NCBI GenBank assembly: GCA_020724265.1
Contig: DYHH01000033.1
Span: 1-37,628, forward strand
Direction: 5' to 3'
DNA length: 37,628 nt
DNA from: Melioribacter roseus
GTDB lineage: Bacteria; Bacteroidota; Ignavibacteria; Ignavibacteriales; Melioribacteraceae
Part shown: positions 1 through 37,628 of the stretch, one piece after another
How positions within the stretch are numbered: position 1 is the stretch's first letter
Layout of the letters: each line of letters starts with the position of its first letter
Translations under genes and position numbers: made by a program
The notes under the pieces: generated by a model
The model's input: only the letters and a program-made list of their open reading frames with translations
Databases searched by the model: none
What the model was told of the DNA's origin: nothing

Positions 1-160
1 ACTCCAATTTATTAATTAAATATACTCTCCTATGGTCATTTGACCTAAACTATAAGTAGATAGGAGTTTGTTAGATACCTTGTGCTGAAGTATTAAACAA
101 TCACTACTATACTATTTCGCTTTAATTGCATTAAACATATGGAAAGTGATATTTTTTATT

Positions 161-811
161 ATGGAAAAGAATATCACTGGTATTGTACTCTCCGGCGGAC
201 AAAGCTCTCGTATGGGTAAAGACAAAGCTCTGATGAAAGTCGGCACAAAATCTATTATTGAAATAATGATTGATAAGCTGAAACCGTTTTGCAATGAGAT
301 TTTAATCAGTGCAGATGAAATAGATAAATATTCTCAATTCAGATTTAAAGTTGTACGGGATAAATTCAAGAACAGCGGACCGCTTGCCGGAATTTATTCT
401 TCACTTCTTGAATCAAATACAGAAAAGAATTTTATTATTTCTTGCGACTTACCACTTGTATCTCAAAATATTATTGAAAATCTAACAACCACTGAGTCAA
501 CAAAAGAAATAATTCTTCCGGTTACGGGTGAAAAGTATCATCAACTTTGCGGAGTTTATTCGAAATCTGTTTTGGAAAATGCTGAGTCTATCTTAAGTGC
601 GGAAGATGAGAAAGGGAGAAGCAAGGAAAAGGAGAAAAGGGGAAAAGGAGAAGGGGAGAAAGGGGGCATGAAGAGAAATACTTCTGTTAAAAGATTACTC
701 GAGATTTCTCAAGTTGAGTTTGTTGATGTAACTTCAATCTCCGGAGAAAATGAATTTTTGAATATGAATACTGTTGAGGATTTTGAGTTGATTCGAGAAT
801 TACTATTGTAA
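161..811 (+). CDS. mobA: Molybdenum cofactor guanylyltransferase MobA
   Basis: This cytoplasmic enzyme transfers GMP from GTP to molybdopterin to make the bis-MGD cofactor used by enzymes such as the PsrA encoded 2 kb downstream. The N-terminus shows the nucleotidyltransferase signature GIVLSGGQSSRMGKDKA (residues 7-23), followed by GPLAGI and the metal-binding SCDLPLV strand. A GTG at 146 would add five residues, but the ATG at 161 puts the conserved beta-strand near the N-terminus as the family expects. Neither start has a good Shine-Dalgarno sequence. At about residues 148-175 the protein carries a charged low-complexity stretch (KEKEKRGKGEGEKGG). It is encoded by an almost pure purine tract that interrupts the usual 'SAE..KG.SVKRLLE' region. 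The frame stays open and the C-terminus (VEFVDV...NTVEDFE) is intact, so the gene is probably functional. MobA assignment is confident from motifs. Confidence 0.9.
   Translation: MEKNITGIVLSGGQSSRMGKDKALMKVGTKSIIEIMIDKLKPFCNEILISADEIDKYSQFRFKVVRDKFKNSGPLAGIYSSLLESNTEKNFIISCDLPLVSQNIIENLTTTESTKEIILPVTGEKYHQLCGVYSKSVLENAESILSAEDEKGRSKEKEKRGKGEGEKGGMKRNTSVKRLLEISQVEFVDVTSISGENEFLNMNTVEDFELIRELLL
607..682 (+). repeat. Purine-rich low-complexity insertion inside mobA
   Basis: Nearly every base is A or G on the + strand, including an uninterrupted 44-base purine run from 623 to 666 bounded by single C residues at 622 and 667. It is made of GGAGAA/GGGGAGAA-like units and keeps the mobA reading frame. 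The surrounding codons look like ordinary MobA, so this is either an expanded simple repeat or an inserted purine-rich element. Confidence 0.7.
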
Positions 812-875
812 TATTATATCCCTCGTGGTTTATTTTCTATTGTTTTAGAAAGTAACCATTCTAAAAATTTTTGGA

Positions 876-1985
876 TCAAGTTCTTTGTAGCCAAATTTTA
901 AAGAACACATCCTCAATCACATAATTATTGCTATCGAAGTAAACTAATCCATTTTTAAGTAATACATCTAATGCCGTCTTAATAGAACTAGGTGTGTTTA
1001 AATCATATTTCTTTATAAAATCTTTTGATGTAATCTGTTTTATACCGTTTTCCTTTGCTATGGCAGATAACAGATTCCACTGATTCGCAGTAAGCAGATT
1101 TTTATAATTAAAGTAGAACGTTTCGTTTTCTTTTAAAATTGCCAATAATGTATTATAGATTACTTGTTGATTGATAATGTTGACATCAGTTGAATAAAGT
1201 CGATTGCAAAGATATTGGACAAAGTAAGTATGATTTTCACTGAGGCTGAGAATAAGTTCAATATTAGGTTTATCAATTTCCTTTTTCCCTTTCTTAAAAT
1301 GATAAGCAATAAATTTTTCGTAATCTTTCAAATCGATTTTCTCCAAATGAAAAAGTTCGCCCGACTGATAAAATGGTTTTGACTTATCTTTGAACATGGA
1401 TATCAACAAGTGATCTTGGCTCCCCGAAAAAATACAAGTTACATTTGGTGATTTTTGTAAATTTGTCCTTAATATCGCTTCCATATTTTTTTGAGGATAT
1501 TCGGCAATTTGTTGAAATTCGTCCAATGCTATTATTACTTCTTTTTTTTGATTATTGAGAAAGTCAAACATATTTTCAAGAGTTGTTTCAACATGCTTGT
1601 CTGTTTCCCAAGTAAATGAAAAGACTGGATTCCCTGTAAATTGATCATAAGTTATAGTTGGTCTTAACGAACTTAAAAGATTTTTAAGTTTCTCCGTCAT
1701 CCGTCCAAAAACAGAATCGAATGCATTTATAACCGCGTTAGCAAATAGTTCGGTGAATTCCTTTTGATTACGCGTTGCATATAAATCAATGTAAATAATA
1801 ATTTTTTCCCCCCTTTTAAGTTGATTAAATGTATGATGAATCAGGGCTGTTTTTCCGATTCGCCGTCTTGAAAAGAGTGTAATGTTTCTATTATTTACTA
1901 AAGATTCGATAAGTCTTTTTGTCTCCCTTTCTCTGTCGCAGAAATATTCCTGTGATTTATAACCTGTTATTAGAAACGGATTCAT
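876..1985 (-). CDS. AAA-type ATPase of the archaeal ATPase_2 family
   Basis: This is a stand-alone P-loop ATPase of about 369 residues. The N-terminal pattern YFCDRERETKRL precedes the Walker A region SRRRIGKTAL (residues 39-48), in which a run of arginines replaces the usual glycine-rich lead. A Walker B strand, IIALDEFQQIAEYP, follows near residue 155, and FSGSQDHLL looks like a sensor-1 segment. The C-terminal third is probably a winged helix (NQWNLLSAIAKENG... DLNTPSSIKTALDVLLKNGLV). Such proteins are widespread in archaea and Bacteroidota and their cellular role is not established. The ATG at 1985 has an AGAGG Shine-Dalgarno five bases upstream. The GTG at 1991 overlaps that site and is less likely. 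The gene converges with mobA and has no operon partner. Confidence 0.8.
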   Translation of the reverse strand: MNPFLITGYKSQEYFCDRERETKRLIESLVNNRNITLFSRRRIGKTALIHHTFNQLKRGEKIIIYIDLYATRNQKEFTELFANAVINAFDSVFGRMTEKLKNLLSSLRPTITYDQFTGNPVFSFTWETDKHVETTLENMFDFLNNQKKEVIIALDEFQQIAEYPQKNMEAILRTNLQKSPNVTCIFSGSQDHLLISMFKDKSKPFYQSGELFHLEKIDLKDYEKFIAYHFKKGKKEIDKPNIELILSLSENHTYFVQYLCNRLYSTDVNIINQQVIYNTLLAILKENETFYFNYKNLLTANQWNLLSAIAKENGIKQITSKDFIKKYDLNTPSSIKTALDVLLKNGLVYFDSNNYVIEDVFFKIWLQRT

Positions 1986-2000
1986 TTGCACCTCTAAAAG

Positions 2001-2030
2001 TTACGTAAATTACGTAACGTAAAATACGTA
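2001..2030. promoter_or_regulatory. Cluster of four ACGTA(A) motifs upstream of the ATPase gene
   Basis: Two perfect TTACGTAA palindromes (2001-2008 and 2010-2017) are followed by ACGTAA (2017-2022) and TACGTA (2025-2030). They begin nine bases beyond the AGAGG ribosome-binding site of the minus-strand ATPase gene. The regular 9-10 base spacing suggests a protein-binding array on one face of the helix or a local repeat. The binding factor is unknown. Confidence 0.45.
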
Positions 2031-2116
2031 GGATTTAGTGCGGAAATCAAGAAAATTCAACTTTAAATTTGGGAATATTTTTTTAGAAAAATGAAGCGTT
2101 CAGATCATAAGAAAAT

Positions 2117-2134
2117 TTGTGAATCTTTTCACAA
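2117..2134. promoter_or_regulatory. CRP/FNR-family-like operator dyad
   Basis: The sequence TTGTGA-N6-TCACAA is a perfect dyad with the half-site spacing of the CRP/FNR superfamily (TGTGA-N6-TCACA). It lies about 215 bases upstream of the MerR-type regulator and 130 bases upstream of the divergent ATPase. Control of an anaerobic sulfur-respiration operon by a CRP/FNR-type regulator would be biologically sensible, but no such regulator is in the window. Confidence 0.5.
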
Positions 2135-2305
2135 TCAACTTCATCTTAATAGCATAAAAATATCTATTTATATCTTATGAGGATAAAACGTCTTTTATTT
2201 CCCAAAATCAAAGATTTTATGAAGAAAAATTTCCCAATTATAAAAATGGAAAGCGATTACACTTAAAAAATTTTGTAAAAAAGCATATTTATAAATGGCA
2301 AGATA

Positions 2306-2327
2306 GTTGACATCCACAAATATCAAC
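2306..2327. promoter_or_regulatory. Possible operator of the sulfur operon (GTTGA-N12-TCAAC)
   Basis: An imperfect dyad with five-base arms sits 22 bases upstream of the merR ATG and is followed at once by CATTTACAAATG. MerR-family proteins bind dyads within their own promoters, so this is a candidate site for the encoded regulator. The arms are short and could arise by chance. Confidence 0.25.
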
Positions 2328-2349
2328 ATTTACAAATGAGAATTTCTCA

Positions 2350-2793
2350 ATGAACTTAACTGAAATAAAAGATAAACCGATTTACCCGATCAGAACAGCT
2401 GCCGAACTTCTTGGTATTTCTGTTCACACTTTAAGAATGTATGAGCGTGAAGGATTGATCCTCCCACATAAAACAGAAGGAAACCAGCGTTCATATTCAC
2501 AAGCAGATATCGATAGAATCGAATGTATTCGCAGAGCAATTAATGAAAACAAAATCAGTATAAACGGAATCAAAACAATTTATTCGTTGATTCCCTGCTG
2601 GGAATTAGTTCATTGCTCGGAACAAGATAGAAGAAATTGTAAAGCATATTTGGGTCACACAGAACCTTGCTGGACATACAATCACCCAAACACAACTTGT
2701 GAAAATAGAGACTGCCGCGAATGTGAAGTTTACACAAATCACTCAAGCTGCGGTGAAGTGAAAGAATTAATTAGAAAAATTTCGGGAAACTAA
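2350..2793 (+). CDS. MerR-family regulator with a cysteine-rich two-CW domain
   Basis: The N-terminal 75 residues are a MerR-type winged helix-turn-helix (IRTAAELLGISVHTLRMYEREGLILP, then RSYSQADIDRIECIRRAI). The C-terminal effector part is unusual. It has eight cysteines in about 55 residues (Cys83, 89, 97, 107, 117, 122, 125, 134), including the CWELVxC...PCW pattern known as a two-CW domain. These cysteines could bind a metal or Fe-S cluster or sense reactive sulfur. The stop codon lies one base before the psrA start, so the regulator is the first gene of the sulfur operon and probably controls it. No Shine-Dalgarno is obvious before the ATG. The MerR assignment is firm; the signal it senses is inference. 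Confidence 0.85.
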   Translation: MNLTEIKDKPIYPIRTAAELLGISVHTLRMYEREGLILPHKTEGNQRSYSQADIDRIECIRRAINENKISINGIKTIYSLIPCWELVHCSEQDRRNCKAYLGHTEPCWTYNHPNTTCENRDCRECEVYTNHSSCGEVKELIRKISGN

Positions 2794-2794
2794 T

Positions 2795-5002
2795 ATGGAA
2801 TTATCACGACGAAGATTTCTCCAGATTTCATCAGCTACTGTAACCGGACTTGCTGCAGTTACTTCGCTTAGTTCGATTACAAAAGGTGCTAAAAAGATAG
2901 AAGAGAAAACAGGCAAACCAGCTAAAGGAATACAAAAGATTCCAACTTACTGCGACTTATGTTTTTGGAAATGCAGCGCTGTTGCTTATCTAAAAGATGG
3001 TGAACTTTGGAAAATTGAAGGACATACGAACGATCCGTTAAGTAACGGCAGACTATGTCCGAGAGGAACCGGTGGCGTGGGTGCACATTACGACAAAGAT
3101 AGATTGAAAACTCCGCTGATTCGTAAAAGTGAACGCGGTGAAGAAAAATGGGTTAGCGTTACATGGACCGAAGCTCTCGATTACATCGCCGATAAAATGG
3201 AAAAGATAAAAATTGAATATGGTCCTGAATCGATGGCATTATTTAGTCACGGTGTTGGCGGAACATTTTTAAAACATATGATAAAAGCATTCGGCTCTCC
3301 AAACGAAACAGCTCCGTCGTTTGCTCAATGCCGCGGACCGAGAGAAACCGGATTTGAATTAACGTTCGGCGATATTGTCGGTTCACCCGAAAGAACCGAT
3401 ATCGAAAACACGAAATGTATGGTTTTGATCGGATCACACTTAGGTGAAAATATGCACAACACGCAAGTGCAGGAATTCGCTAAAGCAAATAAAAAAGGTG
3501 CAACTTTTATTGTTGTTGATCCGAGATTTTCAACCGCTGCAAGCAAAGCAAAATATTATCTGCCGATTAAACCCGGAACAGATATTGCCTTGCTGCTCGC
3601 TTGGATGAACGTAATTGTAAACGAAAATCTTTACGATAAAGATTACGTTGAAAAATACGGATTCGGTTTCGAACAGTTTGCATATGAGATTAAAGATTAC
3701 ACACCTGAGTGGGCATATCCTAGAACCGGAATTGATCCAAAAGTAATAAGGGAAACAGCTTATGAAATGGCAAAGCATAAACCGGCTACAATAGTTCATC
3801 CCGGAAGAAGAACAACTTGGTACGGAGACGATAGCCAAAGAAGTCGTGCAATTGCATTGCTCAACGCACTTCTCGGCAGCTGGGGAAGAAAAGGTGGTTT
3901 CTTTATGCCTACCAAGTTAAGTATTCCTTCCTATCCTTATCCGGAATATCCAAAACCGGAAAGAGGAAGAGTTGATAATCCTGATGAAAGATTTCCATTC
4001 GCAAAAGGCGAGCTTTTGGCAAACGGAATTCGTGAAGCAACGATTACGGGAAATCCTTATCCTGTAAAAGGTTGGATAATTTACGCAACCAATTTGCTTC
4101 AGGCAATTCCAAACCAAGAAGAAACAATTAAAGCGATTCAAAACTTAGATTTAATGGTAGTTGTTGATGTAGTGCCGAGTGAGATTGCCGGCTGGGCTGA
4201 TGTTGTTCTTCCGGAATCTGTTTACTTGGAAAGATATGATGAATTAAATATTTCTCCTTTCAAAGAAGGATTTGTTTCGATTCGTCAGCCTGTAGTTGAT
4301 GAACCTTCACATCAAAAACCGAATTGGTGGATTGCAAAAGAATTAGGAAAGCGCCTCGGTTTAAAAAAATATTTTCCATGGAATGATATTGAAGATTATC
4401 TAGATACAAGGTTGAAATCAGTCGGACTTTCACTTGAAAGATTGAAAAAAGAAGGAGTAGTAAAAGCTCCAAAACAGCCGATTTATTTTGAAGATGGAGT
4501 ACAGCCGAATTTCTGGACACCATCGGGTAAAATTGAATTCTACTCGCTTCAATTAAAAGAAAAAGGATTCGACCCTGTTCCTAAATTTACCGAACCGGAA
4601 TCTCCGCCTCCCGGATATTTTAGATTATTAATGGGAAGAGCACCGGTACATACTTTCGCAAAAACACAATCAAACCCGATTCTAAAAGATATGATGGAAG
4701 AAAATTCTGTTTGGATAAATAATGATATCGCGATGAGATACGGTTTGAAATCGGGAGATTATATAAAGCTCAAAAATACAGACGGAGTAGTTTCTAATAA
4801 AGTGAAAGTAAAAGCAACCGAGAGAATTCGTCCCGACAGTGTTTACATGGTTCACGGATTCGGACAGCGTTCAAAAATGTTGAAGAGCACTTACTTAAAA
4901 GGAGCCAGCGATGCACAGCTTACAACAAAGTACAAACTCGATCCGCTGATGGGAGGCACTGCGATGAATGTCAATTTTGTAACTTTTGAGCGGGAGGCGT
5001 AA
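2795..5002 (+). CDS. psrA: Molybdopterin-dependent oxidoreductase catalytic subunit, PsrA/PhsA type
   Basis: This is the catalytic subunit of a complex iron-sulfur molybdoenzyme of 735 residues. It begins with a twin-arginine signal (SRRRFLQISSATVTGLAAV), so it is exported folded to the periplasm. A [4Fe-4S] site of Cys53, 56, 60 and 88 (CxxCxxxC-N27-C) is followed by CPRGTGG. Cys179 in PSFAQCRGPRE is at the position expected for the molybdenum ligand. VPSEIAGWADVVLPE and the C-terminal domain (MGRAPVHTFAKT...) are typical of bis-MGD enzymes. WYGDDSQRSRAIALLNALLGSWG resembles the polysulfide/thiosulfate reductase branch. With psrB and psrC directly downstream, it should reduce polysulfide, thiosulfate or a related sulfur compound, or run in the oxidative direction. 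The substrate cannot be fixed from sequence. No dedicated TorD-like chaperone gene is nearby. Confidence 0.88.
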   Translation: MELSRRRFLQISSATVTGLAAVTSLSSITKGAKKIEEKTGKPAKGIQKIPTYCDLCFWKCSAVAYLKDGELWKIEGHTNDPLSNGRLCPRGTGGVGAHYDKDRLKTPLIRKSERGEEKWVSVTWTEALDYIADKMEKIKIEYGPESMALFSHGVGGTFLKHMIKAFGSPNETAPSFAQCRGPRETGFELTFGDIVGSPERTDIENTKCMVLIGSHLGENMHNTQVQEFAKANKKGATFIVVDPRFSTAASKAKYYLPIKPGTDIALLLAWMNVIVNENLYDKDYVEKYGFGFEQFAYEIKDYTPEWAYPRTGIDPKVIRETAYEMAKHKPATIVHPGRRTTWYGDDSQRSRAIALLNALLGSWGRKGGFFMPTKLSIPSYPYPEYPKPERGRVDNPDERFPFAKGELLANGIREATITGNPYPVKGWIIYATNLLQAIPNQEETIKAIQNLDLMVVVDVVPSEIAGWADVVLPESVYLERYDELNISPFKEGFVSIRQPVVDEPSHQKPNWWIAKELGKRLGLKKYFPWNDIEDYLDTRLKSVGLSLERLKKEGVVKAPKQPIYFEDGVQPNFWTPSGKIEFYSLQLKEKGFDPVPKFTEPESPPPGYFRLLMGRAPVHTFAKTQSNPILKDMMEENSVWINNDIAMRYGLKSGDYIKLKNTDGVVSNKVKVKATERIRPDSVYMVHGFGQRSKMLKSTYLKGASDAQLTTKYKLDPLMGGTAMNVNFVTFEREA

Positions 5003-5003
5003 A

Positions 5004-5543
5004 ATGGCAAGATACGGAATGGCGATAGATACAAAGCTTTGCGTCGGTTGTATGGATTGCGTTGTTGCATGCAAAACAGAAAATAACGTTCCCGAAGGAT
5101 ACAATAGAGATTGGATAACCGAAGAAGCGTTCGGAAAATTTCCCAATATAAATCTGGAAATAAGAAGCGAAAGATGTAATCATTGTGAAAATGCTCCCTG
5201 CGTATCAAGTTGTCCGACCGGTGCAAGTCATTATCACGATATTGGCGGAGTTGTATTAGTTGAATATAACGAATGTATCGGATGCAAAGCATGCATTGCA
5301 AGTTGTCCTTATGATGCAAGATTCATACACCCGGATGGTTACGCTGATAAGTGTACATTCTGCATTCACAGAGTTGAAGAAGGTAAAGATCCGGCATGTG
5401 TTTCGGTTTGCCCTACAAACTGTATGATCTTCGGTGATCTTGATGATCCTAACAGCGAAATAAGCAAACAACTTAATTCAAGAAAACATCATTCGCTGAA
5501 ACCCGTTGCCGGTACAAATCCCAAAATATTCTATCTGACTTAA
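5004..5543 (+). CDS. psrB: Four-cluster ferredoxin-like electron transfer subunit, PsrB type
   Basis: This 180-residue protein has four [4Fe-4S] cysteine groups: CVGCMDCVVAC (from Cys13), CNHCENAPCVSSCP, CIGCKACIASCP and CTFCIHRVEEGKDPACVSVCP. That is the standard PsrB/PhsB/DmsB arrangement. It passes electrons between the membrane subunit and the molybdenum subunit, and it probably reaches the periplasm with PsrA since it has no signal of its own. The ATG at 5004 starts one base after the psrA stop and has a strong GGGAGG site at 4992-4997. An upstream TTG at 4986 lacks a ribosome-binding site and would run into psrA. Family assignment is very secure. Confidence 0.92.
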   Translation: MARYGMAIDTKLCVGCMDCVVACKTENNVPEGYNRDWITEEAFGKFPNINLEIRSERCNHCENAPCVSSCPTGASHYHDIGGVVLVEYNECIGCKACIASCPYDARFIHPDGYADKCTFCIHRVEEGKDPACVSVCPTNCMIFGDLDDPNSEISKQLNSRKHHSLKPVAGTNPKIFYLT

Positions 5544-5554
5544 AGAGGTTCACG

Positions 5555-6487
5555 ATGCATGAAATTACGACAACACGAAATAATCATCTAATAGATCCCT
5601 CACTTGAAATTTGGGGATGGGAAATCCCGGTTTATCTTTTTTTAGGTGGAATGGTCGCCGGGATGATGATTATAACGGGATATTTTTTATTCAAACAAAG
5701 ACAAACGGAAGAAACTTGTTCATGCCGTTATGTGCCTTGGGTTAGTTTAGTTCTTTTGAGTTTAGGAATGTTCGCGTTATTCTTAGATCTCGAACATAAA
5801 TTATTTACATGGCGATTATACACAACTTTCCAAGTAACTTCACCAATGTCATGGGGTGCTTGGATTTTAATAATTGTTTATCCCGCTATACTTGTAACTA
5901 TTTTAATCACACCACCGAAATGGTTGGTTGAAAAGTTTCCAGTTGTAAAAAAATATTCGGAATGGCTGAATGAAAGAAAAATATGGATTAAAAACATCGG
6001 GGTAGCAAATATGATATTGGGAGCAATGCTCGGAATGTACACCGGTATTCTTTTAAGTTCGCTCGGCGCGAGACCTTTGTGGAATACTTCAATTTTATGG
6101 CTGCTCTTTTTGGTTTCCGGACTTTCGGGTGCGGCAGCTTTCGTTCATATGGTTGCAAAAAATGTTTACGAAAGAGAATTACTTGCTAAAGCCGATAACG
6201 GATTTTTGACTTTCGAATTATTTGTTATCGCATTAATGATTATCGGGTTACTAACATCGACTCAGGTTCATCAAGAAGCGGCGATGTTAATTCTAACCGG
6301 TCCATATGCTGCAACTTTTTGGGTGTTTGTTGTAGGTATCGGAATTATAATTCCATTGATAATACAATTGATGGCGGTTAATCATAAAGTGAATCATACA
6401 CCTTGGGCGCCTATAATGGTTATTGTAGGCGGATTGATTTTAAGGTTTGTAATTGTTGAAGCAGGACAAGTTAGTTCTTGGTTTTAA
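5555..6487 (+). CDS. psrC: NrfD/PsrC-family quinone-reactive membrane subunit
   Basis: This 310-residue polytopic membrane protein has about eight hydrophobic segments (for example IPVYLFLGGMVAGMMIITGYF, WILIIVYPAILVTILI, ASTLWLLF-like and LFVIALMIIGLL). The N-terminal 'WGWEIPVYLFLGGMVAGMM' and the 'ARPLWNTSILWLLFLVSGLSGAAA' segment are characteristic of NrfD/PsrC proteins. It anchors the PsrAB module and exchanges electrons with menaquinone. It follows psrB by 11 bases with an AAGAGG site. Together with psrA and psrB it completes a membrane-bound sulfur oxidoreductase. Confidence 0.88.
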   Translation: MHEITTTRNNHLIDPSLEIWGWEIPVYLFLGGMVAGMMIITGYFLFKQRQTEETCSCRYVPWVSLVLLSLGMFALFLDLEHKLFTWRLYTTFQVTSPMSWGAWILIIVYPAILVTILITPPKWLVEKFPVVKKYSEWLNERKIWIKNIGVANMILGAMLGMYTGILLSSLGARPLWNTSILWLLFLVSGLSGAAAFVHMVAKNVYERELLAKADNGFLTFELFVIALMIIGLLTSTQVHQEAAMLILTGPYAATFWVFVVGIGIIIPLIIQLMAVNHKVNHTPWAPIMVIVGGLILRFVIVEAGQVSSWF

Positions 6488-6528
6488 CAGAAAAAATTGA
6501 AGAAGTAATTGAATGGTTAGGAGAAAAA

Positions 6529-7116
6529 ATGACAGCACTTACTCACATTTTAGCAAAAATTAAACTTCAGGTGACTGATAATGAACATACTAGCAGTCAT
6601 ATTGAAGCAAAACCTTATTCAAATCCATATTATGTTGGCTTTGGGTTGGGACTTGTTCTTTTAGCAGCATTTGTAATTATGGGAAGAGGACTCGGAGCTT
6701 CGGGCGCGGTTTCATCAGTTGTAACCTTTGGAGTAAATGCAATTGCACCGGAATATGCACAGAGCAATGATTACTTTTCAACTTATATTGGAGATGGTTC
6801 CGTTAGTCCGTTAAAAGATTGGCTTGTATTCGAAGTACTCGGAGTTATCTTCGGCGGATTTTTATCAGGTATGTTAGCCGGAAGAGTAAAAGGCGGAGTT
6901 GAAAAAGGACCTCGAGTTAAAACAAGAACTCGATTTATTTTCGCTTTTATCGGCGGTACATTAATGGGATTCGGAGCTAAGCTTGCAAGAGGATGCACAA
7001 GCGGACAAGCGCTTACCGGCGGTGCTTTACTCGGACTCGGAAGCTGGGCATTTATGCTTGCAGTTTTCGCCGGCGGATATGCATTAGCTTATTTTATGAG
7101 GAGGCAATGGACATGA
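6529..7116 (+). CDS. Half-size YeeE/YedE-family sulfur transport protein (first of two)
   Basis: This membrane protein of about 195 residues has a family-typical GFGLGLVLLAAFVIMGRGLGASG segment and the conserved cysteine motif ARGCTSGQALTGGALLGLGSW (Cys156). In YeeE/TsuA thiosulfate transporters such cysteines line the substrate path, and full-length members have twice this size. The ATG at 6529 follows an AGGAG at 6519-6523. A TTG at 6478 would overlap psrC and has no such site. The gene lies 41 bases behind psrC and its stop overlaps the next start. The likely substrate is thiosulfate or another sulfane-sulfur species. Family assignment is good; the substrate is inferred from context. Confidence 0.82.
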   Translation: MTALTHILAKIKLQVTDNEHTSSHIEAKPYSNPYYVGFGLGLVLLAAFVIMGRGLGASGAVSSVVTFGVNAIAPEYAQSNDYFSTYIGDGSVSPLKDWLVFEVLGVIFGGFLSGMLAGRVKGGVEKGPRVKTRTRFIFAFIGGTLMGFGAKLARGCTSGQALTGGALLGLGSWAFMLAVFAGGYALAYFMRRQWT

Positions 7117-7712
7117 ACGCACCATTTTACAAATTCGACTTATTTGGTTTTGACGTTAGTTTAATTATTGCTTTTGTAATCGGTATCGGGTTCGGGTTTG
7201 CTTTGGAACGCGGCGGATTCGGAAGCGCAAGGATTTTAGCGGCACAATTTTACTTTACCAATATGCGTGTTCTTAAAGTTATGTTCACCGCAATTGTTAC
7301 AGCAATGCTCGGAGTTTTTTATTTATCATTCATCGGATATTTAGACTTGTCATTAGTTTATATCAGCGATACATATATCATTCCGCAAGTTGTCGGCGGA
7401 TTAATTCTTGGTATGGGATTTATAATCGGCGGATATTGTCCCGGTACTTCATTTGTCGCATTTTCAACAGGAAAGAAAGATGCTGTTTTCTTTATTCTCG
7501 GTGTAACTTTTGGAGTATTTATTTTTGCAGAATTATATCCATTCATAGAAGTTTTTTATTATTCAACTAATATGGGAAGAGTAACTCTGCCAGACTTTTT
7601 CGGACTCTCTTACGGAATGGTTGTCTTTTTAGTAGTATTGATGGCGCTTGGTGCATTTGCGGCCGCAGAGTGGGGAGAAAGAGTTATGGCGAAAAAAGGA
7701 GAATCAAAATGA
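7113..7712 (+). CDS. Half-size YeeE/YedE-family sulfur transport protein (second of two)
   Basis: This 199-residue membrane protein has segments LIIAFVIGIGFGFALERGGFGSAR, VVGGLILGMGFIIGGYCPGTSF (Cys109 in the GYCPGTS motif) and a long C-terminal helix. The start at 7113 overlaps the preceding stop as ATGA and lies eight bases after GGAGG. The ATG at 7107 is too close to that site. It pairs with the upstream half-size protein, so the two together probably form the equivalent of one full YeeE/TsuA channel. The translational coupling suggests stoichiometric production. Confidence 0.82.
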   Translation: MNAPFYKFDLFGFDVSLIIAFVIGIGFGFALERGGFGSARILAAQFYFTNMRVLKVMFTAIVTAMLGVFYLSFIGYLDLSLVYISDTYIIPQVVGGLILGMGFIIGGYCPGTSFVAFSTGKKDAVFFILGVTFGVFIFAELYPFIEVFYYSTNMGRVTLPDFFGLSYGMVVFLVVLMALGAFAAAEWGERVMAKKGESK

Positions 7713-8356
7713 AAAATTACATTATGAATTTATCCGGTTCAAAGAAATTAGCAATGGTTGGTTTAGTACTTGGATTGGTTGCAGTACTTCTCGGCAATCC
7801 ATACGATAATACTTATGCAAAAGTAAATGTAAAAGCACTATCGGTCGAATCAATTCGTGATAGTGAAATAATCAACGTAAAAGAGCTTACCGAATGGATA
7901 ATCGAAGGAAAAGTAGATTACAGTTTGGTTGACTTGCGTGATGAAGAAGCTTACAAAGAATATTTTATACCGACTGCAGTAAATATTCCGACTTCAAAAT
8001 TACTTGAATCCAATTTAATGCGTAATCTAAAAATTCTTTTGTATTGCGAAAACAATATTAAAGCTGCACAAGCTTGGTTTGTACTAAAGTCAAAAGATTA
8101 CAAAAGTGTTTACATACTTAATGATGGTATTGATGCCTGGAAAGATGAAATCTTATTCCCAAAGATTTCAGAGAATGCTTCTGCAAACGAGAAATTAGAG
8201 TTTGATAAAATGGTTGAAGTAAGCAAATTTTTCGGTGGTTCACCTCAAGTCGGTGAAACAGGAAGTAAAAAAGAAATTACTATGCCTAAGATTGAAATAC
8301 CGGCTGCAGTACCGATGAATACCGGTGGCGGTAAACCTAAGAGAGAAGGATGTTGA
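7709..8356 (+). CDS. Membrane-anchored rhodanese-domain protein with a C-terminal cysteine tail
   Basis: This 215-residue protein has an N-terminal hydrophobic segment (LAMVGLVLGLVAVLLG, residues 14-29) that should anchor it outside the membrane, and then a single rhodanese domain (VDYSLVDLRDEEAYKEYFIPTAVNIP ... SVYILNDGIDAW). The active-site loop is Cys113-ENNIK. The only other cysteine is the last residue, Cys215, at the end of a flexible glycine-rich tail (NTGGGKPKREGC). A swinging-arm role in persulfide transfer is an inference from that layout. The start at 7709 overlaps the previous stop as ATGA and is preceded by AAAGGAG. It is the last gene of the sulfur operon. Rhodanese assignment is secure. 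Confidence 0.85.
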   Translation: MKNYIMNLSGSKKLAMVGLVLGLVAVLLGNPYDNTYAKVNVKALSVESIRDSEIINVKELTEWIIEGKVDYSLVDLRDEEAYKEYFIPTAVNIPTSKLLESNLMRNLKILLYCENNIKAAQAWFVLKSKDYKSVYILNDGIDAWKDEILFPKISENASANEKLEFDKMVEVSKFFGGSPQVGETGSKKEITMPKIEIPAAVPMNTGGGKPKREGC

Positions 8357-8363
8357 TAATAAT

Positions 8364-8503
8364 TAAATCCTAAATTCTAATTTCGAAATCCGAAACAAAA
8401 TTTAAATACAAAGCTCGAATATGAAATCTATGTTCCGAACGATCGTTTTGAAAATTTGGATTTGTGATGTAAGTATTGTTTAGAAATTAGAATTTAGGAT
8501 TTA
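8364..8503. repeat. Non-coding element bounded by a 21-bp perfect inverted repeat
   Basis: The arm at 8364-8384 (TAAATCCTAAATTCTAATTTC) is the exact reverse complement of 8483-8503 apart from strand. The 98 bases between them are AT-rich and contain partially matching blocks around AAATCCGAAAC and GTTTTGAAAATTTGGATTT. The right arm supplies the stop codon and last residues of the minus-strand NTPase gene. It could act as a bidirectional terminator between convergent genes, or be one copy of a dispersed repeat. Confidence 0.65.
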
Positions 8504-8959
8504 GAATTTCGTTTCAATTATACACTCGCTTAATCCATACTTTGCAATCACCTCATCATCCAAACTTTCTCTCACGACTAAAACAAGATCAAACAAATTG
8601 TCCTTTTTGAATTTATCAACGGCAATACTCACCATCGGTTCATAACCTTGATCAACCATTTCGAGTTTTCCGACTTCATCTATCACAATGTAATCAACTT
8701 CGCTTTGTAAAGATTCTTTAATTTGTTGCTTTGCCCAATCCATAACTTCTTTGCTGAATCTATATTTCCCAATAACAATTGCATCAACACTTTTCGTTTC
8801 AAGCAGTTTTGTTTCACCGGTTTTAATTCTTTGAATACACCGTTTACCTTCAATTATAGGTGCTATGATTCCATCACAGTTTTTATCTGCAATAAAATTC
8901 TGCAATCGTGTAGTTTTCCCGGAATGAATCGGTCCGCTAAATAATATTATTTTCTTCAT
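8501..8959 (-). CDS. THEP1-family nucleoside-triphosphatase
   Basis: This 152-residue P-loop NTPase has Walker A GPIHSGKT (residues 9-16) and a Walker B-like strand DYIVIDEVGKLE. The compact size and the VIDEVGKLE motif match the NTPase_1/THEP1 family, which hydrolyses nucleoside triphosphates; its physiological role is poorly defined. It overlaps the end of the upstream membrane protein gene by 23 bases on the minus strand, so the two are probably translated together. Its C-terminal codons lie in the inverted-repeat element downstream. Confidence 0.82.
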   Translation of the reverse strand: MKKIILFSGPIHSGKTTRLQNFIADKNCDGIIAPIIEGKRCIQRIKTGETKLLETKSVDAIVIGKYRFSKEVMDWAKQQIKESLQSEVDYIVIDEVGKLEMVDQGYEPMVSIAVDKFKKDNLFDLVLVVRESLDDEVIAKYGLSECIIETKF

Positions 8960-10034
8960 ACGATTCTATATCAGCCATTAATAGCAAAATGAAAGAGTTT
9001 TTTAGAAATGGAATTACACGTTTATAATTTTTCAATCCTTTTGTCTGTTCCCAGCTGTAATTTATAATTCCTTTGAAGTAAGGAAACAATGCTAAAATTG
9101 TTTCAACTTCTTTTGAGTAATCGGATTGTTTCTTCATCAAATATTTTTTTACCCATTTGATAATTATGGGTGATAGTAACACGAACCAAACATACATTAT
9201 GAGAATTGAACGAATCAGCATGAAGATTATTTTGTAAAATAAATTCTCATCTAACTCAGGATTAGTATATGATATTATTATCATCATTGCTGCAAAAGTA
9301 ACAACCACAATGTTGGATTTTTTCTTCCACCACTTTCTTTTCTTTTTTGTCTTATCATTTTGCAGTATTATCGTTTCATCTTTTCTTGTAATTGATTCGT
9401 TAAATTCTTTTACTTTAGCGGAGTTATTGGTTATCCATCTGTGAATATTCCCGGCGATTATTCCGAAAATGATTCCACCCGAAATATGAATAAAGCCGTA
9501 AACCCCAATTAATAAATAGCTAAGTTGTAAAGATGTGTCTGCTGAAGAAACTGAAAAAAACTCATTCAACAAATAAATTCCGAAAGCATCAATCGATTCC
9601 CATAATGTATTCCCGAATAAAACTGTAAGAACAAATACACGTTGAAAAGCCGAGTAAGTCAGTGCAACAATTCCAAGAAAGAGAGCCGCCAATTTTCTGT
9701 TTATTATGAAACTAAATATCAGGTAAGCAAACAATCCTTGTAGGAATACAGCAAAATAGGCATTCAATGGTGTGTGAGGACTAACCATTGCTTTAATTAA
9801 AATAACAATCAAAGTTGATTTTAGAAGTGTTGATTTTTTCTCTGCTGAATATGCAATCAGAGTTAGAAATATAACTGCGCTTCCCCCAATAAATAACCCG
9901 GTTAGCGGTATTCTAAGCGCATGAAGAATTCCACCCAAAGCAGCTTCGCTGAAAGCCCAAAGCGCGGTAATTCTGCTTATGGTTGTAAATTCTTTTTCAA
10001 GAATTGAGCTATGTTTAAAATTATCTCGAAACAA
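8937..10034 (-). CDS. Polytopic membrane protein of unknown function
   Basis: I do not recognise this 365-residue protein with confidence. Roughly residues 20-190 contain five or six hydrophobic segments (LTGLFIGGSAVIFLTLIAYS, LNAYFAVFLQGLFAYLIFSFII, AALFLGIVALTYSAF, YLLIGVYGFIHISGGIIFGIIAG). A charged cytoplasmic stretch (ITRKDETIILQNDKTKKKRKWWKKK) follows, then at least two more helices. The N-terminal half loosely resembles the small substrate-binding (S) subunits of vitamin transporters, but this is a weak impression. An in-frame TAG lies just upstream and no ATG is available early, so translation probably starts at the TTG at 10034, one base after the AhpD-like gene stop. It overlaps the downstream NTPase gene by 23 bases, which suggests a working partnership. 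Confidence 0.7.
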   Translation of the reverse strand: MFRDNFKHSSILEKEFTTISRITALWAFSEAALGGILHALRIPLTGLFIGGSAVIFLTLIAYSAEKKSTLLKSTLIVILIKAMVSPHTPLNAYFAVFLQGLFAYLIFSFIINRKLAALFLGIVALTYSAFQRVFVLTVLFGNTLWESIDAFGIYLLNEFFSVSSADTSLQLSYLLIGVYGFIHISGGIIFGIIAGNIHRWITNNSAKVKEFNESITRKDETIILQNDKTKKKRKWWKKKSNIVVVTFAAMMIIISYTNPELDENLFYKIIFMLIRSILIMYVWFVLLSPIIIKWVKKYLMKKQSDYSKEVETILALFPYFKGIINYSWEQTKGLKNYKRVIPFLKNSFILLLMADIESYEENNII

Positions 10035-10035
10035 A

Positions 10036-10347
10036 TTACGATTCTAAAATGTCGTTAACCCAAGTCATTGAAGCCATCATATTAGGCATGCCGATTGTTG
10101 GCAAAGCCAGAAGTACAGTTTGTTTAATTTCTTCTTTTGTGCAGCCGGCTTCAAGCGCTTTTCGTGTGTGGGAATGAACAGCGCCTTCCATTCTTGCACC
10201 AACGGCGATAGCAAGTTTAATTAATGAACGGTTTTTATCGTTAATTGGTCCTGCGCCATGTACTTCTGCTCCTAATTTTTCATATGCTTCAAATACTTTT
10301 GAATATTCATCTCTTGTTTTCTGATATGATTTTGGTAAATCACTCAT
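10036..10347 (-). CDS. Carboxymuconolactone decarboxylase/AhpD-like protein lacking the active cysteines
   Basis: This 103-residue all-helical protein matches the CMD/AhpD fold: LIKLAIAVGARMEGAVHSHTRKALEAGCTKEEIKQTVLLALPTIGMPNMM. In redox-active AhpD proteins this helix carries a CxxC with a following histidine. Here the corresponding stretch reads AVHSH, so peroxidase or disulfide-reductase activity is unlikely. The only cysteine is in LEAGCTKEE. A GAGGAAGAA site precedes the ATG. It is the first gene of a three-gene minus-strand set with the membrane protein and the NTPase. Confidence 0.8.
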   Translation of the reverse strand: MSDLPKSYQKTRDEYSKVFEAYEKLGAEVHGAGPINDKNRSLIKLAIAVGARMEGAVHSHTRKALEAGCTKEEIKQTVLLALPTIGMPNMMASMTWVNDILES

Positions 10348-10514
10348 TTCTTCCTCGATGTTTATTGATATGAATAAATTGCGTCTAAAATTAAGCTATT
10401 CTAAAAGTATCTACAAGCAAATCAAACAATCAAGAAAATGGGAAAATAACTTTAAGTTTTTTAGTAGATTTGACATTATATTTTTCAAAAATGAAATAGA
10501 AATCCGGAGGAAAA

Positions 10515-11840
10515 ATGAAATTATCAGTAATCGGTACCGGTTACGTTGGTTTAGTTTCTGCAACTTGCTTTGCCGAGATGGGGAATCATGTTATATGTGT
10601 TGATAATGATCAAAAAAAATTAGAGAAGATGCGTAAATCAATCGTCCCGATTTATGAACCGGGATTGGATACTTTATTCCATAGAAATATCGAGAAGAAA
10701 AGATTAGTGTTTACCGATGATTTAAAATATGCAGTAGAAAATTCCGAAGTGGTTTTTCTCTGCTTGCCTACGCCACAGGGTGAGGATGGTTCTGCAGATT
10801 TAAAATATGTATTTGGAGTCGCCGGTGATATTGCAAAAATATTAAAAGGAAACGACGACAAGGATTTTAAAATAATTGCTAATAAAAGTACTGTCCCGGT
10901 TGGTACTTGTGCTTCGGTTACAAAAATTATTTCCGATGAAGGGATTAAGAATTATGAAGTTATTTCAAATCCCGAATTTTTACGTGAAGGTTTTGCAGTT
11001 GATGATTTCTTAAAACCCGATAGAATTGTTATTGGAGCCGAAAGTAAAGAAGTCTTTGAGAAAATGAGAATCTTATATGAACCTTTTGTTAGACAAGGCA
11101 ACCCAATTATAGAAATGGATCCATACAGTTCCGAGATAACAAAGTATGCAGCAAACTCATATCTTGCAATGCGAATTACTTTTATGAATGAACTTGCAAA
11201 CTTTACAGAGAAAGTTGGCGGAAATATTGATTTAGTAAGAAAGGGTATAAGTGCCGATACAAGAATCGGAAAAAGATTTTTATTTCCCGGAATTGGTTAC
11301 GGCGGTTCTTGTTTTCCAAAAGATGTTCGTGCTCTTATAAAAACTTCTATTGATAATAATTCTACAATGACTATTCTTCAAACAGTTGATGAAATTAATA
11401 ACAGGCAAAAGTTGGTTCTTGTAAATAAAGTTTTAGAACATTTTAATAATAACATTAAAGAAAAAAAATTCGGAGTTTGGGGATTATCATTCAAACCGAA
11501 TACCGATGATATGCGTGAAGCCCCATCGATATATATTATAAATGAACTATTAAAACATGGTGCAAAAATATCAGCTTATGATCCTGAAGCAATGGAGAAT
11601 TCTAAGTTTTATTTTAATGATAAAATTGAATACGCAGAAAACCAATACGATGCAATTAAAGATAAAGACGCATTACTAATTTTAACCGAATGGAATGAGT
11701 TTAGAAATCCAGACTTGAAATTGGTTTCGGAAAATTTGAAAACAAAACTAATCTTTGACGGAAGGAATGTTTTTACTCCTGTTAGAATGAAAGAACTTGG
11801 GTTTACTTATTATAGTATTGGACGTGTTTTGGTTAAATAA
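10515..11840 (+). CDS. ugd: UDP-glucose 6-dehydrogenase
   Basis: This 441-residue enzyme oxidises UDP-glucose to UDP-glucuronate with NAD for polysaccharide and lipopolysaccharide synthesis. It shows the N-terminal Rossmann motif VIGTGYVGLVSATCFAEMG, the central NPEFLREG and ANSYLAMRITFMNELAN segments, and the catalytic cysteine Cys266 in GYGGSCFPKD. The C-terminal binding domain contains GLSFKPNTDDMREAPS. The ATG follows a strong CCGGAGG site. It stands alone on the + strand, divergent from the AhpD-like gene. Family assignment is very secure. Confidence 0.95.
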   Translation: MKLSVIGTGYVGLVSATCFAEMGNHVICVDNDQKKLEKMRKSIVPIYEPGLDTLFHRNIEKKRLVFTDDLKYAVENSEVVFLCLPTPQGEDGSADLKYVFGVAGDIAKILKGNDDKDFKIIANKSTVPVGTCASVTKIISDEGIKNYEVISNPEFLREGFAVDDFLKPDRIVIGAESKEVFEKMRILYEPFVRQGNPIIEMDPYSSEITKYAANSYLAMRITFMNELANFTEKVGGNIDLVRKGISADTRIGKRFLFPGIGYGGSCFPKDVRALIKTSIDNNSTMTILQTVDEINNRQKLVLVNKVLEHFNNNIKEKKFGVWGLSFKPNTDDMREAPSIYIINELLKHGAKISAYDPEAMENSKFYFNDKIEYAENQYDAIKDKDALLILTEWNEFRNPDLKLVSENLKTKLIFDGRNVFTPVRMKELGFTYYSIGRVLVK

Positions 11841-11848
11841 ATTTTTTA

Positions 11849-11877
11849 ATCCCCGCAATTTTCAAAATTGCGGGGAT
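11849..11877. terminator. Perfect hairpin between ugd and bshA
   Basis: A 14-bp perfect stem (ATCCCCGCAATTTT against AAAATTGCGGGGAT) with a one-base centre lies between the ends of two convergent genes. It is the likely terminator for both. Neither side has a proper run of U after the stem, so termination may be weak or may mainly protect the 3' ends. Confidence 0.65.
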
Positions 11878-11886
11878 AATGGTGAT

Positions 11887-13014
11887 TTACGAATTCAAAA
11901 CCTTCTCATAATATTTCAAATACTGCGGAACAATTAACTTCTTCTCAAAATTATCTTTTGCCAGTTTTATACAATTATCAGAGAATACTTTATATTTTTT
12001 TTCATTGGTTAATAAGTCAATTGCATACTTAGCCATTCTTTGCACATCACCAAACTCTGCAATGAAACCGGTCTCATTGTGACGAACAAGTTCCGGCAAA
12101 CCGCCGACACTGGAACTAATTACGGGAACACCGCATGCCATTGCTTCTAATGCTGACAAACCAAAACTTTCCGATTGTGACGGAAGCAAAAATATGTCTG
12201 ATGAACTGAGTATTTCCGTTAATCCGTCCTGCTTACCTAAAAATATCACATCTTTATGAACTTCTAACTCTCTTGCTAATCTTTCACATTCAGATCGTTC
12301 GGGGCCATCACCGACTAATACTAACTTAGTTGGAATTTTCTTTTGAACTTCTTTTAATATTCTAATTGTGTCGGGAACACGTTTAACAGGACGAAAATTT
12401 GATGTGTGAACTAAAATTCTTTCACCGTTCGGCGCAATATGTTTTTTGAATTGCTCATGATTAACCGGTTTATAAACCTCTGTATCAATAAAATTGTGAA
12501 TTACTTCTATGTCTTTGTTGATGTTGTAATTTGTAATTGTTTTCTCTTTCAAAAATCTTGAAACTGCAGTTACACCATCACTTTCCTCAATACTAAATTT
12601 TACTAATGGTAAAAATGAAGGTTCTAATCCAACCAAAGTAATATCAGTCCCGTGAAGTGTTGTTATAATTTTTGTTTGCTTGTTCTCTTTCTTCAAAATT
12701 TGTTTTGCAAGATATGCACTTGTTGCATGAGGTATAGCGTAATGAACATGAAGCAAATCTAAGTTTTCATATTGTATAACTTCAACCATTTTACTGGTCA
12801 AGGATAAACCATAAAGTGAATGCTCGAATAATGGATATGTAGTAAATTCAACTTCATGGAAAATTACATTCTCAACAAAACTATTTAATCTATGAGGGAG
12901 AGCATAACTAATAAAATGAACTTCACATCCTTTCGCTGCCAAAGCTTTGCCAAGTTCGGTGGCAACCACACCGCTTCCGCCGTATGTCGGGTAACATGTT
13001 ATTCCGATTTTCAT
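11887..13014 (-). CDS. bshA: N-acetyl-alpha-D-glucosaminyl L-malate synthase BshA (GT4 glycosyltransferase)
   Basis: The N-terminus MKIGITCYPTYGGSGVVAT is the hallmark of BshA, which joins UDP-GlcNAc and L-malate in the first step of bacillithiol synthesis. Supporting features are LHVHYAIPHATSAYLAKQIL, TTLHGTDITLVG, HTSNFRPVKR and the GT4 donor-binding motif SESFGLSALEAMACGVPVI. The length of 375 residues is normal. Other bsh genes are not in the window. The ATG at 13014 has no clear Shine-Dalgarno sequence, which is common in Bacteroidota. Bacillithiol would be a thiol pool able to interact with the sulfur chemistry of the psr operon, but that link is only contextual. Confidence 0.9.
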   Translation of the reverse strand: MKIGITCYPTYGGSGVVATELGKALAAKGCEVHFISYALPHRLNSFVENVIFHEVEFTTYPLFEHSLYGLSLTSKMVEVIQYENLDLLHVHYAIPHATSAYLAKQILKKENKQTKIITTLHGTDITLVGLEPSFLPLVKFSIEESDGVTAVSRFLKEKTITNYNINKDIEVIHNFIDTEVYKPVNHEQFKKHIAPNGERILVHTSNFRPVKRVPDTIRILKEVQKKIPTKLVLVGDGPERSECERLARELEVHKDVIFLGKQDGLTEILSSSDIFLLPSQSESFGLSALEAMACGVPVISSSVGGLPELVRHNETGFIAEFGDVQRMAKYAIDLLTNEKKYKVFSDNCIKLAKDNFEKKLIVPQYLKYYEKVLNS

Positions 13015-13102
13015 ATTAATTGATTACCGTATAAATTATAATTGTATTTTTATTGGACTAAGTTAATCAAAAATATCAACGTAATGAAAAGCGGTTGAAT
13101 TT

Positions 13103-13972
13103 ATGAAATTATTAATAATCGGACATTCGGTTGTAGATCATATTATTTCAGAAAACGAGGAAATTATTAAACCCGGTGGAATTTATTATTCAGCAATCGG
13201 ATTCAACGGAGTTAGAAAAGATGATGATGAATTTTATTTATTGACTTCAAGTTCGAAAGAAGATCAAAAATATTTCAAAAGATTATTTAATGAATTTAAT
13301 TTGGATTTTGTAAATCACTTAGAAGAAATTACTCATGTTAATTTAACTGTCGATGGTCAATTTGAAAGAAGAGAACATTACCGTAATTTGGTTGAGCCGT
13401 TAAAGATAAATGACAAAATAAGATGGAATGAATTCGACGGTATTTTTATAAATATGATAACAGGCAATGATTTAACAGCAGAAAAATTTGTAGAAGTAAG
13501 AGAAAAATTTAGTGGTTTGATTTATTTAGATGTTCATACTCTTTCGAGAGGGGTTGGTAAAGAACATCATCGTTATTTTAGAAAAATTCCCGATTATGAA
13601 AAATATCTGCACAATGTTGATATTATTCAAGTAAATGAACATGAATTAAAAACAATCACCCCATACGATGAAAAGGATGAAATACTAAAAATGATTTTTG
13701 AATTTGATATAAAATATATCATAATAACAAAAGGTGAGCGAGGTGCAGAAATTTATGGAAAAGACGGTTCGGTCTATTCAGTTGATACAATAAAAGTAAA
13801 CTCAATAAATAAAGTAGGCTGCGGTGATGTTTTTGGTTCCGTTTTCTTTTATTCATACCTTAGCGGATTGAATTTTCAAGAATCATTAACAAAAGCAAAT
13901 TATACTGCAGGTATTTTAACAACGTACTCAACCGAAGAAGAATTTCTGAATTTGAAAAATGATATCATCTAA
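13103..13972 (+). CDS. PfkB/ribokinase-family carbohydrate kinase
   Basis: This 289-residue protein matches the PfkB fold: N-terminal LLIIGHSVVDHIISE, the IKPGGIYYSAIG glycine pair near residue 30, IIQVNEHELKTI, IIITKGERGAEIYG, and the C-terminal catalytic signature NKVGCGDVFGSVFF. The usual GAGD anion hole reads GCGD here. The sugar substrate cannot be deduced. Its end overlaps the next gene by 14 bases, so kinase and RmlD-like reductase form an operon that may feed a nucleotide-sugar or surface-sugar pathway. Confidence 0.82.
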   Translation: MKLLIIGHSVVDHIISENEEIIKPGGIYYSAIGFNGVRKDDDEFYLLTSSSKEDQKYFKRLFNEFNLDFVNHLEEITHVNLTVDGQFERREHYRNLVEPLKINDKIRWNEFDGIFINMITGNDLTAEKFVEVREKFSGLIYLDVHTLSRGVGKEHHRYFRKIPDYEKYLHNVDIIQVNEHELKTITPYDEKDEILKMIFEFDIKYIIITKGERGAEIYGKDGSVYSVDTIKVNSINKVGCGDVFGSVFFYSYLSGLNFQESLTKANYTAGILTTYSTEEEFLNLKNDII

Positions 13973-14879
13973 AGACATATTAAAAAGAAGAATATTAATA
14001 GTCGGTTCTAACGGAAGACTCGGTCAATCTCTTGTTAAAAAAATAATGAATCACGAAAAGACGGAACTGATGTGTTCCTCAATCGAAAGTGAATCTTTAA
14101 TTAGAGATGTTGAATACAGAAAGGCAGACATTACTAAAAAGGATCAGGTGAAGAAATTAGTTCTTGATTTTGTACCGGATTATATAATAAATGCCGCTGC
14201 ATTTACAAATGTTGATAAATGTGAATCCGAACGTGAACTTGCCTGGAAGATTAATGTTTCCGGTGTTGAATACCTTGCTCAATATGCAAGATTAGTTGAT
14301 GCTCATCTAACTCATGTTTCAACCGATTATGTTTTTGACGGTAACGATGGACCTTATACCGAAACCGACCCAACCAATCCCATAAGTTATTACGGAAGAA
14401 CAAAGCTTGCCTCGGAGAATTCACTAAAAATCAGCGGAGCTAAATATGCAATTGTTAGAACAAATGTTTTGTTCGGGCCCTCCGAATTCGGTGAACCAGA
14501 TTTTGTAAATTGGGTCGTGGATTCGTTAACCGGCAAGAAGAAAATTAGAATTGTTATCGATCAAATTAATAATCCTACATTTATTCCCGATTTAGCAGAC
14601 GGAATTCTTAAAATAGTCGATTTGAATAAAGATGGAATCTATAATCTTGGTGGAAGAGAATTTTTATCAAGATTTGAATTCACAGAAAAAATTGCAGAAC
14701 ATTTTAATTTGGATACCACACTTATAGAAAAAATTGTAACAAAAGATTTGAAGCAGCCTGCCCCGCGTCCATTAAAATCCGGACTCATTACTTTGAAAGC
14801 CGAAACCGAACTTAATTACAAACCACGTTCACTTAAAGAAGCTTTTATATTAATGACAAAAGAACAATCCGAGTTGTAA
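13959..14879 (+). CDS. RmlD-like NAD(P)-dependent sugar-nucleotide reductase
   Basis: This 306-residue extended short-chain dehydrogenase resembles dTDP-4-dehydrorhamnose reductase (RmlD). It has the nucleotide-binding motif ILIVGSNGRLGQSL, the segment NAAAFTNVDKCESE, the serine THVSTDYVFDG, the PTNPISYYGRTKLASE catalytic Tyr-xxx-Lys, and INNPTFIPDLADGILKI. The other rml genes are absent, so the real substrate may differ. It overlaps the preceding PfkB gene by 14 bases. Confidence 0.85.
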   Translation: MISSKDILKRRILIVGSNGRLGQSLVKKIMNHEKTELMCSSIESESLIRDVEYRKADITKKDQVKKLVLDFVPDYIINAAAFTNVDKCESERELAWKINVSGVEYLAQYARLVDAHLTHVSTDYVFDGNDGPYTETDPTNPISYYGRTKLASENSLKISGAKYAIVRTNVLFGPSEFGEPDFVNWVVDSLTGKKKIRIVIDQINNPTFIPDLADGILKIVDLNKDGIYNLGGREFLSRFEFTEKIAEHFNLDTTLIEKIVTKDLKQPAPRPLKSGLITLKAETELNYKPRSLKEAFILMTKEQSEL

Positions 14880-14881
14880 TT

Positions 14882-15304
14882 AAATAACTGAAGTTACGCG
14901 ACCGTTCGTAATATCCTATATCCGTTACTATCAATAAGAAATAGAAAACATATAAAGAGGTTGTTAAAAAAACTTGAAAAGAAAATTATTCGCTACTCGA
15001 ATTGGCAGTAGGATAAAATTCTATGAGTTAAAACAAAAACCATAAGCCGCCAATTCGCGAATCAGCGACAAAAAAGTATCGTTTCAAGCGTTATGTTTTT
15101 ATTTGCAAAATTAAAAAGCAGAAACCATAATTCGCCAATTCGCTAATGTATTAACGATTAGCACTGATACGCTGATATTGACTGTCGGCAGATTACGTTT
15201 AGGTCTAACAACAAGCGAAATTTTAACTTATAGAAATCTGTGAAAATCAGTTGTATCTGTGTCATCAGTGTGCCGTTAGTCGTATTGCGTAACTTCAGTA
15301 AATA
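14882..15304. mobile_element. MITE-like element with 13-bp terminal inverted repeats and 5-bp target duplication
   Basis: The ends ACTGAAGTTACGC (14887-14899) and GCGTAACTTCAGT (15287-15299) are perfect inverted repeats. They are flanked on both sides by the direct repeat AAATA (14882-14886 and 15300-15304), the pattern left by a transposition event. The 413-bp element has no plausible coding sequence. Its interior contains two related blocks around AACCATAAGCCGCCAATTCGC (15040-15060) and AACCATAATTCGCCAATTCGC (15123-15143), and degenerate repeats of ATCTGTG/ATCAGTG near 15235-15272. It fills almost the whole gap between the rmlD-like and DUF134 genes. It is probably a non-autonomous element, or an IS that has lost its transposase. 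Confidence 0.7.
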
Positions 15305-15309
15305 AATTA

Positions 15310-15341
15310 TTTGACAAGAGGTGTCAATTTATTTATGTTTG
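15310..15341 (+). promoter_or_regulatory. Bacteroidota-type promoter of the DUF134/NifX-like pair
   Basis: TTTG at 15310-15313 and TATGTTTG at 15334-15341 match the Bacteroidota -33 TTTG and -7 TAnnTTTG elements with a 20-base spacer. The -33 element lies within a perfect dyad TTGACA-agagg-TGTCAA (15311-15327). A start of transcription would fall within the palindrome immediately downstream. Confidence 0.6.
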
Positions 15342-15361
15342 TTATGAGCATATGCTCATAA
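15342..15361. promoter_or_regulatory. 20-bp perfect palindromic operator before the DUF134 gene
   Basis: TTATGAGCATATGCTCATAA is a perfect palindrome that ends six bases before the DUF134 ATG and begins at the -7 promoter element. Position and symmetry suggest a repressor site, possibly for the DUF134 protein itself, which has a helix-turn-helix. It leaves no room for a classical Shine-Dalgarno sequence. Confidence 0.6.
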
Positions 15362-15367
15362 TAATAA

Positions 15368-15640
15368 ATGCCGAGACCGTGTAAACATAGAAGAACAAGA
15401 TGCAATCCCGAGGCAAACTATTTTAAACCTCGTGGAATTCCAATGCACAATCTCGAAGAAGTTATTTTAGAAAGAGATGAATTGGAAGCAATTAAACTTG
15501 CGGATTACGACGGTCTTAAGCATGAAGAAGGTGCAGTGAAAATGAATGTATCGAGAGCAACATTCGGACGAATTTTGGAAAAAGGTCGGTATAAAATTGC
15601 CGAATCAATAATAAAAGGTAAAGCTATAAAAATAAATTAA
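15368..15640 (+). CDS. DUF134-family DNA-binding protein
   Basis: This 90-residue protein has the typical DUF134 start MPRPCKHRR and a C-terminal helix-turn-helix (EAIKLADYDGLKHEEGAVKMNVSRATFGRILEKGRYKIAESIIKG) resembling sigma-70 region 4. DUF134 proteins commonly sit beside NifX/NifB-like cofactor-binding proteins, as here. It probably regulates the pair through the palindrome just upstream. The gene directly follows the MITE-like element. Confidence 0.88.
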   Translation: MPRPCKHRRTRCNPEANYFKPRGIPMHNLEEVILERDELEAIKLADYDGLKHEEGAVKMNVSRATFGRILEKGRYKIAESIIKGKAIKIN

Positions 15641-15652
15641 GCGAGGTGTGTT

Positions 15653-16045
15653 ATGAAAGTAGCAATTGCAACTGATGATTATAAATCGGTTACCGGACAC
15701 GTTGGAAGATGTAACGGCTTTCTGATTGTTACAGTTGAAAATGGTGAAATAAAAGAAACTGAAGAACGTGAAAACAATTTTACAAATCACGGGAGAGGTA
15801 ATCACGGACACGGTCATCATCATCATGGCGAAGATCACAGAAGTGGTCACCAGAGATTAGCAGAAGGATTAGAAGATTGCAGTCATCTTATATGTCACGG
15901 TGTCGGCTGGAGATTGGTAGAAGACTTAACAGTTGCCGGTGTCAAACCGATTCTTACTAATGAAGAAGATGCTTTACAAGCAGCAATAAAATTAGAAAAC
16001 GGTACTCTTGAAATTTTAGAAGATGCCGAATGCAGAGAGCATTAA
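15653..16045 (+). CDS. NifX/dinitrogenase iron-molybdenum cofactor-family protein, histidine-rich
   Basis: The fold starts with KVAIATDDYKSVTGHVGRCNGFLIVTVENG and ends with DCSHLICHGVGWRLVEDLTVAGVKPILTNEEDALQAAIKL, both typical of the NifB/NifX/NafY cofactor-binding family. Residues about 43-65 form a histidine-rich loop (HGRGNHGHGHHHHGEDH) that should bind divalent metal. No nif genes are present, so a role in nitrogenase is unlikely; metal or Fe-S/Mo cofactor handling is more plausible. It lies 12 bases after DUF134 with a GAGGTG site. Confidence 0.85.
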   Translation: MKVAIATDDYKSVTGHVGRCNGFLIVTVENGEIKETEERENNFTNHGRGNHGHGHHHHGEDHRSGHQRLAEGLEDCSHLICHGVGWRLVEDLTVAGVKPILTNEEDALQAAIKLENGTLEILEDAECREH

Positions 16046-16054
16046 TAAAAATTA

Positions 16055-16127
16055 GAGGCTGTTTTATAAGTATACATTTTATAAATACATGCATTTTTTT
16101 TTTGAATATTACTTTTAAGACAGCCTC
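16055..16127. terminator. Convergent-gene hairpin resembling a pair of transposon ends
   Basis: GAGGCTGT (16055-16062) pairs perfectly with ACAGCCTC (16120-16127). The similarity continues inward (GAGGCTGTTTTATAAGTA against GAGGCTGTCTTAAAAGTA, 16 of 18 identical when both are read from the ends). The hairpin sits between convergent genes and has A/T-rich tails on both sides, so it can terminate both transcripts. The long arms with a 37-base centre look like two IS ends with the inside deleted. Confidence 0.55.
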
Positions 16128-16133
16128 AAAAAA

Positions 16134-17672
16134 TTATGGAGTAATACTATAATGCAATTCAGCTCCAGGTCCAACCGGGAATCCGAAACTAATCCAAATA
16201 ACCAGCAATATACTCCACGCAATCAGAAATACAATCGAATACGGAAGCATTGTCGCAATAATTGTTCCTATACCGGCATTTTTATCATATCGCTGGAAGA
16301 AAGCAACTATCAATGCAAAATATGACATCATCGGCGCAATAATATTTGTTACGCTGTCTCCAACTCTATAAGCAACTTGTGTGTACTCCGGTGAGAAACC
16401 GAGCAGCATAAACATTGGAATAAATACAGGTGCCATTATCGCCCATTTTGCCGATGCACTTCCCATTACAAGATTTATTATTGCGCTTATTAATATAAAT
16501 GCAAATGTTAATGGTATGCTTCCTAAAGCCAAACTTTCTAAAAATGATGCTCCTTCTATTGCAAATATTAGTCCGAGGTTTGTCCAATTAAAAAATGCAA
16601 CAAACTGTGCGGCAAAAAATGTAAGCACTATATAAACTCCGAGTGTCTCCATTGACTTTGCCATTCCTCTTACCGCATCTTTATCGCTTTTATAAGTTCC
16701 GGCTCCGATTCCGTAAGCAATACCTGTTATTGCACCGCCCAAGAAAATTATTGCTACAATTCCCGACATAAAAGGAGATCGAAGTAAATCACCTGTTTCC
16801 AAATCTCTCAAAAAACCATTTGCGGGGACTGTACCGAGAACAAGAATTCCAACAAAAATTAACGAAGTAATCAAAGCATAGATTAAACCCTTTTTCTCCT
16901 CCGGTTTAAGTTTTTCTAACTCACTTGCTTTTTCCTCACCTGAGTATTTGCCTAATCTTGGAATTACAATTTTTTCAGTTACCCACGTTCCCAAACCTGC
17001 TAGGAAAAATGTTGAAACAAACATGAAATAATAATTAGCAGCGGGATTAACTTTGTAAGTAGGATCAAGTATATGAGCAGCCTCTTCCGATAAACCTGCT
17101 AACAGCGGATCAATTGTACCGAGTAATAAATTTGCACTATACCCGGCAGAAACTGCGGCAAATGCCGCAGCCATCCCGGCAATTGGATGACGACCGACTG
17201 AAAGAAATATTATTGCTGAAAGCGGTACAAGTAAAACATAACCGACTTCACTTGCGGTGTTTGATAGAATTCCGGAAAAAACTATAACAAAAGTTAAAAG
17301 TTTTTTAGGAGCCGAAAGAACAAGTAGTCTCAACACAGCACCGATTAAACCGCTCCCTTCGGCAACTCCTATTCCCAGCAATGCCACAAGTACGGTTCCA
17401 AGCGGTGCAAAAGAAGTAAAGTTCACCACCATATTTTCCAGGATCATGTGAATACCTTTTACCGAAAATAAATTAACAGGTCTCACGGTTTCACCTGTGC
17501 CGGGATGTATCACTTCAATATGGAATAAGCTTGTAATACCTGAAATAATTATAACGGCAACTGCTAATATTGCAAATAATGTTGTTGGTTCGGGAAGAGC
17601 ATTACCAACTTTTTCAATTGTTGATAAAAATTTATCAATAGCAGATTTCTTTTGAGTTTTAGATTCTGTCAT
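16134..17672 (-). CDS. AbgT-family transporter
   Basis: This polytopic inner-membrane protein of about 512 residues has a dozen hydrophobic segments. Motifs typical of the AbgT family are [22 protein letters not shown] at the N-terminus, [55 protein letters not shown], and [21 protein letters not shown]...[18 protein letters not shown] near the end. Members include the p-aminobenzoyl-glutamate importer AbgT and the sulfonamide exporter MtrF, so import of pABA-glutamate or proton-driven export are both possible. The ATG at 17672 has an AAGGG site. The GTG at 17678 lies within that site. Confidence 0.9.
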
Positions 17673-17717
17673 TCTCACCCTTAAATAAATTATTCGAGTT
17701 CAATTTATATTTCGGCA

Positions 17718-17767
17718 AAGATATAATTTTATATCTTCTTAGAAAAGTTATTCTCATTCGTAACTTT
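17718..17767. promoter_or_regulatory. Two inverted repeats in the divergent promoter region
   Basis: AAGATATAA-TT-TTATATCTT (17718-17737) and AAAGTTA-N10-TAACTTT (17744-17767) lie between the divergent AbgT and repeat-protein genes. Either could be an operator or an upstream mRNA hairpin. No regulator can be named. Confidence 0.35.
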
Positions 17768-17810
17768 CCTTTTTTAATTACGTCTAAAATCTAAATTTTG
17801 GAGAATGGTA

Positions 17811-19547
17811 ATGAGAAAGCGTGAAAAACTAAGGGATTTGTTTTTTTACCTATTATTAGGTTTTTTCACCCTTGCTATCCTTGCGCATGCACAAAGTGAA
17901 ATAAAGTTAGAAAATGTTGAGCCTGGTTTTGTCGATTATGGTTCATTTTCAATTACTAATGACGGTGAAATAAAATTAACTGGAAGTGTTGCCGGATTTG
18001 AGAAATGGGGACAAAAAACTTATTTCTACGGTTGGATTCTTGATGCTGATTCACGTAATGTAGTTTGGCATATGCTTGATGATAGAGAAATTCGTGAAAG
18101 GTTAGATGAAAATGATTTTATTGATATCGATAAAAAAATATCACTAAAAGCAGGAAACTACGAAATTTATTTTACCGGGGGAATAAATTCTGCCAATATC
18201 GAAATAAAAGGTTTTAAAGGATTGATTAACAAAATTTTCGGCAAGGGACAGAGAGAGTATCGGCGTAGATACAGAGATCAACTTTATCTAAAAGTGACTG
18301 GAGTTTCGGGGGGATTCTCTGTCGTAGATAAAAACTATTTTGCAGATGCTCTCGCTGCCAATTCTGTTGCAAGCTCAATTCGAACCGGTGATAATGAAAA
18401 CATCAAACTTCCGTTTGCATTAAGTAAAGAAACCAAGCTGCGTGTTTATGCACTCGGCGAAGGTTCCCGCGATCGTGTTTATGATTACGGGTGGATTTAT
18501 AACGCATCTACTTATGAAAAAGTCTGGCAGATGACTAATCGGCGTTCCGACTTTGCCGGTGGTGCAGAAAAAAATATTATGTTTGATGATGATATTACTC
18601 TTCCCGAAGGACACTATATAGCCGTATATGTTACGGATGATTCTCATTCCTTCGATGAATGGAATCAATTGCCTCCCGATGATCCGCAGTTTTGGGGGAT
18701 TACTATTTGGGCTGCTACCGATGCCGACAGCAAAAACATTATTGCTTTTGACAAGGATAAAATAGTTAAACCGTTTATTGAAATTATTAAAGTAGGTGAT
18801 AACGAATTCAAGAAACAAGGTTTTACTCTTAAAAAAGATATGGAAATTTTGATTCATGCTTTTGGTGAAGGTTATGATAAACGACGTCTTTCAGATTATG
18901 GGTGGATTGTTAATGCCGATAACGGTGAAAAAGTTTGGCACATGGAAAAAGCTGATATTCAATACGGCGGCGGTGCTCAAAAAAACCGGATGGTTCATGA
19001 AAAAATTAAACTGAATAAAGGAAATTATATTGTTTTTTATTCAACCGACGGTTCACATTCTTATAATAGATGGAATGCTGCTCCTCCTTTTGACCCTGAA
19101 AGATGGGGAATAACTCTTTGGGCTACTAACAAAGATGATAAAAATTTTATAACCGTTTTTGACCCGGATGATTTTCAAAGTGAAAAAGTTATTACTCAAA
19201 TAACACGTGTGCGCGATAATCATTTTGAGTCAAAACCATTTACTATAAATAAAACACAGCAAGTTAGAATTATTGCAATCGGTGAAGGTTCAGATGGAAG
19301 AATGTATGATTACGGCTGGATTGAAAATGCGGATACAAAAACAATTATATGGGAAATGACTTTTAGAAAAACCGATCATGCCGGCGGTGCGATGAAAAAC
19401 AGGAGATTCGACGGCAATATTACTCTATCACCCGGCAAATATAAACTTTACTACGAAACAGACGGATCTCATTCATACAGAAGATGGAATGCTACTCCTC
19501 CTCCTAACCAAGAAATGTACGGAATTACTTTAATGCGAGTTGAATAA
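17811..19547 (+). CDS. Secreted protein of three to four ~137-residue repeats, unknown function
   Basis: This 578-residue protein starts with a signal peptide (basic MRKREK, then FFYLLLGFFTLAILAHAQ). I recognise no named family. Three clear tandem repeats of about 137 residues follow a degenerate first copy. The conserved DYGWI is centred at residues 225, 362 and 500, and the first copy has FYGWI at about 72. Each repeat has the order GDNxxxxxFxL, R(I/V)xAxGEG, DYGWIxNA, (V/I)WxM, GGAxKN, (L/I)xxGxYxxxYxTDxSHSYxxWN, PPxxPxxWGIT. The aromatic and acidic conservation suggests beta-sandwich domains that bind sugar or metal. There is no T9SS sorting domain at the C-terminus, so it probably stays in the periplasm or outer membrane. 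The ATG at 17811 follows GGAG by seven bases. A terminator hairpin follows the stop. Confidence 0.8.
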   Translation: MRKREKLRDLFFYLLLGFFTLAILAHAQSEIKLENVEPGFVDYGSFSITNDGEIKLTGSVAGFEKWGQKTYFYGWILDADSRNVVWHMLDDREIRERLDENDFIDIDKKISLKAGNYEIYFTGGINSANIEIKGFKGLINKIFGKGQREYRRRYRDQLYLKVTGVSGGFSVVDKNYFADALAANSVASSIRTGDNENIKLPFALSKETKLRVYALGEGSRDRVYDYGWIYNASTYEKVWQMTNRRSDFAGGAEKNIMFDDDITLPEGHYIAVYVTDDSHSFDEWNQLPPDDPQFWGITIWAATDADSKNIIAFDKDKIVKPFIEIIKVGDNEFKKQGFTLKKDMEILIHAFGEGYDKRRLSDYGWIVNADNGEKVWHMEKADIQYGGGAQKNRMVHEKIKLNKGNYIVFYSTDGSHSYNRWNAAPPFDPERWGITLWATNKDDKNFITVFDPDDFQSEKVITQITRVRDNHFESKPFTINKTQQVRIIAIGEGSDGRMYDYGWIENADTKTIIWEMTFRKTDHAGGAMKNRRFDGNITLSPGKYKLYYETDGSHSYRRWNATPPPNQEMYGITLMRVE

Positions 19548-19600
19548 ATAAGACCGGGGATAATGAGAAAATCTAAAAACATTTTGTTATCCCCGATTTT
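19541..19600. terminator. Terminator hairpin, copy 1 of a dispersed 60-bp repeat
   Basis: The stem CGGGGATAA (19555-19563) pairs with TTATCCCCG (19587-19595) and is followed by ATTTTT. A smaller inner pairing AAAAT/ATTTT extends the hairpin. It lies just after the stop of the secreted repeat protein and before the end of the convergent protease gene. The whole 60-base segment recurs at 24195-24255 with two substitutions and one indel. Confidence 0.75.
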
Positions 19601-19617
19601 TAAAAAAATTCTTTGTC

Positions 19618-22600
19618 TTATTTTAAAATCATCATCTTTTTGCTGTCTGTAGAATTACCCGAAGTTAATTTGTAAATATATAATCCGCTAGCTAAGCCGC
19701 TTCCATCGAATTCAACTTCGTACTCTCCCGCATTCAGAGTCTCATTAACAACTTCTGCTACTTTTCGACCTAATGCATCGTATACTTCTAATTCAACTTG
19801 AGCTTGTACGGGAATTGAAAAACTAATCTTCGTAGTTGGATTAAAAGGATTTGGATAGTTACCAAATAATCTAAATTCTTTCGGTTTTGAGTTATCTTCA
19901 GCAGAAGTAATTCCATTTCCAAATTTGGATGTTGAAGAACTCTCAATTCCTAATTCTGAATTTATCAACCATTTTGCAAATTTTACATTATCTTCTTCTA
20001 TAAATTTTTCGGAGACAGATTCTATAACTTTAAGTGCTGCATCGAATTCTTTTTTGTTAAAATGATAGTAAAATAAATCCACAATTCCATGCAACTCGTG
20101 AATCGTATTCATGGAGTATTCCCGAAGCTTTGTATTGAAAAGTAAAAAGTCAGGTTCGGATTTGTCATATAGAGAAAGATTCGAGATGACCTCTAAAGCA
20201 AGTGGTTTATATTCTTTAACTTCCTCTTTTGAAGATATTATGGATTCTAATAAAGTAAGTACTCCCGGGATTGAATATGCTTTATATAAGAAATATAAAT
20301 CGGAAATTGCAAACATAACTTCCTTCTCGTTAATCTTCGAATTTATTATCTGCTTATAAATATCAAAAGCACTTTGATAATCTTTTTGAAACAAAAATTC
20401 GCGAGCTTGGCTTAGTGAGCTTAGGGAAGTTATGCTGTTTTCTCCAATAGAATTTTTACTATTCCCAGTTGCAATTGCATCCTGCCATTGATTATATGGA
20501 GAATAATCTACTGATGACGTCCCATCCACAGTAACTCTTGAGGGTGGATTCGGATTCCACCAATTTTTTTTAGCACTTATTGTTGTATAACTGGAAGCTC
20601 TTACATTTGCATAGGTATTATTTGAAAAAGTATTGTTATAACCATTCGTACTGCTGCCAGCATTTATATTGCAATGATAATTTCCCCAAAGTCCGTGGTA
20701 ACCATTTTGTAGAGTATTCCAACCTTCTTCATAACCGCCTGATGGAGCAGCGAAAAGTGGTGTTGAAAAATAATAACAATTAACTCCGGCATGACCTGAT
20801 GAACTGGGGCCTGTTATATTGTTATATCTTAAATATGCGTTTCCATTATAAATATAAATACCGCTTAGAGTATTATTTCTTATCGTATTGTTGTATATAT
20901 ATGGAACGCTTGTTCCTGTATTGATTATTGAAATTCCATGAGAACTAGAATTATTCTCAATTGTGCAATTTTTTACAGTTGCAGAACCGCCGCCAATCAT
21001 AGATATTGCTGCACCACCGTATGTATAAACATTTTCAATGGTACATCCGTCAAGTATACCTGAACTACCGCTGCGGAACTGAATACCGCCCCAAGTTGAG
21101 GAACTAGTAAATGTAGTGCTTGTTGCGTTGAGTGTGCCGTCAACTATAATTCCCTTTCCTGAAGCAAAAACCAGCTGTGCACCGGAAGGGATTGTAAGTG
21201 TTTTGCCTGATTGAATAGTAAGACTTTCGTTAAAGTACCATTTACCAACTGTCAAGGTTGTATTTGAATTAATTGTATAATCATTGATTTCAATATTTGC
21301 TTTTATCGTGGATCCTTCTTTTCTGATATTATTAACAGTAAATCCAGTTGTAATAGATTGAGCGTAATTTTCAGAAGAACTATTAACGATAAAATTGCTA
21401 TTTGGATTACTTTTAAAACTAAATTCTTGTCCAAATCCTGGAGTATAAAACACTGTACCATCACCTTTATCAATATCCTTATACGGACCTGCTATTTCTG
21501 TTTTCCCCGACACTTTTCTAATCTCAAGTTTATCTCTGCCAATTAGAGGATTTCCAACACCAGTATTTATTACTTCATTTTCGGTTATATACCAAATTGT
21601 TTTACCATGTGCTGCTTCAATATCAACAGGCATTATTCTCCAATCGCTGAATGATGGGTTAAACAACCCAATACTTGGAGTTGTTGAGTGCCAGATTAAT
21701 ACACCACCAACACTTGAGTTAGCATAAGGATATTCTTGATAAAATGGATTATTGAAGGGATCATCATCATGAAAAGAAATATAAAATCTCTGAGTTCCGT
21801 AACTACCTGAGGGTTGTGACGGTTGATAAACATAAACCTTTTGATTTTTTTGAAATTCTTCAAGTACAAAATTTGAGTTGCTCGATGAAATAACAGTTGG
21901 TGTTATCCAACCCCTTATAGCTCTAAAAAACGGGTTATAAGGTGATGGTGCTCCGTTAAAACCTCCACAACTCATGACATCAAATCCCCCCAATCCGTAA
22001 TGATTACGTAGAAAAATCCCGCTATGATCAATATCCGGGAAATTAAACTCTCCATGCCCAAGTTCATGAGTATACACATTCCTTAATAATGAACCGCTAC
22101 TACCTCTACTTTGCCTATTAACAATAATTTCAATAGGATTTCCATTACTGTCTAAATCGGAGGTTGTATAAGTAATATCGCAAATAACGCCACCACTTTT
22201 AGACCCGATTGAAACAAAATGAATAGGAACTTTCCCATCACCATTATAATCATAATTATTAAAATCATAACGAGAATCAGCATCTGCAAGTACTCCTATG
22301 ATATTAAAATAATTGTGAACATGACCGTTTGGTGATCCTGGCGAACTGCCGCACAGACCGTTAAAAGGAACATCATATGAATTTGGCATTTCAAATGCAT
22401 TACCTGGTGTATCTTCCAAAAGAACTATATCAAGAGAATAATTATCAAATGTGGAGGTCTCTATAAAATCTTCCGAAAAAGTTACTGCATCATAAACCCA
22501 CGTTGGTATAGTCGTAGAAGCGTTAGCATCTACAGCTAAAATCACTATATCTGTTATTGTTGTTACTCCGGACTGAACGGTTGCTTGTGCTTTTGTTGGC

Positions 22601-22698
22601 GTTGTAAGAATCGCGTCGTTTATCGAATTTGTTTGTGCAAAAGAAACGAGACAAAATACTAATACAACAATTAACATAGCAAAAATTTTTGTTTTCAT
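19618..22698 (-). CDS. T9SS-secreted M6-like metalloprotease with a beta-helix domain
   Basis: This 1026-residue protein has a signal peptide (MKTKIFAMLIVVLVFCLVSFAQ). The catalytic domain contains HELGHGEFNFPD (His211, Glu212, His215) and a Met-turn-like YGLGGFDVMSCGG, as in M6/immune inhibitor A peptidases. The third zinc ligand, an aspartate, is normally six residues after the second histidine. Here the nearest aspartate (Asp222) is seven away. Residues about 475-720 form a right-handed parallel beta-helix (repeated 'GxxIxNNTxxGIxIxNG' strands: TIENNSSSHGISI, IRNNTLSGIYIYNG), a fold often involved in polysaccharide binding. An alpha-helical stretch follows, and then a T9SS type A sorting domain (NYPNPFNPTTKISFSIP ... 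KMMILK, about 945-1026). TAGGAG lies 6 bases before the ATG. It lies 31 bases after the PD40 gene, probably in one operon. Confidence 0.85.
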   Translation of the reverse strand: MKTKIFAMLIVVLVFCLVSFAQTNSINDAILTTPTKAQATVQSGVTTITDIVILAVDANASTTIPTWVYDAVTFSEDFIETSTFDNYSLDIVLLEDTPGNAFEMPNSYDVPFNGLCGSSPGSPNGHVHNYFNIIGVLADADSRYDFNNYDYNGDGKVPIHFVSIGSKSGGVICDITYTTSDLDSNGNPIEIIVNRQSRGSSGSLLRNVYTHELGHGEFNFPDIDHSGIFLRNHYGLGGFDVMSCGGFNGAPSPYNPFFRAIRGWITPTVISSSNSNFVLEEFQKNQKVYVYQPSQPSGSYGTQRFYISFHDDDPFNNPFYQEYPYANSSVGGVLIWHSTTPSIGLFNPSFSDWRIMPVDIEAAHGKTIWYITENEVINTGVGNPLIGRDKLEIRKVSGKTEIAGPYKDIDKGDGTVFYTPGFGQEFSFKSNPNSNFIVNSSSENYAQSITTGFTVNNIRKEGSTIKANIEINDYTINSNTTLTVGKWYFNESLTIQSGKTLTIPSGAQLVFASGKGIIVDGTLNATSTTFTSSSTWGGIQFRSGSSGILDGCTIENVYTYGGAAISMIGGGSATVKNCTIENNSSSHGISIINTGTSVPYIYNNTIRNNTLSGIYIYNGNAYLRYNNITGPSSSGHAGVNCYYFSTPLFAAPSGGYEEGWNTLQNGYHGLWGNYHCNINAGSSTNGYNNTFSNNTYANVRASSYTTISAKKNWWNPNPPSRVTVDGTSSVDYSPYNQWQDAIATGNSKNSIGENSITSLSSLSQAREFLFQKDYQSAFDIYKQIINSKINEKEVMFAISDLYFLYKAYSIPGVLTLLESIISSKEEVKEYKPLALEVISNLSLYDKSEPDFLLFNTKLREYSMNTIHELHGIVDLFYYHFNKKEFDAALKVIESVSEKFIEEDNVKFAKWLINSELGIESSSTSKFGNGITSAEDNSKPKEFRLFGNYPNPFNPTTKISFSIPVQAQVELEVYDALGRKVAEVVNETLNAGEYEVEFDGSGLASGLYIYKLTSGNSTDSKKMMILK

Positions 22699-22729
22699 TT
22701 CTTGCTCCTATTTAAATAATATCCATCAC

Positions 22730-23950
22730 TTATTTTGTTAATACCATTTTCTTTACTGAATAATTATTATTCTGAATTAACTGGTAATAATACACTCCGC
22801 TGCTTAGGCCATATTTCTCTGCATTAAATACTATTTCATATTCACCTGCTGGTTTTTCCCCGTTAAATAAAACTGCTATTATTCTACCTAATGAATCATA
22901 TACTAATAATTTTACAATACTAGTTTGCTCAACAACATAGCTAATAGTTGTTGATGGGTTAAAGGGATTTGGATAGTTTTGTCTTAATGAAAAGGAAATT
23001 GGTTGTTGAGAGAAGTTTTCATCTGTGACCGAGGTAACCGTATCTCCGTTTTCATCTACCAATAAATATGAGATAAAGAGATTACTCGTATTATCTGCAC
23101 TGTCAGGGTGTAAAGGTACATTTCTGTTGGATGAAAATATTAGGATTTTCCCGTCGGAAGATATCCATGGGTAATACTCTCCCCCTCTTTTAGTAATGTT
23201 AACCCATGGAACGGTTTGAGTATTAATATTGAGATAAAATACATCTCCCCAATAATTTGTCGTAGTATCCCAATAGGTTACACACAAATCTATCGCCCAC
23301 TCTTTTTCCCATCTTCTTTTGCCAAAGTACATCTTTTTCTTATCACCTATCAGGCTTAATCCATACATTTCAGCTCCACCTATTGGGTGGTACCAGAAAC
23401 TATCTGCTTTTTCCCACTGTCCTGTATTCTTATCTAAAACATAAAAATTTGGATATCGTGTTTGCTGGGTTACATAGATTGTATCATTACTAACCTCATA
23501 AATATATAAATCGTGTCCTTCAGTATTTATATTGGGACCCATATTGAAAGCTTCAGACCAATCATTAAGCGTATCATCCCAATCGGAATACCATAAATCC
23601 CAGCCTCCAAATCCACCCCAGCCTGAGAAGTATAATCTCTTTCCATCTTTACTAATAGAAGGAAATCGAGTTGCAACACCACCGGGATTAATATTTGAAT
23701 TAAGCATCTCAGGTTCTTGCCATTTATCATTTTCTTTGACTGAGAAATAAACACCATCACCCATATCTAAATATAGTGTATCTAGGTTTGGTGTTAATGA
23801 TGGAGACTCTAACCACATGTAGGGTTTGTTAAAAACAGAATCAAGTAAAACCGGTTCACTCCATATCTCCGGTGCAGTTGGCCATTCCTGGGATAAGAGA
23901 GGTAAATTTATCAGTAACAAGAAAATTAATATATTTTTTAACCTTTTCAT
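22730..23950 (-). CDS. T9SS-secreted PD40/WD40-like propeller protein
   Basis: This 406-residue protein has an N-terminal signal peptide (NILIFLLLINLPLLSQ). PD40-type propeller repeats follow: SPSLTPNLDTLYLDMGDGVYFS, FPSISKDGKRLYFSGWGGFGGWDLWYSDWD, and YPWISSDGKILIFSSNRN. The C-terminal 80 residues are a T9SS sorting domain (NYPNPFNPSTTISYVV ... SGVYYYQLIQNNNYSVKKMVLTK). It is therefore secreted across the outer membrane and probably surface-attached. Its ligand or partner is unknown. An AAGGA site precedes the ATG. It is the first intact gene of an operon with the M6-like protease, and a collapsed T9SS gene lies directly upstream. Confidence 0.85.
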   Translation of the reverse strand: MKRLKNILIFLLLINLPLLSQEWPTAPEIWSEPVLLDSVFNKPYMWLESPSLTPNLDTLYLDMGDGVYFSVKENDKWQEPEMLNSNINPGGVATRFPSISKDGKRLYFSGWGGFGGWDLWYSDWDDTLNDWSEAFNMGPNINTEGHDLYIYEVSNDTIYVTQQTRYPNFYVLDKNTGQWEKADSFWYHPIGGAEMYGLSLIGDKKKMYFGKRRWEKEWAIDLCVTYWDTTTNYWGDVFYLNINTQTVPWVNITKRGGEYYPWISSDGKILIFSSNRNVPLHPDSADNTSNLFISYLLVDENGDTVTSVTDENFSQQPISFSLRQNYPNPFNPSTTISYVVEQTSIVKLLVYDSLGRIIAVLFNGEKPAGEYEIVFNAEKYGLSSGVYYYQLIQNNNYSVKKMVLTK

Positions 23951-24026
23951 TTTACAATTCCTTTTTATATCGTGATCTTCATAAGAAAATTACACTAAAG
24001 AAATTTCTTTTTCATTCTGCACCTCC

Positions 24027-24173
24027 TCATTTAATTAAAATCATTGGTTTTGTAATTTCGTTTGATTCCGAAACTAAGGAGTAATAATAGACTCCTCATT
24101 TAAGTATTATATTTATTTGAGTAAAACAAATACTGCTTAAAAAAATAAATAAAATTACCTGCAAGATTTTCAT
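24027..24173 (-). pseudogene. Collapsed T9SS cargo gene: signal peptide joined to sorting-domain tail
   Basis: On the minus strand, the ATG at 24173 opens a signal peptide, MKILQVILFIFLSSICFTQ, that runs a few residues to an in-frame TGA at 24098-24096. The same frame then resumes with GVYYYSLVSESNEITKP and ends MILIK with a TGA at 24029-24027. That second part is exactly the end of a T9SS sorting domain (compare SGVYYYQL ... KKMVLTK in the next gene). The whole middle of a secreted protein is missing. CTCCTCATTTAA occurs as a direct repeat at 24023-24034 and 24092-24103, marking the likely recombination points. The gene is too short for standard callers. Confidence 0.75.
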
Positions 24174-24194
24174 ACTAACAAAAGTTAAGAATAT

Positions 24195-24255
24195 TGAATA
24201 AAATAAACCGGGGATAACGAGAAAATCTAAAAACATTTTGTTATCCCCGATTTTG
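24195..24255. terminator. Terminator-like hairpin, copy 2 of the dispersed 60-bp repeat
   Basis: CGGGGATAA (24209-24217) pairs with TTATCCCCG (24241-24249). Relative to the copy at 19541-19600 it has two substitutions and one indel. On the minus strand the hairpin is followed by GGTTTATTTTATT, so it can terminate the hypothetical gene that ends at 24299. No + strand gene precedes it, unlike copy 1. Confidence 0.65.
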
Positions 24256-24298
24256 TAGGGGAACTTATAAGGTTTTCTTATAAGAAAAAATTGATTAG

Positions 24299-24886
24299 TT
24301 AATATCTCTCAACAACAACTTTATCAAAATGATTAAATACTTCTTTTTGTTCCAGGGTTAACTCTTCGCCAAATATTATCTTAATTAAATTATTGCGTGC
24401 AATCATAGATTCGTATATATCATCAGAGAATAAAATCTCGATGTAATCTTCTACTTTTGATATACTTTCCTCTTTGCCGCAAAATGAAAGCAGCATAGAA
24501 AATATTTCGTAGAGTTTATGTTTATCAAAATTCTCGGAGTGGTTGTTATAAGCAATTGCCAAAGTTGCACCGGCAAAGTATGCAAGCTCTATTTTTACAT
24601 TACCATGAAGGGAAATTTTTTCTTTAATCAAACTAAAGAATGCAGTCAAGTATTCATAAATGTCACGTTCATTTCTATACCCGGGAAAAGTAATTATCGA
24701 TTCACCAAAAACATTTTTATAATCATCTTCAAATAAAAAGAGAGTTTTGTAATTCTGCTTACAATTGAGGGTGATAGGATTTTGTGTATTGCCCCCTAAT
24801 AATGATTCAATTTCACTTTCGAATAGAGAAAAAAAGTAGCCTAACTTAAAGGAAGATGCGATAACCTTACTAAGAGGGATCTGCAT
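24299..24886 (-). CDS. Hypothetical protein, 195 residues
   Basis: I do not recognise this protein. It is predicted soluble and mostly helical, without a signal peptide or membrane segment. Visible features are an acidic middle (LFLFEDDYKNVFGE), FPGYRNERDIYEYLTAFFSLIKEKISLHGNVKIELAYFAGATLAIAY, and an acidic C-terminal half (EDYIEILFSDDIYESMIARNNLIKIIFGEELT). The ATG at 24886 has a good AGGAG site five bases away, which supports real expression. It is a monocistronic gene with a terminator-like hairpin downstream. Confidence 0.65.
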   Translation of the reverse strand: MQIPLSKVIASSFKLGYFFSLFESEIESLLGGNTQNPITLNCKQNYKTLFLFEDDYKNVFGESIITFPGYRNERDIYEYLTAFFSLIKEKISLHGNVKIELAYFAGATLAIAYNNHSENFDKHKLYEIFSMLLSFCGKEESISKVEDYIEILFSDDIYESMIARNNLIKIIFGEELTLEQKEVFNHFDKVVVERY

Positions 24887-25222
24887 AAAACTCCTGATTA
24901 TAATGTACGAAATTAAATTTTTTGATATTCGTTAAATTGTTATAATTTCTATACTTACGAGGATTAAATATAGCAAAACTTTATATCCTCCGAATCCGTA
25001 TAATTACTTAGTAATAAAAGATTTTTTTCCTTACTACTAAGTACTTATACCTAATTATCTTCAAATCCTTGCAGTCAATATTTCTTTATAAAATAACTCA
25101 AAAAAGCAGTGTTGTGTTTACTAATTAATTTATCATCACAGCTATTAAGTATAACTGAATTGTGAAAAGTAAATTGTTGATTAACTCTAAACGGGGATTG
25201 AAAGGAAAATTATTTTGCGATT
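24887..25222. other. AT-rich intergenic region without recognisable genes
   Basis: I see no gene here. A weak hairpin, ACTTAGTA (25006-25013) with TACTAAGT (25035-25042), is the only structure noticed. The right part should contain the transcript end of the small membrane protein gene, and the left part the promoter of the 195-residue gene. Confidence 0.5.
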
Positions 25223-25600
25223 TTAATTAAGCGGATAGTTCTTTAGTGATGTTCTATTTTTTAATTGAGTTGTATTTAAAATACTATACCTGTTATTCTC
25301 CGGCGACTTATTTCCACGAATAATTATTCCGGAGTTATTCGTTATTATTTTTTCATCATTTGAATATGTTGGAGCGCTGTACTTTGTTTGGTTTAACAAT
25401 CCGGGTTCAAGGTTTGTATATTTTGTAGCATATTGATGATGGTACTTGATAATTTTTTTTAATTGCTCTCGATTCTGTGTTGTTTTTTCTTCATACTTAT
25501 TTTTAATGGTTTTGAAAAAAATGAAGGAGATTATTAACACGAATAAAAGTGCAGTAAGGAAATAAAAAATTATGTCTGTTATTAAGGGTATTAATTCCAT
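25223..25600 (-). CDS. Small single-pass membrane protein, hypothetical
   Basis: This 125-residue open frame begins with one long hydrophobic segment (ITDIIFYFLTALLFVLIISFIFF, residues 8-30). A basic, polar tail rich in Asn, Lys, Thr and Tyr follows (NKYEEKTTQNREQLKKIIKYHHQY), probably cytoplasmic. No domain was recognised. There is no convincing ribosome-binding site before the ATG. Composition and the clear transmembrane helix argue that it is real, but it could be a lineage-specific orphan. Confidence 0.5.
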   Translation of the reverse strand: MELIPLITDIIFYFLTALLFVLIISFIFFKTIKNKYEEKTTQNREQLKKIIKYHHQYATKYTNLEPGLLNQTKYSAPTYSNDEKIITNNSGIIIRGNKSPENNRYSILNTTQLKNRTSLKNYPLN

Positions 25601-25699
25601 ATGAACTGTAAATATTCGGCTTGAAAATAGACAAAATTGATGCCATAGAAAAAATTCTTTGAAAGTGTGAAAACTAATGTAATAAACTAAAAAGATGTC

Positions 25700-25906
25700 T
25701 CATTTATTTTTATAGTGATTTTTTTGAGACAAATTTTCACTTTTATTTTCATCTGTCTTCATTTCCGTATTGCAGGTTTCTCCTTTGCAGCATTCATCAA
25801 TATTTGTTTTACATATAGAACATTGCCCGTGCCCGTGAATCCAGATTATTTCAACTAAATTACCGCACCAATTACAGATTACCGGTCTTTTATTAGGCTT
25901 ATTCAT
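25700..25906 (-). CDS. Small CxxC zinc-ribbon-like protein
   Basis: This 68-residue protein has CNWCGNLVEIIWIHGHGQCSICKTNIDECCKGETC near its start. Two CxxC pairs (Cys11/14 and Cys29/32) separated by 14 residues suggest a zinc ribbon, and a cysteine-rich CC...C segment follows. The polar, lysine- and asparagine-rich tail looks disordered. A redox or metal-binding role is possible. It is separated from the small membrane protein gene by 99 bases and shares its orientation. Confidence 0.65.
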   Translation of the reverse strand: MNKPNKRPVICNWCGNLVEIIWIHGHGQCSICKTNIDECCKGETCNTEMKTDENKSENLSQKNHYKNK

Positions 25907-26017
25907 GAAACTTTATCTCTACTGTTTATGTAATAGAAGAACAGAAAATATTAAAGCGAAATTAATTCAGAAGAATTTTGTAATTTCGTCAACCTCACAA
26001 AAAAATATTTGCATATA

Positions 26018-26437
26018 ATGAAATTAAACGTATTTGACCGCAGTAACTACCTAAAAGGACTTTTGGTCTTAATAAGTAAAGATAAAAAAATTTCTGATGA
26101 TGAAAGTGATTTTATAATGAAAGTCGGCAAGACTTTGGGTTTTGATAAAGAGTTTTGCGAAGAAGCAATTGAGACACTCCTTGAAAATAATTACATATCG
26201 CAAGAACCTCCCGAGTTTTCAAACGTCGAATTTGCAAGAAGTTTTATTGAAGATGCAATTTCTGTTGCAATTACCGATAATGAACTGAGCCAATTAGAAA
26301 TCGGTTACTTAAAAGCAATTGCAGAGAAAAACCATGTAGATGATGATTGGTTTGTAAGACAATTATCAACTGCAGATAAAATTTCTAAAAATATTAAATT
26401 CGATATTCCGCATCTTTCGGTTGAAAAACATCTATAA
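26018..26437 (+). CDS. TerB-like domain protein
   Basis: This 139-residue, all-helical acidic protein resembles the TerB fold seen in tellurite-resistance and stress proteins: YLKGLLVLISKDKKISDDESDFIMKVGKTLG, then a second similar half SFIEDAISVAITDNELSQLEIGYLKAIAEKNHVDD. Each half has an acidic loop (KKISDDE, DNELSQLE), as in the metal-binding loops of TerB. The ATG at 26018 is preferred over a TTG at 26009. The tricorn protease gene follows 24 bases later and may be co-transcribed. The match is by pattern only. Confidence 0.6.
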   Translation: MKLNVFDRSNYLKGLLVLISKDKKISDDESDFIMKVGKTLGFDKEFCEEAIETLLENNYISQEPPEFSNVEFARSFIEDAISVAITDNELSQLEIGYLKAIAEKNHVDDDWFVRQLSTADKISKNIKFDIPHLSVEKHL

Positions 26438-26461
26438 CATTAACAAAATATAAGGAACACA

Positions 26462-29400
26462 ATGAAGAGATTAATTCTATTAATTGCGCTTCTGTTTATC
26501 TTTTTCTCAAGTTTTTATTCTCAAGAAGAAGGAAGACTCCTACGATTTCCAACCATTCATAATGATCAAGTTGTATTTACATATACAGGTGATCTTTATG
26601 CAGTATCAGCAAACGGTGGAATTGCCCGCAAATTAACTAATCATGTCGGTTTGGAATTATTTCCTCGTTTTTCTAATGACGGGAAATGGATTGCATTTAC
26701 CGGGCAGTATGACGGCAATACAGAAGTTTATGTTATGCCTTCAACCGGTGGTAAACCAAAAAGATTAACATATTCTGCAACTCTCGGAAGAGATGATGTC
26801 TCCGATAGGATGGGTCCAAATAATTTAGTAATGGGATGGACTCCGGATGATAAAAACGTTCTCTTTCGTTCTAGAATGTATGAATTCAATGATTTCAAAG
26901 GACATCTTTTCTTAGCTCCGGTTGACGGTGGTATTCACAAACAATTACCCCTGCCGAGAGGCGGTTTTGCTTCTTATTCACCGGATGGAAAAAAGCTGGC
27001 ATATAATAGAATATTCAGAGAATTCAGAACTTGGAAAAAATACCGCGGCGGTATGGCTGACGATATTTCAATTTATGATTTTGAAACTAAGCAGACGAAA
27101 TCAATTGCGGAATCTCCCGCGCAAGATATTATTCCGATGTGGCATGGAGATAATATTTACTTTTTATCCGACCGTGATGAAAATGCAAGAATGAATTTAT
27201 ACGTTTATCATTTAACAACCGGTGAAACAAGAAAACTAACTAACTACACCAATTTCGATATCAAATTCCCTTCACTCGGAAATAATGCAATTGTTTATGA
27301 ATATGCCGGTTACATATATCGTTTTGATCTTGAAACTGAAGTAAGCAAAAAAATAGATGTTCAATTTGCCGAAGATTTTGCAGTAAGCAGACCCAAACAA
27401 GTTGATGTAAGTAAATCTGTAAGTAATTATGAAATTTCACCTGATGGCAAACGAGCATTATTTGGAGCAAGAGGTGAAGTTTTTACTGTACCTGCCGAAA
27501 GCGGTATTACAAGAAATTTAACCAACTCATCCGGCGCTCATGAAAGAAATTCAAAGTGGTCACCTGATGGAAAATACATCGCATACATTTCGGATAAATC
27601 CGGCGAAGATGAAGTTTATATTATCCCACAAGATGGCGGAGGCGAAGCAATTCAAATAACAGATCAAAAAGGTGCTTATAAATGGCAGCTAAGTTGGTCG
27701 CCCGACAGTAAAAAAATATTATTCTCTGATAGAGAACTAAAACTCTACTTTGTCGATATCGATTCTAAAAAAGTGACCGAAGTTGCACAAGGAGAAACGG
27801 GAAGAGGTTTCTTTGGTTCTTGGTCACCAGATAGTAAATGGATAACTTATGCGCTTCCCGAACACAGAAAAATGAATAGAATTTGGGTTTACTCGCTTGA
27901 TGAAAAGAAAAGTTATCCTCTAACTGATGATTGGTATAATTCGGGTTCACCGGTATTCTCGGAAGACGGGAAATATATTTATTTTGTTTCGCAAAGAGAT
28001 TTCAGACCTACATATAGCTGGACTGAATGGAATCATGCATATCAAGATATGAGCGGTATTTATTTAATCACACTTGCAAAAGATACCAAATCACCATTCG
28101 AACCGAAGAATGACGAAGTTGAAATAAAGAAAGACGAAAAAGATGATAAGAAAGATGCCAAAGAAGAATCAAAAAATGTTAAAATAGATTTTGACGGGAT
28201 TACCGATAGAACGGTGAAAGTGCCTATCTCTGCAAGTAACTATTTTAGTCTTTCATCAGTAGGTTCAAAAATTTATTATATGAGAAACGGTAGTAAAGAT
28301 TCAAAAGCAGTTTTGTTGATGTATGATTTGGAAAAACAAAAAGAAACCGAACTCGGTAATGTTAATGGATATGAAATTTCCGCAGATAATAAGAAGATGT
28401 TGGTAGGTGCAAATAATTCTTATTATATAATTGATCTTCCTAATGGAAAGATTGACTTAAAAGAAAGTCTTGATTTGTCCGGTTTGAAAATGCACCTCGA
28501 CAGACATGAAGAATGGCGGCAGATTTTCCACCAAGCTTCGCGTGCGGTAAGGGATTTCTTCTATGTTGAAAACATGCACGGTTTAGATTGGAATGCAAAC
28601 GTGGAAAAATATGAAGCTCTTCTTGATAATGTGAATCATAGAATTGACTTAACTTATATTATGGGCGAAATGGTCGGCGAACTAAATGTCGGTCATGCTT
28701 ATGTCGGAGGTGGCGATTATGAAAAACCCGATAGAATTAAAACCGGTTTACTCGGTGCTCAAGTTGAACTTGATAAATCCGGATTCTATAAAATAACAAG
28801 AATATTAGACGGTGCTAACTGGGATAAATCGCTTCGTTCACCGTTAAAAGAAATTGGTGTTAATGCAAAAGTTGGCGATTATATAATAGCAGTAGACGGA
28901 AAACAACTCAACGAATCAACTAATCTATTTGCCGAACTTACGGGCAAAGCTGATAAACAAGTTGTGCTTACTTTAAATAGCAAACCCACGAAAGTTGGAG
29001 CAAGAGATGTTATTGTTGTTCCGGTTGATGACGAATCAAATCTATATTATTATAACTGGGTAAAAGATAATATTGAAAAAGTTAGTAAAGCTACTGACGG
29101 AAAAGTCGGCTATTTACATATACCAGATATGGGAGCCGGTGGATTAAATGAATTTGTGAAAAGATATTATCCGCAGCTCGGTAAAGAAGCGTTAATAATT
29201 GATGTGCGTGGAAACGGCGGTGGTAATGTTTCTCCGATGATTATTGAAAGATTACGACGCGAAGCAATCATGATGGACAACGTTAGGAATAATAAACCTT
29301 CACCGGATCCCGACGGATTATTAGTCGGTCCGAAAGTAATGTTGATCGATGAATTCTCCGCTTCCGATGGAGACATTGTGAATTATCGATTCAGACAATA

Positions 29401-29710
29401 TGGTCTTGGTCCGATAATCGGTAAAAGAAGCTGGGGCGGAACTGTCGGTATATGGGGTTCGTTACCTTATGTTGACGGCGGTACTGTAATGGTTCCCGAA
29501 GCCGGTCTGTTCGATCTTAACGGAAAAGATTGGCTGATTGAAGGAACAGGTGTTGAACCGGATATAGTTGTTGATAACGATCCCGCAAAAGAATGGGCTG
29601 GCGAAGATCAACAGTTAAACCGGGCAATTGAAGAAATTCAAAAATTGATGAAAGAATATCCTACAAAACTCCCAGAAAAAGCTCCCGAAGGAGATATAAA
29701 AGTAAATTAA
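26462..29710 (+). CDS. Tricorn protease homologue (S41 family), exported
   Basis: This 1082-residue protein has a signal peptide (MKRLILLIALLFIFFSSFYSQ), so it acts outside the cytoplasm, unlike archaeal tricorn. Two beta-propellers built from PD40-like repeats follow (RFSNDGKWIAFTG, KWSPDGKYIAYISD, SWSPDSKKILFSD, SWSPDSKWITYA). Then come a lysine/aspartate-rich linker (about 550-570), a core domain, a PDZ domain (TGLLGAQVELDKSGFYKITRIL ... VGDYIIAVDGKQL) and the second core half with LIIDVRGNGGG. Likely catalytic residues are His745, Ser968 in DEFSASDGD and Glu1027 in WLIEGTGVEPD. The position matching the first serine of the archaeal tetrad is Gly744. Tricorn proteins trim peptides. AAGGA lies seven bases before the ATG. 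Confidence 0.9.
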   Translation: MKRLILLIALLFIFFSSFYSQEEGRLLRFPTIHNDQVVFTYTGDLYAVSANGGIARKLTNHVGLELFPRFSNDGKWIAFTGQYDGNTEVYVMPSTGGKPKRLTYSATLGRDDVSDRMGPNNLVMGWTPDDKNVLFRSRMYEFNDFKGHLFLAPVDGGIHKQLPLPRGGFASYSPDGKKLAYNRIFREFRTWKKYRGGMADDISIYDFETKQTKSIAESPAQDIIPMWHGDNIYFLSDRDENARMNLYVYHLTTGETRKLTNYTNFDIKFPSLGNNAIVYEYAGYIYRFDLETEVSKKIDVQFAEDFAVSRPKQVDVSKSVSNYEISPDGKRALFGARGEVFTVPAESGITRNLTNSSGAHERNSKWSPDGKYIAYISDKSGEDEVYIIPQDGGGEAIQITDQKGAYKWQLSWSPDSKKILFSDRELKLYFVDIDSKKVTEVAQGETGRGFFGSWSPDSKWITYALPEHRKMNRIWVYSLDEKKSYPLTDDWYNSGSPVFSEDGKYIYFVSQRDFRPTYSWTEWNHAYQDMSGIYLITLAKDTKSPFEPKNDEVEIKKDEKDDKKDAKEESKNVKIDFDGITDRTVKVPISASNYFSLSSVGSKIYYMRNGSKDSKAVLLMYDLEKQKETELGNVNGYEISADNKKMLVGANNSYYIIDLPNGKIDLKESLDLSGLKMHLDRHEEWRQIFHQASRAVRDFFYVENMHGLDWNANVEKYEALLDNVNHRIDLTYIMGEMVGELNVGHAYVGGGDYEKPDRIKTGLLGAQVELDKSGFYKITRILDGANWDKSLRSPLKEIGVNAKVGDYIIAVDGKQLNESTNLFAELTGKADKQVVLTLNSKPTKVGARDVIVVPVDDESNLYYYNWVKDNIEKVSKATDGKVGYLHIPDMGAGGLNEFVKRYYPQLGKEALIIDVRGNGGGNVSPMIIERLRREAIMMDNVRNNKPSPDPDGLLVGPKVMLIDEFSASDGDIVNYRFRQYGLGPIIGKRSWGGTVGIWGSLPYVDGGTVMVPEAGLFDLNGKDWLIEGTGVEPDIVVDNDPAKEWAGEDQQLNRAIEEIQKLMKEYPTKLPEKAPEGDIKVN

Positions 29711-29720
29711 TTTCATTTAG

Positions 29721-29753
29721 AGAGATTCCATCTTTCCAAAAGATGGAATCTCT
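29721..29753 (+). terminator. Perfect 15-bp hairpin after the tricorn protease gene
   Basis: AGAGATTCCATCTTT (29721-29735) pairs perfectly with AAAGATGGAATCTCT (29739-29753) around a three-base loop. It begins eleven bases after the stop. There is no U-run, only CTACTTCC, so termination may be of the U-less type or the stem may stabilise the 3' end. Confidence 0.65.
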
Positions 29754-29833
29754 ACTACTTCCTTAAAAATTTTTCCATTTGATACAAATCCCGATTTAAT
29801 TTATACTTACCATCCCAATAGATAAAATAATTT

Positions 29834-30646
29834 GTGAAAGAAACGACTTTAAATATAGTAGATAAAGGAATTGATGAATTAATCGGTCACCACGAATTAC
29901 TTCATGAATTTTATAGTATTCATCTTAAGAATGAAAGAGATATCATTATTTGGTTTCCTCCTTCTTATCAATCCAGTTCAAAAAGATATCCCGTGCTTTA
30001 TATGCATGATGGACAGAATTTGTTTTCACCTTCAACTGCTTATATCGGTAAAGATTGGCGGGTTGATGAGACGTTAACGAAACTTATTCATCAAAAAAAA
30101 ATTGAAGAATTGATAGTTGTAGGAATCTATAACACAAAAGATAGATTGGAAGAATATAATCTTTGGACGGAGAAGGGGAAAAATTATTTTCAATTTATTC
30201 GTAAGGAATTAAAACCCTATATTGATGAACAATACAAAACCAAAGCAGATAGAAACAATACTTATGTTATGGGTTCTTCGCTTGGGGGATTGTACTCATT
30301 TCAATTGATTTGGTATTATCCAAATGTATTTTCAAAAGCTGCTTGTCTTTCAAATTCGTTTTGGGTTGACGATAAGAAAATTTTCAAGGAAGTGAAGAAA
30401 GATAAAGCACCGTTGAAAGATATTACCTTATATATCGACTGCGGTGATGAAGAAAAAAAGTTAATAGATGATTCAAAAAAAATGATTAAACTTTTAAAAG
30501 AAACCGGTTATGTAAATAATCAAAATCTTTTTTCGCATATTCAAAAAGGGGGCAAACATTCCGAAGAAGATTGGGCCAATAGATTACATATACCGTTTAC
30601 AAAATTATTCCCGAGGAAAAATGATCCAAGCATCTACATTGGTTAA
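29834..30646 (+). CDS. Putative esterase, alpha/beta hydrolase of the Fes/esterase-D type
   Basis: This 270-residue enzyme has the opening strand DIIIWFPPSYQSSSKRYPVLYMHDGQNLF, the nucleophile elbow GSSLGG (YVMGSSLGGLYSFQL), a later acid region (LYIDCGDEEKKLIDD) and a C-terminal histidine (GGKHSEEDW). These match the putative-esterase family (PF00756-like), whose members hydrolyse siderophore or acyl esters. No signal peptide is visible, so it may act in the cytoplasm. The start is a GTG. There is no ATG between it and the conserved domain and no strong ribosome-binding site. It overlaps the next gene by 26 bases. Confidence 0.85.
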   Translation: MKETTLNIVDKGIDELIGHHELLHEFYSIHLKNERDIIIWFPPSYQSSSKRYPVLYMHDGQNLFSPSTAYIGKDWRVDETLTKLIHQKKIEELIVVGIYNTKDRLEEYNLWTEKGKNYFQFIRKELKPYIDEQYKTKADRNNTYVMGSSLGGLYSFQLIWYYPNVFSKAACLSNSFWVDDKKIFKEVKKDKAPLKDITLYIDCGDEEKKLIDDSKKMIKLLKETGYVNNQNLFSHIQKGGKHSEEDWANRLHIPFTKLFPRKNDPSIYIG

Positions 30647-31124
30647 GAAATTGGATTTACAACCGCATCCCGAAGGCGGTTATTTCAAAGAAGTTTATCG
30701 TTCAGATGAATTGATTAAAATACAAGGATTACCTGAACGTTACTCTTCCGAAAGATGCTTCGGCACTTCAATTTACTACATGTTGGAAGGCGAACAGTTT
30801 TCCGCATTTCATAAATTGCAATCGGATGAAACCTGGCATTTTTATTTAGGCTCACCGATTGTTCTACATTTAATTTCTTCAGAAGGAAGCTATTCAAAGA
30901 TTGTTCTCGGAAAGAATATTACCGAAGATGAAATTCTACAATACACAATTCCCAAAGAAACATGGTTCTCGGCGGAAGTAAAAGATAGAAATACTTATTC
31001 GTTGGTAGGATGCACAGTCGCACCCGGTTTTGATTTTAAGGATTTTCAATTTGGGAAGAGAGATGAACTAATGAAACTACTTCCTTCACAAAGTGATATA
31101 ATTTCAAAATTTACGCGCGAATAA
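30621..31124 (+). CDS. DUF985 cupin-family protein
   Basis: This 167-residue beta-barrel protein has LDLQPHPEGGYFKEVYRS, SIYYMLEGEQFSAFHKLQSDETWHFYLGSPI and FSAEV..., which are the marks of the DUF985 (cupin_5) family. The two cupin metal-site histidines (HKLQSDETWHFY) are visible. The molecular function of the family is not established. It overlaps the esterase gene and has a GAGGAAA site, so the two are translated together. Confidence 0.85.
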   Translation: MIQASTLVKKLDLQPHPEGGYFKEVYRSDELIKIQGLPERYSSERCFGTSIYYMLEGEQFSAFHKLQSDETWHFYLGSPIVLHLISSEGSYSKIVLGKNITEDEILQYTIPKETWFSAEVKDRNTYSLVGCTVAPGFDFKDFQFGKRDELMKLLPSQSDIISKFTRE

Positions 31125-31159
31125 TTTCTTTTCTACATTTTATTGATCGAAGTTTCTAT

Positions 31160-31209
31160 TTCAATTGCAATTGAATAATTTGATTAATATAGCTATAATA
31201 CGGCTATAA
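31160..31209 (+). promoter_or_regulatory. Control region of the antitoxin-toxin operon
   Basis: A perfect 16-bp palindrome TTCAATTGCAATTGAA (31160-31175) is followed by a direct repeat of GCTATAA (31192-31198 and 31203-31209), one helical turn apart and overlapping the probable -7 region. The arrangement suggests autoregulation by the antitoxin or its complex. Confidence 0.45.
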
Positions 31210-31237
31210 AATTAAATGTAATAATAGGTGAATAAAA

Positions 31238-31501
31238 ATGGGTAAAACTGTCACTGTAAGGGCTATGATTGATCCTAAGAAAAAGGAAAGAGTAAGCAGA
31301 ATTCTATCACGCTTGGGAATTAATCATTCTGAAGCAATCAATATTTACTATAGTTTGATAGAAGAATACAAGGGACTTCCTTTCGATATCAAATTGCCGG
31401 GTGGAGATTCTTCTAATCAAAATATAACTCCGGAAGTTGTTGATTATCTAAAAGAAAGTATCAAAAAAAATCATAGTCTAGGTGAATTGTTGGCTAAATG
31501 A
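31238..31501 (+). CDS. RelB/DinJ-type antitoxin
   Basis: This 87-residue protein opens with a ribbon-helix-helix that looks like RelB/DinJ: KTVTVRAMIDPKKKERVSRILSRLGINHSEAINIYYSLIEEYKGLPFDIKLP. The C-terminal part (TPEVVDYLKESIKKNHSLGELL) is the likely toxin-binding extension. Its stop overlaps the following doc start as ATGA. RelB/DinJ antitoxins usually accompany RelE or YafQ mRNases, so the partnership with a Doc kinase is a mixed one. Confidence 0.8.
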   Translation: MGKTVTVRAMIDPKKKERVSRILSRLGINHSEAINIYYSLIEEYKGLPFDIKLPGGDSSNQNITPEVVDYLKESIKKNHSLGELLAK

Positions 31502-31875
31502 AAAAATACTTATCTGTATCGGATGTAATTTATATTCAAAAAATTTTGATCGATGAATTTGGTGGAATTCACGGAATTAGAGATAATAAAGCAATTGAAT
31601 CTGCTGTACTTCGACCACAATCAGGATATTATAAATCTCTCTTTGAAGAAGCAGCTGCACTGATGGAAAGTTTAGCGATTAATCATTGTTTCATTGATGG
31701 GAATAAAAGAGTTTCTTTCTTTTCAGCAGATGTATTTTTAAGAATGAATGGATATTATATTGCATGTGATCCTGATGAGGCAAATCAATTTTATGTAAAA
31801 AATCTCTCAAGCGGTTCTTTTCGTATTGAAAAAATTAAGAGATGGCTCAATGGAAAAATCAAGAAAATTGAGTAG
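31498..31875 (+). CDS. doc: Doc/Fic-family toxin (death-on-curing)
   Basis: This 125-residue protein has the Doc version of the Fic motif, HCFIDGNKR (residues 63-71), matching HxFx(D/N)xNKR. The N-terminal VIYIQKILIDEFGGIHGIRD and the C-terminal helices match the death-on-curing type. Doc proteins phosphorylate elongation factor Tu and stop translation until neutralised by the antitoxin. All active-site residues are present, so it is probably functional. It is coupled to the antitoxin by a 4-base overlap. Confidence 0.88.
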   Translation: MKKYLSVSDVIYIQKILIDEFGGIHGIRDNKAIESAVLRPQSGYYKSLFEEAAALMESLAINHCFIDGNKRVSFFSADVFLRMNGYYIACDPDEANQFYVKNLSSGSFRIEKIKRWLNGKIKKIE

Positions 31876-31889
31876 CAAATTTAAATAAA

Positions 31890-34130
31890 CTAAACCACCG
31901 CACTTTCTTTACCTGAGTCTTTTATAAACAAACATGAAGAATTTATATTGGTGGGTATTTCCCGCATCATGGTAAAATTAAGTTCTTCACCAAGACCGAA
32001 AATATTAATATCAGCTCTCGGAGCTTCTGTCAACACTTGATCAAGTTTCCCTTGTAGCACATGAAATTCCGTAAGTGAAGGAAGTCTTGTTTGATCACTC
32101 AATCTTTCTAAAAACCTGTATAATCGTTTTTCGTCTTCCTGCTTAGCGGCAACAGTTACAAGATTAATTTTACCTTCCCAATTAAGTTGAAGTTGAAGAG
32201 CAATTAAAATAGCAAGATGCCAATTCGGACTTCTATCGCGCAGCCAAAGGTTTATTGTTTTCTGAAATCCGAATGCAGTGCGGGGATGCTGACGTAAAAT
32301 TATTATACCTAATTCATGCTTTGTTGCCTGTTTAACAATTTCATTAATTATGTGATCTTTTTCTTCGTTGCTTCCTAAAGTTAGGAAGAGTGTATTGGGT
32401 CTAAGGGAGCCGCCTTGTAAAGTCTGGATAACCAACTTTGCTCCGTGAAGAAAATTTTCATCTTCAATAACGGATGAATTAACAAATATTTTTTCTTCCT
32501 TAAGCGGGTCAACCAGTTGTTGTAAACTTGTTAATGTTTTTTCTCTATCATTTGATTTTACCGAAAATGCAAATACACTTCCTGATGGATAAGTTATATT
32601 CTTAATAAACAAAAGTGAACCCGACCATTTATTCGGTTCTTCAATTGGTAGTAAAATATCTGGTTTCCAAACAACATGGTGCCGTGGAAATTTTGCTGCA
32701 ACCCGAGATGCAAACTCGGCAAGAACTAAAAACATTCCGCCTCTTATATCACCCCAATCGGCTTGCAAACCTTTTCTTGTCAAATAAATGTATATAACAA
32801 TTATTGTTACGAGAGCTATAAAGCTAAATACCGGGTTAATTAAAAACATAACAAATAAAGAACCTGCAGCGCCGATTAACGGTACAATTCTCGGGACTTT
32901 AAAAGTCGGTCTGAAACTTATCATTTTCATACTTTGCTGAATGAAGACAACCAAGTTTAATGTTCCGTAAGTAATTAAAAAGAACATTGTAATTAATGAC
33001 GCAAGGGCATCAAGACTTCCGAAAATTAAAGCAACAAAAATGATTGCCCCTGTAAAAATAATAGCATTCCGGGGTTCTCCTCCCTCTGTTTTCTTTCCGA
33101 AGAATTCATGCAGCAAAATTGATTTATGAGAAGAAAGAGCCTGTAAAATTCTCGGTGCACCAACCATACTATTTAAAGCAGATGAAAATGTTGCGGCTAA
33201 TATTCCTAATAAAACTAATGCTGGCGAAAATGCTTTTTCAACCATTATCATTTGATTTGTTCTTAATTCTTCCGAAGTACCGACTAATGAAACGAAGTAA
33301 GCTAATGTTACATAAATGACAAGAGTAACCAGTATTGAACTAATAGTTCCGACCGGAATAGCTTTCCTTGGATTTTTTAATTCACCCGATAAATTTGCGC
33401 CTGCCATTATACCAGTAACCGCTGGAAAGAAAATTGCGAAAACTATCCAGAAGTCAGCATCCTGGAATGAACCGATAACTTCTACATTTCTATTTAATGG
33501 TTCGGGAGTAAAAAGAAAAGATAAAATCGATAAACCGATTATAGCAAGAATAAAATATTGTACCTTTATTGCAAACAATGCACTGATGTAAGAAATGCTT
33601 AATAGAATTATCCATGCCGCAATAGAAATTATAAACGGGTCATGCGAAGGAAAAATAAAAATCCATGCTTCGGTAAATCCAACTATGTATAATGCGGCTG
33701 AAAGAGTTTGGGAAATATAAAACGGAATTCCAACACTTCCGCCGGCTTCTAATCCTAATGATTTTGCAATTATTGAATAAGCGCCGCCCGCACCGATCTT
33801 GATGTTGGTGGTAATTGAGGACATCGAGAGCCCGGTACATATTGTAATTGTTTTAGCAAGCAGAATGATTAAAAGTGCACCGCCGAACCCGGCATTCCCG
33901 ACAACCCAGCCAAGGCGCAGGTACATGATTACACCGAGAATGGTTAATACATCTGGTGTAAAGACTCCGCCAAAGGTATTTAACTTTCCTGGTTGAAAGA
34001 TTTTCTTAAACTTCTGCGTTATGTCTGTTAGGAAAACTTTATTCACAATATATTTTGAAGGTTGATAGACTAATTTACTAATTGGAAGGGAAATGCGAAA
34101 ACTTAATCTCACCTGAATATTTGCATCCAT
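31890..34130 (-). CDS. SLC12-like amino acid/cation-chloride transporter
   Basis: This 746-residue protein belongs to the APC superfamily and looks like a bacterial relative of SLC12 cotransporters. About 12 membrane segments begin after FGGVFTPDVLTILGVIMYLRLGWVVG, with TGLSMSSITTNIKIGAGGAYSIIAKSLGLEAGGSVGIPFYI and VTGIMAGANLSGELKNPRKAIP as signatures. The C-terminal 250 residues are a cytoplasmic domain (KPDILLPIEEPNKWSGSLLFIKNITYPSGS...). The N-terminal 30-40 residues (MDANIQVRLSFRISLP...) look unlike the family, and a start nearer to 34050 (for example the GTG of VNKVFLTDI) is possible. It probably moves ions or amino acids, the exact substrate being unknown. Confidence 0.82.
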   Translation of the reverse strand: MDANIQVRLSFRISLPISKLVYQPSKYIVNKVFLTDITQKFKKIFQPGKLNTFGGVFTPDVLTILGVIMYLRLGWVVGNAGFGGALLIILLAKTITICTGLSMSSITTNIKIGAGGAYSIIAKSLGLEAGGSVGIPFYISQTLSAALYIVGFTEAWIFIFPSHDPFIISIAAWIILLSISYISALFAIKVQYFILAIIGLSILSFLFTPEPLNRNVEVIGSFQDADFWIVFAIFFPAVTGIMAGANLSGELKNPRKAIPVGTISSILVTLVIYVTLAYFVSLVGTSEELRTNQMIMVEKAFSPALVLLGILAATFSSALNSMVGAPRILQALSSHKSILLHEFFGKKTEGGEPRNAIIFTGAIIFVALIFGSLDALASLITMFFLITYGTLNLVVFIQQSMKMISFRPTFKVPRIVPLIGAAGSLFVMFLINPVFSFIALVTIIVIYIYLTRKGLQADWGDIRGGMFLVLAEFASRVAAKFPRHHVVWKPDILLPIEEPNKWSGSLLFIKNITYPSGSVFAFSVKSNDREKTLTSLQQLVDPLKEEKIFVNSSVIEDENFLHGAKLVIQTLQGGSLRPNTLFLTLGSNEEKDHIINEIVKQATKHELGIIILRQHPRTAFGFQKTINLWLRDRSPNWHLAILIALQLQLNWEGKINLVTVAAKQEDEKRLYRFLERLSDQTRLPSLTEFHVLQGKLDQVLTEAPRADINIFGLGEELNFTMMREIPTNINSSCLFIKDSGKESAVV

Positions 34131-34162
34131 TTATTGGCAATCGTATTGCTAGCCAAATAATC

Positions 34163-34194
34163 ATGACGTATTTTTATAATAAATTATACGTCAT
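34163..34194. promoter_or_regulatory. Operator-like dyad of the decayed VapBC-type module
   Basis: ATGACGTAT (34163-34171) and ATACGTCAT (34186-34194) are perfect inverted arms spaced by 14 AT-rich bases. They lie 14 bases upstream of the antitoxin ATG. This is the usual layout of an autoregulated toxin-antitoxin operator and it has survived although the genes are broken. Confidence 0.55.
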
Positions 34195-34208
34195 AATACG
34201 AAGAAAAT

Positions 34209-34452
34209 ATGCAAACAAAGTTAACTTTAAGAATAGACGAGAAGGTAATCGAAAAAGCCAAAAAGAATTTCTAGTAAACGCGGAAAGTCCATTTCTGAAA
34301 TGGTCTCGGATTTTATTCAAAATGAAGATCGAAAAGAGAATGAATCAGTGGAACTTTATCCGCCATTAACTAAGAAATTAAGAGGACTAATTAAGGAGAA
34401 AGAATATAAGAAGGACGATTACTATAACTATCTTGAAGAAAAATATAAATGA
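34209..34452 (+). pseudogene. Frameshifted VapB-like antitoxin
   Basis: Translation begins MQTKLTLRIDEKVIEKAKKNF and hits TAG at 34272. A single-base shift near the TTTCT at 34268-34272 restores a continuous frame: SSKRGKSISEMVSDFIQ ... KKDDYYNYLEEKYK, ending at the TGA at 34450-34452. Read together the two parts make a complete antitoxin of about 81 residues with a ribbon-helix-helix N-terminus (DUF6364-like). One extra base explains the break. A sequencing error cannot be excluded, but the deletion in the neighbouring toxin supports real decay. The final TGA overlaps the next ATG. Confidence 0.75.
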
Positions 34453-34616
34453 GAATTTTGTTCGAGACAAATATCGTTCTCGATCTCTTACTCGATAGAT
34501 ATCCTATTGCTGAAAATACCGCACAAATATTTGCACTCATCGAAAACAATAAGTATTCGGGATTCTTATGTGCTACTTCCAATGTTTATTCACCAAAAGA
34601 AATTTTAGAAGAATAA
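34449..34616 (+). pseudogene. Internally deleted PIN-domain toxin (VapC-like)
   Basis: The 55-residue frame opens MRILFETNIVLDLLLDRYP, a clear PIN-domain start; the first catalytic acidic residue is Glu6, where Asp is usual. It continues AQIFALIENNKYSGFLCATS, and then jumps to NVYSPKEILEE, which is how such PIN toxins end. About 70-80 residues that would carry the other active-site acids are missing. It should be inactive. The ATGA overlap with the antitoxin confirms that the pair was an operon. It is too short to be listed by a normal caller. Confidence 0.75.
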
Positions 34617-34657
34617 GCGTAGTGAACGCAAAATTTGCGTTCACTACAAAATAATTT

Positions 34658-36040
34658 TTACAAATTAAAGTACATCTTATACTCGAAGGGATGAGGCATT
34701 GTACCGATTGATTTTATTTCTTCATTCTTGATTTTTATCCATTGATCGAGAAGCTCATCTGTAAATATATTTCCTCTCTTAAGAAATTCGTTATCAGCTT
34801 TAAGTGCTTCAAGAGCTTCGGTTAAGTTTCGCGGAAGAAAATGAATTTTATCAATATGATCGTCATCAAGGAAATTTTTGTCGTATGGTCCGAATCCTTC
34901 TTCAGTCGGATTGATTTTGTTTACAACACCGTCAATACCTGCAAGTAATATTGAAGACAAACATAAGTATGGATTAGCCGTAGCATCGGAGGGGCGATAT
35001 TCAAACCGTGTTTCTTTCGGATTCGAAACATATTTTGGAATTCTAATTGCGCTTGCTCTGTTGCCTTGCCCGAATGTTAATGCAACCGGAGCTTCAAATC
35101 CCGGTACTAATCTTTTATATGAATTGGTACTTGGGTTTGTAAAAGCCGTCAAAGCCGGACCATGTTTTAATATTCCCCCGATAAAATATAGACCGAGTTC
35201 ACTCATATTACCGTATGCACCTTTTTTGTAGAAGAGATTTTTCCCTTTCTTTGTTAGATATAAATGAAGATGCATTCCGTTTCCGGCTTGATGATACATA
35301 GGTTTCGGCATGAATGTAATAAATAAATCACGTGATCTGGCAAAATTAAACAGGGCATATTTCGATGTTACAATATGATCGCCTGTATCTAATAAATTAG
35401 AAAAGTAAGTTTCAATTTCCTGTTGACCTCTTTCACCAACTTCATGATGATGATACTTAACATCTATTCCGAAGTTTTTTAAAATCTTACATGCTTCATC
35501 TCTAAAGTCATCGTAAATATCAAAAGGATTTGCAGCGTGATAAGCTTTACCATGAAATTCTTCTTCATGTTCAACTTTGTAATATGAAGTTGCGGTTCTA
35601 GTATCATATTCAACATTTGAGAAAATATAAAACTCGAACTCCGGTCCCCACCATGATTGATCGGCGCCGGTTGTTTTCTTTAATAATTGTTCTGCTTGTT
35701 TTGCAATGTGTCTGCCATCTTGTGAAAAAGGTGAACGCTTTTCATCGGTTAAAACTATGTGTGAATAAAAACTTAATGTCGGAGCTTCACGAAACGGATC
35801 GACAACTGCTGTATCTAGATCGGGAATTAAAATCATATCGCTGTTTTCAACTTTTCTAAAGCCGTAACTTGATCCGTCGAAACCAACACCTTCGCTCATA
35901 AGTCTTTCCATAATATCATCACGAACGGGTAAAGAGATGTGATGAAGTCTTCCTGCTAAATCAATTGCTTTTAAGTCAATAACTTCAATTTTCTTTTTCT
36001 TTAATTCGCTTTTAATTGATTCGATAGTTCTTTTAGCCAT
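34658..36040 (-). CDS. glnA: Glutamine synthetase, type I
   Basis: This 460-residue enzyme makes glutamine from glutamate, ammonia and ATP. Recognisable regions are IDLAGRLHHISLPV, the latch-region GVGFDGSSYGF, DLDTAVVDPF, the metal-binding WWGPEFEFYIF, HHHEVGERGQQEIE, AGNGMHLHLYL, GFEAPVALTFGQGNRASAIRIP, and RFEYRPSDATANPYLCLSSIL. The tyrosine that is adenylylated in proteobacterial enzymes (NLYDLPPEE) is not visible: the corresponding stretch reads KIHFLPRNL. It is therefore probably not controlled by GlnE-type adenylylation. It lies downstream of enolase, behind a terminator. Confidence 0.94.
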   Translation of the reverse strand: MAKRTIESIKSELKKKKIEVIDLKAIDLAGRLHHISLPVRDDIMERLMSEGVGFDGSSYGFRKVENSDMILIPDLDTAVVDPFREAPTLSFYSHIVLTDEKRSPFSQDGRHIAKQAEQLLKKTTGADQSWWGPEFEFYIFSNVEYDTRTATSYYKVEHEEEFHGKAYHAANPFDIYDDFRDEACKILKNFGIDVKYHHHEVGERGQQEIETYFSNLLDTGDHIVTSKYALFNFARSRDLFITFMPKPMYHQAGNGMHLHLYLTKKGKNLFYKKGAYGNMSELGLYFIGGILKHGPALTAFTNPSTNSYKRLVPGFEAPVALTFGQGNRASAIRIPKYVSNPKETRFEYRPSDATANPYLCLSSILLAGIDGVVNKINPTEEGFGPYDKNFLDDDHIDKIHFLPRNLTEALEALKADNEFLKRGNIFTDELLDQWIKIKNEEIKSIGTMPHPFEYKMYFNL

Positions 36041-36066
36041 ATCATCCTCAGTATTGTTTATATAGA

Positions 36067-36107
36067 CAAAAATGGGCTGCCAAGAATTTATAAATTCCGG
36101 ACAGCCC
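36067..36107 (-). terminator. Terminator hairpin between eno and glnA
   Basis: On the minus strand GGGCTG (36107-36102) pairs with CAGCCC (36079-36074), and inside it GAATTT pairs with AAATTC. The stem is followed by ATTTTTG. It terminates the enolase transcript shortly before the glnA start, so glnA probably has its own promoter in the remaining space. Confidence 0.7.
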
Positions 36108-36129
36108 CAAATGTGGGTTCTATTTGTAT

Positions 36130-37434
<1,305 letters not shown>

Positions 37435-37549
37435 TTAGTTAGTTTTCATCATCGAAAATTAGAAAAAAGGACATGCAAATTCAATTTAAAGCGGATTAAG
37501 AAATTGTTACGAGGTTTACTAATTTTTATATTTCAGTTTTGATTTAATA

Positions 37550-37622
37550 GCCCACGTAGCTCAGGGGATAGAGCAACGGTTTCCTAAACCGCAGGTCGCA
37601 AGTTCGATTCTTGCCGTGGGTA
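37550..37622 (+). tRNA. tRNA-Arg (anticodon CCU)
   Basis: A complete cloverleaf folds. The acceptor GCCCACG pairs with CGTGGGT (first pair G-U). The D arm is GCTC/GAGC, the anticodon loop TTCCTAA gives CCU for AGG arginine codons, and the T arm is GCAAG/CTTGC with TTCGATT. The anticodon stem has one A-C mismatch at its outer pair. The discriminator base is A and the CCA end is not encoded. Confidence 0.95.
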
Positions 37623-37628
37623 CAAAAT

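Follow-up and report, generated by a model that had tools for sequence, protein, structure and literature searches.

Probable remnant of a type IX secretion cargo gene ahead of a different cargo gene in an Ignavibacteria genome

The locus described here has partial counterparts among known systems. As in bacterial pseudogenes that arise by internal deletion, the two ends of a gene have been kept, its middle is gone, its frame is broken and the lesion is common to relatives by descent; as in type A cargo of the type IX secretion system (T9SS; PF18962 / TIGR04183), a signal peptide is found together with a sorting-domain tail of that type. The short open-reading frame (mini-ORF) that follows shares with the integron ORF-11 and ORF-18 leaders, as presented in PMC8876359, a ribosome site, a short ORF and a following gene that varies among relatives; the gene behind ORF-18 is described there as starting 45 bp downstream. 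With leader genes associated with ribosome reinitiation (PMC4833913), the mini-ORF shares the position of a short unannotated ORF ahead of a structural gene, and for Bacteroidetes that study gives a distance peak of 11-14 bp.

The window, by which we mean the whole 37,628-nt stretch of DNA that was analysed, is contig C46 of a 3.77-Mb assembly from an uncultured bacterium of the Ignavibacteria type. The feature under study (Table 1) is very probably what is left, as two ends, of a T9SS cargo gene from a family of about 326 residues, which would have undergone an illegitimate deletion in a common ancestor and a later loss of 2 bp in the lineage of the window. As a gene relic it is genuine and of an ordinary kind, a deleted paralogue in a genome with more than 100 cargo genes.

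Table 1. Positions of the remnant, its neighbours and the block shared by genomes G009 and G072 (window positions unless a locus is named)
Feature	Position	Strand	Remarks
195-aa gene without family match	24299..24886	(-)	Conserved upstream neighbour of the remnant
Terminator-like hairpin	24195..24262	(-)	Between the 195-aa gene and the remnant
Remnant, 5′ half: putative signal peptide and start of the mature part of a 326-family cargo gene	24096..24173	(-)	80% DNA identity to the C7 gene; translation
Later 2-bp loss in the window lineage, approximate site	24108..24109	(-)	Alignment with the sister and the C7 gene; puts both halves in one frame
Upstream copy of TTAAATGAGGAG	24092..24103	(-)	Spans the junction; present in the sister too
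Deletion junction AAATGA|GGAGTC	24095..24096	(-)	Out-of-frame loss of 832 bp compared with the C7 gene
Remnant, 3′ half: final 22 codons of a type A sorting domain	24030..24095	(-)	Tail profile E=1.3e-7; 88% DNA identity to the C7 gene
Downstream copy of TTAAATGAGGAG	24023..24034	(-)	Covers the final codons, the stop and the ribosome site belonging to the next mini-ORF; reads AAATAAGGAGG in the sister
Leader mini-ORF MKKKFL-TAG	23995..24015	(-)	GGAGGTG ribosome site at 24026-24020
406-aa cargo gene (PD40, Por_Secre_tail)	22730..23950	(-)	Follows remnant and leader
1026-aa cargo gene (weak M6-like domain, beta helix, Por_Secre_tail)	19618..22698	(-)	
Second hairpin copy (93%)	19540..19600	(-)	After the 1026-aa gene
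Near-identical G009/G072 block	L168 about 640-1780; L169 (reverse) about 515-1655		

Ancestry and age of the remnant

Read on the minus strand, positions 24173-24030 translate as MKILQVILFIFLSSICFTQINIILK*GVYYYSLVSESNEITKPMILIK, followed by TGA. The first half carries a putative N-terminal Sec signal peptide, recognised in the sequence, and its DNA matches the signal-peptide region of intact family members. The second half retains the last 22 residues of a Por_Secre_tail sorting domain, about 70% of which is missing; it was matched as a 22-aa open frame (E=1.3e-7) when the whole genome was searched with a profile of 30 sorting-domain tails, 28 of them from the own genome and the other two from the C7 gene and one sister gene, both close relatives of the remnant.

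Both halves match one other gene of the same genome, C7 (326 aa), and the two matches meet at 24096|24095. The missing length is not divisible by three, and the frame is broken relative to C7. The intact C7 relative passes the cut-offs of PF18962 and TIGR04183, and its N-terminal 235 residues have matches, some of them partial and weak, in 24 of the family's 79 genomes, the own genome among them. At the 5′ point, intact relatives read AATGATGT (..LND..) in all eight distinct members printed, and at the 3′ point AG[TC]GG in all seven of these for which that point was printed, so that the two breakpoints share at most about 1 nt and the observed junction needed no longer homology than this. We infer that the deletion arose by illegitimate (non-repeat) recombination. 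Elsewhere, in genome G011 (L097), a 326-family gene is split across two frames (176 and 187 aa) and is possibly another decaying copy.

The sister genome G001, whose contig matches GenBank DSBF01000069.1 (Ignavibacteria bacterium SpSt-1166), carries the 195-aa gene (159/195 residues identical), the terminator-like hairpin and the same deletion junction at the same place, and the deletion consequently predates the split of the two sister species. Its 5′ half keeps 2 more bases and with them the original frame (TQINIEYLNE vs AQIDIRYLND in C7), and its two halves lie in different frames; the apparent one-frame layout of the window is thus due to the later 2-bp loss. Neither a single open frame nor a body exists in the present-day remnant, which is interrupted by TGA in the window and by a frameshift in the sister. 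Rather than being a decayed codon, the internal TGA derives from the former Asn and Glu/Asp codons, which are read out of frame after the 2-bp loss.

The sequence-only reading had described a collapsed T9SS cargo gene laid out in one frame as signal peptide, TGA, end of a sorting domain and final TGA. The layout is confirmed by translation of the minus strand, with 22 codons, not the 23 it had counted, separating the internal TGA from the final stop, and the collapse is supported by the tail profile, by the DNA of both halves matching C7, by the same structure in the sister and by the intact family members. The intact orthologue that it had proposed to look for in sister genomes was not found at the exact position, and the one relative in which the locus was found shares the short form. 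Among 20 genomes, the 195-aa neighbour is present in three (own included), with high identity only in G001 and weak identity (27%) in G004; a scan of genome contigs for the locus returned one, that of SpSt-1166, records of the window's own genome possibly being omitted.

In the proposed course of events, one illegitimate deletion in the common ancestor would have ended the protein through loss of the body and a frameshift. The window lineage would then have lost 2 bp and its last codons would have come to end in TGA, which together would have given both the apparent one-frame layout and a 12-bp repeat. At present the remnant is most likely untranslated leader DNA in the operon of a different cargo gene, because it is placed with a terminator-like hairpin on one side and the next cargo gene's mini-ORF leader on the other. 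The fold at 24195-24265 reaches -21.5 kcal/mol (z -4.8); a consensus scan of 22600-25300 for promoters and terminators found no more than in shuffled sequence, with the hairpin at 24195-24262 absent from its output, and Rfam gave one match among 12 sources, a tRNA at 37550-37622. Two nearly identical terminator-like hairpins flank the cargo operon, one per side.

The genome as a whole holds 118 Por_Secre_tail matches at E<=0.001, and SprA of the T9SS apparatus is present (1068 bits vs a cut-off of 200). Collapse is rare in this genome: among at least 112 tails (E<=1e-3; a lower bound, with 150 of 271 first-look candidates scored and 122 listed at E<=5), two lie in frames below 100 aa, one being the remnant (22 aa) and the other a sorting domain at C39 that stands as an orphan (about 86-87 aa). 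The idea that cargo genes collapse frequently was rejected for this genome on that count. The C39 domain (L147 1700-1960) has no body or signal peptide and lies right behind a housekeeping-type gene, which from its sequence we take to be rRNA-methyltransferase-like.

Conservation and alternative explanations

Between the window and the sister, 134 of the 144 sites of the remnant are identical (93%), with 75/78 in the 5′ half, plus a 2-bp gap, and 59/66 in the 3′ half. The 10 differing sites compare with 86/286 at fourfold sites of three neighbouring genes (P about 1e-11) and with 31/133 in three spacers (Fisher P 1.5e-4), which we chose ourselves and which leave out the terminator hairpin (62/67 identical). 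Such conservation is not expected of a dead relic and favours an alternative, namely that the short form is functional now, as a selected ORF of 25-33 aa or as a regulatory leader RNA, and a hairpin predicted across the junction in both species points the same way. The fold z-scores of that hairpin are nevertheless weak (-2.5 and -1.75), of three substitutions in the 5′ part of the short ORF, two are non-synonymous, and the species read its end in different frames. The identity also stands out less in a broader ranking: when overlapping noncoding segments of 144 bp were ranked across the four aligned sister contigs (C285, C144, C119 and C113, leaving out C187 at 67% and short matches), 10 of 183 were at least as conserved as the remnant, six of them more so, and 11 of 262 segments of 78 bp ranked likewise against the 5′ half. 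The equally conserved segments fall in two stretches, one of which overlaps a short ORF in the sister. In a speculative version of this alternative, ACTCCTTA in the tail would pair with either AGGAG copy, and ribosomes that finish at the first copy could release ACTCCTTA to mask the second, the ribosome site of the mini-ORF; AGGAG-CUCCU pairing, however, readily arises by chance. On balance we consider present function of the short form unlikely.

An untranslated relic may still be under constraint, and a retained promoter or leader function would be our guess at the cause of its higher conservation relative to nearby spacers. The description of the locus as a fossil accordingly stands for its origin by deletion and is uncertain for its dead state. 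Conservation of the short form under selection had been named as grounds against that description, and these apply in part: the one relative in which the locus was found shares the short form, at the identity given above, which exceeds that of nearby spacers. Two other stretches of the window also deserve mention: positions 13015-13102 are noncoding and identical to the sister at 85 of 88 sites, and 15028-15147 is a dispersed repeat, with similar DNA (72-75%) in three sister contigs.

A far less probable alternative is that recombination between two 12-bp direct repeats made the deletion, as the sequence-only reading had it when it took the repeat to mark the breakpoints. Both copies of CTCCTCATTTAA exist where that reading had placed them (Table 1) and nowhere else in the window, and two copies occurred in 0/100 shuffles. 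A repeat-mediated deletion, however, leaves a single copy at the junction, not two around a retained tail; here the junction falls inside the upstream copy, and the sister, with the same deletion, has that copy only. The breakpoints of the 326 family are likewise without the repeat, as the two motifs read by its intact members show. The second copy is a difference at the stop codon beside the ribosome site, where the sister has AAATAAGGAGG. The remnant is older than had been assumed, and it was not produced by the 12-bp repeat.

Programmed recoding, in which readthrough of the TGA would join the signal peptide to the tail, is prompted by the two halves sharing one frame in the window and is scarcely credible, with the halves in different frames in the sister and a product that would have no body and less than one third of a sorting domain. 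Chance resemblance or assembly error, conceivable for pieces this short, can be dismissed in view of the tail profile, the DNA matches of both halves and a separate assembly, that of another genome, in which this structure recurs.

The mini-ORF leader and exchange of cargo bodies

Directly behind the remnant lies GGAGGTGCAGA-ATG-AAA-AAG-AAA-TTT-CTT-TAG, a mini-ORF of six codons that starts 65 nt upstream of the start of the 406-aa gene. The leader motif without its end has 13 matches (<=2 mismatches) in 11 of the 79 family genomes, with 0 for the reversed control. A sequence model trained on 14 sites gives 18 hits (E<=1e-3) across the order's 164 genomes, including the 14 training sites. Strong sites (>=26 bits) number 16 in 13 of the 164 genomes, all with a short ORF; they are partly dependent, G009 and G072 holding near-identical copies and G001 three sites, and exclude the weaker sites of G066 (20 codons) and G074:C369. 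The ribosome site belonged to the search model and is thus not independent evidence.

At these 16 sites the mini-ORF has 6 codons in 11 cases, 7 in two, 12 in two and 17 in one, and ends in TAA (10), TAG (3) or TGA (3). The next gene, with its start picked by a script, begins 61-68 nt past the mini-ORF start at 10 of the sites. A hydrophobic N-terminal segment above a threshold set afterwards is found in 16/16 of the next proteins vs 6/31 window genes, and leader sites (L052, L119, L120, L123, L124, L125, L126, L127 and others) lie upstream of exported-protein genes. Against a specific leader, weaker matches show a similar ribosome site ahead of long ORFs (L134, L139, L143), and the gene behind the 326-aa gene of C7 starts directly in such a context. 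The motif had 0 exact matches in viral contigs. No Ignavibacteriales paper on a small open reading frame was found, literature searches being the sole basis for regarding the leader as new.

The cargo genes behind the shared remnant differ: the window has the 406-aa gene (PD40), and G001 a 439-aa gene with a 470-aa Kelch gene after it. When the tail plus leader of the window is aligned over 135 sites, it matches the G001 module before the 470-aa gene at 110 and the module before the 439-aa gene at 95, a pattern that would fit loss or gain of a 439-like gene between similar modules; an ordered-switch test of this similarity is not significant by itself (P=0.09). The 406- and 470-aa proteins are similar over their N-terminal 31 residues (14/31; pairwise E 0.004) and have no significant match from there to the sorting domain. 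The body of the 439-aa protein of G001 groups with a G009 protein (29% identity) and its sorting domain is nearly that of C7, the similarity to C7 starting at NNYPNPFN.

The clearest case lies elsewhere than in the window, in G009 and G072, which belong to different genera and share a near-identical block of ~1,130 bp reaching from inside the leader to the QNYPNPFN codons with which the sorting domain starts. From 56 to 1135 bases past the ribosome site, 1074/1080 bases are identical, as are nearly all before that, back to the leader. Their sorting domains and downstream flanks differ, and their upstream flanks are partly similar (~85 bp adjoining the leader, with pieces of 154 bp at 82% and 79 bp at 77%). 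We take the block to be a probable case of recent transfer of a body flanked by two conserved anchors; the case is a single pair, for which contamination or shared-sample assembly is possible, and mutual comparison of 17 loci gave no other cross-genus pair with a block of such identity.

The further claim that cargo genes turn over by recombination thus gains some support from the homology of leaders and sorting domains and from the G009/G072 block, but not by way of the 12-bp repeat. We tentatively suggest, as a possibility short of an even chance, that in genomes of the Ignavibacteria type the bodies of secreted proteins may be swapped as cassettes between a mini-ORF leader (MKKKFI-stop) and QNYPNPFN, that the leader may couple an arriving gene to an existing translation start, and that the collapsed gene may mark one site of exchange. 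No paper combining type IX secretion, pseudogene, sorting domain and recombination was found, and the novelty of the exchange is judged from literature searches only.

Comparison with known systems

The remnant matters more as a pointer than as a relic. The sisters have different cargo genes behind it, and two genera share a 99% identical body with one end inside a mini-ORF leader and the other where a sorting domain starts. If exchange holds more widely, the diversification of T9SS repertoires becomes testable and tiny unannotated ORFs ahead of exported proteins gain a role.

Unlike an ordinary deletion pseudogene, the remnant is conserved above nearby spacers and occupies the position of leader DNA before an unrelated cargo gene; unlike T9SS type A cargo, it has no body, most of its sorting domain is missing and its halves are out of frame in the sister. 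The distance from mini-ORF to gene, 38-47 nt at 10 of the 16 sites, spans the 45 bp given for ORF-18 in PMC8876359 and differs from the 11-14 bp peak given for Bacteroidetes in PMC4833913. In contrast to the integron ORF-11 and ORF-18 leaders, as PMC8876359 presents them, the genes behind the mini-ORF have starts of their own, and at all 16 sites they begin like exported proteins.
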